The notes under the pieces were generated by a model. The model did no database searches. It saw only the letters and a list, made by a program, of their open reading frames with translations, and was not told the origin of the DNA. This document shows positions 1 to 64,000 of a stretch of 64,000 bases of DNA, piece after piece. A program made the position numbers and the translations under genes. Within the stretch, counting starts at the first letter, position 1; every line of letters begins with the position of its first letter. The stretch comes from Aquamicrobium lusatiense (GTDB lineage Bacteria; Pseudomonadota; Alphaproteobacteria; Rhizobiales; Rhizobiaceae): the NCBI RefSeq assembly GCF_014201615.1, contig NZ_JACHEU010000001.1:1631631-1695630 (forward strand), given 5' to 3'.

Positions 1-2718
1 CGCCATGTTGACCATGGATTTCAGAAGCATGGTGCGCTTGGGCGTGGTGTCGTCGACGAAGCTCTTGTCGATCTTGATCGTGTCGAAGGGGAAGCGGGTC
101 AGATAGGCGAGCGACGAATAGCCGGTGCCGAAATCGTCGAGCGAAAGGCCGATGCCGAGCTGCTTCAGTCTGTTGAGGACGTGGGCCGTCTGCTCGGGAT
201 TGTCCATGACCAGCGATTCGGTCAGCTCCAGACGGAAGCAGCGTGCCTTGAGATTGGCGCGCGCGATGATGGAGCGCACATCGCTGACCAGATCGCGGCG
301 GATGAGCTGACGGCTGGAGAGATTGACGGACACGGAGAGCGGCACATCGCCGATCTGCTTCTGCCAGGAAACGAGGTCCTCTGCCGCCTTCTGCATGGCG
401 AACAGGCCGAGCGGCACGATCAGGCCGCAGTTTTCCGCAATCGGGATGAAGTCGGCCGGCGGGATCATGCCGCGACGCGGATGCTCCCAGCGCATGAGCG
501 CCTCGAACCCGGCGATACTGTTGTCCTCCAGCCGCACGATCGGCTGGTAGGCAAGCGTCAGTTCCTTGCGTTCGATTGCGCGGCGCAGGTCGGACTCGAA
601 CTGCAGCTTGTCTGTGCCAACGGTGCGGAAAGCGGGACGGAACGGCTCGATCCTGTCGCCGCCGAAGCGCTTGGCCTGATGCAGCGCGAGCTCCGCGTCC
701 TTGACCATGTCGCCGGCCGACGACTGGTCGGAGGTCCATGTGATCAGGCCAATGGAGGCGGTCAGCACGATCTCGCGCTTCGCAAAGGTGATGGGCGCGC
801 TGATGGCGTGCTTGATGGCGTCCGCGATGGCGGCGATGCGTGCCGGCTCCTGCTCGGAAAGCAGCATCAGCGCGAACTGGTCGCCGGCGAAGCGGGCAAG
901 CGAATCCTGAGGCTTGAGCAGGCGGTGCAGGCGCCGCCCGATGGTGAGCAGGATGGTGTCGCCGGCCGATATGCCGAGCCCGTCATTGACCTGCTTGAAG
1001 CGGTCGATGTCGATGACGAAGACGGTCGGGCGCACCTTTTCCTCGGTGCGGGCAATGGAAATGACCGCCTCCAGCCGGTTCATGAACAGCTCGCGGCTGG
1101 GCAGGCCGGTGAGATTGTCATGCACGGCGTCGTGCAGCAGGCGTTCTTCCGCCTTCTTTTGCTCGGTGACGTCGATCATGGTGCCGACGCAGCGGATGAC
1201 TTCGCCGTCCGATCCGATCACCGGGCGGGCGCGCAGGGCGAACCAGTGATAGTGGCCGTCGGCGCCGCGCATGCGGAACTGCTGGGCGACGCGCCCGCGC
1301 CTGTGCTCCAGAACGATGTCGAGCGTGGTGCGGAAGGTGTCGCGGTCGTCGGCGTGCAGCACCGGCAGCCAGTTGCGGGCCGGTCCGCCAAGGCTGTTGG
1401 GGGCAAGGCCAAGCTGTACGCTGATGTCGGGGCGGGTGACGACGCGGTCGCGCAGAACGTCCCAGTCCCAGACGGTGTCGCCGGCGCCCATCACGGCCAG
1501 CGCCTGCCTTTCGATGTCGGAGAACAGGCCCTGATGGAGCGCGCCGCCGGCGAAAGCGTGCTGCATGATGGTGAAGCCGATCAGCAGGATGATGAGGATC
1601 AGTCCGCCACCCAGCGCGGGCTGGACGATGTCGTTGTCGAGCAGGCCGGTAACCGCCATCCACGATCCCGTCAGCCACAGAAGCACCATCACCCAGCTCG
1701 GCACCAGCATGATGGCCCGGTCATAGCCGCGTATACCGAGGAACACGATCAGGCCAAGGCCGACAATCGCCGTGGCGGCGAAGGAGAAGCGCGCGATGCC
1801 GGCAGCGATCGGCGGGTCGATGATGGCGATGCCAGCGATCACGGTCAGGCACAGCATCCACACCAGCGCGCCATAGCTGAAATGGCCATGCCAGCGGTTC
1901 AGGTTGAGGTAGGTGAACAGGAACACCACGAAGGTTGCGGCAAGGCCGATTTCCGTTCCCGCCCGCCATATCTGCTCATTGCCGGGTGACATCTCTATGA
2001 TCTTGGAAAGGAAGCCGAAATCGACGCAGATATAGGCCAGAACCGCCCAGGAAAGCGCTGCCGTGGCCGGGAACATGGAAGTGCCCTTGACCACAAACAG
2101 GATTGTCAGAAAAAGGGCCAGAAGCCCGGCGATGCCGATGACGATGCCCCGATAAAGCGTATAGGAATTGATGGAATCCTTGTAGGCTTCCGGCTCCCAC
2201 AGATAGACCTGCGGCAGTTTTGGCGAAGCGAGATCAGCTACGAAGGTGACGACCGCGCCGGGATTGAGCGTGACGCGGAAGACATCGGCGTCGGGGCTTG
2301 CCTGCCGGTCGAGCGCAAAGCCTTCACTGGGGGTGATGGCGGCAATGCGGGTGGAGCCGAGATCGGGCCACAGCAATCCGGAATTCACCAGCCTGAAATG
2401 CGGCGCGACGATCAGCCTGTCGATCTGCTCTTCGGTCGTGTTGGCGAGCGCGAAGACGGCCCAGTCGCCGGTGGAGCGGTTGTCGTTTGCCTCGACCTCG
2501 ATGCGGCGCACGATGCCATCAGGGCCGGGGGCTGTGGAAACCTGAAAATTCTCACCCTGATTGCGGTAGATCTCGACGGCTCCCGACAGGTCGAGGGCCA
2601 CGTCGTCGCGGGCAATCTTGATCGGCTCGACCGCGTGTGCCGCAGCCATCTGGAAAAAGAGGGCCATGGCGGCGAGAAGGGCGGCCAGCAGCGACCTCGC
2701 TTTCAGGGATGTCGTCAA
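1..2718 (-). CDS. PAS-GGDEF-EAL membrane signalling protein (3' end outside window)
   Basis: The reading frame runs leftward from a TTG at 2718 (preceded by GAAGGA) off the left edge, giving 906 codons in the window. It starts with a signal peptide, then a periplasmic domain, about seven membrane segments (roughly residues 175-385), a PAS domain (about 406-520), a GGDEF domain and an EAL domain. The GGDEF signature reads AGDQF (about residue 609), so cyclase activity is doubtful. The EAL side looks intact, with FEALMRWEHP (about 737) and DDFGTGYSSL (about 860). By family this would be a c-di-GMP phosphodiesterase with a degenerate, perhaps GTP-sensing, GGDEF domain. The N-terminal membrane part suggests sensing of an envelope or extracellular signal. 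It lies 14 nt downstream of the GNAT gene and is probably co-transcribed with it. The start codon is inferred from the ribosome site. Confidence 0.85.
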   Translation of the reverse strand, partial: MTTSLKARSLLAALLAAMALFFQMAAAHAVEPIKIARDDVALDLSGAVEIYRNQGENFQVSTAPGPDGIVRRIEVEANDNRSTGDWAVFALANTTEEQIDRLIVAPHFRLVNSGLLWPDLGSTRIAAITPSEGFALDRQASPDADVFRVTLNPGAVVTFVADLASPKLPQVYLWEPEAYKDSINSYTLYRGIVIGIAGLLALFLTILFVVKGTSMFPATAALSWAVLAYICVDFGFLSKIIEMSPGNEQIWRAGTEIGLAATFVVFLFTYLNLNRWHGHFSYGALVWMLCLTVIAGIAIIDPPIAAGIARFSFAATAIVGLGLIVFLGIRGYDRAIMLVPSWVMVLLWLTGSWMAVTGLLDNDIVQPALGGGLILIILLIGFTIMQHAFAGGALHQGLFSDIERQALAVMGAGDTVWDWDVLRDRVVTRPDISVQLGLAPNSLGGPARNWLPVLHADDRDTFRTTLDIVLEHRRGRVAQQFRMRGADGHYHWFALRARPVIGSDGEVIRCVGTMIDVTEQKKAEERLLHDAVHDNLTGLPSRELFMNRLEAVISIARTEEKVRPTVFVIDIDRFKQVNDGLGISAGDTILLTIGRRLHRLLKPQDSLARFAGDQFALMLLSEQEPARIAAIADAIKHAISAPITFAKREIVLTASIGLITWTSDQSSAGDMVKDAELALHQAKRFGGDRIEPFRPAFRTVGTDKLQFESDLRRAIERKELTLAYQPIVRLEDNSIAGFEALMRWEHPRRGMIPPADFIPIAENCGLIVPLGLFAMQKAAEDLVSWQKQIGDVPLSVSVNLSSRQLIRRDLVSDVRSIIARANLKARCFRLELTESLVMDNPEQTAHVLNRLKQLGIGLSLDDFGTGYSSLAYLTRFPFDTIKIDKSFVDDTTPKRTMLLKSMVNMA

Positions 2719-2732
2719 AATCAGTCCTTCGT

Positions 2733-3317
2733 TCACGCAACGGGCGGATCGTCGGCGATCCGGGCATACAAATAATGGTCCTGCCAGACGCCATTGATCC
2801 TCAGGTAAGACCTCAGCAGTCCTTCGCGCCGGAATCCGGCTTTTTCAAGCACGCGGATCGAGCGGCTGTTTTCGGGAATACAGGCTGCTTCGATCCGGTG
2901 CAATGTCAGCTCGCCAAATGCGAAGCGTGAAAGCGTCTTCACCGCGTCGGTCATCAGCCCCTGGCCAGCGTAGGGCTGGCCGATCCAGTAGCCGATCTGC
3001 GCGCTTTTGGAGACGCCGTGACGTATGTTGCCAAGCGTTATGCCGCCGACAAGCCGGCCGTGGCCACGCTCGTACATAAAGAAGGCCATGGCCGCACCCT
3101 GCGCATAATCACGCCGGTAATGATTGATGCGCAGCCGCCAGGCAGAGCGCTCGAATTCGTCCGGCATCCATCGCGGTTCCCACGGTTCGAGGAAGGCGCG
3201 GCTGATGGCGCGAAGCTCTGCCCATTCGCGATAGTCGCTTGCCTGCGGCATGCGCAGCCGTACCTTGTCGCCTTCCAGTTCCGGCGTTTCGCGGCGGATG
3301 AACGGAAGGGAGAACAC
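2733..3317 (-). CDS. GNAT N-acetyltransferase, RimJ/RimL-like
   Basis: This 194-residue protein has the RimJ/RimL layout: an N-terminal strand followed by LRMPQASDYREW, a central GGITLGNI strand, the acetyl-CoA pyrophosphate loop region around QPYAGQGLMTDAV, and the C-terminal IPENSRSIRVLEKAGF helix with the strand after it. The family transfers acetyl from acetyl-CoA to the N-terminal alanine or serine of ribosomal proteins or to small amines; the substrate here cannot be read from sequence. It begins 15 nt after the M16 peptidase gene and continues the leftward thrC - peptidase - GNAT - EAL series, an order seen in related Rhizobiales. Length is normal for the family and nothing looks broken. 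Confidence 0.9.
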   Translation of the reverse strand: MFSLPFIRRETPELEGDKVRLRMPQASDYREWAELRAISRAFLEPWEPRWMPDEFERSAWRLRINHYRRDYAQGAAMAFFMYERGHGRLVGGITLGNIRHGVSKSAQIGYWIGQPYAGQGLMTDAVKTLSRFAFGELTLHRIEAACIPENSRSIRVLEKAGFRREGLLRSYLRINGVWQDHYLYARIADDPPVA

Positions 3318-3331
3318 GGCTGCGGAAAATT

Positions 3332-4624
3332 CTACACGGCCAGCCGATGCGGCACCGACGCGGACGATGGAAGCGCGCTGGCGATTGATTCATACGACGT
3401 CAGCGAACCGACCGGGCCGACAGCTGCCAGCGTCGGCCGGGTGGAGAACAGACGCCCCGACAGATCGGTCAGCCGCCCCACGGTGAGAGCTGAAAGGCGC
3501 TCCATCAGTTCCTCCTTGGGGATCGGCCGGCCGAACAGAAGCAGTTGCCGGGCGATCTGCGATGCGCGGCTGGAAGGGCTTTCCGCCGACATGATCAGCC
3601 CCGCGCGGTATTGCGCGCGTGCCCGGTCCAGCTCTTCCTGGAGAATGCGGTCGCCGGCTTTCTGAAGCTCGGTGGCGATCACCGGAACGAGCTCGGACAG
3701 ATTGTTCTGGCCTGTGGCGGCATGGATGCCGAAAATGCCGGTGTCGGAAAAGCCCCAGTGGAAAGCATAGACCGAATAGCACAGGCCACGCTTCTCGCGC
3801 ACTTCCTGAAACAGGCGCGAAGACATGCCGCCGCCGAGGATCATGGAAAGAACCTGCGAGGCGTAGAAATCGCGCACATGATAGGCGCGGCCCTCGAAGC
3901 CGAGGATCACCTGCGCGTCCATCAGGTCGCGGTCTTCGCGGAAATCGCCTCCGACATATTGCGCATATTGCGAAACCGCGCCCTGCGCATGCGGGCGGAA
4001 ACCACCGAGCCGCTTTTCGACCTCGCGCACGAACTCGTCATGCTTCACATCGCCGGCGGCGACGACGACCATGCGGTCGGCGCCATATTCGCGCTGCATG
4101 AAGCGGTGGAGTTGCGCAGAGCTGAAGGACAGGACCGTTTCCGGCGTGCCGAGAATGGAGCGGCCAAGCGTCTGGTGGCGGAATGCTGTCTCGGTGAAAT
4201 GATCGAAGACGACATCGTCGGGCGTGTCGTGGGCGGCGCCGATTTCCTGCAGGATGACGTTCTGTTCGCGCTCCAGCTCTTCGGGATCGAAGGTGGAATT
4301 CTGGAGAATGTCAGCCAGAAGATCGACCGCCAGCGGAACGTCGTCGGACAGGACGCGGGCGTAGAAGGAGGTGGTCTCGACGCTGGTGGCGGCATTGATC
4401 TCGCCGCCCACATTCTCGATCTCGGAGGCAATCTCGAACGCCGAACGCCTGGCTGTACCCTTGAACGCCATGTGCTCCAGCAGGTGAGCCATGCCGTGCT
4501 CATCGTCACGTTCGTTGCGGGCTCCGGACTTTACCCAGACCCCCAGAGCAACGGATTCCATGCTTGGAAGGGTTTCGGTGGCGACTGTCAGGCCGTTCGA
4601 CAGACGGCTTACCTCAACACCCAT
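3332..4624 (-). CDS. M16 family zinc peptidase (mitochondrial processing peptidase-like)
   Basis: A 430-residue M16B peptidase. The inverted zinc motif HLLEH is at residues 47-51, and the downstream ELEREQNVILQEI helix supplies the third ligand region. A C-terminal inactive half contains the usual GGGMSSRLFQEVREKRGL signature, which binds the substrate end. I chose the ATG at 4624 (MGVEVSRLSNGL), preceded by GGGAGTGAG; a longer frame starting at 4744 would overlap thrC and has no family-like sequence. Bacterial members degrade peptides or process proteins, and are related to the mitochondrial processing peptidase subunit. It is 14 nt downstream of thrC, the conserved neighbour in alphaproteobacteria, so the two are likely one operon. 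Confidence 0.93.
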   Translation of the reverse strand: MGVEVSRLSNGLTVATETLPSMESVALGVWVKSGARNERDDEHGMAHLLEHMAFKGTARRSAFEIASEIENVGGEINAATSVETTSFYARVLSDDVPLAVDLLADILQNSTFDPEELEREQNVILQEIGAAHDTPDDVVFDHFTETAFRHQTLGRSILGTPETVLSFSSAQLHRFMQREYGADRMVVVAAGDVKHDEFVREVEKRLGGFRPHAQGAVSQYAQYVGGDFREDRDLMDAQVILGFEGRAYHVRDFYASQVLSMILGGGMSSRLFQEVREKRGLCYSVYAFHWGFSDTGIFGIHAATGQNNLSELVPVIATELQKAGDRILQEELDRARAQYRAGLIMSAESPSSRASQIARQLLLFGRPIPKEELMERLSALTVGRLTDLSGRLFSTRPTLAAVGPVGSLTSYESIASALPSSASVPHRLAV

Positions 4625-4638
4625 GTAGATCTCACTCC

Positions 4639-6036
4639 CTACTGACGTGCCCGCGTATGGCGGGAAATATGATCTTCCAACATTTTTTTGTCCGATGGAA
4701 GCACTGTATAGTTTTCCTTTGCGTCCATCAGGTGGGAAAGCCATGCGGGCAGCGCAGGGGATATGCCGCAGGCATCCTCGACGGCAGCCGGGAACTTGGC
4801 CGGATGAGCCGTGCCTAGGATGACGTTGGGGGCGGACGACCGGGGTTGGCCGGCAGAAACATGAACGGCCGTCGCCGTGTGCGGGTCCAGCAGATAGCCG
4901 CTGTTTTCAAGGGTCGAGCGGATGGTTTCGGCCGTGTTCTTCATCGTTGCCCGGCCAGCGCCGAAGCCGCCACGGATCGTTTCGATCTCCTGCTTTTCGA
5001 TGGTGAAGGCGCCGGATTGCCTGAGCCCGTTCATGTAGCGCCGCACCGTTTCCGCGTTGCGGTCCGAGGCTTCGAACAACAGGCGCTCGAAGTTCGACGA
5101 GATCTGGATGTCCATGGAAGGCGAGGTCGTGGCGACCACGCCCTGCATCCGGTATTCGCCGGTTTCCAGTGTGCGGGCCAGAATGTCGTTGTCATTGGTG
5201 GCGATGGTGAGCATTTCCACCGGCAGGCCCATGCGCTTTGCGGCATAGCCGGCGAAGATGTCGCCGAAATTGCCGGTCGGCACGGTAAAGGAAACAGTGC
5301 GGTCCGGTGCGCCGAGCGAAACAGCCGAGGTGAAGTAGTAGACGATCTGGGCCATGATGCGCGCCCAGTTGATGGAGTTCACGCCCGACAGCGCCACGCG
5401 GTCGCGGAAGGCGTGATCGTTGAACAACTCCTTCACCAGCCCCTGACAGTCGTCGAAATTCCCCTCGATGGCGAGCGCATGGACATTGTCCGCAGTCGAG
5501 GTCGTCATCTGGCGCTGCTGCACCGGCGAGACCTTGCCATTGGGGAAGAGAATGAAAATATCGGTGCGGCTGCGCCCGGCGAAGGCCTCGATCGCGGCGC
5601 CGCCGGTGTCGCCGGAGGTGGCGCCCACGATGGTGGCGCGCTGGTCGCGCTCGGTCAGCACATGGTCCATCAGCCGGGCCAGCAGTTGCATGGCCACATC
5701 CTTGAAGGCCAGCGTGGGACCGTGGAAAAGCTCCAGCACGAAGCTGTTGGGGCCGAGCTGCACAAGCGGGCACACTGCCTCATGGCGGAATGTGGCGTAG
5801 GCCTCGTTGATCAGCCTTTCCAGCACCGGGGTTGCGATCTCACCGCCCACGAAAGGCGTCAGCACACGCAGCGCGATCTGCTGGTAGGAAAGACCACGCA
5901 TGGCGCGGATGTCTGCGGCGGAAAATTGCGGCCACTCCTGCGGAAGATAAAGGCCGCCGTCGCGCGCCAGCCCTGCAAGGACGGCATCCGAGAAACCGAG
6001 ACGAGGTGCTTCACCACGGGTGCTGATGTAGTTCAT
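4639..6036 (-). CDS. thrC: Threonine synthase
   Basis: A 465-residue PLP enzyme that converts O-phospho-L-homoserine to threonine and phosphate, the last step of threonine synthesis. It has the N-terminal MNYISTRGEAPRLGFSDAVL region typical of the long thrC class, the PLP lysine in HGPTLAFKDVAMQ, the phosphate-binding VGATSGDTGGAAIEA loop, and the later FTVPTGNFGDIFAGY segment. Length and motifs match the proteobacterial enzyme fully. It heads a leftward series with the M16 peptidase 14 nt downstream. It is divergent from the lipoprotein gene at 6143, so the 106-bp gap should hold promoters for both. No leader peptide or riboswitch was seen. Confidence 0.97.
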   Translation of the reverse strand: MNYISTRGEAPRLGFSDAVLAGLARDGGLYLPQEWPQFSAADIRAMRGLSYQQIALRVLTPFVGGEIATPVLERLINEAYATFRHEAVCPLVQLGPNSFVLELFHGPTLAFKDVAMQLLARLMDHVLTERDQRATIVGATSGDTGGAAIEAFAGRSRTDIFILFPNGKVSPVQQRQMTTSTADNVHALAIEGNFDDCQGLVKELFNDHAFRDRVALSGVNSINWARIMAQIVYYFTSAVSLGAPDRTVSFTVPTGNFGDIFAGYAAKRMGLPVEMLTIATNDNDILARTLETGEYRMQGVVATTSPSMDIQISSNFERLLFEASDRNAETVRRYMNGLRQSGAFTIEKQEIETIRGGFGAGRATMKNTAETIRSTLENSGYLLDPHTATAVHVSAGQPRSSAPNVILGTAHPAKFPAAVEDACGISPALPAWLSHLMDAKENYTVLPSDKKMLEDHISRHTRARQ

Positions 6037-6142
6037 GAAAGGTATTCCGTCTTTCCAGTCGGCAGGCGTGTGGATTTGTCGCTTTCGTCAGTCGCATTTT
6101 CGCCGCCGGATTGCTATAGGACACCACCGTCGCGAGAGGGAA

Positions 6143-6847
6143 ATGCACTTCATGGTCGCTGCTACATCGAATTTTCGCTTTTTCACGGGCGTCGCCCTGT
6201 CCGGCATGTTGCTGGCTTTGGCGGGGTGTCAGTCGAACAGCGGTGATGTGCTGAACGTGCAGGACAAGCAGGCCGCCGGGGGTGGAAAGGTTCTGGCCAG
6301 CGAGCTGACCGCCTACTGCCCGACGCTGACCTTGCGTGAAGGCACAGCCTATTTCAACACATATGCCAAAGGCGGTCAGGACGATGCTTCAAAGATCGTC
6401 TATCAGGCGTCCATCGGCGAGGTTACCCGCGACTGCAAAAGGGCGAACGGCCAGCTGACCATGAATGTCGCGGCTGCCGGCCGCATCGTTCCCGGCCCGC
6501 AGGGCGCAGCCGGAACCATCACCATGCCGATCCGCGTGGTGGTGACGCGTGGCAGCAACGTGCTTTATTCACAGCTTCACCAGCACAAGGTGCAGGTGAG
6601 CGATACCACCTCCGCCACCCAGTTCGTGTTCAATGATCCGAACGTGACGGTTCCCGAGCCGAGCGGGCGCGATTATCAGGTGTTCGTCGGCTATGACGAA
6701 GGTCCGCCGAAGCCCAAGGCCGCTGACAAGCCGCGCCCCGTCGCGCGCAAGAAGGCACCGGCCCGCACCGCGCAGCAGCCTGCGCCCGCCGCTCCTGCGG
6801 CGCAGCAGCAGCCAGCCACCACCTCGGCATCGGATATTCCGCGCTGA
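6143..6847 (+). CDS. Hypothetical outer-membrane or periplasmic lipoprotein
   Basis: A 234-residue protein of no recognised function. The start at 6143 follows GAGAGGGA and gives a short signal sequence with the lipobox LALAGC, so the mature protein should begin at the lipidated cysteine. The middle is a globular domain with two cysteines that could pair. The last 45 residues are a low-complexity tail rich in Lys, Pro, Ala and Gln (KKAPARTAQQPAPAAPAAQQ), a composition often seen where lipoproteins cross or bind peptidoglycan. An upstream in-frame start at 6035 is rejected because it overlaps thrC. A strong terminator follows directly. The gene stands alone between a divergent and a convergent neighbour. 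Confidence 0.8.
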   Translation: MHFMVAATSNFRFFTGVALSGMLLALAGCQSNSGDVLNVQDKQAAGGGKVLASELTAYCPTLTLREGTAYFNTYAKGGQDDASKIVYQASIGEVTRDCKRANGQLTMNVAAAGRIVPGPQGAAGTITMPIRVVVTRGSNVLYSQLHQHKVQVSDTTSATQFVFNDPNVTVPEPSGRDYQVFVGYDEGPPKPKAADKPRPVARKKAPARTAQQPAPAAPAAQQQPATTSASDIPR

Positions 6848-6850
6848 TTG

Positions 6851-6879
6851 AAAAAAGGCCGCTTTCGAGCGGCCTTTTT
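6851..6879 (+). terminator. Rho-independent terminator, bidirectional
   Basis: A 7-bp GC-rich stem (GGCCGCT / AGCGGCC) with a TTCG tetraloop is flanked by A6 on the left and T5 on the right. It therefore works for the lipoprotein gene ending at 6847 and for the convergent HAD gene ending at 6894. Confidence 0.9.
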
Positions 6880-6893
6880 AGTATGTTGGATGC

Positions 6894-7583
6894 TCAGTCG
6901 TCTTCCGACCATGTGAGCAGGGCGTCGAGCACGCCCCGGAAATCGCTCCAGCGGCGGATCGAGGTTTCAGCACCTGCTTCCGTCAGCACATCGGCATGGC
7001 CGGGATAGGAATGCGCCCCCCCGGTGAAGCCGATGACGCGCATGCCGGCTGCGCGCGCACCGGCAATGCCATGCACGGAATCCTCGATGACAAAGGTGCG
7101 TGCCGGATCGGCATTGAATTCCTTTGCAGCATGCAGGAACACATCGGGCGCTGGCTTGGTTTTGCCCGTGGGCAATTCAGGCGCGGAGAATATCGGACCC
7201 CTGAACAGCGGGAGGATGCCCGTCTTTTCCAGCATGGCGCGAATGCGTTCGCTGGACGAATTGGAGCATATGCAACAGGGCACGGAAACCTGCGCGACGG
7301 CCTCGCGCACGCCTTCGATGGCGCGCACTTCCTGTCGCAACCTGCGATCGACGGCAGCTTCAGCCTGATCAATCAGCGTGGCCTGAAAGGGCAGGCCTGA
7401 GATTTCCTCGATGCGCAGCAATATGTCCTTGAAGGTGAGGCCGGCATAGGTCTGCGCCAGTTCTTCGGCCGAAATCCCGAAACCCGCTTCGGTGAGCAGT
7501 TCGGCTTCCACGCGTGCGGCGATGATTTCCGAATCGACCAGAACGCCGTCGCAATCGAAGATGATGAGGTCGGGCTTTTCCAT
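6894..7583 (-). CDS. HAD-superfamily phosphatase, subfamily IA
   Basis: A 229-residue HAD hydrolase. Motif I is DCDGVLVDSE at residues 8-17, followed by a helical cap. Motif II is CNSSSE, motif III is the lysine in GKTKPAPDVF, and motif IV is VIEDSVHGIAGARAAGM. This pattern matches the beta-phosphoglucomutase/phosphoglycolate phosphatase group (YieH/GmhB-like sugar phosphatases); the substrate is unknown. The start at 7583 (MEKPDLIIFD) puts motif I at the usual distance from the N-terminus; the frame extends upstream to 7649 without family-like sequence. The gene is convergent with the lipoprotein gene and divergent from ccrM. Confidence 0.9.
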   Translation of the reverse strand: MEKPDLIIFDCDGVLVDSEIIAARVEAELLTEAGFGISAEELAQTYAGLTFKDILLRIEEISGLPFQATLIDQAEAAVDRRLRQEVRAIEGVREAVAQVSVPCCICSNSSSERIRAMLEKTGILPLFRGPIFSAPELPTGKTKPAPDVFLHAAKEFNADPARTFVIEDSVHGIAGARAAGMRVIGFTGGAHSYPGHADVLTEAGAETSIRRWSDFRGVLDALLTWSEDD

Positions 7584-7730
7584 GGCGTTCCGCATTTCTG
7601 TTTCAAGGGGGAGAGGGCACCAGCATCTGGTGGCGCGGGCATACATCAAGGTGCGGGGCCACGCAAATTGCGCCGGTCCTTCACGGATTATTTACGCTGA
7701 TCGGTAACCATAACAGCAGGTAAACAGTAA

Positions 7731-8885
<1,155 letters not shown>

Positions 8886-8908
8886 CCGACTGGAAAGAGC
8901 CTGACCGG

Positions 8909-9517
8909 CTAGAAACTGATCCCGCGCGCGATGAGATCGCGCTCGAGCGCGCGGGCATCGGTGAACAGCACCGCCTGCCATCCGGCGCGTTGCGCACCCT
9001 CGACATTCTTTTCGCTGTCATCGATGAACAGCGTGGCCGACGGTTCCGTCCCGAAGCTCGCCACATGATGGTCGTAGATGGCCCGGTCCGGCTTGATCAG
9101 CCCGATCTCGCCTGAAACGGTGATGCCGCGCGGTTTTTCGAGGAACGCAAAGCGGCTGCGCGCTTCCGCGAACGTATCCGCCGCCCAGTTGGTCAGCATG
9201 GTCACGTCGTGGCCGGCGTCGATCAGCCTTTCCAGCAGCGCGACGCTGTCGTCATAGGCATGCGGCACCATTTCGTGCCAGTGCCGGCGAAAGGCGCGGA
9301 TATTGTCCGCATGGTCCGGATGTTCGGCGATCAACAGCGCTTCCGCCTCTTCCCATGTGCGCCCGCGATCCTGCTCGATATTCCACGCGCTGGTGCAGAC
9401 ATTTCCGAAAAACCAATGGCGCTCGGCCGGGTCGGGAATGATGCGGCTGAAGGGAATGTCAGGATCATAGTGAACCAGCACCTTGCCGATATCGAAAACG
9501 ATGTGCCGGATTTCCAT
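8909..9517 (-). CDS. HAD-family hydrolase, YihX-like
   Basis: A 202-residue haloacid-dehalogenase-type hydrolase. It has motif I DIGKVLVHYD near the N-terminus, motif II LTNWAAD, the lysine in GLIKPDRAIYDH and motif IV FIDDSEKNVEGA. Family members are sugar phosphatases or dehalogenases; the substrate is not evident. Two starts are possible: the ATG at 9526, which overlaps the mutY stop as ATGA but has no spacing from the GAAGAAGGA ribosome site, or the ATG at 9517 with a proper spacing, chosen here. Either way the gene is translationally coupled to mutY, suggesting a shared transcript. It converges on ccrM with a 23-bp gap. Confidence 0.88.
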   Translation of the reverse strand: MEIRHIVFDIGKVLVHYDPDIPFSRIIPDPAERHWFFGNVCTSAWNIEQDRGRTWEEAEALLIAEHPDHADNIRAFRRHWHEMVPHAYDDSVALLERLIDAGHDVTMLTNWAADTFAEARSRFAFLEKPRGITVSGEIGLIKPDRAIYDHHVASFGTEPSATLFIDDSEKNVEGAQRAGWQAVLFTDARALERDLIARGISF

Positions 9518-9522
9518 GTGCT

Positions 9523-10614
9523 TCATTCCTTCTTCCGCTTCGTTGCGCCGGGAATGGCAGCCTCTATCGCCTTTTTCATGACGGTGGGCAGCGCCTCGCC
9601 ATGAAGCGCATCGGGACCCGACCAGAAATGGTCTTGCGGAGTGTTTCCATCGAAGCTGGTGCGATAGATGTCCAGTTCCAGCGAAAAATGCGTGAAGACA
9701 TGGGTGATCTGGCCGCTGCGTTCCCATTGTGACGGGAAGGGCGCGGCATCGGGCGACGTCTCGCCGTCCTGACGCGCGGTCCAGCCGGTTGTCGGAACTT
9801 CGCTCATGCCGCCAAGCAAGCCTTTTTCAGGGCGTTTGCGCAGGAGCACCGCGCCGTCCGCGCGCACCGCAACAAAGGCCGCGCCGCGCCGCAGGGGCTT
9901 TTCCGGCTTCGCCAGCTTGACCGGATAGAGTTCCGGATCGCCGGCGCTCAGCGCATCGCAGTCCTCGCGCAAAGGGCACAGCATGCATTTCGGCCGGCGC
10001 GGCGTGCATATGGTGGCGCCGAGATCCATGGTGGCCTGCGCGAAATCGCCGGGCCGGTTCGGAGGCAGCAACTGGCCGACGAGGGCACGGATTTCCGCCT
10101 TGGCCTGCGGCAGCGGCGTCTCAATGCGATAAAGCCGCGATATGACGCGCTCGACATTGCCATCCACAACAGCGGCCGGGCGGTCGAAGGCGATCGAGGC
10201 AATGGCTGCCGCCGTGTAGGGCCCGATGCCCGGCAGGGCGCGCAGGCCTTCCTCCGTATCCGGAAAGGTGCCGCCTTGCGCGGCGACCAGATCGGCACAG
10301 GCTTTCAGGTTGCGGGCACGGGAATAGTAGCCGAGCCCTGCCCAGGCTTTCATGATGTCGTCATTCGATGCGGCAGCGAGCGCGCCGACTGTCGGCCAGC
10401 GCGCGACGAAGGCGGTGAAATAGGATTTGACCGCTTCCACGGTGGTTTGCTGCAGCATGATTTCGGAGAGCCACACCCTGTAGGGATCGGGCCGCTCGCC
10501 GCGCGCCAGTTTCGGCGGCGCCACGCGCCATGGCAATTCGCGATGGTGAGCGTCGTACCAGTCGAGGAGCCGGGCGGCTATGCCGGACTTGCGGCTTTGG
10601 TCCTGCGGTGCCAT
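9523..10614 (-). CDS. mutY: A/G-specific adenine DNA glycosylase
   Basis: A 363-residue base-excision repair enzyme that removes adenine mispaired with 8-oxoguanine. Visible features are the N-terminal WRVAPP...YRVWLSEIMLQQTTV core, the helix-hairpin-helix ALPGIGPYTAAAIASIAF with the catalytic Asp in AVVDGNVERV, and the four-cysteine iron-sulfur loop (C-X6-C-X2-C-X5-C) in CTPRRPKCMLCPLREDC. A C-terminal NUDIX-like 8-oxoG recognition domain follows. The start at 10614 (MAPQDQSRKSG) is chosen because the upstream frame overlaps the divergent DUF721 gene. The 61-bp gap to that gene should hold both promoters. Confidence 0.96.
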   Translation of the reverse strand: MAPQDQSRKSGIAARLLDWYDAHHRELPWRVAPPKLARGERPDPYRVWLSEIMLQQTTVEAVKSYFTAFVARWPTVGALAAASNDDIMKAWAGLGYYSRARNLKACADLVAAQGGTFPDTEEGLRALPGIGPYTAAAIASIAFDRPAAVVDGNVERVISRLYRIETPLPQAKAEIRALVGQLLPPNRPGDFAQATMDLGATICTPRRPKCMLCPLREDCDALSAGDPELYPVKLAKPEKPLRRGAAFVAVRADGAVLLRKRPEKGLLGGMSEVPTTGWTARQDGETSPDAAPFPSQWERSGQITHVFTHFSLELDIYRTSFDGNTPQDHFWSGPDALHGEALPTVMKKAIEAAIPGATKRKKE

Positions 10615-10675
10615 TGATCGGGAAGTGCCGGTTTCCGGTGCCTGAGGTTCAGATAAACGTCGCTGGAGTACGCAC

Positions 10676-11173
10676 ATGGCAGGGAAACCCTTCCGGGGCA
10701 ATCCCGTTCCGGTCAGCGATCTGGCTACCGCTATCCTCGATCCCGTGCTGCGTAAGCGCACCGGCATATCGGTGGGGCTCATCCAGTCGTGGGACGAGAT
10801 CGTGGGCGAGCGGCTGGCAGGAAGCTGCAGGCCTGAGAAAATACAGTGGCCCCGGCGCATGCGCGAGGAAGATCCGTTCGAGCCGGCGGTTCTGATCGTG
10901 GCGTGCGAGGGGCTGGCAGCGCTTCATATCCAGCACCAGAGCAGCGAGATCATCGGCCGGGTCAACGCTTTTCTGGGGTTCGCCGCAATCGGCCGCATCA
11001 GGATCGTTCAGAAACCCATCGCTGGAGTTGCGCGAAAAGCGCGGCCCGTTCTGCGCGCCTTGTCGCAACAGGAAAAGGCGAAGCTGGCGCATACCGTGGA
11101 GGCCATCGAGGATGAAGGACTGAGGGCCTCGCTGGAGCGGCTGGGCGCGACGGTTCTCGGCAGCCAGAAGTGA
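10676..11173 (+). CDS. DUF721 (DciA-like) protein
   Basis: A 165-residue DUF721/DciA-family protein. The signature region LDPVLRKRTGISVGLIQSW is followed by IVACEGLAALHIQHQSSEII, which forms the alpha-beta fold that resembles KH domains. DciA proteins load or stabilise the replicative helicase DnaB in bacteria lacking DnaC, a role that fits alphaproteobacteria, but the long form here has not been assigned from sequence alone. The order mutY (divergent) - DUF721 - dsbA - smc is conserved in Rhizobiales, which supports orthology. The second half, rich in Arg, Lys and Glu, is predicted helical. Confidence 0.85.
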   Translation: MAGKPFRGNPVPVSDLATAILDPVLRKRTGISVGLIQSWDEIVGERLAGSCRPEKIQWPRRMREEDPFEPAVLIVACEGLAALHIQHQSSEIIGRVNAFLGFAAIGRIRIVQKPIAGVARKARPVLRALSQQEKAKLAHTVEAIEDEGLRASLERLGATVLGSQK

Positions 11174-11319
11174 AGCAGCGCGTTGCGCCATCGCGCTTTC
11201 GTGATCGGACAAAACGGACCAGCCGATTGGATTGTTCGCGACAATGCCTTAATTGGCCACAACTCTCGCTTTTATAGCCACTCACAGTGCACAATCGGAA
11301 AACAAATCGGGTGATTCGC

Positions 11320-12000
11320 ATGACCTTGTCCCGCAGAACGATCCTGTCCTCTATGGCGGCTGTTCCCGCCGGCCTGCTGCTGGCGGCGTGCAGCGATTCC
11401 GGACAGCAGGGGACTGCCAATGCCGCGCCATCGGCTGCCGCACCGCAACCGTCGGGAACGCTGGACATGGCCGAAGTGCTGAAGCCGGGCGCGCTGCCCG
11501 ACAAGGTGAAAGGCAGCGAGGACGCCAAGGTCACGGTCGTCGAATACGCATCGATGACCTGTTCGCATTGTGCCAGTTTCGCCGTGAACACCTATCCGGA
11601 AGTCGAGAAGAAATATGTCGACACCGGTAAGGTTCGTTTCATCCTGCGGGAATTCCCCTTCGATCCGCGCGCCGAAGCAGGCTTCATGCTGGCCCGTTGC
11701 TCGGGCGACAACTATTTTGCGATGATCGATGTGCTGTTCAAGCAGCAGATGAACTGGGCAGCGGCCGAAAACGTCAAGGACGCAATGTTCCAGCTCGCCA
11801 AGCTCGCCGGTTTTACACAGGAGAGCTTCAACGCCTGCTTGACGGACCAGAATCTTCTCGACCAAGTGAGAGCAGTGCAGAAGCGCGGTGCGGAAGAGTT
11901 CAGGATCGACTCCACGCCGAGCTTCATCATTAATGGCAAGGTCTACAAGGGAGCCATGTCGATTGACGAGTTCTCGGCGGTCATCGATCCGCTGCTGTAA
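11320..12000 (+). CDS. DsbA-family thiol oxidoreductase, lipid-anchored
   Basis: A 226-residue thioredoxin-fold protein. The start at 11320 gives a signal peptide with an SRRTI twin-arginine-like motif and the lipobox LLAACS, so the mature protein is probably lipidated in the cell envelope. The catalytic CxxC is CSHC, in the context SMTCSHCASF, and the cis-proline lies in DSTPSFIING. The catalytic domain is preceded by a low-complexity linker (Ala, Pro, Gln). By family it oxidises or isomerises disulfides of exported proteins. Upstream in-frame residues from 11287 lack a ribosome site. It lies 84 nt before smc, an arrangement conserved in Rhizobiales. Confidence 0.9.
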   Translation: MTLSRRTILSSMAAVPAGLLLAACSDSGQQGTANAAPSAAAPQPSGTLDMAEVLKPGALPDKVKGSEDAKVTVVEYASMTCSHCASFAVNTYPEVEKKYVDTGKVRFILREFPFDPRAEAGFMLARCSGDNYFAMIDVLFKQQMNWAAAENVKDAMFQLAKLAGFTQESFNACLTDQNLLDQVRAVQKRGAEEFRIDSTPSFIINGKVYKGAMSIDEFSAVIDPLL

Positions 12001-12084
12001 CGTCTCGGCAGCATCGGGGCGGCGCGCTTTTGGCGTGCCGTGCGCCCTGATGCACGGCCTCTCGCCTGCGGCGGGACGGCGCGG

Positions 12085-15000
12085 ATGAAGTTTTCGCGCC
12101 TTCGCCTTCTCGGCTTCAAGTCCTTCGTTGAACCCGGTGAATTCGTCATCGAGCGCGGCCTGACCGGTATCGTCGGGCCGAATGGTTGCGGCAAGTCCAA
12201 CCTTGTCGAGGCCCTGCGCTGGGTGATGGGCGAAAGCTCCTACAAGAACATGCGCGCATCCGGCATGGATGACGTGATCTTTTCCGGCTCCGGGTCGCGT
12301 CCGGCCCGCAACACGGCAGAGGTGACGCTGTTTCTCGACAACAGCGACCGCACCGCACCGCCGGCCTTCAACGATGCCGATGAATTGCAGGTATCACGCC
12401 GCATCGAGCGTGAGGCGGGGTCGGTCTATCGCATCAACGGCAAGGACGCGCGCGCCAAGGACGTGCAGCTTCTGTTCGCAGACCAGTCGACCGGCGCGCG
12501 GTCGCCCTCGATGGTCGGGCAGGGCCGCATCGGCGAACTCATTCAGGCCAAGCCGCAGGCGCGGCGCGCGCTTCTGGAAGAGGCGGCCGGCATTTCCGGC
12601 CTGCACACGCGCCGCCATGAGGCCGAACTGCGGCTGCGGGCGGCGGAGCAGAACCTTGAGCGTCTCGACGATGTGGTCGGCGAACTGGAAGGCCAGATCG
12701 AGAGCCTGAAACGACAGGCACGGCAGGCCTCGCGCTTCAAGAGCCTCTCTTCGGACATCCGAAAGGCCGAGGCCACGCTTCTGCATCTGCGCTGGACAGC
12801 CGCGAAGACGCAGGAAGGCGAGGCGCGGTCCGCGTTGGCGCAAGCAACCTCGCTGGTCGGCGAGCGCGCGGCAGCACAGGTGGAGGCCGCGAAAGAGCAG
12901 GCCATCAGCGCGCACAAGCTGCCGCAGTTGCGCGAGGCGGAAGCCGCGGCAGCGGCCGCTTTCCAGCGACTGTCCATCGCCAATGCGCAGCTTGAGGAAG
13001 AAGCAAGGCGTATCCTCTCGCGCCAGTCGGAGCTCGACAGGCGGCTGGAGCAGTTCGATGCCGACATCGCGCGCGAAGAGCGCATGGTGCGCGAGAACGC
13101 CGATATTCTGGAGCGGCTGGCCGAAGAGGAAAGTCTTCTTCTTGACGAAAATGCAGGGTCCGACGAGCGCGCGGAATCAACGCGAGCAGCTCTTGAGGCC
13201 GCTTCCGAAACGCTGGCAGCCAGCGAAGATGCGCTTTCGCGTCTGACCGCCGAGCGGGCGGAGGCGGCAGCATCCCGCAACCAGCTCGAACGCTCCCTGC
13301 GTGAAGCCGGAGAGCGGCGCGAGCGCTTCGCACGCCAGCTCGGCGAGATGGATCACGAATTGTCCGGGATCGCATCGCGTCTGGCGGCACTTGCCGATCC
13401 TGCCGAAAAGAAGCTGCTGGTCGAGCAGGCGGAAGCCGCACTTGAAGAAGCGGAAGCTTCCGTCGAGACCTGTGAGCAGGCCGTGGCTGAGGCGCGCGAG
13501 GCCGAGGCTGAAGCGCGCGGCCCCTTGCAGGATGCGCGCGCCGAACTGGCCGGCATCGAGACCGAGGCGCGCACGCTGGCAAAGATGCTGAGCGTGGGCG
13601 GCAGTGACCTGTTTCCGGCCGTTCTGGAGCAAATCAGTGTCGAGCGCGGCTTCGAGACGGCTTTGGGTGCGGCGCTGGGTGAAGACCTCGATGTGCCGCT
13701 CGACCGTGGCGCGCCGGTTCATTGGGGCGATGTTCAGTCTGCGGCAAGCGATCCTGTCCTGCCGCAGGGCGTGCGCAGCTTTGCCTCTGTCGTGCGCGCG
13801 CCGCAGCAACTGGCGCGGCGTCTGGCCCAGATCGGCATCGTGGAGGCAGCCGACGGTCCGGCGCTTCAGCTGATGCTTGCGCCCGGCCAGCGGCTGGTGA
13901 CGCGCGAAGGTGCGCTGTGGCGCTGGGACGGTTTTACGGCCAGCGCCGATGCCCCGACGGCGGCGGCCCTTCGTCTGGCGCAGAAGAACCGGCTGGCCGA
14001 GCTTGACGCCGAGGCAATCGAGGCGGCGGCGAAAGTGCGTGCGGCGGAAGAGGTGCTTGCTGCCGCCGAAGCCGCCATCCGAGCCAATGCGGAAATGGAG
14101 CGTGTTGCCCGTCAGACGCTGCGCGATACGCAGCATGGGCTCGACAATGCACGCCGGGCGCTGGCTGAAGCGGAACGGGCGGCGGGCGAGATCGCAAGCC
14201 GCCGTGATGCTCTGGAAGATGCGCGCCAGCGGCTGATGGAGGAACTGGAGGAAGCCTCCGCCATCCATGCCGATGCTGAAGAGGCGTTGCGTGAAACATC
14301 TGACCCGGCGGACCTGCAACTGCGCCTTGAACAGGCCATGGCACGTGTTTCAGCCGACCGCGGCGCCCTTGCGGAAGCGCGTGCCATCCATGATGGCCTG
14401 AGCCGGGAGGCGGATGCACGGGCCCGCCGCCTTCAGGCGATCGAAGCCGAGCGCCGCAACTGGCTGATGCGGGCGGAAAACGCCGATGGCCATATAAGGG
14501 CACTTCAGGAACGCCGCGCCGAAGCGCTGGAAGAGCGCGAGGGACTGGCGGATGCGCCGGATGAGTTCGATGCGCGCCGACGCTCGCTGCTGTCGCAACT
14601 TTCGCAAGCCGAAGCCGGCCACAGCGCGGCTTCGGATGTCTTGCGGGAAGCGGAAAACCGGCAGATCGAGCTGGACAAGGCCGCCACCGCATCCATCCAG
14701 CAATTGTCCGAGGCCCGCGAGGCCCGCGCCCGCGCCGAAGAGCGCCTCACGGCTGCTGACGACAGGCGCCAGGAGGTCGAGGCACGCATTCAGGAGGGCC
14801 TGAATACGCCACCCCATCTGGTCATCCGTCATACGGGGTTGCAGGCCGATGATCCGATGCCCGACGCCGGCAATGTGGAGCGCACGCTGGAGCGCCTGAA
14901 GATCGAGCGTGAGCGGCTCGGCGCGGTCAACCTGCGCGCCGAGGAAGAGCAGCGCGAGCTTTCCGGACGGCTGGAAGTGATCGTGTCGGAGCGCGATGAC

Positions 15001-15543
15001 ATCATCGAAGCGATCCGCAAGCTGCGGCAGGCCATCCAGAGCCTCAATCGCGAAGGCCGCGAGCGCCTGCTTGCCGCTTTCGAGGTCGTCAACGGCCACT
15101 TCCAACGCCTGTTCACGCATCTGTTCGGTGGCGGAACCGCCGAATTGCAACTGATCGAATCGGATGATCCGTTGGAGGCTGGCCTTGAAATCCTCGCCCG
15201 GCCGCCAGGTAAGAAGCCGCAGACCATGACGCTGCTGTCTGGTGGCGAGCAGGCGCTGACGGCCATGTCGCTCATCTTCGCGGTGTTTCTGACCAATCCG
15301 GCTCCGATCTGCGTTTTGGACGAGGTCGATGCGCCGCTGGACGATCACAACGTGGAACGCTTCTGCAACCTGATGGACGAAATGGCGGCGAGCACCGAGA
15401 CGCGCTTCGTCGTCATTACCCACAATCCGATCACCATGGCCCGTATGGACCGCCTTTTCGGCGTCACCATGGCGGAGCAGGGGGTAAGCCAGCTCGTCTC
15501 GGTCGATCTTCAGGAAGCGGAAGCTATGCGCGAGGCAAGCTGA
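12085..15543 (+). CDS. smc: Chromosome segregation protein SMC
   Basis: A 1152-residue condensin ATPase. The N-terminal head carries Walker A GPNGCGKSN at residues 31-39. Two long Glu/Ala/Arg-rich coiled coils flank a globular hinge (about residues 505-620). The C-terminal head has the signature LSGGEQALTAMSL (about 1051) and Walker B CVLDEVDAPLDD (about 1077). Length matches bacterial SMC. It forms rings that compact and separate chromosomes together with ScpA/ScpB, which are not in this window. The ATG at 12085 (MKFSRLRLLGFKSF) is the family start; upstream residues from 12040 are excluded. It is the last housekeeping gene before the polysaccharide locus. Confidence 0.97.
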   Translation: MKFSRLRLLGFKSFVEPGEFVIERGLTGIVGPNGCGKSNLVEALRWVMGESSYKNMRASGMDDVIFSGSGSRPARNTAEVTLFLDNSDRTAPPAFNDADELQVSRRIEREAGSVYRINGKDARAKDVQLLFADQSTGARSPSMVGQGRIGELIQAKPQARRALLEEAAGISGLHTRRHEAELRLRAAEQNLERLDDVVGELEGQIESLKRQARQASRFKSLSSDIRKAEATLLHLRWTAAKTQEGEARSALAQATSLVGERAAAQVEAAKEQAISAHKLPQLREAEAAAAAAFQRLSIANAQLEEEARRILSRQSELDRRLEQFDADIAREERMVRENADILERLAEEESLLLDENAGSDERAESTRAALEAASETLAASEDALSRLTAERAEAAASRNQLERSLREAGERRERFARQLGEMDHELSGIASRLAALADPAEKKLLVEQAEAALEEAEASVETCEQAVAEAREAEAEARGPLQDARAELAGIETEARTLAKMLSVGGSDLFPAVLEQISVERGFETALGAALGEDLDVPLDRGAPVHWGDVQSAASDPVLPQGVRSFASVVRAPQQLARRLAQIGIVEAADGPALQLMLAPGQRLVTREGALWRWDGFTASADAPTAAALRLAQKNRLAELDAEAIEAAAKVRAAEEVLAAAEAAIRANAEMERVARQTLRDTQHGLDNARRALAEAERAAGEIASRRDALEDARQRLMEELEEASAIHADAEEALRETSDPADLQLRLEQAMARVSADRGALAEARAIHDGLSREADARARRLQAIEAERRNWLMRAENADGHIRALQERRAEALEEREGLADAPDEFDARRRSLLSQLSQAEAGHSAASDVLREAENRQIELDKAATASIQQLSEAREARARAEERLTAADDRRQEVEARIQEGLNTPPHLVIRHTGLQADDPMPDAGNVERTLERLKIERERLGAVNLRAEEEQRELSGRLEVIVSERDDIIEAIRKLRQAIQSLNREGRERLLAAFEVVNGHFQRLFTHLFGGGTAELQLIESDDPLEAGLEILARPPGKKPQTMTLLSGGEQALTAMSLIFAVFLTNPAPICVLDEVDAPLDDHNVERFCNLMDEMAASTETRFVVITHNPITMARMDRLFGVTMAEQGVSQLVSVDLQEAEAMREAS

Positions 15544-16217
15544 GAAGGGCGCAGCCCGTTTTCAGGAGAGACCTGCAAATGCCGCTGTATCAGATGTCAA
15601 AGCATGCCGATGGAGTAACGTCGGCAGATGATGCCGATAAAATATGTGATCGCCTGCGATCCACCAGAAGATCAACTATCCGGAAGTCGCGTTGATTTTG
15701 AAGCAGCCGTGCGATACTGACAGGCTCGCAAACGGTGTGCAGCTTGCTTCACTTTCTCATGCTCGAATGCTGAAGCGGGTTCTCTCCACGGCTTCCGTCG
15801 AACTGCCGCGCAGCAGGCGATACTTGCTCCGCCCCTTGGTCGCAGCGTTTCGCGCGAACTGGATGAGAGGAATTATAAAAGCAATCTGAGGTGGTGCAGC
15901 ACGAGCGCGCCCTTTTCGCCTTCAGTGGTGTCTGGCACATCGCAGCCTTGGGCAAACGGTACAGATGCACTTCGGCTCGCGCCGGTGACCTTGAAGGTAA
16001 GCAGGTAAGAGGGATGCGCAGGCGTTACGCCCTGAAGATCGGGAAAAGCGAAGTTTGATTTTGCATCTGTCCTCGCGCTCCCGGCTGGGGTCATCTTGCT
16101 CAAATCGGTCCGCACAACCCAGGTTCAGGGTTCACGGTAGCAGATAATAGCGGTATTTTTTGACTCTAATGCTATTTTGTCTTTCAACTACTGGGTGTTG
16201 CTTGTAGATGGCGAATT
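15544..16217. other. 674-bp gap without a recognisable gene, left edge of the polysaccharide locus
   Basis: Small open frames exist on both strands (up to about 80 codons at 15873-16115 on the minus strand) but none resembles a known family. A 38-codon frame at 15579, starting MPLYQMSKHADGV and preceded by AGGAGAG, has the best ribosome site and could be a small gene or a gene remnant. The last 80 bp before 16218 turn AT-rich and probably contain the promoter of the polysaccharide genes. No insertion-sequence ends or tRNA fragment were found. Confidence 0.4.
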
Positions 16218-18179
16218 ATGGCCTCTCTTTTTAATATTCGCCCAAAGCTTATCGGTTTGCCGCGACGGCAGAAACAACTTCTCGCGTTGTTTGCCGACGT
16301 AATTATGTCACTTGTCGCGATGTGGCTGGCGTTTTCGCTCAGGTTTGATGTGGATCACGCCCCAAAGGGAGCCGAATGGATTCCTTACGGACTGGCGACA
16401 TTTCTTTTCATTCCGTTTTTTATCAGGCTGGGGCTTTATCGCGCGATCTTTCGATATTCGGGCGTGTCAAGTCTGGTCTCCGTAGGTAGCGCCATCATCC
16501 TCTATGGTGTCGTTCTCAGCCTTGTACTTTTCATAGCCAAGTTTCCCGGAGTGCCGCGGTCCATCGGCATTTTGCAGCCGATTCTGTTTTTCACGCTTGT
16601 TTTCGGCAGTCGTGTGGTGGTTGCGCAGCTTCTCATTCGATCGACGCCAGGCGAGGCTGTCGTCAGGAATGTGCTGATTTATGGTGCCGGGCAGGCAGGG
16701 GCGCAGGCCTGCGACGCTTTGGTCATGACACCTGAATATCGGGTGAGAGGTTTTTTCGACGACGACCCGTCAAAACATGACCGGCGCGTGATGGGCTATC
16801 GGGTGTTTGATCCCAGGCACGCTGCGGAGGTCATAGATCGTTTCGGCATCAGCGATATCCTCATTGCGGTTCCGAGTGCCGGGGTGGAAAGGCGTCGTCA
16901 GATCGTTGACTCTCTGGCTGATCTTCAGGTGCGCGTCCGCACAATTCCGGGCATCCTCGATCTGGCCCGTGGTACCGCGCAAATCGATGAGATTCAGGAG
17001 CTTCAGATCATCGATCTCTTGGACAGGGCGCCAATTGTTACATCGCACGACAGGTCGGCTTTCATTGGCAAGACAGTCATGGTCACCGGAGCCGGCGGGT
17101 CGATCGGCAGCGAACTGAGCCGTCAGCTTCTGTCCTTGGGGCCAGCTAAGCTCATCCTGTTCGATCACAATGAATTCAGCCTCTATACGATCGACGACGA
17201 ACTGCGCAGGCTTGCACCGCAACTGAAGGTGCCGACCGAGATCATACCCTGCCTCGGCTCGATCAGGGATGTTGTCCGGATCAGGACGGTGATGGACAGT
17301 TTCAGGCCCCAACTGGTTTATCATGCAGCTGCCTACAAGCATGTGCCGTTGGTGGAATCGAACCCGTTGGAAGGTGCCACCAATAACATTCTGGGCACTG
17401 CGATAGTCGCCAGTCAGGCGGAAGCGTCCGGTGTGGAGCGTTTTACCCTGATCTCAACGGACAAAGCTGTGCGTCCGACAAACTTCATGGGCGCCAGCAA
17501 GCGACTTGCCGAGCAGATCGTTCAGGGCCTGGCAGCAAAGCCCGGACAGAAAACCGTGTATTCCATGGTCCGCTTCGGCAATGTGCTTGGCAGCAGCGGT
17601 TCGGTCGTTCCGCTTTTCAGGCGCCAGATCGCAGCCGGAGGTCCGATCACCGTGACTGATCCCGAAGTTATTCGTTACTTCATGACCATTCCGGAAGCAG
17701 TCGGCCTGGTCTTGCACTCGTCGCAGATGGCTGAGGGCGGTGAGGTGTTCGTTCTCGACATGGGCGAGCCGGTCAAGATCATGGATCTTGCACGGAAGAT
17801 GATTCGTTTGTCCGGCCATGTCGAGCGCACGCCCGATAATCTCGATGGCGATATCGAGATCAAAATTGTTGGCTTGCGGCCGGGTGAGAAGCTTTATGAA
17901 GAACTCCTAATCGGTGACAATCCCCAACCCACATCCAATTCGCATATCATGATGGCACGCGAGGGATTTGTGCCTCCTGAGGATTTGGCTGCAGAACTGG
18001 AGATCATCCGAAAGGCCGTGGAGCAACAGGACATCAGCTTGCTGACCGGCGTTCTGATGCGCACGGTGGCTGGTTTCCAGTGCGGCACAGAAGCTGGGGA
18101 ATCCGCAGCCGGCGACTGGTGTCAGGACCCTTTTCTGAGCGGCGCGCAGCGTCTGAAGCAGAGGGATGGCTTATTCTGA
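16218..18179 (+). CDS. Membrane-bound nucleotide-sugar 4,6-dehydratase (CapD/WbpM/PglF family)
   Basis: A 653-residue protein of the FlaA1/CapD long class: four membrane helices in the first 150 residues, a first Rossmann domain (YGAGQAGAQAC), then the catalytic SDR domain with GAGGSIGSELSRQL (about residue 291). The active-site segment STDKAVRPTNFMGASKR (about 413-430) has Met in place of the usual Tyr, as in WbpM and PglF. The family converts UDP-GlcNAc to the UDP-4-keto-6-deoxy sugar, the first step towards diacetyl-bacillosamine, QuiNAc or FucNAc. With the aminotransferase at 34658 and the acetyltransferase at 34013 the bacillosamine route is the likeliest. First gene of the locus. Confidence 0.92.
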   Translation: MASLFNIRPKLIGLPRRQKQLLALFADVIMSLVAMWLAFSLRFDVDHAPKGAEWIPYGLATFLFIPFFIRLGLYRAIFRYSGVSSLVSVGSAIILYGVVLSLVLFIAKFPGVPRSIGILQPILFFTLVFGSRVVVAQLLIRSTPGEAVVRNVLIYGAGQAGAQACDALVMTPEYRVRGFFDDDPSKHDRRVMGYRVFDPRHAAEVIDRFGISDILIAVPSAGVERRRQIVDSLADLQVRVRTIPGILDLARGTAQIDEIQELQIIDLLDRAPIVTSHDRSAFIGKTVMVTGAGGSIGSELSRQLLSLGPAKLILFDHNEFSLYTIDDELRRLAPQLKVPTEIIPCLGSIRDVVRIRTVMDSFRPQLVYHAAAYKHVPLVESNPLEGATNNILGTAIVASQAEASGVERFTLISTDKAVRPTNFMGASKRLAEQIVQGLAAKPGQKTVYSMVRFGNVLGSSGSVVPLFRRQIAAGGPITVTDPEVIRYFMTIPEAVGLVLHSSQMAEGGEVFVLDMGEPVKIMDLARKMIRLSGHVERTPDNLDGDIEIKIVGLRPGEKLYEELLIGDNPQPTSNSHIMMAREGFVPPEDLAAELEIIRKAVEQQDISLLTGVLMRTVAGFQCGTEAGESAAGDWCQDPFLSGAQRLKQRDGLF

Positions 18180-18437
18180 CCATTGCGCCAGCTTGTGCTG
18201 CGTTCATTCTATCGTCTTAGACGCGGCCCAAACGATAAATGTGCAGTCTTGCAAAGAATCGGGGCTTGGGTCTGAGCCTCTGGAGGAAAGATTTCGCCAG
18301 GTTGTTGACTCGCTTCCCCACGCCGGAACACGGTCTCAGACCAAAACGTCGTTGAATTTGTTTGGCGAAGCCGGTGGGAATTGTATAAGGCACTTCTTAT
18401 TCCCGAAGCTAACAGCCCGAAATCATTTGAGGTGAAA

Positions 18438-19868
18438 ATGTCGGAAAATGCGGACCAAGAGAGCGGTGTTTCCCTTTCAGACATATTCTGGCGGCTGTGG
18501 AAATGGCGCGGACTGGTCGTCTTTATTCCTCTGTTGCTTGTTGGCGTTGCGGTGCTTGCCATCGTTTTTTCGGCGCTTGGACAAAGCCGACAAGTGATTT
18601 ATCTCGTGTCGCTGCGAAACATCGAAAACCAGCGTTATCCAAATGGTTCAGAATTTTCGCCCCGCGATCTTCTCGTCCCCGAGGTGCTGACCGAGATCCG
18701 GCGATTGTACGATATTCCGGCCGACATCAACCTGAATGACGCAATTTCCGTGGCTTATGATTCGCCGATTTCAAGCGGAATCGCCAAATCCTATCAGGAC
18801 AGGCTTTCGGCACGTAATCTCTCGCAGGCTGAGATACAGGCCCTCAATCAAAGCTATCTTGAAGAGTTGCGTACCTCCATGCGTTCGGCTCTCAGGATTA
18901 CGGTGGACTACCCACTGCTGGGGCTCGACAGTGAACGGGGCCTTGCGCTCGCCGCGGATGTGTCCCGCCTCTGGAGTCTTGTCTACACCACGAAATATCG
19001 CATTTTCACCGACCGTGGCCTTGCGGACCTTGCCGTTACACGGACCGAGGAGGACTTGGAGACAACGGCGAGCATCCTCATTGCCAACAATCGCGTCTCG
19101 GCGATGGTCGAGGGTGTGAACAAGTTTCTGGAAGACAATCGTCTTTCCATGCTCAGGGTCGCGAACGGCGTTTCTCCGGCAGACCTTCTCATTGAGCTGA
19201 GGAATTTCCAGGCGATATATTTCAATGTGTTGAAAGCACGGGCATTCCAGTCTGGAGACACCGCGGCACAAGCCTATATGAACCGATTGCGCCTCGATAT
19301 CGCGGAAAAAAATCGCCAGATCGAGGCGTCCGACGCTGCTCTCAAGGGGCTCGGTGATTATCAGCGTAGCGGCCGATCGGAGCAGGTCTCCCAGGCCCCG
19401 GTTATGCAGACGGAGCAAGCAAGCACCATTCAGATCGGCGATTCTGCATTTTCCAGCATCGTGGAACTTGCGGAGCGTGGCTCCTATGCCGGCCTTGTAA
19501 AGCAGGTTCTTGATGAGCGGCGAGGGTTGATGAACGAACTCGCTGCGCTGGAGAAGGAGCGCGAGAGCGCTACCATCGGTGGCAATGAAATTACGATCAC
19601 TACAAACTTCGTTGGAGATGCGGCGGCTGCTCTTAACACATTGACGTCGCAATATTCTCAGATGTTGCGGCTTGCTGAGGATCAACTCCGTACACGCGGC
19701 GGCGAACTGTTTGAGCCGCTTCTTGGCCCGCGTCTTGGTGACAGCCCGTTGATCTCTCTAAGAAGCCTGATGATCGTCGCAGCCGCCGGACTGGCAGGGC
19801 TTCTGTTGAGTGTCACGGGAGTGTTGATAGCGGGAAGTATAAGACGTCCACCGCCATCAAATGCATAA
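18438..19868 (+). CDS. Wzz-like polysaccharide chain-length/co-polymerase protein
   Basis: A 476-residue inner-membrane protein with one membrane helix near residues 25-47, a large periplasmic part rich in helices and predicted coiled coil, and a second membrane helix near residues 441-463. It ends in a short Pro-rich cytoplasmic tail. This is the topology of polysaccharide co-polymerases. There is no Walker motif or tyrosine cluster, so it is not a Wzc-type kinase. It would set the chain length of the polymer made by the Wzy-like protein. The ATG at 18438 follows GAGGTGA with good spacing; 57 nt of upstream frame are dropped. Sequence match to named Wzz proteins is weak, so the call rests on topology and context. 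Confidence 0.75.
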   Translation: MSENADQESGVSLSDIFWRLWKWRGLVVFIPLLLVGVAVLAIVFSALGQSRQVIYLVSLRNIENQRYPNGSEFSPRDLLVPEVLTEIRRLYDIPADINLNDAISVAYDSPISSGIAKSYQDRLSARNLSQAEIQALNQSYLEELRTSMRSALRITVDYPLLGLDSERGLALAADVSRLWSLVYTTKYRIFTDRGLADLAVTRTEEDLETTASILIANNRVSAMVEGVNKFLEDNRLSMLRVANGVSPADLLIELRNFQAIYFNVLKARAFQSGDTAAQAYMNRLRLDIAEKNRQIEASDAALKGLGDYQRSGRSEQVSQAPVMQTEQASTIQIGDSAFSSIVELAERGSYAGLVKQVLDERRGLMNELAALEKERESATIGGNEITITTNFVGDAAAALNTLTSQYSQMLRLAEDQLRTRGGELFEPLLGPRLGDSPLISLRSLMIVAAAGLAGLLLSVTGVLIAGSIRRPPPSNA

Positions 19869-19913
19869 AAATCTGAACAGCTAGGCGACCTGTATTCCCT
19901 TAGGAGAAATTCA

Positions 19914-21278
19914 TTGCTTCTCGAAAAGATTGCATCAAAAAAATCGGTTATCGGCATACTCGGTCTCGGTTATGTTGGCATCCCGCTTGCGTTGCGCTTC
20001 AGCGAGGCTGGCTTCAGGGTTCTTGGCTTCGATATCGATGGAGACAGGGTTTCTAATCTCAATTCCGGTCGAAGCCCGATAAAGCATATTCCCGGTGCCG
20101 AGATCGCCTCGATGGTGGCGGGGGATTCTCCGCTCCGGTCGAAGCCCGATAAAGCATATTCCCGGTGCCGAGATCGCCTCGATGGTGGCGGGGGATTCTC
20201 CGCGACCGCTGATTTCGCGCGCATTCCGGAAGTCGACGCCATCATTATCTGCGTTCCCACACCGCTCAGCCGCCATCGTGAACCGGATTTGTCCTTCATC
20301 ACCAGCACAATGGAGACGATTGCGCCGTATCTGCGTTCCGGCCAGATACTGTCGCTGGAAAGCACGACGTGGCCGGGGACGACCGAGGAGGTGTTGCGCC
20401 CCTTCGTCGATAAGCGGGGCCTGACGATTGGCGAGGACTTCTTTCTCGTCTATTCGCCCGAGCGCGAGGACCCCGGCAACCCGAACTTCACCACCCGCAC
20501 TATTCCCAAGGTGGTGGGTGGGGCGACGCCTGCCTGCCGCTCCGCCGGTGAGGCGCTCTACGGAGTTGTCATCGATCGCGTGGTGCCGGTTTCTTCAACG
20601 CAGGCAGCCGAACTGACCAAGCTCCTGGAAAACATCCACCGCTCGGTGAATATCGGTCTGGTAAACGAGATGAAGATCATCGCTGATCGCATGGGCATCG
20701 ACATCTACGAGGTGATCGATGCGGCCGCCACCAAGCCATTTGGGTTCACGCCCTATTATCCGGGCCCGGGCCTGGGCGGCCACTGCATCCCGATTGATCC
20801 GTTCTATCTGACATGGAAAGCACGCGAATACGGGCTCTCCACCCATTTTATTGAGCTGGCAGGCGAAATTAACCGTGATATGCCGGAATGGGTGGTGACC
20901 AAGATAACTGATGCGTTGAACGAGCGGCAGAAATCGCTCAAGGGCAGCCGTGTTCTTGCTCTCGGAATTGCGTACAAGCGCGACGTGGACGACATGCGCG
21001 AGTCGCCTTCGGTTCTGGTTATGGAGATCCTGCGTGATCGCGGTGCACTGGTCGACTATTCCGATCCGAACGTGCCAGTCTTTCCGAAGATGCGCGAGCA
21101 CAAATTCGATCTGAAGTCGGTGGATCTCACACCGGAGTCGGTGGAAGCATATGATTGCGTAGTCCTGCTGACGGATCATTCGGATTTCGACTATGGGATG
21201 ATCGCCCAGCATGCGAAGTTGATGGTCGATACGAGAGGCAAGTATCGCGAGGCGAAAGAAAACGTGGTGAAGGCGTAG
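19914..21278 (+). CDS. UDP-HexNAc 6-dehydrogenase, WbpA-like, with internal 70-bp duplication
   Basis: A 454-residue nucleotide-sugar dehydrogenase that would oxidise UDP-GlcNAc (or UDP-ManNAc) to the uronic acid with NAD. It starts at a TTG preceded by AGGAGA. The Rossmann motif GLGYVG is at residues 17-22; [14 protein letters not shown], FSLVYSPERxDPGN-like and [12 protein letters not shown] (catalytic Cys near 290) are intact. Residues 51-97 are abnormal: a 70-bp unit occurs twice, read in two different frames, adding 23 residues (including [14 protein letters not shown]) that homologues should lack. Removing one copy leaves the downstream part out of frame, so the copy in front appears to carry a compensated frameshift. 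The insert falls in a loop after the first Rossmann strands; activity is uncertain. Confidence 0.88.
20064..20203 (+). repeat. Perfect 70-bp tandem duplication inside the WbpA-like gene
   Basis: The unit at 20064-20133 (beginning TCCGGTCGAAGCC and ending GATTCTCCGC) is repeated without a mismatch at 20134-20203. Seventy is not a multiple of three, so the two copies are translated in different frames. The identity suggests a recent event. Confidence 0.98.
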
Positions 21279-21280
21279 AT

Positions 21281-22141
21281 ATGATTGCAGACTCTCCTGC
21301 GCGGGGTCTTGCTCTTCTGTATATTTCGGCGATTATATTTGGGTTGACGTATCTTACCGTGACTGGTGACAATACGTTGCTTCGGCCAGCCCATATAGCG
21401 TTCGCTCTGTGCATCGTGCTTCTCACGAGAGCCCATGGTTTTGTGCCGCGGGCTCTTATGCCGATAGCTTTCTCATGGAAGGGGACGGCAGTTGCATTTT
21501 TCTTGATATATGCTCTCGTGATGGCTCTAATTCACTGGGACCGTGAAATTTCAGCATCCTTTGTCCGAAATTTCTTTGACCGTCTTTTGCCCGGAATTTT
21601 GCTCGGTTACGTTGCCTTCGGGCGCTACGGTCTCGAATCCGGGTGGCTGTATAGGAGGAGGAAGTTTATTGATTTTACTGGTTTGATGTCTTTTTCTGCA
21701 GTATTATATTATGCAGTATATAATATATATCCTTTGATGCGAACTGATGTTTTCTTGATTAATGTTTCTGAGGATGAGGTTTCTTATCAGCTATATGGGG
21801 TGTATCTCGTTATTGGGGTAATAGTTTTTTTGAGAATTTTAGAGTTTTACTGGTCTAAATCGATTATCAAGACGTTTTTTTTAACGATGGTGGCATGCTT
21901 TGCTTCTATTGTTGGATTTTTGTTGGCGCAAGCGCTGGGCTCAAATTCGGCGGCCGTTCTGATACTTCTGATCAATACGACCGCCCTTGGCTACCAGAGT
22001 TGGTATTCTCTTCGGACTTGGGATGCAGAAGGTTTGCTTCGGTTTGCCATTATAGTCGCTGCGACGGCAGGCTCATATTTCTGGATGATTAATCTGATTT
22101 CTGGTATGCCTCCTATTCGATTGTTTGGATTTGCGACCTGA
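21281..22141 (+). CDS. Wzy-like polysaccharide polymerase, N-terminal part (split gene)
   Basis: A 286-residue hydrophobic protein with about eight membrane helices, starting 2 nt after the WbpA-like gene. It stops at TGA 22139-22141, where the next frame begins (TGATG). Alone it is too short for an O-antigen polymerase (normally 400 or more residues) and lacks the conserved C-terminal loop, which is present in the next frame. The simplest reading is one gene split by loss of one base near 22136; two coupled genes are the alternative. Bases 21650-21900 are strikingly AT-rich compared with the neighbours, typical of wzy genes acquired by transfer. The original would link repeat units at the periplasmic face. 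Confidence 0.7.
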   Translation: MIADSPARGLALLYISAIIFGLTYLTVTGDNTLLRPAHIAFALCIVLLTRAHGFVPRALMPIAFSWKGTAVAFFLIYALVMALIHWDREISASFVRNFFDRLLPGILLGYVAFGRYGLESGWLYRRRKFIDFTGLMSFSAVLYYAVYNIYPLMRTDVFLINVSEDEVSYQLYGVYLVIGVIVFLRILEFYWSKSIIKTFFLTMVACFASIVGFLLAQALGSNSAAVLILLINTTALGYQSWYSLRTWDAEGLLRFAIIVAATAGSYFWMINLISGMPPIRLFGFAT

Positions 22142-22545
22142 TGGACGCTGTAAATTCCATCGGCGGTAGCAGCATTCAGTCTCGCGTTGAGATTTGGCTG
22201 GATAGAGGCCTTGAGCAGCTTTCGGTAAACCCTGTTTTTGGCGATCTGGCTGCCGATGTCGTAACCGGATCACCCGGTTACTATCTGCACTCGGTTTTTT
22301 CAGTGCAAACACATCTCGGAATCATTGGAAGCTTGTTGTTCTTTCCAGCTTTTGCGGGACTTGTATGGTCCGTTTACTCGCTGGGAGTCAGTCGAACTCT
22401 TAAATCAATCACTTTACCGTTGTTGATTGTCGCCGTGCTGGCATCATTTTGGACATGGATGCCGCTGTGGTTTTTGATTGGAGCTATGTGGGGTCAGGTA
22501 TTTAATTTCCAAAATACCATAAAAGATAATGTTCATATGAAATAA
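22141..22545 (+). pseudogene. Wzy-like polymerase, C-terminal part in shifted frame
   Basis: These 134 residues carry the segment expected at the C-terminal periplasmic loop of a Wzy or O-antigen ligase: SSIQSRVEIWLDRG, then VNPVFGDLAAD, then HSVFSVQTHLGIIG and two or three membrane helices. It starts with an ATG overlapping the stop of the preceding frame. Adding one base near the junction would give a continuous protein of about 420 residues. There is no independent ribosome site beyond possible coupling through TGATG. I therefore treat it as the detached C-terminus of the polymerase, with translational coupling as an alternative. Confidence 0.6.
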
Positions 22546-22622
22546 TTACTGCTCCGATATTATCCATAGGGGTCTGTATGATTGTTATATTTTTGAAAGG
22601 CGGCGGATTTGGATTGTCTTAG

Positions 22623-23960
22623 ATGATATTCTCTTTTCGACATATGGGCATAGGAGGAAATTTTTCCCCGTTCTTACGCAATATTGCGAAGCTTGTTGGC
22701 GGTACTGTCGTGGGGCAGTTGGTCACACTGGCGGCGTTGCCGGTTTTGACCCGCATCTACTCCCCGGCGGAGTACGGATTTGCCGGTCTTTTCGCCGCTG
22801 TGGTTGTGTGTATTACCGCCGTATCGACATTGCGCTATGATTTTGCAATTCCCATTCCTTCGCGGGAGCGTGTCGCCCGGCAAATTACCGCTGTGGCGTT
22901 GATCTCCGCATTAGCGGTAATAGTGGTAGTCGGGGCAGGGGCGCTGGCCCTATCTTTCAGGTTCAGCTTGCCTGCTGGTCTGTATGCTTGGCAGTTTATC
23001 GGGCTTCTGCTTCTGGCTGTGGCCACCATCAGCTTCTTCAACATTGGGCGGGGCTGGGCTACGCGAAAAAAGGAGTTCGGCCAACTCGCGTTGACGCGGG
23101 TACAGCAAGGGGTGGCTGGAACAAGTGTTCAGATTGTGTTGGGAATGGTTGGCTTTGGTTCGGCAGGGCTGATAATCGGCCAGATCGTTGGACAGTCTGC
23201 TGGTGCAATGCGGCTTTGGCGTCTCGTGCCGAGGCCGCTTTCGGAAGGGGCGATTTGGGCGGCGCGCCGTTTTCGGAATTTTCCAATTTACGATAGTTGG
23301 TCAGGATTGCTTAATGTTGCCGGTACGCAGGCTCCGGTCATGCTTTTTGCCGCTTTCTTTTCTCCCATGCTGGTCGGATATTATGCCTTCGCTACGCGTC
23401 TTGTGGCCGCTCCTATATCGTTGATCGGTCAAGCGGCCGCGAGAGTATTTCTGCCGCATATTATAGAAGCAAATCGCTCCGGTTCCGGTGCCGCCGCCGT
23501 GCTGAAATTGACCTCAGCGCTGGCCTATATTGGCTTTCCTGCCTTCACTCTTCTTGCTGCGCTTTCGTCTCCTCTGGTTCGAATATTATTCGGGGAGGCG
23601 TGGGTTCCGGCGAGTATGATCATATCATGGACCGCTTTGTGGGCCGGCTGGCAACTGGTCGCCTCGCCTCTGTCGGTTACGCTGATCGGTTTAGAGGCGC
23701 AGAAAACGAACACCTTGCTTCAGGCAACTCTTTTCACCTTGCGATGCCTTGCAATTCTCGTTGGGTATTGGCAAGGGTCTGAAAAAATGGCGATAGTGCT
23801 GTTTTCATTTGCCAGCATTCTTGTTTATTTTGCTTTCATTCTCGCTGTGGGCAGGCTTGTGGGGATCGGAACCTTTCGTATGATCCGGCCTCTCTTTGTC
23901 CCTCTGTTTCTCTCAGCAGTTCTCTACGGAAGTCTGCAAGTCTTATGGCCGTATCCATGA
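22623..23960 (+). CDS. Wzx-type oligosaccharide flippase (MATE/PST superfamily)
   Basis: A 445-residue protein with about 12 membrane helices. The N-terminal region NIAKLVGGTVVGQLVTLAAL followed by PVLTRIYSPAEYGFAGLF is diagnostic for the PST/Wzx flippases that move undecaprenyl-PP-linked repeat units across the inner membrane. The start may be 22623 or the ATG at 22644; neither has a strong ribosome site. It overlaps the following glycosyltransferase by a few bases, so these genes are one transcript. A 77-bp AT-rich gap separates it from the broken polymerase gene. Confidence 0.9.
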   Translation: MIFSFRHMGIGGNFSPFLRNIAKLVGGTVVGQLVTLAALPVLTRIYSPAEYGFAGLFAAVVVCITAVSTLRYDFAIPIPSRERVARQITAVALISALAVIVVVGAGALALSFRFSLPAGLYAWQFIGLLLLAVATISFFNIGRGWATRKKEFGQLALTRVQQGVAGTSVQIVLGMVGFGSAGLIIGQIVGQSAGAMRLWRLVPRPLSEGAIWAARRFRNFPIYDSWSGLLNVAGTQAPVMLFAAFFSPMLVGYYAFATRLVAAPISLIGQAAARVFLPHIIEANRSGSGAAAVLKLTSALAYIGFPAFTLLAALSSPLVRILFGEAWVPASMIISWTALWAGWQLVASPLSVTLIGLEAQKTNTLLQATLFTLRCLAILVGYWQGSEKMAIVLFSFASILVYFAFILAVGRLVGIGTFRMIRPLFVPLFLSAVLYGSLQVLWPYP

Positions 23961-25090
23961 AATCCCTTCACATAGCTACGCTGCATAAGCGCAACGATAC
24001 GCGTATTTTGCTCAAGGAATGCGCCAGTCTTTCGGAAGCAGGGTACGATGTTGCGTTTGTCGTCGGGGACGGGCAAGGCGATGAGAATTCCGGCAAAGTG
24101 AGGGTTGTCGATGTTGGTAGCGCCGAAGGGCGGTTCGCCAGTCGGCTCGTGCCTATGTGGCGCGCTATGCGCCGGGTTCGGGAGGAAATGCCCGATGTGA
24201 TTCATTTCCACGACGGAATGTTCCTCCCGCTGGCGATTTTCCTGGCGCTGACAGGCTGGCGGGTGGTCTATGATGTTCATGAAGATTATCGACAGCAGGT
24301 AATGAATACTCGCTTTTCATTGCTCTTTCGACGCGCTGCTAGCTTGGGTTATTCCGTGCTCGAATGGATCGGAAGCCGCGTCTTTACGCGCATCGTTGCA
24401 GCCACTCCCCATATCGCCAGCCGTTTCCCCGAGCATAAGACTGTTCTGATCCAGAATTTCCCCATGTTGGATGAACTGTCGGCTTTGCATCCTGTCTCCC
24501 ATGCCGAGCGACCGGAACAGTTTGCCTTTATTGGCGGGATTACTGGCCACCGAGGCATTCGGCAGATGATAGATGCCATGGAAAGGCTTCACCGCGAGGG
24601 GGCTATGCTCGAACTCGCTGGTGCCTTTGGTTCCAAATCCTTACAGGACGAGATGAAGGAGCGGCCTGGCTGGAAGTATGTCCGTTTTCGAAATTGGTTA
24701 CCGAGGAGTGGTGTTGCAGATGTGTTCGAGCGATCCCGCGCGGGGCTCGTGCTATTTCACCCCGGTCCCAACCACGATTTGGCTCAGCCTAACAAATTGT
24801 TCGAGTATATGTCGGCCAGCCTCCCCGTTATTGCGTCAGATTTTCCACTATGGCGGCAGATCGTGGAGGGAGCAGGTTGCGGGTTGCTTGTCGACCCACT
24901 TGATGTTGACGCGGTTACCGAGGCGATGCGTTGGATTCTTGATTATCCGGAGCAGGCCGAACAGATGGGGCAGCGCGGGCGGCAAGCTGTCACCGTGACT
25001 TACAATTGGGAGCGTGAGGCAGAAAAGCTCGTCGAATGTTATCGAGCTCTCCAAAAAACAGAGTGGGAGAGCACCGAAAAATGCGCTTAG
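23945..25090 (+). CDS. Glycosyltransferase family 4 (GT-B fold)
   Basis: A 381-residue GT4 enzyme. The N-terminal domain begins LHIATLHKRNDTRILLKEC and includes the acceptor-side HFHDGMFLPLAIFLAL segment. The C-terminal nucleotide-binding domain has the family signature LFEYMSASLPVIASDFPLW followed by a VDPLD segment. It would add one sugar of the repeat unit on the cytoplasmic face; donor and linkage cannot be told. The start may be the ATG at 23945 or the ATG at 23957 that overlaps the wzx stop as ATGA. It resembles the next gene closely in layout and in the C-terminal motif, indicating an old duplication. Confidence 0.88.
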   Translation: MAVSMKSLHIATLHKRNDTRILLKECASLSEAGYDVAFVVGDGQGDENSGKVRVVDVGSAEGRFASRLVPMWRAMRRVREEMPDVIHFHDGMFLPLAIFLALTGWRVVYDVHEDYRQQVMNTRFSLLFRRAASLGYSVLEWIGSRVFTRIVAATPHIASRFPEHKTVLIQNFPMLDELSALHPVSHAERPEQFAFIGGITGHRGIRQMIDAMERLHREGAMLELAGAFGSKSLQDEMKERPGWKYVRFRNWLPRSGVADVFERSRAGLVLFHPGPNHDLAQPNKLFEYMSASLPVIASDFPLWRQIVEGAGCGLLVDPLDVDAVTEAMRWILDYPEQAEQMGQRGRQAVTVTYNWEREAEKLVECYRALQKTEWESTEKCA

Positions 25091-26193
25091 CACACCTCAC
25101 TTCTGCGCATCCTCGCTACGACACCCGCATCTTCCTGAAAATGTGCCGCAGCCTTGCGACTAATGGTCATGATGTGACGTTGATCGTGGCTGACGGCAAA
25201 GGCGAAGAACAAAAGGAAGGCGTTCGTATTCTCGATGTCGGTAAGCCTGGCGGAAGGCTTGATCGTATGACACGCGCGACAAGCCGGGTTTTGAAGGCTG
25301 CGCTTGAGCTTGATGCCGACCTCTACCATCTTCACGATCCGGAATTGCTTCCTGTGGGCCTAAAGCTGAAACGACGAGGCAAGCGGGTAATCTTCGATGC
25401 GCATGAGGATGTGCCAAAGCAGATCCTATCTAAGGCTTATCTTCATCCGTTCGTGCGGAAACCGATCTCGATGGCCATAGCGGGATTCGAAAGGTTTGCC
25501 TGTAGCAGGCTGAACCATGTCGTGGCGGCGACGCCCGTTATTCGCGATAAGTTCCTGGCTCTCGACATTAGATCGACTGACATCAACAATTTCCCGATGC
25601 TCGGCGAACTGGACGGCGCCGTGCGATGGGAGCAGAAGGCACGGGAGGTTTGTTATGTCGGCGGCGTCTTTGCCACACGCGGTATTGTGGAGATGGTCTC
25701 GTCGATGGAGATATCGCGAACCGGTGCGCGGCTCGAACTTGGAGGCCTCTTTATCGAGAAGGATACTCACGAAAAAGTCAAGGCAATGCCCGGTTGGGTG
25801 CAAGTGGATGAACTCGGCTTTCTGGATCGCTCGCGAGTGCGCGATGTCTTGTCTCGCTCCATGGCCGGACTTGTAACCCTTCACCCCACTCCTGCCTACC
25901 TCGATTCCCTGCCTGTGAAAATGTTTGAGTACATGTCTGCAGGTCTTCCACTGATCGCATCCGATTTTCCGCTATGGCGAGAGATCGTGGAAGGCAACAA
26001 TTGCGGCATCTGCGTTGATCCACTCGACCCGGCGGCGATCGCTGAAGCTATTGACAGGCTGGTAGAAAATCCCGATCTGGCGCGGCGGATGGGAGAGAAC
26101 GGTCAGAGGGCAGTGCATGAGCGCTACAATTGGGCGATCGAGGAAAAAAAGCTTCTCGCGCTTTATGATACTGTCTTGTTGCCCAAGGCATAA
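25081..26193 (+). CDS. Glycosyltransferase family 4, paralogue of the preceding gene
   Basis: A 370-residue GT4 enzyme starting at an ATG that overlaps the preceding gene by 10 nt and follows GGGAGAG. The N-terminus MRLAHLTSAHPRYDTRIFLK parallels its neighbour. Shared motifs include HLHDPELLPVGLKLKRRGK, VIFDAHEDVPKQIL and the C-terminal KMFEYMSAGLPLIASDFPLW with VDPLDPAAIAEAI. It is likely to act on the same lipid-linked intermediate, one step before or after its paralogue. The acceptor and donor sugars are unknown. The next gene follows after 39 nt. Confidence 0.88.
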   Translation: MRLAHLTSAHPRYDTRIFLKMCRSLATNGHDVTLIVADGKGEEQKEGVRILDVGKPGGRLDRMTRATSRVLKAALELDADLYHLHDPELLPVGLKLKRRGKRVIFDAHEDVPKQILSKAYLHPFVRKPISMAIAGFERFACSRLNHVVAATPVIRDKFLALDIRSTDINNFPMLGELDGAVRWEQKAREVCYVGGVFATRGIVEMVSSMEISRTGARLELGGLFIEKDTHEKVKAMPGWVQVDELGFLDRSRVRDVLSRSMAGLVTLHPTPAYLDSLPVKMFEYMSAGLPLIASDFPLWREIVEGNNCGICVDPLDPAAIAEAIDRLVENPDLARRMGENGQRAVHERYNWAIEEKKLLALYDTVLLPKA

Positions 26194-26232
26194 CGCCCTC
26201 GGCTTAAGGCAATAAGAGGAACGCATGGAATA

Positions 26233-27327
26233 ATGAAGACCATTGCCACGATCGTCGGCGCCAGGCCGCAATTCATCAAGGTCGCACCGGTGAGCAAGGC
26301 TCTGGCCGCTACCGGTTTGGTCAGGGAAGTGCTCATCCACACCGGCCAGCATCACGATGCGGATATGTCGGATATCTTCTTCGAAGAACTCGGCATCGCC
26401 GCGCCCGACCATCACCTCGACGTGCATGGCGGTGGGCATGGCGCCATGACCGGGGCGATGATGCAGAAGCTGGAGCCGGTGCTGCAGGAATTGCGGCCTG
26501 ACCGGGTTCTGGTCTACGGCGACACCAACTCGACGCTGGCGGGGGCTCTTGTTGCGGCCAAGCTGCATATTCCGGTTGCTCATGTCGAGGCCGGCTTGCG
26601 CTCCTTCAACCGTGCTATGCCGGAGGAAATCAACCGTATCGTCGCAGATCAGCTGTCCGACATCCTGTTTGCCTCGACACGGGCGGCGGTTGAAAACCTG
26701 CGGGGCGAGGGGGTTGCCGCCGAACGTGTTTTCCCGGTCGGAGACGTCATGTACGACGCGGCGATGCAGTTCGCGGCCATCGCCGCACAGCGTGGAGAAC
26801 TCCTCTCCCGGCTGGGGGTAGAACCGAACCGCTATGTGCTGGCCACGATTCATCGCGCGGAGAACACCGACGATCCGGCCAGGCTGGCCAATATCGTTTC
26901 CGCGCTCGAAACGGTTGCGGCAACGCTGCCGGTCGTGCTGCCGCTGCACCCACGCACGCAGACACGGATGAAAGCTGCCGGTCTTGCCTTCGAAAAAGTT
27001 CAGACCGTGCCGCCTGTCGGTTATCTCGACATGGTTGCGCTTGAATCGCAGGCTGCGCTGATCGCTACCGATTCCGGCGGCGTCCAGAAGGAGGCATTCT
27101 TCTACCATGTGCCTTGCGTGACCCTGCGCGATGAGACCGAATGGGTGGAATTGATCGAGCTTGGCTGGAACAGGCTGGTATCGCCCGCCAGAGGCGATGT
27201 TGCGCAGATCATCAGGGCGGCTTTGGGTACGCGCGGTGTCGATGCGCAACCCTATGGGAATGGCAAGGCAGCCGAGACAATCGCTGAGATACTGACGCGC
27301 AGCACCGCGCGCGCGGAGCCGGCGTGA
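26233..27327 (+). CDS. wecB: Non-hydrolysing UDP-GlcNAc 2-epimerase family (WecB/WbpI)
   Basis: A 364-residue epimerase with MKTIATIVGARPQFIKVAPV at the N-terminus, the HTGQHHDADMSDIFF active-site segment, VYGDTNSTLAGALVAAKLHI, HVEAGLRSFNRAMPEEINR and the C-terminal TDSGGVQKEAFF. The family interconverts UDP-GlcNAc and UDP-ManNAc (WecB) or the diacetamido-uronic forms (WbpI). Because the WbpA, WbpB, WbpE and WbpD families are also present, the WbpI role (C-2 epimerisation of UDP-GlcNAc3NAcA to UDP-ManNAc3NAcA) is a good possibility, but the sequence does not separate the two. It sits directly before the WbpB and WbpD homologues. Confidence 0.92.
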   Translation: MKTIATIVGARPQFIKVAPVSKALAATGLVREVLIHTGQHHDADMSDIFFEELGIAAPDHHLDVHGGGHGAMTGAMMQKLEPVLQELRPDRVLVYGDTNSTLAGALVAAKLHIPVAHVEAGLRSFNRAMPEEINRIVADQLSDILFASTRAAVENLRGEGVAAERVFPVGDVMYDAAMQFAAIAAQRGELLSRLGVEPNRYVLATIHRAENTDDPARLANIVSALETVAATLPVVLPLHPRTQTRMKAAGLAFEKVQTVPPVGYLDMVALESQAALIATDSGGVQKEAFFYHVPCVTLRDETEWVELIELGWNRLVSPARGDVAQIIRAALGTRGVDAQPYGNGKAAETIAEILTRSTARAEPA

Positions 27328-27373
27328 TCTGCCACTACCGCCATGAAAGCACACGCATAATGAAGGTATTGAA

Positions 27374-28369
27374 ATGACGTCGATCGCACATGTCGGGCAC
27401 GGCTACTGGGGCCGCAACCTTGCGCGCAATTTCCACGAACTTGGCCATCTCGCGGTTGTCGTGGACCCGGATCCGAAGGCAGCTGAAGCGGCGGCAGCGA
27501 GCTACGGGGTTCGTGCCGCCACTTTTGAGGAGGTCCTGTCGGACGCCGGTGTAGACGGTGTCTCCATCGCCTCCCCGGCGGGGTTGCACTACCGGCAGGC
27601 GAAGGCCGCGCTTGAAGCAGGCAAGCATGTCTATGTGGAAAAGCCGCTGGCGCTCGATGTCGCTGAGGCGGCGGAGCTTTGCGCGCTGGCGGAGGCGCGA
27701 GGGCTGACGCTGATGGTAGGTCATCTGCTGCAATACCATCCGGTCTATCTGAAGTTGCGTGCGATGGTGGAGGCCGGTGAACTGGGGCGTCTGCTCCATG
27801 TCTATTCCAACCGCCTGTCGCTCGGAAAATTCCGGACCGAGGAAAATGTGCTGTGGTCGTTCGCTCCCCACGACATTTCGATGATTCTCGGGCTCGTCGG
27901 TGAAGAGCCGGTCACGGTTTCGGCGCAGGGCAATGTCGCCTTCACGCCGGGGGTCGCCGATCTGGTGTCGGTGCAGATGCGCTTTCCCGGTGGCGCGGCG
28001 GCGCACGTCCTTGCCTCGTGGATGCATCCGTTCAAGGAGCAGCGTCTGGTCGTGATCGGCGACAAGGGGATGGCGGTTTTCGAAGACAGCCAGCCCGACT
28101 GGGATGACAAGCTCATCATTTATCGTCACATCGTCGATGTGGCGGGACCTGTTCCCGCTCCCGCCAAGGCAGACGGGGAGCGCGTCGCGGTTGAGAAGCA
28201 AGAGCCCCTTAAGCAGGAGTGCAGGCATTTCATCCAGTCCATAAAGGCCGGCACGGCTCCACGGACTGACGGGCGCGAGGGGCTTGCCGTGCTTCGTGTG
28301 CTTGACCGGGCGGAGAAATCTCTGGCCACTAATCTGATTGAATCTGCCCCGTTGGGAGAAAATGCATGA
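27374..28369 (+). CDS. Gfo/Idh/MocA oxidoreductase, WbpB/WlbA-like
   Basis: A 331-residue NAD-dependent sugar dehydrogenase. The N-terminal Rossmann motif is [13 protein letters not shown], followed by [20 protein letters not shown] and the family signature VEKPLALD. The catalytic region around [13 protein letters not shown] and [10 protein letters not shown] is intact. WbpB/WlbA oxidises C-3 of UDP-GlcNAcA to the 3-keto form, with the aminotransferase WbpE acting next; the neighbouring WbpD-like acetyltransferase gene overlaps by 4 nt (ATGA), which strongly supports this role. A GAAGG ribosome site precedes the ATG. Length is normal. Confidence 0.88.
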
Positions 28370-28935
28370 GTTCAGCGCAGCCCTTCGTCCACGAAAGTGC
28401 TTATGTCGATGACGGTGTCGAAATTGGCGAAGGCACCAAGGTCTGGCATTTCAGCCATATCCTGCCGCGAACCCGGATCGGCAGGAATGTCTCGGTCGGT
28501 CAGAACGTGGTGGCAGGACCGGATGTTACGGTTGGCGACAACTGCAAGATCCAGAACAACGTCTCGCTCTACAAGGGCGTGGAACTTGAAAATGGCGTGT
28601 TCTGCGGCCCATCCTGCGTGTTCACCAACGTGCTCAACCCGCGCGCGGAAATCGAGCGCAAGGACGAGTTCCGGCCGACGCATGTTCGCCGGGGCGCGAC
28701 CATCGGGGCCAATGCAACGATCGTGTGCGGTCACGAGCTCGGCGAATACTGCATGATCGGTGCCGGCGCGGTAGTGACGAAGGACGTTCCTGCCTATGCG
28801 CTGATGGTGGGCGTGCCGGCGCGCCGTATCGGCTGGGTGTCCCGGGCCGGAGAGATCCTTGATGAGACCCTCACCTGCCCGCGCACCGGCGAGCGGTACG
28901 CGGAGGAGGGCGGCATTCTGAGGCCCATCGGCTGA
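28366..28935 (+). CDS. Left-handed beta-helix N-acetyltransferase, WbpD/WlbB-like
   Basis: A 189-residue hexapeptide-repeat acyltransferase beginning with the segment [20 protein letters not shown], then [20 protein letters not shown]. It has irregular hexapeptide turns followed by the KNRAxIERKDEF-like loop (here [11 protein letters not shown]) and [20 protein letters not shown] at the end, all typical of WbpD/WlbB. The family acetylates the 3-amino group of UDP-GlcNAc3NA to give the diacetamido sugar nucleotide. The start overlaps the WbpB-like stop as ATGA, so the two are coupled. It ends the first rightward run of polysaccharide genes. Confidence 0.9.
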
Positions 28936-28992
28936 TCTGGAGTATCGTTGCCTCTGGATGGATCAGCCGGCGCTGCATAGGCGGGCTGAAAC

Positions 28993-29030
28993 AAAAAGCC
29001 ATTCGGCGTTCCCGTGAACGCATGAATGGC
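28993..29030 (-). terminator. Rho-independent terminator of the DUF2793 gene
   Basis: On the minus strand the stem GCCATTC / GAATGGC encloses an inner GCGTTC / GAACGC hairpin, and TTTTTGTTT follows. It lies 15 bp past the stop of the leftward DUF2793 gene. Confidence 0.75.
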
Positions 29031-29044
29031 GCTGCCCTGTGCTG

Positions 29045-30400
29045 TCACGGCATCCATCTGTTGATGCCGGAGATGACGCCGGCGTCGGGATCGACACGTG
29101 TGATGCCGGCCATGAGCGCGGGGCACGCGATGAGATAACGGTCGCCGGAGACCTGCGCACTGACGTTCAGTGGCGTTGGATTGTAGCCATCGTAGCTGCG
29201 CGGGTCCTGCCTGTCCTCACATGCCATAGAGACCCATCCGTCGGCGGGGTCGATGACGACGTGGTTACTGATCCTGACGCCGTCCCGCACGAGCGTCTGG
29301 CCGGCGCTGCGACGCCAGAACAGGATCGGCCGATCCAGCGCACGCAGGTAGCAGTGAAACGTCATCGCGGGAGCGCGCGGACCGAATGTGAGGAACAGGC
29401 TGAAATGATAGGGAACCCCGCCCACCGTCACAGGGGAGGCCGTTCCCGGACCATGCGTCACGGTGGCGATCCGGAACTCGATGCCGTAGCGGCGATTGCT
29501 TGCGGCGCGGATCTTGTCGATAAGGTCTTTGGCATGTCCGGTCAGCGCCCCTGCGGAGCCGCCATAGTCGTTGTTGTTGGTGATGAACTTGCCTGAATCC
29601 GCCGCGGTTGCGCCGTTCGTCAGCGACAAGTATGGCGGGAACACGAAGCTGCCAACACCGACCTCCTTCGATGCGTTGCCGGCGAAGCGACCGCTGTCGG
29701 GCAGGAGGCTTACGGCAAAATCGGTGAGCATGTTGGTGCGCGGAAGATCGACCCTGCCGCTCGCACGGTCGATGCGCAGGGCCTCCGTCCAGGCAGCGCC
29801 GTCCGCACTGACCTTGAACGACAGGTCATCGCTGCCGGCGAGACCGATCTCGGCACGACCAGACCAGTTCGATTGCATCAGCAGCGAGAGGGCGTGCTGC
29901 GGCCCCTGTTTGTTCATGATGTAACGGAGGTCGCCGCTGCCGCCTTCGTCTGTGGCGCGCGCTGCCCAAAGCGCGTTGTTGACCTTTGCGGCGAAGGGGT
30001 TGGTTGCGTCTGCCGCGGTGCCGACACCCAGAAGCGCGAGATTCTGGAGGGCGCCGAGCGTTGATGCCGCGCTGTCCCATGCGGTGCCGGTCCAGCAGAG
30101 CAACGCTCTTTCATCGGCCACGAAGCACAACCAGCCGGATTGCGGCAGAAAAAACGCCCATCCGTCATCCTGCCATGCCGTAATGCAGCCTTCGCGACCT
30201 TCCCACGGGCCGACCGCTCCCGGAGCGACGATGTAACGATCACCATCCTGCGGGCTCGACGGCGGTGTGATGAGATCCCGGTCGATGACGCAGAGTTGGA
30301 CGATTGCATCCAGCATTCGCAACGCCTCATTGTGCGTCACATGCTTCTGCGCCTGCGAGGGCATGATATAGGGGAGGGTAAGGTTGGCCGTGTTTTCCAT
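29045..30400 (-). CDS. DUF2793 domain protein (phage-like), within the polysaccharide locus
   Basis: A 451-residue protein. The N-terminal 90 residues, starting MENTANLTLPYIMPSQAQKH and including VTHNEALRMLDAIVQL and SPQDGDRYIV, are the DUF2793 domain found in prophage and gene-transfer-agent tail regions and in scattered Rhizobiales loci. The rest, about residues 130-451, is beta-rich and includes a segment resembling tail-fibre or sugar-binding modules, but no catalytic motif is evident. No signal peptide was seen. It runs against the surrounding polysaccharide genes, has its own terminator, and no other phage gene is near. A surface-binding or polysaccharide-interacting role is a guess from context. 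The ATG at 30400 is chosen over an upstream extension to 30502. Confidence 0.8.
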   Translation of the reverse strand: MENTANLTLPYIMPSQAQKHVTHNEALRMLDAIVQLCVIDRDLITPPSSPQDGDRYIVAPGAVGPWEGREGCITAWQDDGWAFFLPQSGWLCFVADERALLCWTGTAWDSAASTLGALQNLALLGVGTAADATNPFAAKVNNALWAARATDEGGSGDLRYIMNKQGPQHALSLLMQSNWSGRAEIGLAGSDDLSFKVSADGAAWTEALRIDRASGRVDLPRTNMLTDFAVSLLPDSGRFAGNASKEVGVGSFVFPPYLSLTNGATAADSGKFITNNNDYGGSAGALTGHAKDLIDKIRAASNRRYGIEFRIATVTHGPGTASPVTVGGVPYHFSLFLTFGPRAPAMTFHCYLRALDRPILFWRRSAGQTLVRDGVRISNHVVIDPADGWVSMACEDRQDPRSYDGYNPTPLNVSAQVSGDRYLIACPALMAGITRVDPDAGVISGINRWMP

Positions 30401-30561
30401 GGTTTGCGCCTTGCGTGATGAATGCCTGGCGCGAGTGTAAGCGGTTGGTGCAGGGTGTGGATGAATACAGTCACGCCGCCGTAGCGGCATCACTCTGTTC
30501 ATGGCCTTCGGATGACAACTCTCTTAACCCGGAAACGGGTTAGGTACGCGGAGCACTGCTG

Positions 30562-31926
30562 TCATTTGATGGGCAGGTCTGCCGGCGCCGATGAGGTCAG
30601 CCCATTGCGACCGATGGCGAAGTAGTCGAGTCCATGACGCTTGAGTTGATGCGGATCGTAGAGATTACGACCGTCGAAGATTACAGGCGATTTCAGTTTC
30701 GCTGCGATCTCGTCGAAATCGGGTGCGGAGAAGGACTTCCATTCAGTCGCTACAATCAAGGCATCAGCGTTGTCGAGAGCGTCCTCCTGCTGTTCGACAA
30801 GTATCAGATCTTCCCTGTCGCCATAGATGCGCCTGCATTCGTCCATTGCCTTGGGGTCATAGGCCCGGATGCGGGCTCCCTTTTCCCAGAGAGACTCCAT
30901 AATTGCGCGGGAGGGCGCCTCGCGCATGTCGTCTGTGTTCGGCTTGAATGACAGACCCCACAAGGCAAAGGTGCGACCTTCAACATTACCGTCGAAATAC
31001 CGAAGGATCTTGTCGAGAAGCACCCTTTTTTGAGTCGCGTTTCGGGCCTCGACGGCCTTCAGCAGGTGCATGTCATATTTCTGCTGATCGCCGGTACGGA
31101 TGAGGGCCTGCACATCTTTTGGGAAACAGGAACCGCCGTATCCTATACCTGCATAAATAAAATGGTAGCCGATACGGGGATCACTGCCGATCCCTTTGCG
31201 GACCATCTCAATGTCGGCGCCGAGAATATCGGCAAGGTTTGCGATTTCGTTGATAAAGGAGATCTTGGTCGCCAGCAGCGTATTGGCGGCATATTTTGTC
31301 ATTTCCGCAGAACGGACGTCCATCACGATCATCTTCTCGTGATTGCGATTTTGCGGCATGTACAATTCCCGCATGATTGCCTCGGTCTCGCTGCTCGCGG
31401 TCCCCAGGATAATCCGATCGGGCTTGAGACAGTCTGAAACGGCAGAACCTTCTTTGAGGAACTCGGGATTTGATGCGACATCGAACGGGATATGCGAGCG
31501 TTCCCGTTTTGAAAGCCTCGCTTCAATGGTTCTTTTGACCTGGTCGCAGGTACCTACCGGTACGGTGGATTTGACGACGACAATTCGTTTTTCCGACATC
31601 AGCGAACCGATGGTGTCGGCGACAGCGAGCACATACTTCAAATCTGCGGCGCCGTCCTCATCGGGCGGCGTGCCTACAGCGATGAACTGAACAAGGCCGT
31701 GGCTCACGCCGACTTCCGGATCCGTCGTGAAGCGAAGTCGTCCATTCTTGCGATTGGTGAGAACGATCTCCTCAAGGCCCGGCTCAAAGATGGGAATTAT
31801 GCCTTGCTCAAGTTTGGCGATCTTCTCTGCGTCCTTGTCGACACATACCACTTCATGCCCGCTTGCCGCCATCACGGCAGCCTGAACCAGACCGACGTAT
31901 CCCGTCCCGAACACAGTTGCTTTCAA
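30562..31926 (-). CDS. ugd: UDP-glucose 6-dehydrogenase
   Basis: A 454-residue dehydrogenase that makes UDP-glucuronic acid from UDP-glucose with two NAD. It shows [20 protein letters not shown] at the start, [32 protein letters not shown], the catalytic cysteine in [12 protein letters not shown] and [16 protein letters not shown]. Motifs separate it clearly from the WbpA-like gene at 19914 (GGHCIPID). It is transcribed leftward and is divergent from the glycosyltransferase at 32150, so it forms its own unit. UDP-GlcA could feed this polymer, a capsule or other exopolysaccharides. Confidence 0.95.
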
Positions 31927-32149
31927 GTTTTCTCTCCAGAGTAGGAAAAATGGCTATGATACAGCCGGTCTGTTGAAGGAGGCATCTTCGGTCGCCGATT
32001 TCCGCCTAACATGCACCCTAGGCTCTTTCGTGCTTTTTTTTTTGACGGGCCTGCTATATCTAACTCCCGCTGGATGTATCCACTGGCATTGCGCTATCTG
32101 CCTTTTGCGTTGCCGATGCGGCGACCGCAACCCCCCGCCCTGGAATCGT

Positions 32150-33409
32150 ATGAGAATAACCTACATTCACCAGTACTTCATTACTCCGGAGATGGCTGGG
32201 GGGACCCGCTCATACGAGATGGCACGGCGCATGGTTGCAGCCGGCCATCAGGTCAACATGATCGCCTCGCGGACCGATGGAAAGCTGTCGGGTAACAAAT
32301 GGGTGCGTGAAAAAATTGACGGGATCGATGTTCACTGGCTGCCGGTTCCTTACAACAACAGCATGAGCTATATGCGCCGGATTCTGGCATTTATTTCTTT
32401 CGCGAGGCGGGCGGGAGGATATGCAGCCGGACTGGATGCTGACGTTGTTTTTGCCACGAGTACGCCACTCACGGTGGCCATACCGGCAGTAAAGGCCAGT
32501 CGACGGCGGAAGGTGCCGCTGGTTTTCGAAGTTCGGGATCTCTGGCCCGAACTCCCTATCGCCATGGGCGCTCTCAATTTTCCATTCGCGAAGCCGGTGG
32601 CACGTTATCTGGAGAAATGGGCCTACTTCAATTCCGCGCAGGTTGTCGGCCTCTCGCCGGGCATGTGCGAAGGTGTTGCGCGAACGGGCTATCCGGCCGA
32701 TCAGATTCACTGCATCCCCAACAGCTGCGATACAGCGACATTCGACGTTTCCGCAGAGCATGGAAAGTCGTTCCGAAACAAGCGGCCCTGGCTAGGTGAG
32801 CGACCTCTGGTTATTTATGCCGGTACCTTCGGAAAGATAAACGGAGTTGCCTATCTGGCCGAACTTGCCGCCGCCATGCGGCCGCTCGATCCGGAAATTC
32901 GCTTTCTTGCCGTCGGTGGGGGAGCAGAGGTCGATCTGGTACGTGCTCGGGCCCGGGAACTCGGCGTGTTGGGTGAGAATTTCTTTATCGAGGAATCCCT
33001 GCCGAAAGCCGAGGTGCCGGCGCTGTTCAATGCAGCAACGGTATCTACATCCTTGTTTATCCCGCTGGAAGCAATGTGGCACAACAGTGCCAACAAGTTT
33101 TTCGACGCTCTCGCTGCGAGCCGTCCGCTGGCTATAAATTACGGTGGCTGGCAGGCGGATGTGCTGCGGGAGACAGGCGCAGGCGTCGTGCTTGATCACG
33201 GTGACCCAGTGGCGGCCGCGTCGAAATTGCGCGATTTTCTCCACGATGAAGCAGCCATGAAGCGCGCGCGTGATGCGTCCGGAAGCTTAGCGCGGGACCG
33301 CTTCTCGCGCGACAAGCTTGCCTCTGATCTCATCCATGTCCTGGAGCGAGCGGCAAGCGAACGTCCGGCGCCATCGATGCGCTCGCATCTCGCCGGCAAG
33401 GGAGCGTGA
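32150..33409 (+). CDS. Glycosyltransferase family 4, WbuB-like
   Basis: A 419-residue GT4 enzyme beginning MRITYIHQYFITPEMAGGTR, the N-terminal pattern of WbuB-type aminosugar transferases. It continues with FEVRDLWPELPIAMGAL and a C-terminal FFDALAASRPLAINYGGWQA nucleotide-binding segment. An in-frame extension back to 31973 has no family match and is dropped. It lies 7 nt before the PglC-like phosphoglycosyltransferase, so it probably adds the second sugar to the lipid-linked first sugar. The 223-bp gap to ugd should contain divergent promoters. Confidence 0.88.
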   Translation: MRITYIHQYFITPEMAGGTRSYEMARRMVAAGHQVNMIASRTDGKLSGNKWVREKIDGIDVHWLPVPYNNSMSYMRRILAFISFARRAGGYAAGLDADVVFATSTPLTVAIPAVKASRRRKVPLVFEVRDLWPELPIAMGALNFPFAKPVARYLEKWAYFNSAQVVGLSPGMCEGVARTGYPADQIHCIPNSCDTATFDVSAEHGKSFRNKRPWLGERPLVIYAGTFGKINGVAYLAELAAAMRPLDPEIRFLAVGGGAEVDLVRARARELGVLGENFFIEESLPKAEVPALFNAATVSTSLFIPLEAMWHNSANKFFDALAASRPLAINYGGWQADVLRETGAGVVLDHGDPVAAASKLRDFLHDEAAMKRARDASGSLARDRFSRDKLASDLIHVLERAASERPAPSMRSHLAGKGA

Positions 33410-33416
33410 GAGTGGC

Positions 33417-34016
33417 ATGAAGCGTCTCTTCGACGTTGTTGTTGCTTTATGTGCGCTTGCTCTTCTGTCGCCGTTGCTTGTCGTCCTTTCTCTCCTGATC
33501 CGCCGCAGGCTTGGCAGTCCGATCCTGTTCCGGCAGGTCAGGCCCGGCAAGGACGGCAAGCCGTTCGAGATGCTCAAGTTCCGCAGCATGACAGATGCGC
33601 GGGACACGGATGGTGCGCTGCTGCCGGACGCTGACCGGCTTACGCCTTTCGGTCAGTTCCTGCGCTCGACCAGTCTTGACGAGCTTCCGGAGCTCTGGAA
33701 CGTGCTGAAGGGCGATATGAGCCTCGTCGGTCCGCGCCCGCTGCTCATGGAATATCTGCCACTCTATTCGCCCGAGCAGGCGCGCCGGCATGAAGTTCGG
33801 CCGGGCGTCACGGGCTGGGCGCAGGTCAATGGTCGCAACGCCCTGTCGTGGGAAGAGAAATTTGCTCTCGACATATGGTATGTGGACAACCGTTCGCTCC
33901 GGCTCGATCTGAAAATCATTGTGGCTACGATTGGCAAGGTCCTGAAACGCTCCGGAATATCCGCTGATGGCGAGGCAACCATGCCGCGCTTCGACGGAAG
34001 AGGAGGGCGTTCATGA
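33417..34016 (+). CDS. Initiating phosphoglycosyltransferase, PglC-like
   Basis: A 199-residue monotopic membrane protein, the short class of bacterial sugar transferases. The N-terminal reentrant membrane helix MKRLFDVVVALCALALLSPL is followed by KPFEMLKFRSMTDARD and the catalytic Asp-Glu pair in STSLDELPELWNVLKGD (about residues 84-100), then SLVGPRPLL and RPGVTGWAQVNGRN. PglC moves phospho-diacetyl-bacillosamine from its UDP donor to undecaprenyl phosphate, starting the repeat unit. The small size, without the extra N-terminal domain of WcaJ/WbaP, and the PglD and PglE-like genes next to it favour this substrate. It overlaps the next gene by 4 nt. Confidence 0.9.
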   Translation: MKRLFDVVVALCALALLSPLLVVLSLLIRRRLGSPILFRQVRPGKDGKPFEMLKFRSMTDARDTDGALLPDADRLTPFGQFLRSTSLDELPELWNVLKGDMSLVGPRPLLMEYLPLYSPEQARRHEVRPGVTGWAQVNGRNALSWEEKFALDIWYVDNRSLRLDLKIIVATIGKVLKRSGISADGEATMPRFDGRGGRS

Positions 34017-34648
34017 CGAAGCGGCTCCTCGTGCTGGGATGCGGCGGGCACGGCCGCGTCGTAGCCGATGCCGCTCTTGATTGCGGCTATGATGCTGTCG
34101 CCTTTCTGGACGATGCGCATGCAACGGTGAAACCCGGCAGCCCCTTCGAGGTGTTGGGGCCGATTGCAAAGATGCAGGATCTGGCGGGTGACTGGCCGGC
34201 GGCGATAGCGGCCATAGGCGACAACGAACGCAGGCTGGAGCTTTTTATGCGCCTGCGCGCCCATGGGTTCCGGCTTCCCTGCATCGTTCACCCGTCTGCC
34301 GTGGTCAGTCGCGCTGCTGGTTTGGGGGAGGGCGTGTTCGTTGCCGCTGGCGCTATCGTCAATACGGGTGCACGCATCGGAGATGCGGCCATCCTGAATA
34401 CCGGCTCACGCATAGATCATGACTGCCATATCGGGACGGCCAGCCACATCGCTCCCGGCGCGACGCTTTCCGGGAATGTGAAGACCGGCGAGAAGGTCTG
34501 GCTTGGAACGGGCTGCTCGGTCCGGCAGGGCGTGACGATTGGCTCCGGCGCAGTCGTTGGGGTAGGTGCCGCCGTCGTTGGTGACCTCGCCCCTCACCGA
34601 ACCTATGTGGGCGTGCCGGCACGACCGTTCAAAGAAAAAATATTGTAG
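34013..34648 (+). CDS. Sugar O/N-acetyltransferase, PglD/NeuD-like
   Basis: A 211-residue hexapeptide acyltransferase with a small N-terminal Rossmann-like domain (LLVLGCGGHGRVVADAAL) and a C-terminal left-handed beta-helix. The catalytic histidine region is SRIDHDCHIGTASHIAPGA, matching PglD. By family it acetylates the 4-amino group of the UDP-4-amino-6-deoxy sugar to give UDP-diacetyl-bacillosamine. It overlaps the phosphoglycosyltransferase gene by ATGA and precedes the aminotransferase by 9 nt, the same set of three as in pgl loci. Confidence 0.9.
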   Translation: MTKRLLVLGCGGHGRVVADAALDCGYDAVAFLDDAHATVKPGSPFEVLGPIAKMQDLAGDWPAAIAAIGDNERRLELFMRLRAHGFRLPCIVHPSAVVSRAAGLGEGVFVAAGAIVNTGARIGDAAILNTGSRIDHDCHIGTASHIAPGATLSGNVKTGEKVWLGTGCSVRQGVTIGSGAVVGVGAAVVGDLAPHRTYVGVPARPFKEKIL

Positions 34649-34657
34649 GAGCCTGCC

Positions 34658-35866
34658 TTGCTCAACACACCTTTCTCCCCATGGCCCTCCTTCACTGACG
34701 AAGAGGTCGAGGCGGTTTCGCGGGTCATGCGTTCAAACCGGGTCAATTACTGGACGGGTGATGAGTGCCGGATGTTCGAGCGCGAGTTCGCCGCGTGGGT
34801 CGGTACGGATCATGCGGTCGCGCTCGGCAACGGTACGCTGGCGCTCGATGTGGCGCTCCATGGTCTTGGCATCGGACCGGGCGACGAGGTGGTGGTCACG
34901 CCGCGCACCTTCCTTGCCTCGGTGTCCTCCGTGGTCAATGCGGGAGCTACGCCCGTCTTTGCTGATGTCGACCGCGACAGCGGCAACATCACAGCTGAAA
35001 CGATCGCGGCCGTTCTGACAGAGCGGACAATGGCCGTCATCCCCGTGCATCTCGCCGGGTGGCCGTGCGACATGGATCCGATCATGGAGCTCGCCGGGCG
35101 CCATGGCTTCAAGGTGATCGAAGATTGCGCGCAGGCTCATGGCGCGCGCTACAAGGGCCGTTCGGTCGGCGCGATCGGCCATGTCGGCGCGTGGTCGTTC
35201 TGTCAGGACAAGATCATCACCACGGGCGGCGAGGGCGGCATGGTGACGACAAACGATCGCGAGCTCTGGTCACGCATGTGGTCGTTCAAGGATCACGGCA
35301 AGAGCTGGGAGGCGGTTTACGAGCGCGAGCACCCGGCGGGCTTCCGATGGCTGCACGAGAGCTTCGGCACAAACTGGCGCATGCTGGAGATGCAGGCCGC
35401 AGTCGGTCGCATACAACTGGCGCGCATGGCTGACTGGACGGCCGCGCGTACGGCCAACGCGGAAAAGATTCTTGAGGCACTGGCGCCTTTCGCGGGCGAG
35501 GGCTGCCCGGTGCGCGCACCTGTGCCCGGCAAGGATGCTAACAACCACAACAATGAGACACGCCACGCATTCTACAAGCTTTACGCTTATGTCAGGCCGG
35601 AGAATCTGTCGGCGGAATGGAGCCGTGACCGCATCATTGGCGAGATCGTCGCGCGGGGCGTGCCCTGCTATCAGGGCTCCTGTTCCGAGGTCTATCTTGA
35701 GAAGGCTTTCGACGGCACCGGATGGCGACCGGCCGATCGCCTGCCAGTGGCGCGCGAACTGGGAGAGACCAGCCTGATGTTTCTGGTCCATCCAACCCTG
35801 ACCGGGGAAGAGATATCCAGAACGGCCACGGTCGTGGGCGAGGTCCTGAACCTCGCCACACTCTAG
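34658..35866 (+). CDS. DegT/DnrJ/EryC1 sugar aminotransferase, PglE-like role
   Basis: A 402-residue PLP aminotransferase starting at a TTG preceded by AGGAG. The cofactor region is SFCQDKIITTGGEGG with the Schiff-base lysine near residue 186; VIEDCAQAHGARYKG carries the PLP-binding Asp. It differs from the WbpE-like pair (35870 and 49179) in having the longer C-terminus and the SFCQDK rather than SFYPAKPLG-type motif. Given the dehydratase, PglD and PglC homologues, it probably transaminates the UDP-4-keto sugar at C-4. The substrate is inferred only from context. Confidence 0.87.
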   Translation: MLNTPFSPWPSFTDEEVEAVSRVMRSNRVNYWTGDECRMFEREFAAWVGTDHAVALGNGTLALDVALHGLGIGPGDEVVVTPRTFLASVSSVVNAGATPVFADVDRDSGNITAETIAAVLTERTMAVIPVHLAGWPCDMDPIMELAGRHGFKVIEDCAQAHGARYKGRSVGAIGHVGAWSFCQDKIITTGGEGGMVTTNDRELWSRMWSFKDHGKSWEAVYEREHPAGFRWLHESFGTNWRMLEMQAAVGRIQLARMADWTAARTANAEKILEALAPFAGEGCPVRAPVPGKDANNHNNETRHAFYKLYAYVRPENLSAEWSRDRIIGEIVARGVPCYQGSCSEVYLEKAFDGTGWRPADRLPVARELGETSLMFLVHPTLTGEEISRTATVVGEVLNLATL

Positions 35867-35869
35867 ATA

Positions 35870-37003
35870 TCAGCCGATCACCGCTGAGATTATGCCGTCC
35901 TGCACCTGCGATGCGAGGTAGGGATGCATCGGCAGGCTGATAACCCGGCCTGCCAGATCGTCGCTGACGGACAGGCCCGCAGGATCGGCGGGAAAATCCT
36001 TGTAGGCGTTCTGACGGTGCAGCGGAACCGGATAGTAGACGACGGTGGGAACGCCCGCTGCACTTGCGCGCTTCTGGAACGCCTCGCGCTCCTCACCTGA
36101 AGCGAGCTTGAGCGTGTACTGCGCCCAGATGCTTTTCAGCCCTTCCGGAATGAAAGGTGTCTCGTAGTGGCCGGAGAGGCCTTTGCTGTAGCGTTGGGCA
36201 ACCTCCTGCCGGGCCTCGACCTCGTCGGCGTAGATCGCCAGCTTTTCGAGGAGGATCGCGGCCTGAAGCGTGTCGAGCCGGCTGTTGAGACCAATGCGCT
36301 CATTGTAATATTTGTGCGAGCCCTTGCCGTGCACCCGGTAGGAGTCGATCAGCTTTGCAAGTTCGTCATCGTTGGTGAACAGCGCGCCACCATCGCCGTA
36401 GCAGCCGAGCGGCTTGGCGGGAAAGAATGACGTGGTTGTGATGTCGCACAGCGAGCCTGTGATGCGCTCCTTGTAGACGCCGCCCCAGCCCTGCGCGCTG
36501 TCACCGATCACCTTCATGCCGTTTTCGCGGGCGATGGGGATGAGGACGTCGTAGTCGGCGGGAAGGCCGAACAGGTCGACCGGGATGACGCAGGCCGGAT
36601 TGAGGCCGAGCGTACGGGCATGGGCGATGGCGCGCTTCAGGCTCTCCGGATCCATGTTGAAGGTGTCGGGCAGGACATCCACGAAAACAGGGGTCGCCCC
36701 GACCAGAGGGACGACTTCCGCCGTCGCTGCGAAAGTGAAGCTCGGCACGAACACCGCGTCGCCGGCCTTCACGCCCAGCGCCATGAGCGCGAGCTGGAGC
36801 GCGTCGGTGCCGTTGGCGCAGGAAAGGCAGTGTTTGGCACCGCAAAAATCGGCCAGCTGCTTTTCCAGCTGTGCGACCTGAGGCCCCATGATGTACTTGC
36901 CATCGTCGAGAACGTTGAGGATGGATTTTTCGAGGGCCGCGCGAATGCGGGTCTGCTGGGCGGCCAGATCGATAAAGGGAAGCTGCATTTCAAGAGCTTT
37001 CAT
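35870..37003 (-). CDS. DegT sugar aminotransferase, WbpE-like (copy 1)
   Basis: A 377-residue PLP aminotransferase. It has PFIDLAAQQTRIRAALEKSI, GKYIMGPQVAQLEKQLADF, VFVPSFTFAATAEVVPLVGA, the Asp of VIGDSAQGWGGVYK and the Schiff-base Lys in SFFPAKPLGCYGDGGA, which together match WbpE/WlbC. WbpE transaminates C-3 of UDP-3-keto-GlcNAcA, between WbpB and WbpD. The gene converges on the PglE-like gene with a 3-bp gap. The start could be 37003 or the ATG at 36988; neither has a clear ribosome site. A close homologue lies at 49179. Confidence 0.9.
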   Translation of the reverse strand: MKALEMQLPFIDLAAQQTRIRAALEKSILNVLDDGKYIMGPQVAQLEKQLADFCGAKHCLSCANGTDALQLALMALGVKAGDAVFVPSFTFAATAEVVPLVGATPVFVDVLPDTFNMDPESLKRAIAHARTLGLNPACVIPVDLFGLPADYDVLIPIARENGMKVIGDSAQGWGGVYKERITGSLCDITTTSFFPAKPLGCYGDGGALFTNDDELAKLIDSYRVHGKGSHKYYNERIGLNSRLDTLQAAILLEKLAIYADEVEARQEVAQRYSKGLSGHYETPFIPEGLKSIWAQYTLKLASGEEREAFQKRASAAGVPTVVYYPVPLHRQNAYKDFPADPAGLSVSDDLAGRVISLPMHPYLASQVQDGIISAVIG

Positions 37004-37555
37004 TTTGGGAAGATCAAAGGTAGCGGGTACTGTAGAATGTCAGCTGTGACAATACCTTGCGCAGCTGCAGGATATTATCCTGCGGATGATGGGATCCGAT
37101 CAGCGTTGGTTTGGCGGGCGATGATCCAATAAGCTGAATGGATTGCCGAAAGCCTTGGGCGGTTGAAGACGGCTGCAGGGATGGAACCACAGAGGCAAGC
37201 TTTTTTATCACGGTTCTGACATCCGGCAATGACCTCAGGCGAATAGGATAGCGCCTCATCGTGGGTGGTGGTGTGTTGGCCCTACCGTTGCACCGTGAGT
37301 TCCGCCGGTCTGGTTCGCGTGCAAGCTCCTGAGCTTCATACGCAATGTAACCGGGACACTTTCGATCGTTTCGGCGGTAGGCTGACCTGGTCGAAGCGGG
37401 TCTCGGCGGTGTGGGTACTTAACCACCCGGAATCGCGGCTGATGTGTCAGACCCGGTGATGTAAGGTTCGTGACCAATCCTGAAGCGGTCCAAGCCCCAA
37501 TGCAGCATGGGCCATCACTGGTGAACGGGCTGTGATATTGTCGTTGTTCACGCAG
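37004..37555. other. 552-bp gap between aminotransferase and tRNA-Gln, right edge of the locus
   Basis: An 81-codon frame (37259-37014, minus strand), ending 10 nt before the aminotransferase start, and overlapping 60-75-codon frames are open, but none has a ribosome site or a recognisable family. The promoter of the leftward aminotransferase should be here. No integrase gene or insertion-sequence end is present. Confidence 0.4.
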
Positions 37556-37630
37556 TGGCTGGGGCGCCAGGATTCGAACCTGGGAATGTCGGTACCAAAA
37601 ACCGATGCCTTACCGCTTGGCTACGCCCCA
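37556..37630 (-). tRNA. tRNA-Gln (anticodon UUG)
   Basis: On the minus strand the gene starts TGGGGCGTAGCCAAGCGGTA and ends with GGCGCCCCAGCCA, including an encoded CCA. The acceptor stem TGGGGCG pairs with CGCCCCA, the T-loop is GGTTCGAATCC, and the anticodon loop TTTTGGT gives UUG. It closely matches the E. coli Gln isoacceptor. It marks the boundary between the polysaccharide locus and the ppdK housekeeping block. Confidence 0.97.
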
Positions 37631-37834
37631 ACGGAAATATCCTTGATCGGACAGAGCGGCCTTATAGGCAGTGAAAATCAAAAGCACAATCCGTCATATT
37701 AAAGGAAGGCTGCGTGCAGTGGATTTAATTTTGCCGGGAATGAGGAAGGAGAACGCGCAATATCGGGAGCGCCAAAAAGTCTGCAAGCGCAAACGCGGAT
37801 CAGCATTGCCAGTGCACTGCAGAGGGTAGTTTCG

Positions 37835-38179
37835 CTATTCGCTCCAGACGGCAAGTTCATTGCCTGCGGGATCGGTAAAGTGGAAACGGCGACCGCCCGG
37901 AAATGAAAAGATTGGCCGAACAATGCGTCCGCCGGCCGACACCACGGCCTCCAGTGTTTCTTCAAGATTTTCGCTGTAGAGAACAGGAAGCGGCTTTGAT
38001 GAGGCCTCGCCTGAATCAGTGTGGAAACCGCCGTCCAGTCCTTCACTGAAAGCAGAGTAGCTGGGGCCATAGTCTGTGAACGACCATGAGAAGGCCGCGC
38101 TGTAGAAGGCTTTCACGCTGTCCAGCGCACCTCCCGATGCAGGCATTTCAAGATAGTCCAGCTTGCCGGTCCGTTTCAT
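37835..38179 (-). CDS. VOC-family (glyoxalase/bleomycin-resistance-like) protein
   Basis: A 114-residue single-domain vicinal-oxygen-chelate protein: LDYLEMPASGGALDSVKAFY at the front, the AFSWSFTDYGPSYSAF strand pair, and the final GGRRFHFTDPAGNELAVWSE with the metal-ligand Glu near the end. The family covers glyoxalases, ring-cleavage enzymes and drug-binding proteins; the substrate cannot be assigned. The ATG at 38179 is the only good start. It stands alone, divergent from ppdK, with tRNA-Gln some 200 bp downstream of its stop. Confidence 0.88.
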   Translation of the reverse strand: MKRTGKLDYLEMPASGGALDSVKAFYSAAFSWSFTDYGPSYSAFSEGLDGGFHTDSGEASSKPLPVLYSENLEETLEAVVSAGGRIVRPIFSFPGGRRFHFTDPAGNELAVWSE

Positions 38180-38445
38180 GGCTAGCTCCTTGTTCCTGAT
38201 ATGTTCTAATCCTGTTCAGCCGTTCAGGCAAGAGGCCGTTTGGATTCCGGAGGCATTTTCGCCGATAGCTGTGTTCTCTTCTGCTCTGCATCGCACAGGG
38301 ATCGTGGAAGAAGGTCGAGTGTCTTTAATCGATATAGATGGCCGCTATCCCAAGCGCGTGCTTGCCTTTCGCTTTTCGGCACCTTATCGCTGCCCGCATC
38401 CAGCCCCGGCCGGGGCATTTCGACCACAGCAAGCCGGGAGCGGGC

Positions 38446-41112
38446 ATGAGCAAGTGGGTGTACACCTTCGGTGACGGGGCTGCCGAAGGGCGAGCCGGCG
38501 ACAAGAACCTTCTGGGTGGCAAGGGTGCGAACCTTGCCGAGATGTGCAGTCTCGGCCTGCCTGTGCCGCCCGGCTTCACCATCACCACCGAGATGTGCAA
38601 TTGGTATTATGCCAATGGCCGGCGCTATCCGGATGAGTTTGAGGCGCAGCTCGATGCAGCCCTCGATCATATCGGCAAGGTGACGGGCCGCCGCTTCGGC
38701 GACCCCAAAAAACTGCTGCTGGTTTCCGTGCGCTCCGGTGCCCGCGCTTCCATGCCCGGCATGATGGATACGGTGCTCAATCTGGGCCTGAACGACGAGA
38801 CGGTGGAGGCGCTGGCTTCCGATTCGGGCGATGCGCGTTTCGCCTATGACAGCTACCGCCGGTTCATCCAGATGTACTCCAACGTCGTGCTCGGGCTCGA
38901 TCACGAAGTGTTCGAGGAAATTCTGGAAGACGCCAAGGCCAGCCTCGGCCATGATCTCGACACTGATCTGAGCGCTGCGGAATGGCAGGACGTCATTGCG
39001 CTCTATAAGAGCAGGGTTGAGGAAGAGCTGGAAAAGCCTTTCCCGCAGGATCCGCGCGAGCAGCTCTGGGGGGCGATCGGTGCGGTGTTCTCAAGCTGGA
39101 TGAACCAGCGGGCCATCACTTATCGTCGTCTCCACGACATTCCCGAAAGCTGGGGCACCGCCGTCAACGTGCAGGCGATGGTGTTCGGCAATATGGGAGA
39201 CAGCTCGGCCACGGGCGTCGCCTTCACCCGCAACCCTTCCACCGGCGAGAACACGCTTTACGGCGAATTCCTCGTCAATGCACAGGGCGAGGATGTTGTG
39301 GCGGGTATCCGCACGCCGCAGAACATCACGGAAGCAGCGCGCATTGCTGCCGGTTCCGACCGGCCTTCGATGGAAAAGCTGATGCCGGATGCGTTCCGCC
39401 ATTTCGTCGAGATATCGCAGCGGCTTGAAAACCACTACCGCGACATGCAGGATCTCGAATTCACCATCGAGCGCGGCAAGCTGTGGATGCTGCAGACCCG
39501 CTCGGGAAAGCGCACGGCGAAGGCTGCGCTCAAGATCGCAGTCGAGATGGCCGGTGAGGGCCTGATCACCAAGCATGAGGCGGTCTGCCGCATCGATCCG
39601 GCCTCGCTCGACCAGCTCCTGCACCCCACCATCGATCCGAAGGCCGCACGTGACGTCATCGGTGTCGGCCTGCCTGCGTCGCCCGGTGCTGCCACAGGCG
39701 AGATCGTCTTCAATTCCGATGAGGCGGAGGAAATGAAGTCGGTCGGCCGCAAGGTCATCCTCGTTCGTGTGGAGACGAGCCCGGAGGACATTCACGGCAT
39801 GCATGCCGCGCAAGGCATTCTGACCACGCGGGGCGGCATGACCAGCCATGCGGCGGTGGTGGCGCGCGGCATGGGCAAGCCCTGCGTTTCCGGTGTCGGT
39901 TCGCTGCGGGTCGATCACAAGAGCGGTACGCTGACGGCGCTTGGCCAGACCTTCCGCAAGGGTGACATCATCACGATCGACGGCGGCTCGGGCCAGGTTC
40001 TGAAGGGAGCAGTGCCGATGCTCCAGCCCGAACTGTCCGGTGATTTCGCTGCCATCATGGAATGGGCGGATGCCGCACGCCGCATGAAGGTGCGCACCAA
40101 TGCGGAGACCCCGGCAGATGCGCGCATGGCGCGCTCCTTCGGCGCCGAGGGCATTGGCTTGTGCCGCACCGAGCACATGTTCTTCGATGGCGATCGTATC
40201 ACCTCCGTGCGCGAGATGATTCTTGCCGACACGGAGAGGGATCGGCGTACGGCGCTGGCCAAGCTTCTGCCCATGCAACGCTCGGATTTTCTCGAACTGT
40301 TCGAGATCATGGCTGGCCTGCCTGTGACGATCCGTCTGCTCGACCCGCCGCTGCACGAATTCCTGCCGAAGACGGACGAGGAAATTGACGAGGTGGCGAA
40401 GGGCATGGGCGTCTCCCCGGACAAGCTGCGCCAGCGCACCGAGTCCCTGCACGAGTTCAACCCGATGCTGGGCCATCGCGGTTGCCGCCTTGCCGTAACC
40501 TATCCCGAGATCGCCGAAATGCAGGCCCGCGCCATTTTCGAAGCGGCCGTGGAGGCGGGGCGCAAGGCCGGCAAGCTGGTGGTCCCGGAGATCATGGTGC
40601 CGCTGGTCGGGCTCAAGAAGGAGCTCGACTACGTCAAGGCGCGTATCGATTCGGTGGCAAAGAGCGTGATGGAGGAAACCGGCGTCGCCATCGAGTACCT
40701 CACCGGCACCATGATCGAACTGCCGCGAGCTGCGATCCGCGCCAATTACATTGCCGAAACCGCCGAGTTCTTCTCCTTCGGTACGAACGACCTCACCCAG
40801 ACGACATTCGGCATTTCCCGCGACGATGCGGCGAGCTTCCTCGAAGTCTATCGCCAGAAGGGGATCATCGAGCAGGACCCGTTCGTGTCGCTGGATATCG
40901 AGGGCGTGGGCGAGCTGGTGCGTCTGGGAGCCGAGAAGGGCAGGGCCACACGGCCCGGCATCAAGCTCGGCATCTGTGGCGAGCATGGCGGCGACCCGGC
41001 CTCCATCGGTTTCTGCGAGGAAGTGGGGCTCGATTACGTGTCGTGCTCTCCGTTCCGCGTGCCGATCGCAAGGCTGGCGGCAGCACAATCCGCCATCCGG
41101 AAAGCTGGCTGA
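38446..41112 (+). CDS. ppdK: Pyruvate, phosphate dikinase
   Basis: An 888-residue enzyme interconverting pyruvate, ATP and phosphate with PEP, AMP and pyrophosphate. The N-terminal ATP-grasp part begins KWVYTFGDGAAEG and includes LLGGKGANLAEMCSLGLPVP and SVRSGARASMPGMMDT. The phospho-histidine swivelling domain has GGMTSHAAVVARGMGKPCVS (His near residue 468). The PEP-binding barrel contains GLCRTEHMF, LGHRGCRLAVTYPEI, FSFGTNDLTQTTFG and the active-site Cys in GICGEHGGDP. Length equals the rhizobial enzyme. The ATG at 38446 (MSKWVYTFG) is chosen; a 108-nt upstream extension is not conserved in kind. Confidence 0.97.
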   Translation: MSKWVYTFGDGAAEGRAGDKNLLGGKGANLAEMCSLGLPVPPGFTITTEMCNWYYANGRRYPDEFEAQLDAALDHIGKVTGRRFGDPKKLLLVSVRSGARASMPGMMDTVLNLGLNDETVEALASDSGDARFAYDSYRRFIQMYSNVVLGLDHEVFEEILEDAKASLGHDLDTDLSAAEWQDVIALYKSRVEEELEKPFPQDPREQLWGAIGAVFSSWMNQRAITYRRLHDIPESWGTAVNVQAMVFGNMGDSSATGVAFTRNPSTGENTLYGEFLVNAQGEDVVAGIRTPQNITEAARIAAGSDRPSMEKLMPDAFRHFVEISQRLENHYRDMQDLEFTIERGKLWMLQTRSGKRTAKAALKIAVEMAGEGLITKHEAVCRIDPASLDQLLHPTIDPKAARDVIGVGLPASPGAATGEIVFNSDEAEEMKSVGRKVILVRVETSPEDIHGMHAAQGILTTRGGMTSHAAVVARGMGKPCVSGVGSLRVDHKSGTLTALGQTFRKGDIITIDGGSGQVLKGAVPMLQPELSGDFAAIMEWADAARRMKVRTNAETPADARMARSFGAEGIGLCRTEHMFFDGDRITSVREMILADTERDRRTALAKLLPMQRSDFLELFEIMAGLPVTIRLLDPPLHEFLPKTDEEIDEVAKGMGVSPDKLRQRTESLHEFNPMLGHRGCRLAVTYPEIAEMQARAIFEAAVEAGRKAGKLVVPEIMVPLVGLKKELDYVKARIDSVAKSVMEETGVAIEYLTGTMIELPRAAIRANYIAETAEFFSFGTNDLTQTTFGISRDDAASFLEVYRQKGIIEQDPFVSLDIEGVGELVRLGAEKGRATRPGIKLGICGEHGGDPASIGFCEEVGLDYVSCSPFRVPIARLAAAQSAIRKAG

Positions 41113-41235
41113 GGCGCAGATGTTTGCGCCGCCCGGCTGCGTGTTGCGTGAACATGCGGCCGGTTTCAGGCGGTGCATTCAACTTTGGCGCGGAATGTTC
41201 TAAGCCATGCCATTGCGTGATCCGGATGGCGGGCG

Positions 41236-42003
41236 ATGACGGCGTTTCCTGAACGACAGACGACGATGGCAGCGGGCTGGTCACGCCGTACAGCGGCATT
41301 CTCGGCGGTCCTGCTGATTACAGTATGGACCGGTCATCACTTTGGTCTTGTCGAAACGCCTGCCTATCTGTGGGTTCTGGCGCTGGTGGCGTTGCTGGCA
41401 GCATTCGCCTTGCTGTTTGCAGGCTGGGCATTTGCCCGGCTCTGGAATTTCGGTGATCAGGGAGGACGCGACCTCACGGCAGGGGCACTGATTGCGCTGG
41501 TGGTTCTGGCGCCCTATGCGGTTGCATCCTGGTGGGCGCTGACGTTCCCGCCGCTGAGCGACATTTCAACAGACCTTGAAACGGCACCTGCTCTTGCCGA
41601 CGGGCGCATCTTCGCGGCTACGCCGGGTGAATGGCGCCTGCAGGCGCAGGCCTATCCGCTGGTTAATGGCCGCCGCTACGATCTGCCTTTTTCCGAGGCC
41701 GTTGTCATGGTCCAGAACGTGTTGCGAAGGCAGGGATGGAAAAATTCCACCATGCCCGTGCTCGAAAACGCGGAAGCGCGGGAATTGCTGATTACCGCCG
41801 CTGCCTCCAGCTTCGCTCTGGAGTTACCGGTCGATGTGGCTATCCGCGTTGCGGGCAATGAGGAAATCAGTGTCATCGACATGCGTTCGGCATCCCGTTA
41901 CGGACGCCATGACCTCGGTGACAATGCCGATCGCATCGTCCGCTTCCTGAAGGAACTCGATCAGGAAGTGACAGGCCAGACAGGTATTGAACAGGGGCAG
42001 TAA
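41236..42003 (+). CDS. DUF1499 family membrane protein
   Basis: A 255-residue protein with three membrane helices in the first 110 residues and a C-terminal DUF1499 domain, recognisable by YDLPFSEAVVMVQNVLRRQG and the end signature DMRSASRYGRHDLGDNADRI. The function of the domain is unknown; it is common in alphaproteobacteria and in chloroplast-related lineages. The start may be 41236 or the ATG at 41266; neither has a strong ribosome site. It follows ppdK by 123 bp on the same strand and converges on the MBL hydrolase with a 6-bp gap. Confidence 0.83.
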   Translation: MTAFPERQTTMAAGWSRRTAAFSAVLLITVWTGHHFGLVETPAYLWVLALVALLAAFALLFAGWAFARLWNFGDQGGRDLTAGALIALVVLAPYAVASWWALTFPPLSDISTDLETAPALADGRIFAATPGEWRLQAQAYPLVNGRRYDLPFSEAVVMVQNVLRRQGWKNSTMPVLENAEARELLITAAASSFALELPVDVAIRVAGNEEISVIDMRSASRYGRHDLGDNADRIVRFLKELDQEVTGQTGIEQGQ

Positions 42004-42009
42004 GAAGCC

Positions 42010-42918
42010 TCAGCGAACGGGCTCGTAAATGCCGGTGATGGAAGGTGCGCCTTCCGTTATCGCCAGACCGCGACCGACGAGATCTTCCAGATGTGCGAGA
42101 ATCGACAGTCCTGCTGCGCCGTGCAGGCGCGGATCGGTGTCGCGATAAATGGTCTTCACCATGTCCGCGATGGTGCGGTCGCCCTTTTCCAGACGGTCGA
42201 GAACGGCGCGCTCGCGCATTTTGCGGTGCGCCTTCAGCCCACGCATGAAGGCCTGCGGCTGTGTCACCGGCCCGCCATGGCCGGGCAGAAAGAAACGGTC
42301 GTCGCGCTCAAGCAGCTTTTCCAGTGAGGCCATGTAGTCGGCCATGGCCCCGTCCGGCGGTGCGACGATGCTGGTGGACCAGGCCATGACATGGTCGGCG
42401 CTGAACAGGATGCCCGTTCCCTCCAGTGCGAAAGCCATGTGATTCGCCGCATGGCCGGGTGTATGAAGCCCGCTGATCGACCAGCCGTCTCCATCGACGG
42501 TCCCTCCGTCCGGCAGGATCTTATCGGGCAGGAATCCGGTGTCGTTGCTTTCATCCAGCGCGTTGATCTCGCCGATCGCCAGTTCCCGCGCAGCCTGGTG
42601 CGGGCCTTCTGCGACGATGATGGCGCCGGTTTCCGCCTTCAGGCGGGCGGCGAGGGGCGAGTGGTCACGATGCGTATGGCTGACGAAGATATGGCTGACC
42701 GGCCGTCCGGCGATCGTGTCGAGCAGGGTTCTGAGGTGGCGCTCGTCTTCGGGGCCCGGATCTATGACGGCCAGCGTGTCATGGCCGATGATATAGCTGT
42801 TGGTTCCGTGGAAGGTGAATGGCGAGGCGTTTGGGGCGGTGACGCGCAAAATGCCGGGAGCCGCGCTGACAGCCGAGCCATGCGCCGGCTCGAAACCGGT
42901 ATCGAATTCAAGTGCCAT
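42010..42918 (-). CDS. MBL-fold metallo-hydrolase (LACTB2/glyoxalase II-like)
   Basis: A 302-residue metallo-beta-lactamase-fold enzyme. The metal-binding HxHxDH motif reads HTHRDH, in IFVSHTHRDHSPLA. Other ligands are in LHTPGHAANHMAF, FSADHVMAWST and PGHGGPVTQP. A C-terminal helical domain of about 80 residues (HRKMRERAVLDRLEKGDRTI) is the BLACT winged-helix type seen in LACTB2-like hydrolases. Such proteins hydrolyse thioesters, phosphodiesters or RNA; the substrate is unknown. Divergent from bioY, with a 160-bp gap. Confidence 0.92.
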   Translation of the reverse strand: MALEFDTGFEPAHGSAVSAAPGILRVTAPNASPFTFHGTNSYIIGHDTLAVIDPGPEDERHLRTLLDTIAGRPVSHIFVSHTHRDHSPLAARLKAETGAIIVAEGPHQAARELAIGEINALDESNDTGFLPDKILPDGGTVDGDGWSISGLHTPGHAANHMAFALEGTGILFSADHVMAWSTSIVAPPDGAMADYMASLEKLLERDDRFFLPGHGGPVTQPQAFMRGLKAHRKMRERAVLDRLEKGDRTIADMVKTIYRDTDPRLHGAAGLSILAHLEDLVGRGLAITEGAPSITGIYEPVR

Positions 42919-43078
42919 GAAACCTTGCCATCCGCTGTGCTGTTTCGCGAAACCATTTGCCGCTTAGCATGGAAGCCAATATAGGGGAAATATGCTGCGC
43001 GGTGCCTGCCCGTGTAAGGAAAGACCCGACCAACCGGCCCTGACCAAGCGGCCCCGACCAAATGGAATGAGGAAGATC

Positions 43079-43672
43079 ATGGCAATTGCAACGACGATGC
43101 GTCCGCTTGTTTCACTGGCTCTGCCCGAGAAAGGCGCTGCCCGCCTTGCGGCTCAGGTTTTTCTTGCCATCGGCGGCACGCTGCTGCTGACGGTTTCGGC
43201 CAAGACCAAGGTATTCCTCGGCCCGGTTGATATTTCGCTCCAGACGCTGGCGGTGCTGCTCATCGCATCCGCCTTCGGCATGCGTCTGGCGGTTGCCACT
43301 CTCGTGCTCTACATGGCGCAGGGCGCCATCGGGCTGCCCGTTTTCCAGAGCTCGCCGGAAAAGGGCGTCGGCATCGCCTATATGCTTGGAACTACGGGTG
43401 GCTACCTTGCCGGTTTCGTTGCCATGGCCGCAATCGCCGGCTGGGCCGCTGATCGCGGCTTCGACCGCAACCCCTTCAAGCTGTTCGGGGCCTTCATGGC
43501 CGCTGAAGTGGTGATGATGGCGATGGGCTTTGCGTGGCTTGCTCTGCTGGTCGGTGCCGACAAGGCCTGGCAGTTCGGTGTGGTGCCGTTCGTTGTCGGA
43601 GATCTCATCAAGGTCGCGCTGGCTGCCAGCCTCGTGCCGGCAGTCTGGTCCATTCTGGCCCGCTTCCGCTAA
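43079..43672 (+). CDS. bioY: Biotin transporter substrate-binding protein BioY
   Basis: A 197-residue membrane protein, the S-component of an ECF biotin importer, with about six helices. Family motifs are VDISLQTLAVLLIASAFGMR, LYMAQGAIGLPVF and MLGTTGGYLAGFVAM. The ATG at 43079 follows GAGGAAG; upstream in-frame starts are less well placed. The ATPase and T-component genes (bioM, bioN) are not next to it; BioY can work alone or with a shared ECF module. I looked for a BioR-type TTAT...ATAA palindrome upstream and saw none. Its stop codon is the first three bases of the repeat that follows. Confidence 0.93.
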   Translation: MAIATTMRPLVSLALPEKGAARLAAQVFLAIGGTLLLTVSAKTKVFLGPVDISLQTLAVLLIASAFGMRLAVATLVLYMAQGAIGLPVFQSSPEKGVGIAYMLGTTGGYLAGFVAMAAIAGWAADRGFDRNPFKLFGAFMAAEVVMMAMGFAWLALLVGADKAWQFGVVPFVVGDLIKVALAASLVPAVWSILARFR

Positions 43673-43776
43673 AGCGTGTCGCCCGAATGTGGGAACCGGT
43701 TTCGGGATAACGACATGCGTCAAAACAACAACTTAAAGCGTAAAGGAGCGAATCTGAAAGATCGCGACACGCTTTA
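43670..43776. repeat. 107-bp palindrome-ended intergenic repeat (RIME/Bru-RS-like), copy A
   Basis: It starts TAAAGCGTGTCGC and ends with the exact reverse complement GCGACACGCTTTA (13-bp inverted ends). Inside are GGGAACCGGTTTCGGGA and CGAATCTGAAAGATCGCG. A copy of the same length at 63355 is about 80% identical by eye. The layout fits short non-coding mosaic repeats of Rhizobiales. Its first TAA is the stop codon of bioY. Confidence 0.9.
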
Positions 43777-43801
43777 AGCTTCGGAAAAACATTCTCAGGA
43801 C

Positions 43802-43841
43802 AAAACGCCCGGCGTCAGCGCGACGCCGGGCGTTTTGTTTT
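43802..43841. terminator. Bidirectional rho-independent terminator
   Basis: A perfect 15-bp stem (AAAACGCCCGGCGTC and its complement) with a 5-nt loop is flanked by an A tract and by TTTTGTTTT. It serves bioY and the convergent ligase-like gene ending at 43857. Confidence 0.93.
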
Positions 43842-43856
43842 GCGCCGGTGTCTGAC

Positions 43857-45140
43857 TTACGAAGAGGCTGTCGCTTTTTCGGACCTGTCCGGAATGGATG
43901 CGGCAATCAGCATCGAGAAGAAGACGAAGAATGAATCCATGATGTCGTGCTTGAACATGATCTGCGTCATCCCGCACAGCGCATAGGATGATGTGACGAT
44001 CAGCGCGGCAAACAGGCGAAGCCGGTAGGTGGCATCACGCGGCGCATTCCACGCAATGTAGACGGGCACCAGCAGCACGGCGATGACGGCGCTGAGAGCC
44101 AGCACGCCGCCATCCAGCGCGAAGCTCATAAAGCCGTTATGCGCATGCGTGAAGCCATGAACCAGATTGCCGTCCATTATCAGGGTGGGCGTAAGTGCTG
44201 CCATGCGGTTTTGAATGCCATATCCCCAGATGGGCGATTGACTGACAGCCTCCTGGGCTGCTTGCCAGAGCCGGAGCCTCTCTCCCACGCTGCTGGTATA
44301 CTTGTCCTGAAGCACGAGGTTGATTTCGAGGGCGGTTTGTTGCCAGCGAAGATCGACCATGTCCTGCACCAGATACAGGGTGACGGCAGCTGCGACCAAA
44401 GCAAGTAAGGTGGCAGGGTGGCGTGCAATGGAGCGCACGCTCTGTGGAGCGAATGCAACCAGCAATATCAGAACCGGGATGCACGCGATGAGAACTCCGC
44501 GCGTGAGCGAGAGAAACACGGCCCCGAAGCCTGCCCCTATGGCAACGGCTCCAAACAGCATTGCAATCCGCGATGGTGATCCAATTTTGAGTCCGCCCAG
44601 TCCCATGAGCATGAGCGACATCATGCCGAAAACTGCAGGGTTACCGGCGGCGGCCTCGGGACGCAGGTCGAGGAGGGACAATTGTACCAGACCAACCACA
44701 CATGCGGCGATCGCGCCGGTCGCGGCACCCGTAATATAGGGCTGGAGATAATCAACGGAAGGGCTTGCGCGCAGTCGGGGAATGATCGCCCATGGCGAGA
44801 GGAATGCCAGCAACCATACAAACGATAGCGGTGCCCTGGATGGCTCTTCGCCGATAAGTGCGGTGAAAATGATCACCACGACGAAAATCGTGAAAGTCCA
44901 CGCCAGCACGCGATCCGAACGCGTCATCCGGAAGCTGAACCGGCCAAGACAGAGGGAAATGATCGCCCACACGAAGAAAGTATAGAGCAGCACCGATATC
45001 ACGCTGCCGCCGACAGCCGGCAAAGCCCCCATCAGGAAGGCCGAGATGTAGTTGTTGCGATATATGCCGTTCTGCGGAAGCCGGGCAAGGACTGCTGCCA
45101 TGCGATTTCGGTCTGTCTTGGGATTTTCAGGAATGGTCAA
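43857..45140 (-). CDS. O-antigen ligase/polymerase family membrane protein (WaaL/Wzy-C)
   Basis: A 427-residue protein with 10-12 membrane helices. The conserved periplasmic loop contains SVGERLRLWQAAQEAVSQSP, then WGYGIQNRMAAL and THAHNGFMSFALDGG, the Wzy_C signature with its Arg and His residues. The family includes WaaL ligases, which attach finished O-chains to lipid A-core, and polymerases. Since the locus at 16-37 kb has its own Wzy-like gene, a ligase role is attractive, but family membership alone does not settle it. It has moderately normal base composition, is convergent with bioY and divergent from cysD. Confidence 0.87.
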   Translation of the reverse strand: MTIPENPKTDRNRMAAVLARLPQNGIYRNNYISAFLMGALPAVGGSVISVLLYTFFVWAIISLCLGRFSFRMTRSDRVLAWTFTIFVVVIIFTALIGEEPSRAPLSFVWLLAFLSPWAIIPRLRASPSVDYLQPYITGAATGAIAACVVGLVQLSLLDLRPEAAAGNPAVFGMMSLMLMGLGGLKIGSPSRIAMLFGAVAIGAGFGAVFLSLTRGVLIACIPVLILLVAFAPQSVRSIARHPATLLALVAAAVTLYLVQDMVDLRWQQTALEINLVLQDKYTSSVGERLRLWQAAQEAVSQSPIWGYGIQNRMAALTPTLIMDGNLVHGFTHAHNGFMSFALDGGVLALSAVIAVLLVPVYIAWNAPRDATYRLRLFAALIVTSSYALCGMTQIMFKHDIMDSFFVFFSMLIAASIPDRSEKATASS

Positions 45141-45514
45141 AACCTCCGGCTCCCTGATGACGATATTCCGGCGCGGCTGGCGATGATTGTGCAGACACGC
45201 TGCACATCGCGTCGGTCACGGAAAAGGACCTACAGCTGAAGAGGTTACAGGGCAACAAAATGATGCCCGTTTGATGGCGTGGACGTGCCGACAGGGCATG
45301 TCGCACAATTGTACCCGTTATCGTCGCACGCGTGGAAAAATTATCGCCTCCGATGGCTTTGGTGAGTTGACCTTGCGTTGGTTGCGCGTCCCGCTGCGGC
45401 TAAAAACCGTTTGCGGACGCAGATTTACCGACCAAAGCACCGACCTGCACGGCAGGCCGAACCCGGCGGCATCTGGCAGCCGCTCTGGATCGGTTGAAAG
45501 GAAAGCAGGCTGCC
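45141..45514. other. 374-bp divergent intergenic region upstream of cysD
   Basis: No gene, tRNA or riboswitch was recognised. A frame open on the plus strand overlaps cysD out of frame and is not family-like. The region should hold the promoters of the ligase-like gene (left) and of the cysD operon (right). Confidence 0.4.
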
Positions 45515-46420
45515 ATGGCCCCGGTGCTCACCCATCTCCAGCGGCTGGAGGCGGAATCCATCCATATTTTCAGAGAGGTTGCCGCCAGTTTTTCCAGACC
45601 GGTGATGCTGTACTCTGTCGGCAAGGATTCAGCCGTCCTCATGCATCTGGCCTTCAAGGCCTTCTACCCGGCCAAGCCGCCTTTTCCGTTCCTGCATGTC
45701 GACACGACATGGAAGTTCCGCGAAATGATTGCGTTTCGCGACGAAATGGCCACGCGCCTTGGCTTCGACCTGATCGTGCATGTCAATGAGGATGGCGTGC
45801 GCGACGGTATAAATCCGTTCCGACACGGCTCGAACACCCACACCCATATCATGAAGACCGTGGCCCTGCGGCAGGCGCTGGATAAATATGGCTTCGATGC
45901 CGCTTTTGGCGGAGCGCGCCGCGACGAGGAGAAATCACGCGCCAAGGAGCGCATCTTCTCCTTCCGCAATGCCAGCCATGCCTGGGATCCCAAAAGCCAG
46001 CGGCCGGAAATGTGGAATATCTACAACACCCGCATTTCGCCCGGCGAATCCATCAGGGTGTTTCCGCTGTCCAACTGGACCGAACTCGATATCTGGCAGT
46101 ACATCCTGCAGGAAAACATCCCCATCGTCCCGCTCTATTTCGCCAAACGCCGACCGGTCGTGGATCGTGGCGGCATGCTCATACTTCGGGATGACGAGCG
46201 TATGGAACTGCTTCCGGGCGAAAGGGTGCAGGAGCGGCTTGTACGCTTTCGCACCCTCGGCTGCTACCCGCTGACCGGTGCGATCGATTCCGGCGCCGAT
46301 ACGCTTGAGGCCATCGTCGGAGAAATGCTGACGGCGCGCACCTCCGAACGGCAGGGGAGGCTGATCGACCGGGACGAGGCCGGATCCATGGAAAAGAAGA
46401 AGCGTGAGGGATATTTCTGA
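45515..46420 (+). CDS. cysD: Sulfate adenylyltransferase subunit 2
   Basis: A 301-residue PP-loop ATP pyrophosphatase that, with CysN, makes adenosine 5'-phosphosulfate from sulfate and ATP. The PP-loop is [45 protein letters not shown] and [14 protein letters not shown] are typical. The ATG at 45515 follows AAAGGAAA; a TTG seven codons upstream is less likely. It lies one base before cysNC. The usual partners for reduction (cysH, cysI) are not in the window. Confidence 0.97.
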
Positions 46421-46421
46421 A

Positions 46422-48359
46422 ATGCAGCACGTAACGCCGGAAAATCTCGACGCGGTCGAGGGCGTGCGCGCCTATCTCGCATCGCAGGAAAAGAAATCCC
46501 TGCTGCGCTTCCTGACCTGCGGCTCGGTCGATGACGGCAAGTCCACGCTGATCGGCCGGCTGCTGTCGGACACGAAGCAGATATTCGAGGACCAACTCGC
46601 CACGCTGGAGCAGGATTCGCGCCGGCACGGCACGACGGGCGACGAGATGGACTTCGCCCTGCTCGTCGACGGTCTGGAAGCGGAACGCGAGCAGGGCATC
46701 ACAATCGATGTCGCCTACCGCTTCTTCGCGACGCCGAAACGCAAGTTCATCGTGGCGGACACGCCCGGCCACGAGCAGTACACGCGCAACATGGCGACCG
46801 GCGCTTCCACCTGCGATCTGGCCATCGTGCTGGTCGATGCAAGGCAGGGCGTGCTTCGCCAGACGCGGCGCCACACCGTCATCGCCTCGCTGCTTGGGAT
46901 CCGCCATATCGTGGTGGCTATCAACAAGATCGATCTGGTCGGCTTCGACCAGGGCGTATTCGATCGCATCGTCGCCGACTATCGCGCGTTCGCGGGAACG
47001 CTTGGATTCCGCACCATGGAAGCGATTCCCATTTCCGCGCGCTATGGCGACAATGTCAGCCAGCGATCGGAGCAGCTGGACTGGTATAGCGGCCCCACCC
47101 TTGTGGAGCATCTGGAGACCGTTCCGGTCGATGACGAGGCGGTGGAGCGGCCGTTTCGCCTGCCGGTCCAGTATGTAAACCGCCCAAATCTCGATTTTCG
47201 CGGCTTTGCCGGAACCATAGCCTCCGGCTCGGTTTCGCCGGGCGATGCGGTGGTGGTTGCCAAATCCGGAAGGCAGGCAAAGGTCCGGCGGATCGTTGCG
47301 CAAGGTGGCGACCTTGATCGTGCGGTCGCAGGGCAGGCGGTGACGCTGGTGCTGGATGAGGAGGTCGAGGTTTCGCGCGGCAACGTGCTTGTCGCACCTT
47401 CGGCACGTCCGCAGGTTGCCGACCGGTTTTCGGCCTCGGTCGTCTGGTTCGATGAGAAGGTGCTGAGACCGGGCGCTGGCTATGTTCTGCGCACGGCCAC
47501 CGATCAGGCGAGCGCCACGGTGGACAAGATAAGCCACCGGCTGAACATAAACGACTTTTCCGAGGAAGAGGCGCGCGAACTGGAACTGAACGAGGTTGGT
47601 GACGTCACCATCACGCTGCAGTCGCCGGTGGCCTTCGATGCGTTTGCCGAGAACCGGACAACAGGCGCGTTCATCCTCATCGACCGCATCACGAATGCGA
47701 CGGTTGGTGCCGGTATGATCCGCCAGGCGATCAGGCGGGCGGACAATATCCACTGGCAGTCGCTGGATGTCGGCCGCGATGCGCGTGCCACCCTCAAGCA
47801 TCAGCGTCCCGCCGTGCTGTGGTTTACGGGCTTGTCCGGTTCGGGCAAGTCGACCATCGCCAACCTTCTGGAAAAGAAGCTGCACGCGGCGGGGCGCCAC
47901 ACCTACATCCTCGACGGTGACAATGTTCGCCACGGACTGAACCGGGACCTCGGCTTCACCGAAGCCGATCGCGCGGAGAACATCCGCCGGGTCGCGGAGG
48001 TCGCCAGGCTGATGGCGGATGCCGGATTGATCGTCATCGTTTCCTTCATTTCTCCGTTCCGGTCTGAACGCCTTCTGGCGCGCGAACTGATGACGGAAGG
48101 CGAGTTCATCGAGGTATTCGTTGACACACCTTTCGAGGAATGTGTGCGTCGGGACCCCAAAGGGTTGTATGCTAAGGCGTTGAAAGGCGAGATCGACAAC
48201 TTTACGGGAGTAGACTCGCCTTACGAATCGCCGGAGAACCCCGAGTTACGCCTTCAGACGCTCGGCCGGACGCCGGAAGAGATGGTAGAGGCGGTGGAAC
48301 GGTGGTTGACAGAGCGTGACATTGCCCAGCAGCATTACGAAAGCGGCGGCGGTATCTGA
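46422..48359 (+). CDS. cysNC: Bifunctional sulfate adenylyltransferase subunit 1/APS kinase
   Basis: A 645-residue fusion (NodQ/CysNC type). Residues 38-46 hold the GTPase Walker A SVDDGKST, followed by the switch segment [15 protein letters not shown] and NKIDLVGF; two beta-barrel domains follow. From about residue 466 an APS kinase domain begins with Walker [15 protein letters not shown], then [15 protein letters not shown] and [10 protein letters not shown]. The first part drives sulfate adenylation by GTP hydrolysis; the second phosphorylates APS to PAPS. PAPS serves sulfotransferases or cysteine synthesis. The start directly follows the cysD stop. It overlaps cysQ by 44 nt. Confidence 0.96.
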
Positions 48360-49152
48360 CGATACGCAAGTCCTTGCCTTGTTTGAAACTCTCGCGCTTG
48401 ATGCCGGGCGCGAGATCATGCGGATCTTCGAGGCGGGCTGCTCGGTGGAGGCCAAGGCCGACACCTCTCCCGTGACCGAGGCGGACCGGGCAAGCGAGTG
48501 CATCATACTTGAAGGTCTGCGCGATGCCTTTCCGGACATCGTCTGTGTAGCAGAGGAAGAGGCGTCTGCCGGCGTTCGCCCCGGTGAACTTGGCGAGGCG
48601 TTCTTCCTCGTCGATCCGCTTGACGGAACCAAGGAATTCGTAGCCCGCCGGTCAGATTTCACCGTAAACATTGCCCTGATCCGCAATGGTGCGCCGGAGG
48701 TTGGTGTCGTTTTCGCACCATGCAGCGGCCGTTTTTTTTCCGGGCGACCGGGTCTGGCCGAGACGCTGTGGGTAGGAGATGATTACACTGTTGTGGCGCG
48801 CCAGCGCGTCAGCGTCCGCGAGCCGTCGATGACGCAGACGGTCGTGGCAAGCCGCTCGCACAACACGCTGCAAACGGATGAATACATTATCGGTCTGGGC
48901 GCAGCCGAAATCGTTTCGGTCGGTTCGTCGCTCAAGTTCTGCCTGCTTGCGGCGGGCGAGGCGGATGTTTATCCGCGTTTCAGCCGTACCATGGAATGGG
49001 ATACGGCGGCAGGCGATGCCGTGTTGCGGGCGGCCGGCGGCATGACCAGAACCGTGGATGGCGCGCCGCTTTCATATGGCAAGCGTAACATTGCCGATGA
49101 TGTCGATTTCGCCAATCCGTTCTTCATCGCTCGTGGGGTGGAGCCGGCATAA
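48316..49152 (+). CDS. cysQ: 3'(2'),5'-bisphosphate nucleotidase
   Basis: A 278-residue inositol-monophosphatase-superfamily enzyme that degrades PAP, the by-product of PAPS use, to AMP. Metal-binding motifs are [16 protein letters not shown] and [10 protein letters not shown]. The best start is the GTG at 48316, within the end of cysNC; a TTG at 48322 is possible. The 44-nt overlap means strong translational coupling with cysNC, matching the need to clear PAP whenever PAPS is made. The end of the gene precedes the convergent aminotransferase by 26 bp. Confidence 0.94.
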
Positions 49153-49178
49153 CTTCACGCCGGCCCCCGGTTTCTGGC

Positions 49179-50318
49179 TTATTCTCCGGCTGCGACCGAA
49201 TTCGAGCCTATGTAGTTGCGGATCGTCTCGATGATGCGATCCTGATCGTCTTCCGACAGATAGGGATGCATCGGCAGGCACAGGATGCGCTGCGGCAACT
49301 CTTCCGATACGGCAAGGCCGGTGGGCGTGCGTGGGAAATTGCGGTAGGCAAGCTGCGTGTGGAGAGGCTTCACGTAATAGATGACCGAAGGAATGCCCTT
49401 CTCCTGCAGATGTGCTTTCAGACCGTCGCGCTTCGGCGTTTCGATGGCGTATTGGGCCCAGGCCGAGCGCCCGTTTTCGGGATTGTTGGCGGCCTTGACG
49501 ATGTCGCCGAGCCCCGCGGCATAGCGGGCGGCCACCCGGTGGCGGGCTTCCATTTCGTCTTCGAGAATGGCGAGCTTTTCGATCAGGATCGCGGCCTGAA
49601 TGGTGTCGAGGCGGGAGTTGATGCCGACGACGATGTTGTCGTACTGGGTTTCGCCCTTGCCGTGGAAGGCAAAGGAACGCAGCCTTTCAGCAAGATCGCC
49701 GTCATCGGTGAACATGGCGCCGCCGTCACCGTAGCAGCCCAGCGGCTTGGCCGGATAGAAACTGGTGCCTGCGACATGGCCGAAGGCGCCGCACATCTTG
49801 CCGTCGGCGGAACCGCCGATGGACTGGGCTGCATCCTCGATCACCAGAAGGTTCTCGCGCGCTGCGATCTGCATGAGGGCATCGTAGTCGGCGGCAAGAC
49901 CGAACAGGTCGACCGGAATGATGGCCTTCGGCTGCAGGCGGCCTTCCGCCTTTACCATGTCGATTGCGGCTTCGAGGCTGGCGAGGTCGATGTTGTAGGT
50001 TTTGGGATCGACGTCCACGAATATGGGCTCGGCCTTGGTCAGAGCCACGACCTCTGCCGTGGCGGCGAACGTGAAGCTCGGCACGAAGACGGCGTCTCCG
50101 ATGCCGATGCCGGAGGCGTGGAGCGGCAGCAGCAGGGCGTCGGTGCCGTTGGCGCAGGCCACGACATGCCTGGTGCCGACATATGCGGCAAGCTTCTCTT
50201 CAAGCTCCGTGACTTCCGGTCCCAGAATGTAACGGCCATCGTCAACGACGCGGTCGATGGCGGCTTTGAGCCGGTCGCGGATGCGTTCGCGTTGCGCGTT
50301 GAGATCGATGAACTGCAT
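49179..50318 (-). CDS. DegT sugar aminotransferase, WbpE-like (copy 2)
   Basis: A 379-residue PLP aminotransferase closely related to the one at 35870, sharing the ANGTDAL, VFVPSFTFAATAEVV, VDLFGLAADYDAL, YPAKPLGCYGDGGA and LPMHPYLS segments. The Schiff-base lysine is in SFYPAKPLG and the PLP Asp in VIEDAAQSIGG. The ATG at 50318 (MQFIDLNAQRERI) matches the family start. It is separated from the polysaccharide locus by ppdK and the cys operon. It may supply the WbpE step here or serve another amino-sugar. Neighbours give no further clue. Confidence 0.9.
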   Translation of the reverse strand: MQFIDLNAQRERIRDRLKAAIDRVVDDGRYILGPEVTELEEKLAAYVGTRHVVACANGTDALLLPLHASGIGIGDAVFVPSFTFAATAEVVALTKAEPIFVDVDPKTYNIDLASLEAAIDMVKAEGRLQPKAIIPVDLFGLAADYDALMQIAARENLLVIEDAAQSIGGSADGKMCGAFGHVAGTSFYPAKPLGCYGDGGAMFTDDGDLAERLRSFAFHGKGETQYDNIVVGINSRLDTIQAAILIEKLAILEDEMEARHRVAARYAAGLGDIVKAANNPENGRSAWAQYAIETPKRDGLKAHLQEKGIPSVIYYVKPLHTQLAYRNFPRTPTGLAVSEELPQRILCLPMHPYLSEDDQDRIIETIRNYIGSNSVAAGE

Positions 50319-50459
50319 GACTGCTCCAATGCAAATGCGCTTCAGATGCCGGCCAAGTACCAGACCTGTCCGGCAGGGGAAAGGCGCAGGCGCCAACCTT
50401 CGGTGCGGCCAGATCACATTTCGATGCGCAGGTGCGACGGAGATTTGATGAGTGTGAAG

Positions 50460-51383
50460 TCAGTTCATTTCATGGCGCCACGGCGGATTGGCGCCGGCAC
50501 GCGAAACGGTCACGGCCGCGGCCGACGTGGCAAATTCCAGCGCAGAGCGCAGACCGCTGATGGACAGGCCCGACAGCGCGGACCGGGACAGCATTCCGTG
50601 CTCCGACAGGCAGGCGAGCAAGCCTCCGTTGAAGGTGTCGCCCGCGCCCACCGTGTCCACGACATCGACAGGTGGCGGCAGGATGGTGACCGAGCCAGCG
50701 CGCGAATATCCGGTCGCGCCCCTGGCGCCATGGGTAATGACGATGAGGGCGGGGCCGCGCGTCAGCCAGGCTTCAACGAAATCCTCCGTGGTGCCGGGCT
50801 GCCCGAACCATGCGAGATCCTCGTCCGAGAGCTTCACGATGTCGGCCATCGACATCATCGCTTCGATGCGGGCGAGATGCTTCTCGCGATCTGGAATGAA
50901 CCCCGGCCTGATGTTTGGATCGAGCATCATCACGCGCTTGCCGTGCTCGCGGCGCATGAGCGCTTCATAGGCGCTGCCGGCAGGCTCGGAGATGAGGCTG
51001 ATCGCACCGAACAGCATCGCTTCGACCTCGTTGTCGAGCGCGGGCAGGTCGGCTTCTGTCAGCATGCGGCCGGCCGTGTTCTCGTCATAGAATGTGTAGC
51101 TGGCCTGCCCCCAGTTGAGCTGGACGAAGGCAAGAGTGGTCGGACGCGGTGAAATGTGGAGGTAGCGGCAATCGACTTTGCTGGCTTCCAGTTCCTGCCG
51201 CAGAAGCGTGCCAAACATGTCATGTGAGATGCCGGAAAAGAAGCCGGTGCGTGCACCAAGCCGCCCGAGCGCGATGGCGGTGTTGAACACCGCCCCACCG
51301 GCATAGGGGGCGAAAGCCTGCTCGCCGAGCGTGGAACTGCGCGGCAGCATGTCTATCAGGGCCTCGCCGCAGCAAAGTATCAT
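50460..51383 (-). CDS. PfkB-family sugar kinase, probable fructokinase
   Basis: A 307-residue ribokinase-fold enzyme. It starts MILCCGEALIDMLPRSSTLG and has PYAGGAVFNTAIALGRLGAR (PfkB signature 1), LDPNIRPGF and the ATP-site/catalytic signature DTVGAGDTFNGGLLA. These match bacterial fructokinases. It lies 49 nt downstream of the ROK repressor gene on the same strand and opposite the frcBCA fructose transporter, as a kinase does in the frc loci of rhizobia, so it probably phosphorylates the imported fructose. Substrate assignment rests on context. Confidence 0.9.
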   Translation of the reverse strand: MILCCGEALIDMLPRSSTLGEQAFAPYAGGAVFNTAIALGRLGARTGFFSGISHDMFGTLLRQELEASKVDCRYLHISPRPTTLAFVQLNWGQASYTFYDENTAGRMLTEADLPALDNEVEAMLFGAISLISEPAGSAYEALMRREHGKRVMMLDPNIRPGFIPDREKHLARIEAMMSMADIVKLSDEDLAWFGQPGTTEDFVEAWLTRGPALIVITHGARGATGYSRAGSVTILPPPVDVVDTVGAGDTFNGGLLACLSEHGMLSRSALSGLSISGLRSALEFATSAAAVTVSRAGANPPWRHEMN

Positions 51384-51432
51384 CAGGCGTTCGCTCCGTA
51401 GCTCAATCTGGAGGAATGAAATTGACTGCCGC

Positions 51433-52698
51433 CTACGCCGTTCTGGCGGGAAGGGTCGGGCCGATCAGAAAACGTTCGGAGAGCGGCAGGCTGGCAGCGC
51501 CGAGGGCGCGGGCATGAACGCCGACCGTGCCTTCCTGAATGCGGGGGACGGAAACGCCTTCGGCATCGATGCCCGACATGGCATCGCGAACGGCATCGAC
51601 CAGCCGGGCCCGGACGGAAGCCGGCATCCAGCCATCTATGACCGCGGCCTCAAAGTCGATGATGGCAGTCGATGAGGCGATCGAATAGGCCAGCGCGTTT
51701 GCCGCGTCGAGGATCCACTGATGCACGGTCGGGCCGAGGTCGCCCCATTCTTCCGGGGTCGTCCAGAGATGCGGCGCATCCACGCCATTTGCGTTCAGGC
51801 GCTTTTCCAGAACCGCGATCGAGGCGATGTCGATCAGCTGTGTCGGCTTGTTGCCGTTGCCGGGAATAAGCATCGAGCCAAGGGCGCCGGCATTTCCCGT
51901 CGGCCCGCTGTAGAGCCTGCCGTCGAGCACGATGCCGCCGCCGGCGAAGGCACCGATGTAGAAATAGACGAAATCGCGCAAAGCGCCGGTCTGGCCGAAC
52001 ACCAGTTCGGCGCCGCAGGCAGAGGTGGCGTCATTCTGGAGATAGACGGGAAAATCGCACAGAAGCTGGATTTCGGAGCGCATGTCGCGGTGGCGCCATT
52101 CGTCCATGATCTCGCGCGGCGCACCGGCGGTGTCGGCCCAGCTCCACAGCTCGAAGGGCATTGCTATGCCAAGGCCGGCAATGCGCTTCTGCTGGCCTGC
52201 GCTCAGGGTTGCCCGCAGCTCCTTCATGCCCGACAGCACGAACTCCACCGTTTCGCGCGGAACCGGATAGCGGTAGGAAAGTTGCGACGAGGCGCGCACC
52301 GTTCCCAGAAAATCGATAAGCACGAGATCCGAGCTGCGGCGGCCGATCTTGAGCCCGATGAAGAAGGCGCCGTCTGGGTTGAGCGACATCGGCACGGAGG
52401 GCTGGCCGATCTTGCCGCGCTGAGGGGCCTGCTTCAGGAGCAGCCCGTCGCGCTCCAGTTCGCGCATGATGACCGATACGGTCTGCGCCGACAGGCCGGT
52501 CATCCTTGCGATGTCGGATTTCGACAGGCTGCCATGCAGGCGCACGAGCGACAGCACGAGCCGCTCATTGTGATCGCGCATCCCGCTCTGGTTGGTGCCG
52601 CGGTGGAAACGGCTTTCCGCCGCTTCGGGCGGACCATGTTTCACAGTGCCGGTTTCCACCGTAGCCAGTCTCCCGAAAGTTCCCCTGTCCTTTGGCAA
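51433..52698 (-). CDS. ROK-family transcriptional repressor of the fructose operon
   Basis: A 421-residue regulator. The N-terminal winged helix-turn-helix covers NERLVLSLVRLHGSLSKSDI and ARMTGLSAQTVSVIMREL; the remaining ROK domain carries the sugar-kinase fold with GLGIAMPFELW and GALGSMLIPGNG, but lacks the full zinc-binding CGxxGC block. The TTG at 52698 lacks a ribosome site; a GTG at 52659 behind GGGAGA is a fair alternative, and both precede the conserved RGTNQSGMRDHNERL segment. It is divergent from frcB, with an inverted repeat between the two genes, and is followed by the kinase gene. It probably represses frcBCA in the absence of sugar. Confidence 0.88.
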   Translation of the reverse strand: MPKDRGTFGRLATVETGTVKHGPPEAAESRFHRGTNQSGMRDHNERLVLSLVRLHGSLSKSDIARMTGLSAQTVSVIMRELERDGLLLKQAPQRGKIGQPSVPMSLNPDGAFFIGLKIGRRSSDLVLIDFLGTVRASSQLSYRYPVPRETVEFVLSGMKELRATLSAGQQKRIAGLGIAMPFELWSWADTAGAPREIMDEWRHRDMRSEIQLLCDFPVYLQNDATSACGAELVFGQTGALRDFVYFYIGAFAGGGIVLDGRLYSGPTGNAGALGSMLIPGNGNKPTQLIDIASIAVLEKRLNANGVDAPHLWTTPEEWGDLGPTVHQWILDAANALAYSIASSTAIIDFEAAVIDGWMPASVRARLVDAVRDAMSGIDAEGVSVPRIQEGTVGVHARALGAASLPLSERFLIGPTLPARTA

Positions 52699-52720
52699 GA
52701 ATGTTGGATCGGCGCAATGC

Positions 52721-52756
52721 TGTCAATAATAAATAAGAGTGATTTAATTATTGACA
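52721..52756. promoter_or_regulatory. Inverted-repeat operator candidate for the ROK regulator
   Basis: The arms TGTCAATAATAAAT and ATTTAATTATTGACA form an AT-rich imperfect palindrome in the divergent gap between the regulator and frcB. Such A/T-rich arms resemble NagC/ROK sites. The right arm overlaps the TTGACA box of the frcB promoter. Confidence 0.65.
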
Positions 52757-52779
52757 GGGTGCCGGAACCTGTGTTTGTT
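52751..52779 (+). promoter_or_regulatory. Candidate promoter of frcBCA
   Basis: TTGACA at 52751-52756 is a perfect -35 box. A weak -10 (TTTGTT) lies at 52774 after 17 bp. Binding of a repressor to the overlapping palindrome would block it. Confidence 0.45.
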
Positions 52780-52870
52780 TTTGTCTCAGGGCGCGGCCGG
52801 GAAGGCAGTGCGAGCCCTCGTATCTTGGCCCCGGAACTGGTCCGGAGCCGTCATCATCTGGGAGGATGCA

Positions 52871-53902
52871 ATGAAAATCTCCGCGTTGAAGGCCGCCCTG
52901 TTCTGCGCGACCGCGCTTGGTGCGGCAGCGCTTGCCGCTCCGGCTTCTGCACAGGAAGTGGGCGCATGCCTGATCACCAAGACAGACACCAACCCCTTCT
53001 TCGTGAAAATGAAGGAAGGCGCCGTTGCCAAGGCCAAAGAACTGGGCGTCAACCTGAAGACCTATGCCGGCAAGATCGATGGCGACAGCGAAAGCCAGGT
53101 GGCGGCCATTGAAAGCTGCATCGCCGATGGCGCCAAAGGCATTCTGATTACCGCATCCGACACGGCCGGCATCGTTCCGTCCGTGAAGCAGGCCCGCGAT
53201 GCCGGCATCCTCGTCATCGCGCTGGATACGCCGCTCGAACCTGCGGATGCCGCCGACGCGACCTTTGCCACCGACAATCTGCTCGCGGGCGAACTGGTCG
53301 GCAAATGGGCCGCAGCCACGCTCGGCGACAAGGCGAAGGATGCAAAGATCGCCTTCCTCAACCTGACGCCATCGCAGCCGACCGTCGACGTTCTGCGCGA
53401 TCAGGGATTCATGAAGGGCTTTGGCATCGACACCAAGGACATCAACCGCATCGGTGACGAGGACGATCCGCGCATCGTCGGCCACGATGTGACCAACGGC
53501 AACGAAGAGGGCGGCCGCAAGGCCATGGAAAACCTTCTCCAGAAGGACCCTTCCATCAATGTCGTCCACACCATCAACGAGCCTGCGGCTGCCGGTGCCT
53601 ATGAGGCGCTGAAGGCGGTGGGCATGGAAAAGAACGTGCTGATCGTGTCCATCGATGGCGGCTGCCCGGGTGTGAAGAACGTCGAGGCAGGGGTGATCGG
53701 TGCAACCTCGCAGCAATATCCTCTGCTGATGGCTTCTCTGGGCATCGAGGCCATCAAGAAATTCGCTGACACGGGCGAGAAGCCGCAGGCCACCGAAGGC
53801 AAGGATTTTGTCGACACCGGCGTGGCGCTTGTCACCGCAAAGCCTGCCGAAGGCGTCGATTCGATCGATGTCCAGAAGGGCCTTGAGCTTTGCTGGGGTT
53901 GA
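52871..53902 (+). CDS. frcB: Fructose ABC transporter, periplasmic binding protein FrcB-like
   Basis: A 343-residue periplasmic sugar-binding protein of the ribose/galactose cluster. The signal peptide ([11 protein letters not shown] to APASAQE) is cleaved after ASA. The mature domain begins [20 protein letters not shown], then [20 protein letters not shown] and [20 protein letters not shown], and ends with [19 protein letters not shown]. The ATG at 52871 sits behind a GGAGG site. Gene order with the permease and ATPase and the ROK regulator matches rhizobial frc loci, which import fructose (and related ketoses or pentoses). A 92-bp gap separates it from frcC. Confidence 0.93.
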
Positions 53903-53994
53903 TCCCGGCGCAGGCTTGAGCACACTATTCTGCGGATGCGCGGGATTTCCTGCGCATCCTCCGGGAGCAAGCGCTCGATGGGAGGAGGGCACTT

Positions 53995-55077
53995 ATGAAC
54001 GAAGCTGCTTCAGGCGAAGGGCGAGCGCAGGAGTTCGAAAAGGCTCTGGAAGGCAGCTACAGTTCGGTGGCGCGCTTTGAAGGATACGACCGCACCCCTG
54101 TCGAGAAATTGCAGCACTTCCTGCATTCCAGTCCGGCGGCGGTGCCCCTGATCGTCCTGATTGCTTCGCTTGTCGTGTTCGCGCTGGTGATCGGCGGGCG
54201 CTTCTTCTCGCCGTTTTCCCTGACACTCATTCTGCAGCAGGTGGCGATCGTCGGCATCATCGGGGCGGCCCAGACGCTGGTGATCCTGACGGCAGGCATC
54301 GATCTTTCCGTCGGCGCCATCATGGTGCTGTCGTCGGTGGTCATGGGGCAGTTCACGTTCCGCTACGGGCTGCCCGCGCCTGTTGCGATCCTTTGCGGCT
54401 TCGCCGTCGGCGCCGCCTGCGGCTTCCTCAATGGCTGGCTGGTGGCGCGGCTGAGGCTGCCGCCGTTCATCGTCACGCTCGGCACCTGGCAGATCATTCT
54501 GGCCGCCAACTTCCTCTATTCCGCGAACGAGACGATCCGAGCTCAGGATATCGAGGCCAATGCGCCGCTGCTGCAATGGTTCGGCAACAATATCCGCATC
54601 GGCAATGCCGTCTTCACCTATGGCGTGATTGCCATGGTGGTTCTGGTGCTGGTGCTCTGGTACGTGCTCAACCACACCGCATGGGGGCGGCATGTCTATG
54701 CGGTGGGCGATGACCCCGAGGCCGCCAAGCTTTCGGGCGTCAATGTCAACCGAATGCTGCTTTCGGTCTACACGCTTGCCGGGCTGATCTGCGCGCTTGC
54801 CGGCTGGGCGCTGATTGGACGTCTCGGATCGGTATCGCCCACTTCAGGGCAGTTCGCCAATATCGAATCGATCACGGCCGTGGTGATCGGCGGCATCTCC
54901 CTGTTCGGCGGTCGCGGCTCCATTCTGGGCATGCTGTTCGGGGCGCTGATCGTCGGCGTGTTCTCGCTGGCACTGCGGCTCATCGGCACCGATCCGCAAT
55001 GGACCTATCTGCTCATCGGCGTGCTCATCATCGGTGCCGTAACGGTCGACCAGTGGATCAGGAAGGTGGCAGGCTGA
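53995..55077 (+). CDS. frcC: Fructose ABC transporter permease FrcC-like
   Basis: A 360-residue inner-membrane permease of the RbsC type with about 9-10 helices and a hydrophilic N-terminal stretch of 40 residues. Signature elements include GIIGAAQTLVILTAGIDLSV, the conserved GRHVYAVGDDPEAAKLSG loop that contacts the ATPase, and GRLGSVSPTSGQFANIESIT with AVVIGGISLFGGRGSILG. The gene ends in TGATG, overlapping frcA. It forms the fructose channel together with frcA and frcB. Confidence 0.94.
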   Translation: MNEAASGEGRAQEFEKALEGSYSSVARFEGYDRTPVEKLQHFLHSSPAAVPLIVLIASLVVFALVIGGRFFSPFSLTLILQQVAIVGIIGAAQTLVILTAGIDLSVGAIMVLSSVVMGQFTFRYGLPAPVAILCGFAVGAACGFLNGWLVARLRLPPFIVTLGTWQIILAANFLYSANETIRAQDIEANAPLLQWFGNNIRIGNAVFTYGVIAMVVLVLVLWYVLNHTAWGRHVYAVGDDPEAAKLSGVNVNRMLLSVYTLAGLICALAGWALIGRLGSVSPTSGQFANIESITAVVIGGISLFGGRGSILGMLFGALIVGVFSLALRLIGTDPQWTYLLIGVLIIGAVTVDQWIRKVAG

Positions 55078-55859
55078 TGCAGCGCGAACCCATTCTCACC
55101 GCACGCGGTCTGGTCAAGCGCTATGGCCGCGTCACAGCCCTCGATTCAGCCGATTTCGATCTCTATCCGGGCGAGATACTGGCGGTGATCGGGGACAATG
55201 GCGCGGGAAAATCATCGCTGATCAAGGCGCTTTCCGGCGCTATGACGCCCGACGAGGGCGAGATCAGGCTGGAGGGAAAGCCGGTTTCCTTCCGCTCGCC
55301 GATGGAGGCGCGCGAGGCCGGCATCGAGACCGTCTACCAGAACCTTGCGTTGTCGCCGGCGCTGTCGATCGCCGACAACATGTTCCTTGGCCGCGAGATC
55401 AGGCGACAGGGGCCGCTTGGCCGCTGGCTGCGCATGCTGGACCGGCCTGCCATGGAAAAGCGCGCCCGCGACATGCTTTCCGAACTCGGGCTGATGACCA
55501 TCCAGAATATCGGGCAGGCGGTTGAAACCCTGTCCGGCGGCCAGCGTCAGGGTGTTGCGGTGGCGCGCGCCGCTGCCTTCGGCTCACGGGTGGTGATCAT
55601 GGACGAACCGACGGCAGCGCTCGGCGTCAAGGAATCGCGGCGCGTGCTGGAACTGATCCTCGACGTGAAGAAGCGCGGCCTGCCGATCGTGCTGATTTCC
55701 CACAACATGCCGCATGTTTTCGAGGTCGCCGATCGTATCCATATTCACAGGCTGGGGCGGAGGCTCACCGTCATCGATCCGAAGGACTACACCATGTCGG
55801 ATGCGGTGGCATTCATGACCGGGGCAAAGACGCCGCCGGAGGCTGCCGTCGCAGCCTGA
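55077..55859 (+). CDS. frcA: Fructose ABC transporter ATPase FrcA-like
   Basis: A 260-residue single-domain sugar ABC ATPase (RbsA-related but with one domain). Walker A is GDNGAGKSS, the signature LSGGQRQGVAVARAAAFG, Walker B VVIMDEPTAALG and the switch His in ISHNMPHV. It starts at an ATG that overlaps the frcC stop. Shorter than RbsA (about 500 residues) because it lacks the second, degenerate domain, as in FrcA. A strong hairpin follows. Confidence 0.94.
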   Translation: MQREPILTARGLVKRYGRVTALDSADFDLYPGEILAVIGDNGAGKSSLIKALSGAMTPDEGEIRLEGKPVSFRSPMEAREAGIETVYQNLALSPALSIADNMFLGREIRRQGPLGRWLRMLDRPAMEKRARDMLSELGLMTIQNIGQAVETLSGGQRQGVAVARAAAFGSRVVIMDEPTAALGVKESRRVLELILDVKKRGLPIVLISHNMPHVFEVADRIHIHRLGRRLTVIDPKDYTMSDAVAFMTGAKTPPEAAVAA

Positions 55860-55888
55860 TCCTGTGCCATCTTCACGGACGCTGCCTG

Positions 55889-57602
<1,714 letters not shown>

Positions 57603-57608
57603 GGCCCC

Positions 57609-59378
57609 CTACTGCACCAGAAGGGCGCGTCCGCACGTCGCTCCGGTGACGCGTACATCGGCTTGACCGAGGCTGATGCCGAGCATGCCGAGGAGATTGT
57701 AGAGCAGTTTATCCAGAGCTGGAGTTACGCCCCGTAATGCTGGCGATACGGCTGCGGTCACCGTGCCAAGCAGCACCTTCAGGTCGATACCCAACCCCAG
57801 CGGCTCAACCGACAATTCCAGATCGTCAATCAGCGTTGATGTCAGAGACGAGGTGTAGTCACTCGTCGTTGCAGTTTTGATGACTTTTGTATCGATGTCC
57901 GAGCGTGTGAAAGTAAGGTGATCCGGCACGCCATTGCCCATTCTGGCGTGAGCGTATCCCTTGATTTTGATCAGATCGAGTTTGATCAGCAGCAGTTTGA
58001 GGCTGACATCGGCGATTGCGACAGGGCGAAACAGCAAGCGGCGTGTAAAGTCGGCAAACCCCGAACCGTAGGCTTCAGCGATATAGAGCTCGGCGATACC
58101 CGGCGTCGTGTCTATCGTGACCCGCAGGCTTTCCGGCCGGCCGGTAGGGCATTCGATCGACTTCAGCCTTGCCTCGGCATAGGCGACCTCGACATGCAGC
58201 GGCAGGTTGATCGAGAGAAGATGAATGCCGCCGCCGAGATTGCTCGACAAGGGGCTGACGGAGGCGACGAGGCTGACGCGCGTCTGGGCCGTTCGCACGA
58301 CCGTTCCCTCTTCGCCCACCGCCAGCCATGGCGAGCGCTGTGGCGGCTCGCCGATTGCAATCTTCAGCGTGAGGCCACCAAGACCGGGCAACATGCCGCC
58401 AAGATTGGCGGCCACCATATTGTCCCCATTGGCGATCGCAGCACTTGCAGTCAGCATGGAAAGCACGTTGGCTGCTATGTCCAGCCCGGCAGGGCGCTGG
58501 CCGATGCCGAGCTGACCCACGGAGCCAAGATCGATCAGCGTGTTCAGGGACACCAGCAGACTGGCGCTCGATTGCGCGCCCAGAGTTTGCAGGGCGATGC
58601 GGCTGACACTGTCGAGGCCGGGAACATCGGCCATGGCGGCAGCAATCTGGCCAACGGTGGCTGTTGTGGAAAGCAGATCGGAATAGGTTAGTGCGGTGGC
58701 GTTTGTGCGAATGGCCAGAGCATCCAGAAATGACAGGACGCTGACGTCGGCCGCTGCCAGTGCGTTGTAGTCCATGACGTTCAGATTGATGTTGCCGCCG
58801 AGCAGGGCGCCAAGCAGGGCATTGGCCAGTCCGCCGTCGAGTTTGAGCAGGCGCGAGCCTACGGAAAAGGCGGCCTCGGATTTCATGCTGGCTATGGCCG
58901 ATGTGCCGATGACCGGCGGAGCCATCACGCTGCTGCCGAAATAGAGGTTGCCGAGCTTTTCCATTGAAACCTGGACTGCGTTGTAAGGTTGCTTTCCCGG
59001 TACGAAACGGCTTGCGCGCGGCTTGGACGGGTCGGGGGTGTAGCGGCCGCGAATGACGTTGGCGACCGGCCGGCCCGGCAAGGGTTTCGTAGTGTTTCCC
59101 GCGCCGCGCACCAGAACCTGACCAAGGCCATTGTCGCTGAAGGTGGCGGCAACCATCGCTTCCGCCTTGCTTATGTTGCCGGTGGCGGCGATAGCGGCGA
59201 TGTCGGTTATCGCCTGCGCATGGCGCCGTTCGGTGTAGAGAGATCCCTGATCCACCGCGAAGGCGGTGAGAACCACGGCAAAGGGCATGATCAGCGCGGT
59301 CATCACCGCGAAGTTGCCAGTCCTGTTCCTGAGAAAATTCCGGGACGATTGCGTGGCCGCAGCCGGAGGTTCATGCAT
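57609..59378 (-). CDS. TadG-related pilus-assembly protein
   Basis: A 589-residue protein with one membrane helix near the N-terminus, within the segment RTGNFAVMTALIMPFAVVLT, and the TadE/G-type continuation VDQGSLYTERRHAQAITDIA. The large remainder is beta-rich and periplasmic, with no recognised enzyme motif; the last 60 residues contain a short hydrophobic helix. The start at 59378 overlaps the TadE stop (TGATG), so the two are coupled. No prepilin (flp), secretin or ATPase genes (cpa/tad) are in the window, so the pair is detached from a pilus operon or has another role. Confidence 0.82.
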   Translation of the reverse strand: MHEPPAAATQSSRNFLRNRTGNFAVMTALIMPFAVVLTAFAVDQGSLYTERRHAQAITDIAAIAATGNISKAEAMVAATFSDNGLGQVLVRGAGNTTKPLPGRPVANVIRGRYTPDPSKPRASRFVPGKQPYNAVQVSMEKLGNLYFGSSVMAPPVIGTSAIASMKSEAAFSVGSRLLKLDGGLANALLGALLGGNINLNVMDYNALAAADVSVLSFLDALAIRTNATALTYSDLLSTTATVGQIAAAMADVPGLDSVSRIALQTLGAQSSASLLVSLNTLIDLGSVGQLGIGQRPAGLDIAANVLSMLTASAAIANGDNMVAANLGGMLPGLGGLTLKIAIGEPPQRSPWLAVGEEGTVVRTAQTRVSLVASVSPLSSNLGGGIHLLSINLPLHVEVAYAEARLKSIECPTGRPESLRVTIDTTPGIAELYIAEAYGSGFADFTRRLLFRPVAIADVSLKLLLIKLDLIKIKGYAHARMGNGVPDHLTFTRSDIDTKVIKTATTSDYTSSLTSTLIDDLELSVEPLGLGIDLKVLLGTVTAAVSPALRGVTPALDKLLYNLLGMLGISLGQADVRVTGATCGRALLVQ

Positions 59379-59863
59379 CACAGTCCTCCTATCCGGATCG
59401 TGGACTGCCGCCGGATCGTCTTTCCCGGCATGGCTACGCCCTCGAAAAGACCCCATATCGGCAGATTGGATGCGTCATAGGCAACGGCTACGACGAACTG
59501 GCTGCCATCGGCGGCGCTGTCATGAGCGTCGACAGTGAGCTTCGTGGCGTCGACGAATGCATATCCCGACCCGTTGCGGTTTATGAAGTCCGTTACCAGC
59601 GCTCTGCGCTCGGAAGCGGACAGTCCGCTCATGGCGATGCGCGCGGCATCGGCGGCCAGTTGCTGGACTGAATGGCTGGCACCGAAATAGATGCCGTAAG
59701 CGATCATTCCCAATATAAGCAGGAGGAAAATCGGGGAGAGAATGGCGAATTCGACGGCCGCTGCAGCCCGTCTACACCGAAGGAATACGCAGAGGCGTTT
59801 CGGCAAATAGCAGATCAAGACACCCTCCAAATTGATATTCAACTTACGAGTGTTCGATTTCAA
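59378..59863 (-). CDS. TadE-like pseudopilin-related protein
   Basis: A 161-residue protein with a short cytoplasmic N-terminus, the TadE signature CRRAAAAVEFAILSPIFLLL (Glu preceding the hydrophobic helix, as in prepilin-like proteins), and then a periplasmic domain of about 100 residues with no motif. The family are minor pseudopilins of tight-adherence pili processed by the TadV/CpaA peptidase. The first 30 residues are atypical, so an internal start is possible. It is followed, with overlapping stop and start, by the TadG-like gene. Confidence 0.8.
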   Translation of the reverse strand: MKSNTRKLNINLEGVLICYLPKRLCVFLRCRRAAAAVEFAILSPIFLLLILGMIAYGIYFGASHSVQQLAADAARIAMSGLSASERRALVTDFINRNGSGYAFVDATKLTVDAHDSAADGSQFVVAVAYDASNLPIWGLFEGVAMPGKTIRRQSTIRIGGL

Positions 59864-59927
59864 GATTTTAACTTTAAGATGAAAAGATTAAGCAATGATT
59901 GCGAACCTCGGGATGTGTGGTTCGTGC

Positions 59928-59955
59928 TTGATCGATATATTTCAGCTTATATAAC
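59928..59955 (+). promoter_or_regulatory. Candidate sigma70-type promoter of the metal-chelate ABC operon
   Basis: TTGATC (59928) and TATAAC (59950) are separated by 16 bp in an AT-rich gap, 33 bp before the start of the binding-protein gene. No Fur or Irr box was identified. Confidence 0.45.
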
Positions 59956-59987
59956 CATGGAAACGTCACTGGTTCCGGAAACCCCCA

Positions 59988-61031
59988 ATGTTCCCAATTC
60001 GCCTGCTGCTTGTCGCCTTTGCTGCTCTGCAACTGGTTCTCATGCCTGCTCTTGCGCAGGCGGCACGGCTTTTCACGGACGCTGCGGGAAGGTCTGTCGA
60101 AATACCCGACAGGGTAGAGCGCGTGCTTGCAGCGGGGCCACCTGCTTCCGTGCTGCTTTATGTGGTGTCGCCGGAAAAAATGGTGGGCTGGGTGCGTTCG
60201 CCATCGGATGCGGAAAAGCAGTTTCTCGCCGAGCCGTATCGGGACTTGCCGGAGACCGGCCGGCTCACCGGACGCGGCAACACCGCCAATATCGAAATGG
60301 TGCTGTCGATGAAGCCGGACATCATCATCGATGTCGGCACCATCGATCCGACCTACGCTTCACTGGCCGACAGGGTGCAGGAGCAGACCGGCATTCCCTA
60401 TGTGCTGATCGACGGCGCCTTTCTGCGCACGCCGGAAACCCTGCGCGAGGTGGCTGGCCTGCTGGGGGTAGAAGCACGCGGTGAGGAACTGGCTTCCTAT
60501 GCCGAGCGCACGATGGCATGGCAGAAGGAGACGGTTGCCGATATCGCTCCGGAAGACCGACCGAAGGTCTATTACGGGCGCGGGCCGGACGGACTTGAGA
60601 CCGGCTCCGCCGGCTCCATCAATATGGAAATTCTCGATGTTGTGGGCGCTCACAACGTTGCAGCGCTCGCGGGATCGGGAGGGCTGTCGAACGTTTCGAT
60701 CGAGCAGGTTCTCGGATGGAACCCCGATGTCATTTTGACGCTCAGCCCGGAATTTCAGAAATCCGTGAAGACGGACCCGACATGGGCGAACCTGAAGGCG
60801 GTGAAGGACGCCCGGGTCTACCGCGCGCCGACGTTGCCATTCGGCTGGTTCGACTCCCCGCCCGGCGTCAACCGGCTGATGTCGGTGACGTGGCTGACGG
60901 AAATCCTCTATCCGGGCAAGGCGGAATTCGACATGGGCGAGCGGACGCGCGAATTCTACCGTCTCTTCTATCAGGTCGAACTCACGCAAGAGCAGATTGA
61001 CCAGCTTCTGGCGGATTCCGCGATAAAATGA
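59988..61031 (+). CDS. Metal-chelate ABC transporter substrate-binding protein (FecB/BtuF-like)
   Basis: A 347-residue periplasmic protein with a signal peptide (MFPIRLLLV to ALAQAAR), then the type-III binding fold: FTDAAGRSVEIPDRVERVLA, PDIIIDVGTIDPTYASLADR, GIPYVLIDGAF and the C-terminal lobe. It binds an iron siderophore, cobalamin or molybdate-type ligand; the ligand cannot be told. The internal VVSPEKMVGWVR segment and length are like the iron-binding PF01497 group. It is coupled (ATGA) to the permease gene, opposite a TonB-receptor gene. Confidence 0.9.
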   Translation: MFPIRLLLVAFAALQLVLMPALAQAARLFTDAAGRSVEIPDRVERVLAAGPPASVLLYVVSPEKMVGWVRSPSDAEKQFLAEPYRDLPETGRLTGRGNTANIEMVLSMKPDIIIDVGTIDPTYASLADRVQEQTGIPYVLIDGAFLRTPETLREVAGLLGVEARGEELASYAERTMAWQKETVADIAPEDRPKVYYGRGPDGLETGSAGSINMEILDVVGAHNVAALAGSGGLSNVSIEQVLGWNPDVILTLSPEFQKSVKTDPTWANLKAVKDARVYRAPTLPFGWFDSPPGVNRLMSVTWLTEILYPGKAEFDMGERTREFYRLFYQVELTQEQIDQLLADSAIK

Positions 61032-62077
61032 GCAAAAGCGGGGCGCTGCCAGAGGCCGGCAGTCGGGCAGGGCGCTCTCTTTTCCCGGTGCTGCTCCCGC
61101 CTTTGCTGCTGGCAGTCGTCGTAATACTGGCCCTTTCGGCCGGGAAATATGACGTTTCCCTTTCCGATATGGCGCGAGTGGTCTGGTCGCGCCTGACAGG
61201 AACACCGAGTGGTTTGGATGCCACCATCGAGACGGTGGTCTGGAATGTGCGTCTGCCGCGGGTGCTGGCGGGGCTGCTTGTGGGAGCCTCGCTTGCGACA
61301 GCGGGTTGCGTCTATCAGGGCCTGTTCCGCAATCCTTTGGTGTCGCCCGACATTCTGGGCGTTTCCGCCGGTGCCAGCCTCGGCGCCGTTGGCGGCATTT
61401 TCCTGTCCCTGCCGGTCCTGGCCATACAGGGCATGGCCTTTGCCGGCGGCCTTGCGGCTGTCGCGCTGGTCTATGCGATCGGGTCGATGGTGCGCGGCCG
61501 CGATCCCGTGCTCGTGCTCGTGCTCGCCGGCGTGGCGGTGGGCGCTCTGGTCGGGGCGTGCATTTCCCTTCTCAAGGTACTTGCCGACCCCTACAACCAG
61601 TTGCCCGCCATCACCTTCTGGCTGCTGGGAAGCCTCGCCAGCATCACCCGCGCCGATGCCGCGTCCATCCTGCCGGCCATGCTGCTGGGGCTGGTGCCGA
61701 TGGTGCTTCTACGCTGGCGCATGAACCTGATGACGCTCGACGAGGAGGAGGCGCGCGCACTCGGCATTGAGACCGGGCGCCTGCGCCTTGTTCTGGTGTC
61801 GGCCGCCACGCTGATGACGGCGGCCGCGGTTTCCGTTTCCGGCATTATCGGCTGGGTGGGGCTGGTGATGCCCCACATAGCCCGCAGCCTTGTGGGACCG
61901 GATTTCGGCCGCCTGCTGCCGGCCTCCCTCATGCTCGGCGGCGGCTACATGGTTGGCGTGGATGCGCTGGCAAGGACCATTGCCGGGATCGAGGTGCCGC
62001 TCGGCATCCTGACGGCGGTGATCGGCGCGCCGTTCTTCCTATGGCTGCTGGTGAGCGGGAGGCGCGGATGGCAGTGA
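61028..62077 (+). CDS. FecCD-family ABC permease
   Basis: A 349-residue integral membrane protein with about 10 helices. Characteristic segments are VVWNVRLPRVLAGLLVGASL near the start, then GVYQGLFRNPL-like (here CVYQGLFRNPLVSPDILGVS), and SVSGIIGWVGLVMPHIARSL followed by LVGPDFGRLLPASLMLGGGY. These identify the BtuCD/FecCD permease family, which forms a homodimer with two ATPases. It overlaps the preceding and following genes by 4 and 10 nt. Confidence 0.95.
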   Translation: MSKSGALPEAGSRAGRSLFPVLLPPLLLAVVVILALSAGKYDVSLSDMARVVWSRLTGTPSGLDATIETVVWNVRLPRVLAGLLVGASLATAGCVYQGLFRNPLVSPDILGVSAGASLGAVGGIFLSLPVLAIQGMAFAGGLAAVALVYAIGSMVRGRDPVLVLVLAGVAVGALVGACISLLKVLADPYNQLPAITFWLLGSLASITRADAASILPAMLLGLVPMVLLRWRMNLMTLDEEEARALGIETGRLRLVLVSAATLMTAAAVSVSGIIGWVGLVMPHIARSLVGPDFGRLLPASLMLGGGYMVGVDALARTIAGIEVPLGILTAVIGAPFFLWLLVSGRRGWQ

Positions 62078-62862
62078 TGATGTCCGCTCAGGATCTGGCC
62101 TTCGGCTATGGTGGCAAGGCCATAGGGCAGGGGGTCGACATCTCCGTCAACTCAGGCGAGGTGATGTGCCTGATGGGACCCAACGGGTGCGGCAAGACCA
62201 CGCTGTTTCGCACCCTGCTTGGCCTTCTGCCGCCGCTGGGTGGCCGTCTGGAGATGCGGGGCAGGCCGGTGCAGGCCTATACGAGGGCGGAATTCGCCCG
62301 TCATGTCGCCTATGTGCCGCAGGCGGGCTCGTCCTATTTTCCGTTCACCGTCCTCAACGTGGTAATGATGGCGCGGGCGAGCCGCATCGGCACTTTCGCC
62401 ACGCCCTCCGCCCATGACCGGGAATTGTCTTTTGCCGCGCTGGACCGGCTTGGTCTTTCGCATCTCGCCGAACGCTCCTTCAACGAGATCAGCGGCGGAG
62501 AGCGGCAGATGACCCTGATTGCGCGTGCGCTGGTGCAGGAGGCGGAACTGATCGTCATGGACGAACCGACCGCCAGCCTCGACTTCGGCAATCAGGCGCG
62601 CGTGCTCGACTGCATCAACGAACTGCGTGGGTCCGGTCTTTCCATCGTTTTGTCGACGCACGATCCCGGGCATGCCTTCGCCTGTGCGGACCGGGCGGTA
62701 CTGATGAAGCAGGGGCGTGTGGTCGCTGATGGCTCGCCCAGCGAGGCGGTGACGCCGGAGAGCCTGCACGGCCTTTATGGCGTGGAGGTTGCCGTGGAAT
62801 TCATGCAGGGTGCCGGGCGAAGCATATGCGCCCCCGCGCTCGGCCGCTTCCGTCAGGAGTAA
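62068..62862 (+). CDS. FecE-type ABC ATPase
   Basis: A 264-residue ATPase with Walker A GPNGCGKTT, signature ISGGERQMTLIARALVQ, Walker B LIVMDEPTASLDFG and the switch His in LSTHDPGH. The ATG at 62068 lies behind GGGAGG and overlaps the permease stop by 10 nt; a further upstream start at 62041 is rejected. The final 25 residues are basic and unlike the core. It powers import by the permease at 61028. trmO follows after 3 nt. Confidence 0.94.
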   Translation: MAVMMSAQDLAFGYGGKAIGQGVDISVNSGEVMCLMGPNGCGKTTLFRTLLGLLPPLGGRLEMRGRPVQAYTRAEFARHVAYVPQAGSSYFPFTVLNVVMMARASRIGTFATPSAHDRELSFAALDRLGLSHLAERSFNEISGGERQMTLIARALVQEAELIVMDEPTASLDFGNQARVLDCINELRGSGLSIVLSTHDPGHAFACADRAVLMKQGRVVADGSPSEAVTPESLHGLYGVEVAVEFMQGAGRSICAPALGRFRQE

Positions 62863-62865
62863 GGG

Positions 62866-63357
62866 ATGGTGAGGGAAAACGAAATCCGCGAGGGCGAGCG
62901 GGCCGTGGAGATGCCGCCGGCGAGCGATGCAGGGTTGATCTTCATCGGCCGCATTCACACGCCCTGGACCTCGCGCATGATGACGCCGCGCCAGGGCCGG
63001 CGCGACGGCCCGGTGTGCCGCATCGAAGTGTTCGAGCCATGGGTGGCGGCGCTGGCCAATATCGAAGAGTTCGATGAACTGGAAGTGCTGTACTGGCTGC
63101 ACATGTCGCGGCGTGATCTGGTGCTGCAAAGCCCCGCCAGCGATGGCACGTCTCGCGGAACCTTCTCCATCCGCTCGCCGGTGCGGCCCAATCCGATCGG
63201 CACCTCGATCGTGACGCTGGCCGGACGCGAGGCAAACACGCTTCTGGTGCGCGGCCTCGATTGCCTCGACGGCACGCCACTGCTCGACCTGAAGCCGGAG
63301 CGGACCGGTTTCACCCCCATCGCCCCGCCACAGCCGGGCGATTTCGAGGTCGGTTAA
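62866..63357 (+). CDS. trmO: tRNA A37 N6-methyltransferase TrmO family (TsaA domain)
   Basis: A 163-residue TsaA/UPF0066 beta-barrel protein. It begins with [20 protein letters not shown] and contains the family signature [18 protein letters not shown], followed by [13 protein letters not shown]. TrmO uses SAM to methylate N6-threonylcarbamoyl-adenosine 37 of certain tRNAs. Here it is the last gene of a metal-chelate ABC operon, 3 nt after the ATPase; such pairing occurs in other bacteria and archaea, so this short, single-domain form may serve another methylation. The stop codon lies within a palindromic repeat. Confidence 0.9.
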
Positions 63358-63461
63358 AGCATGTCGCCCGAAAGTGGGAACCGGTTTCGGGACAACGACA
63401 TGTGTGAAAAACCGGAACTTGAAGCGCATAGAGCGAATCTGAAAGATCGCGATACGCTTTG
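63355..63461. repeat. 107-bp palindrome-ended intergenic repeat, copy B
   Basis: Same length and arrangement as the copy at 43670: it starts TAAAGCATGTCGC and ends GCGATACGCTTTG, with GGGAACCGGTTTCGGGA and AGCGAATCTGAAAGATCGCG inside. The inverted ends match at 10 of 13 positions, against 13 of 13 in copy A. Its first TAA is the stop codon of trmO. Confidence 0.9.
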
Positions 63462-63483
63462 AAGGCCCCTTCAGATTTGAAAG

Positions 63484-63518
63484 AGCCGCCGGCGATGCTC
63501 TCGCCGGCGGCTTTGCTT
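63484..63518. terminator. Rho-independent terminator
   Basis: A perfect 12-bp stem (AGCCGCCGGCGA / TCGCCGGCGGCT) with a 5-nt loop, followed by TTTGCTTT, lies between the repeat after trmO and the convergent TonB-receptor gene. Confidence 0.85.
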
Positions 63519-63531
63519 TGGGGAGGATGCC

Positions 63532-64000
63532 TCAGAAAGTGAGGCGGGTCTTGAGATAGAAGCTCCGGCCCGGCTCCGGAAAGCCTTCGGTCAGCTCGTA
63601 GTTCTTGTCGAAGATGTTCCGGACGCCGAAATTGACCGACATGCTGTCGGAGAAGTCGTACTGCATGTTGAGGTTCGCAAGCGCGAAACCGGATGTCTTC
63701 ACATAGCCGCCGTAGGTGGAATCGGACCAGCGCCAGCTCGTCAGCTCGATGTCAGGCGACACCGTGAAATTCTCATACGGCGTCCAGTGGGCATAGATAT
63801 GAGCGGTATGTTCGGGCGTATCGGTCGGCCTCAGATCCGGACGGACGGGATCGTCCAGCTTGCGCTTCAGCCAGGTGTAGTTGCCGCCGATGGTCAGCTC
63901 CGGAAGAACATCCCATTCGCCGCTCAGTTCGATGCCGTAATAGTGCCCGTTGCCGATGTTCTGGTTCTGGGTGAGCTGACCGCCGGTGGAGGTCGTGCCG
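63532..64000 (-). CDS. TonB-dependent outer-membrane receptor, C-terminal part
   Basis: The frame enters at the right edge and ends at 63532; about 156 codons are visible, the last third of the beta-barrel. Alternating strands such as GHYYGIELSGEWDVLPELTI, then LANLNMQYDFSDSMSVNFGV and NIFDKNYELTEGFPEPGRSF, and the final Phe in KTRLTF, are the hallmarks of TonB-dependent receptors (C-terminal aromatic for outer-membrane insertion). It presumably imports the chelate handled by the adjacent FecBCD operon, but the two are convergent and only context suggests this. The 5' part is outside the window. Confidence 0.93.
   Translation of the reverse strand, partial: GTTSTGGQLTQNQNIGNGHYYGIELSGEWDVLPELTIGGNYTWLKRKLDDPVRPDLRPTDTPEHTAHIYAHWTPYENFTVSPDIELTSWRWSDSTYGGYVKTSGFALANLNMQYDFSDSMSVNFGVRNIFDKNYELTEGFPEPGRSFYLKTRLTF

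Follow-up and report, generated by a model that had tools for sequence, protein, structure and literature searches.

We propose that the gene for a WbpA-like UDP-sugar 6-dehydrogenase in Aquamicrobium lusatiense carries a -1 frameshift that is compensated by a recent tandem duplication of 70 bp, a reading to which we give a probability of roughly three in four. The gene lies in the window, by which we mean the whole stretch of 64,000 nucleotides analyzed here. According to this proposal the gene would first have lost one nucleotide, the exact base being a matter of deduction, and a 70-bp segment containing the lesion would then have duplicated in tandem, so that -1 + 70 gives +69. The ribosome would take copy 1 in the native frame and copy 2 in the shifted frame and leave copy 2 in the native frame again, producing a protein of 454 residues in which, as the structure model has it, the 23 extra residues form a loop where a helix of the NAD domain leads into a strand. 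As the repeat is perfect and its copies adjacent, slippage to one or three copies is expected, and this would lead to frames that are both dead by computation.

Tandem duplications that repair a gene are familiar as suppressors from laboratory work; in the present case lesion and repair seem to occur together in a wild genome. If the enzyme works, the locus illustrates how a single event can bring a dead polysaccharide gene back into use, with an unstable repeat as the price, and how contingency loci based on duplication might originate. Precedents exist for each half of the proposal, namely the duplication suppressors of fliE and the switching of pneumococcal capsule genes by duplication, the latter with opposite polarity. 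Among the matches listed, drawn mostly from outside the subscription journals and without the Waite papers, there was no report of a natural gene with a frameshift compensated by tandem duplication, and PMC13410964, PMC12231264, PMC3485313 and PMC12074656 offered nothing decisive on the question.

The 70-bp repeat and the reading frame

The features of the gene are as follows.

19914..21278, plus strand: UDP-sugar (WbpA-like) 6-dehydrogenase gene, 454 codons, TTG start
20064..20133, plus strand: copy 1 of the tandem duplication, native frame read up to the deficit
20134..20203, plus strand: copy 2 of the tandem duplication, entered in the shifted frame; the gene exits copy 2 in the native frame
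20120..20124, plus strand: G5 run of copy 1, inside the interval that is 1 nt short relative to homologues; presumed site of the lost base
20190..20194, plus strand: G5 run of copy 2, same as the run of copy 1
20121..20189, plus strand: 23-residue insert, codons 70-92, as placed by alignment, the exact boundary being arbitrary within one or two residues

The initial annotation of this DNA described an exact 70-bp repeat inside a WbpA-like gene, and the identity of the copies was borne out by Tandem Repeats Finder (100% match between 20064-20133 and 20134-20203, 2.0 copies) as well as by an exact string test, which gave zero differences. A perfect tandem repeat of this length cannot be a chance match. 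The repeat region has one matching place in its own genome (13 contigs totaling 4.39 Mb, with a completeness rating of 100%). Scanning 1.144 Mb of that genome for duplications with units of 10-699 bp (55 stretches including the window, ~26% of the genome) revealed no second 70-bp duplication, and the other perfect N-free tandem duplications in the sample have units of 10-14 bp, with the exception of a hexamer array in L211. Similarly, in the 138 loci around homologues in other genomes (784 kb, some places counted twice; units of at least 12 bp) we found four perfect N-free tandem duplications, with units of 12-15 bp. Consisting of two copies of 70 bp, the dehydrogenase repeat differs from a simple-sequence repeat, which is made of many short units. 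Two other repeats were noted: the hexamer array at L211:7534-7732, where a 97-base run of N precedes ~100 bp of perfect hexamers, and, at L163:12799-15497, closely packed degenerate tandem repeats (periods of 27, 54, 81 and 108 bp), which are reminiscent of RTX-type nonapeptide repeats.

With two copies the reading frame is open for 454 codons, 362 of them following the insert without a stop, so that the duplication does restore the frame; copies 1 and 2 are read in different frames, and the end of copy 2 aligns with homologues. A single copy is out of frame, contraction to it leading to a stop after 146 codons, and three copies lead to a stop after 102 codons, as there is a stop codon in the unit's third frame. 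Comparison with 15 near homologues at the codon level shows a deficit of one nucleotide in the single copy, within a short interval that includes the G run; none of the 15 has a G run longer than four in that interval. The earlier claim that a G was lost thus stands as far as the one-nucleotide deficit is concerned, whereas the G5 run at 20120-20124 is a plausible site for the lost nucleotide, no close sister allele having been found.

Since both copies carry the same one-nucleotide deficit, the loss preceded the duplication in the shortest history, and it is by parsimony that the order of events is most simply loss, then duplication. The arithmetic also allows a frame-breaking duplication to have come first, with nucleotide losses in both copies later. 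However, the copies are identical, and this order requires two identical losses or gene conversion as compared to two events in total for the favored one, which makes it hardly credible. The breakpoints themselves show neither micro-homology nor inverted repeats above chance when compared to 20000 random site pairs, among which an inverted repeat of at least 6 bp occurred in 1416 and a direct repeat of at least 4 bp in 14061. We therefore rejected a fold-back or micro-homology origin, and the lack of significant homology at the breakpoints counts against our reading.

The second copy could conceivably have been created by the assembly or the sequencing, either through an untrimmed contig overlap (70 equals k-1 for k = 71) or through a gap-filling error. 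The junction is indeed blunt, and the bases beside the repeat match neither unit end, as an untrimmed overlap would leave them. The contig termini, however, speak for another k, as the shared, unmasked ends form nine pairs, each in agreement over exactly 95 bp (this accounts for 18 of the 20 unmasked ends; the other two share nothing, and contigs 11-13 are masked), pointing to a short-read graph with k = 95. At this k a two-copy repeat of 70 bp has no repeated k-mer, so that reads across the junction should be needed and all 95-mers over it would be expected in the reads; moreover, an overlap join should leave 95 bp rather than 70. On account of the 95-bp ends we rejected an untrimmed overlap of k = 71. 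The absence of another 70-bp duplication from the 1.144 Mb and the lack of N in the window likewise argue against an artefact, and so does a codon-model scan of 464 kb, in which 5 of 124 same-strand frame changes were flagged, leaving frequent indel errors in the assembly unsupported. We conclude that the repeat is probably not an assembly artefact, an explanation that we consider improbable. Two of the flagged same-strand frame changes are at 3390 and 4708, the latter at a place where the ORFs 3332-4744 and 4639-6036 overlap by ~100 nt.

The insert in the dehydrogenase

The window protein belongs to the nucleotide-sugar dehydrogenases, with PF03721, PF00984 and PF03720 all above their gathering scores and TIGR03026 at 407.5 bits versus a cut-off of 189.8; the equivalog models listed for it all score under their cut-offs. 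Its own genome holds no close second copy, the next best protein being 26% identical. A second UDP-sugar dehydrogenase is encoded in the window on the minus strand (30562-31926); it too has 454 codons, contains all three Pfam domains and is 26% identical to the first.

For comparison we kept 92 homologues, after dropping 9 of 101 aligned frames with identity of 50% or less or with incomplete cover. The columns of residues 70-92 are occupied in none of the 92, and the alignment picks up immediately after residue 92. In the homologues a helix ending in ...I..M is followed by a short turn and then by ...GF.AT.DF, and the insert stands between these two parts. In most of the nearest homologues the 23 residues are the only gaps relative to the window protein, and over the same span the length is 430 residues in 62 of 93 rows, the window protein being counted among the 93. 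The prediction of a 454-residue protein that would be about 431 residues long without the insert agrees well with the 454 codons here and the 430 residues of most homologues. An insert of 23 residues after about residue 73 had likewise been claimed; it is indeed 23 residues long and private, though the alignment positions it at 70-92 with an exact edge that is arbitrary. We also looked for the same insert fixed in relatives and found it in no homologue examined, including all 20 aligned frames of the same genus (29 loci, 9 of which gave no aligned frame; these genomes partly overlap the set of 92 homologues). From the identity of the copies and the absence of the insert in homologues, the duplication looks recent and private to the lineage.

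At none of the 104 invariant columns and at none of the 39 columns conserved in at least 95% of sequences does the window protein deviate from the 92 homologues. That every strongly conserved position is kept argues that the gene was not dead for long. C291, K236, N240 and D295 occupy invariant columns in an alignment of 36 sequences, and we take them, C291 being the cysteine of the GGHC motif, to be conserved catalytic positions of the UDP-glucose/GDP-mannose dehydrogenase family.

In the AlphaFold2 model the insert is flanked by a helix and a strand and takes the form of a loop of low confidence, with pLDDT below 50 at residues 75-92. The order of helices and strands is the same as in the insert-free control, the Hyphomicrobium homologue L032, except for a short helix at 73-76 within the insert. 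The joining turn at the insert site comprises 3 residues in the control. The mean pLDDT is 81.9 for the window protein compared to 85.8 for the control, a difference that we counted against our reading. We also considered that the insert might harm the active-site loop, which is modeled with low confidence in the window protein (277-279, 283-291); we rejected this, as the confidence is low in the control as well (260-274). Judging from the intact conserved positions and the modeled fold, the 454-residue enzyme is probably still functional.

The polysaccharide cluster and the possibility of neutral decay

The dehydrogenase is surrounded by a polysaccharide cluster that includes a Polysacc_synt_2 dehydratase, a Polysacc_synt_3 flippase-like protein, glycosyltransferases and genes resembling wbpI, wbpB and wbpD, the last three at the following positions.

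26233..27327, plus strand: WbpI-like UDP-GlcNAc 2-epimerase, TIGR00236 at 320.9 bits against a cut-off of 210.15
27374..28369, plus strand: WbpB-like Gfo/Idh/MocA sugar dehydrogenase, PF01408
28366..28935, plus strand: WbpD-like hexapeptide acetyltransferase, PF00132

Two DegT aminotransferases (34658-35866 and 35870-37003) are candidates for WbpE. Among 80 related genome_contigs loci, flanks of up to 3 kb around the dehydrogenase contain a WbpB homologue at 42 and a WbpD homologue at 56. In Pseudomonas aeruginosa, WbpA, WbpB, WbpD, WbpE and WbpI make UDP-ManNAc3NAcA (PMC10622841). The window enzyme is a candidate for the WbpA of such a pathway, with the same dehydrogenase family and WbpB-, WbpD- and WbpI-like cluster neighbors, and differs from that WbpA in the 23-residue insert of its NAD domain.

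The next gene downstream, at 21281-22545, is a probable O-antigen polymerase (Wzy), and it is split at 22141 into frames of 286 and 134 aa, whose stop and start codons overlap in the sequence TGATG (22139-22143). A distant Brevundimonas relative (locus L034) contains a single frame of 429 residues that spans both parts; to this protein the C-terminal part is 34% identical (E 3.5e-9, or 8.7e-15 in a small search), which is fair evidence, and the N-terminal part 22% identical (E 7e-4), which is weak. Of 297 genomes of the order, two gave matches to the polymerase, namely the genome under study and G236. We set the G236 match aside, as it is weak and lies in an open frame of 407 codons, and the long frames of its locus (L168) did not resemble a polymerase. 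The split may reflect a one-nucleotide frame change left uncompensated, or else a gene divided into two translationally coupled parts; the codon-model scan scored the region 21274-22662 as non-coding, so that it escapes that scan. The apparent split of the polymerase would weaken the case for selection on the function of the cluster, and if the polymerase is dead, the gain from restoring the dehydrogenase is less clear.

This bears on whether the gene or the whole cluster is dispensable, such that a nucleotide was lost by neutral decay and the frame was restored by a chance duplication. In favor of this, besides the split look of the adjoining polymerase gene, is a count of the placements in the one-copy gene at which a tandem duplication would reopen the frame to the native stop: 12267 of 226717 (5.4%) over all lengths of 10-200 bp, and 227 of 1222 (18.6%) with the length fixed at 70 bp. 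At the latter rate chance restoration is not rare, which counts against our reading of a compensated frameshift. Nevertheless, none of the 143 strongly conserved columns deviates, the 362 codons after the insert have remained free of stops, and the sole perfect N-free tandem duplication in the 1.144 Mb whose unit exceeds 14 bp, the hexamer array excepted, hits the site of the frameshift. We therefore regard neutral decay as unlikely.

Copy number and possible switching

The compensated frameshift that we favor is compatible with a dedicated phase-variation switch, in which the repeat is maintained so that the population alternates between surface polysaccharide on and off. Such a switch would agree with the finding that the frame is full with two copies but not with one or three, and duplications within capsule genes do switch the pneumococcal capsule (PMC2995930, PMC4243769 and PMC4022640). 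On the other hand, all 92 homologues and all 20 same-genus frames (from 29 loci; the two sets partly overlap) lack the insert, no mixed allele was seen, and the one-copy state would need a fresh duplication to return; a maintained switch is thus very improbable. Of the phase variation suggested in the initial annotation, what holds is the instability, which follows from the sequence, while an evolved switch finds no support, the insert occurring in 0 of 92 homologues and three copies being as dead as one. Phase variation would accordingly be a potential of the unstable repeat, neither observed nor a conserved feature. Longer repeats revert more often. Our more tentative suggestion, with the odds clearly against it, is that copy number acts as a gate, two copies giving a working enzyme and one or three giving none, so that a suppressor would have created a switchable locus whose polarity is opposite to the pneumococcal one.

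The pneumococcal gene cap3A encodes a UDP-glucose dehydrogenase, of the same superfamily as the window enzyme. PMC4022640, PMC2995930 and PMC4243769, which refer to Waite et al. 2001 and 2003, attribute capsule phase variation to tandem duplications that arise spontaneously within cap3A, cap8E and tts, and the duplication goes with reversible loss of the capsule (PMC4243769; for cap3A, PMC2995930). For a 9-bp insertion in pneumococcal capsule genes, reversion is expected at or below ~10^-5, as PMC4022640 states, citing Waite et al. The dehydrogenase repeat is like the cap3A type in being a perfect tandem duplication, of a length that is not a multiple of three, in a polysaccharide gene. It is unlike that type in its polarity, as the duplicated cap3A is dead, whereas here two copies give 454 open codons and one copy stops after 146.

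Intragenic tandem duplications also act as suppressors of Salmonella fliE deletions (PMC8546590), where, as here, a damaged gene is mended and the length of the protein altered. The fliE deletions are in-frame and the 30-bp duplications restore spacing, whereas in the dehydrogenase a frame error of 1 nt is compensated and 23 residues are added. As in homopolymer and short-repeat contingency loci (for instance PMC1891110 and PMC3441752), repeat length sets the frame, though those loci consist of runs of short units and the present one of a single 70-bp unit in two copies. Finally, the repeat resembles the frameshifted tandem repeats in proteins of PMC12871928 in that a repeat read in a shifted frame yields new protein sequence; that work is a survey of computed frameshifts, whereas the dehydrogenase is a single gene with a fixed change of frame that makes up for a lesion.
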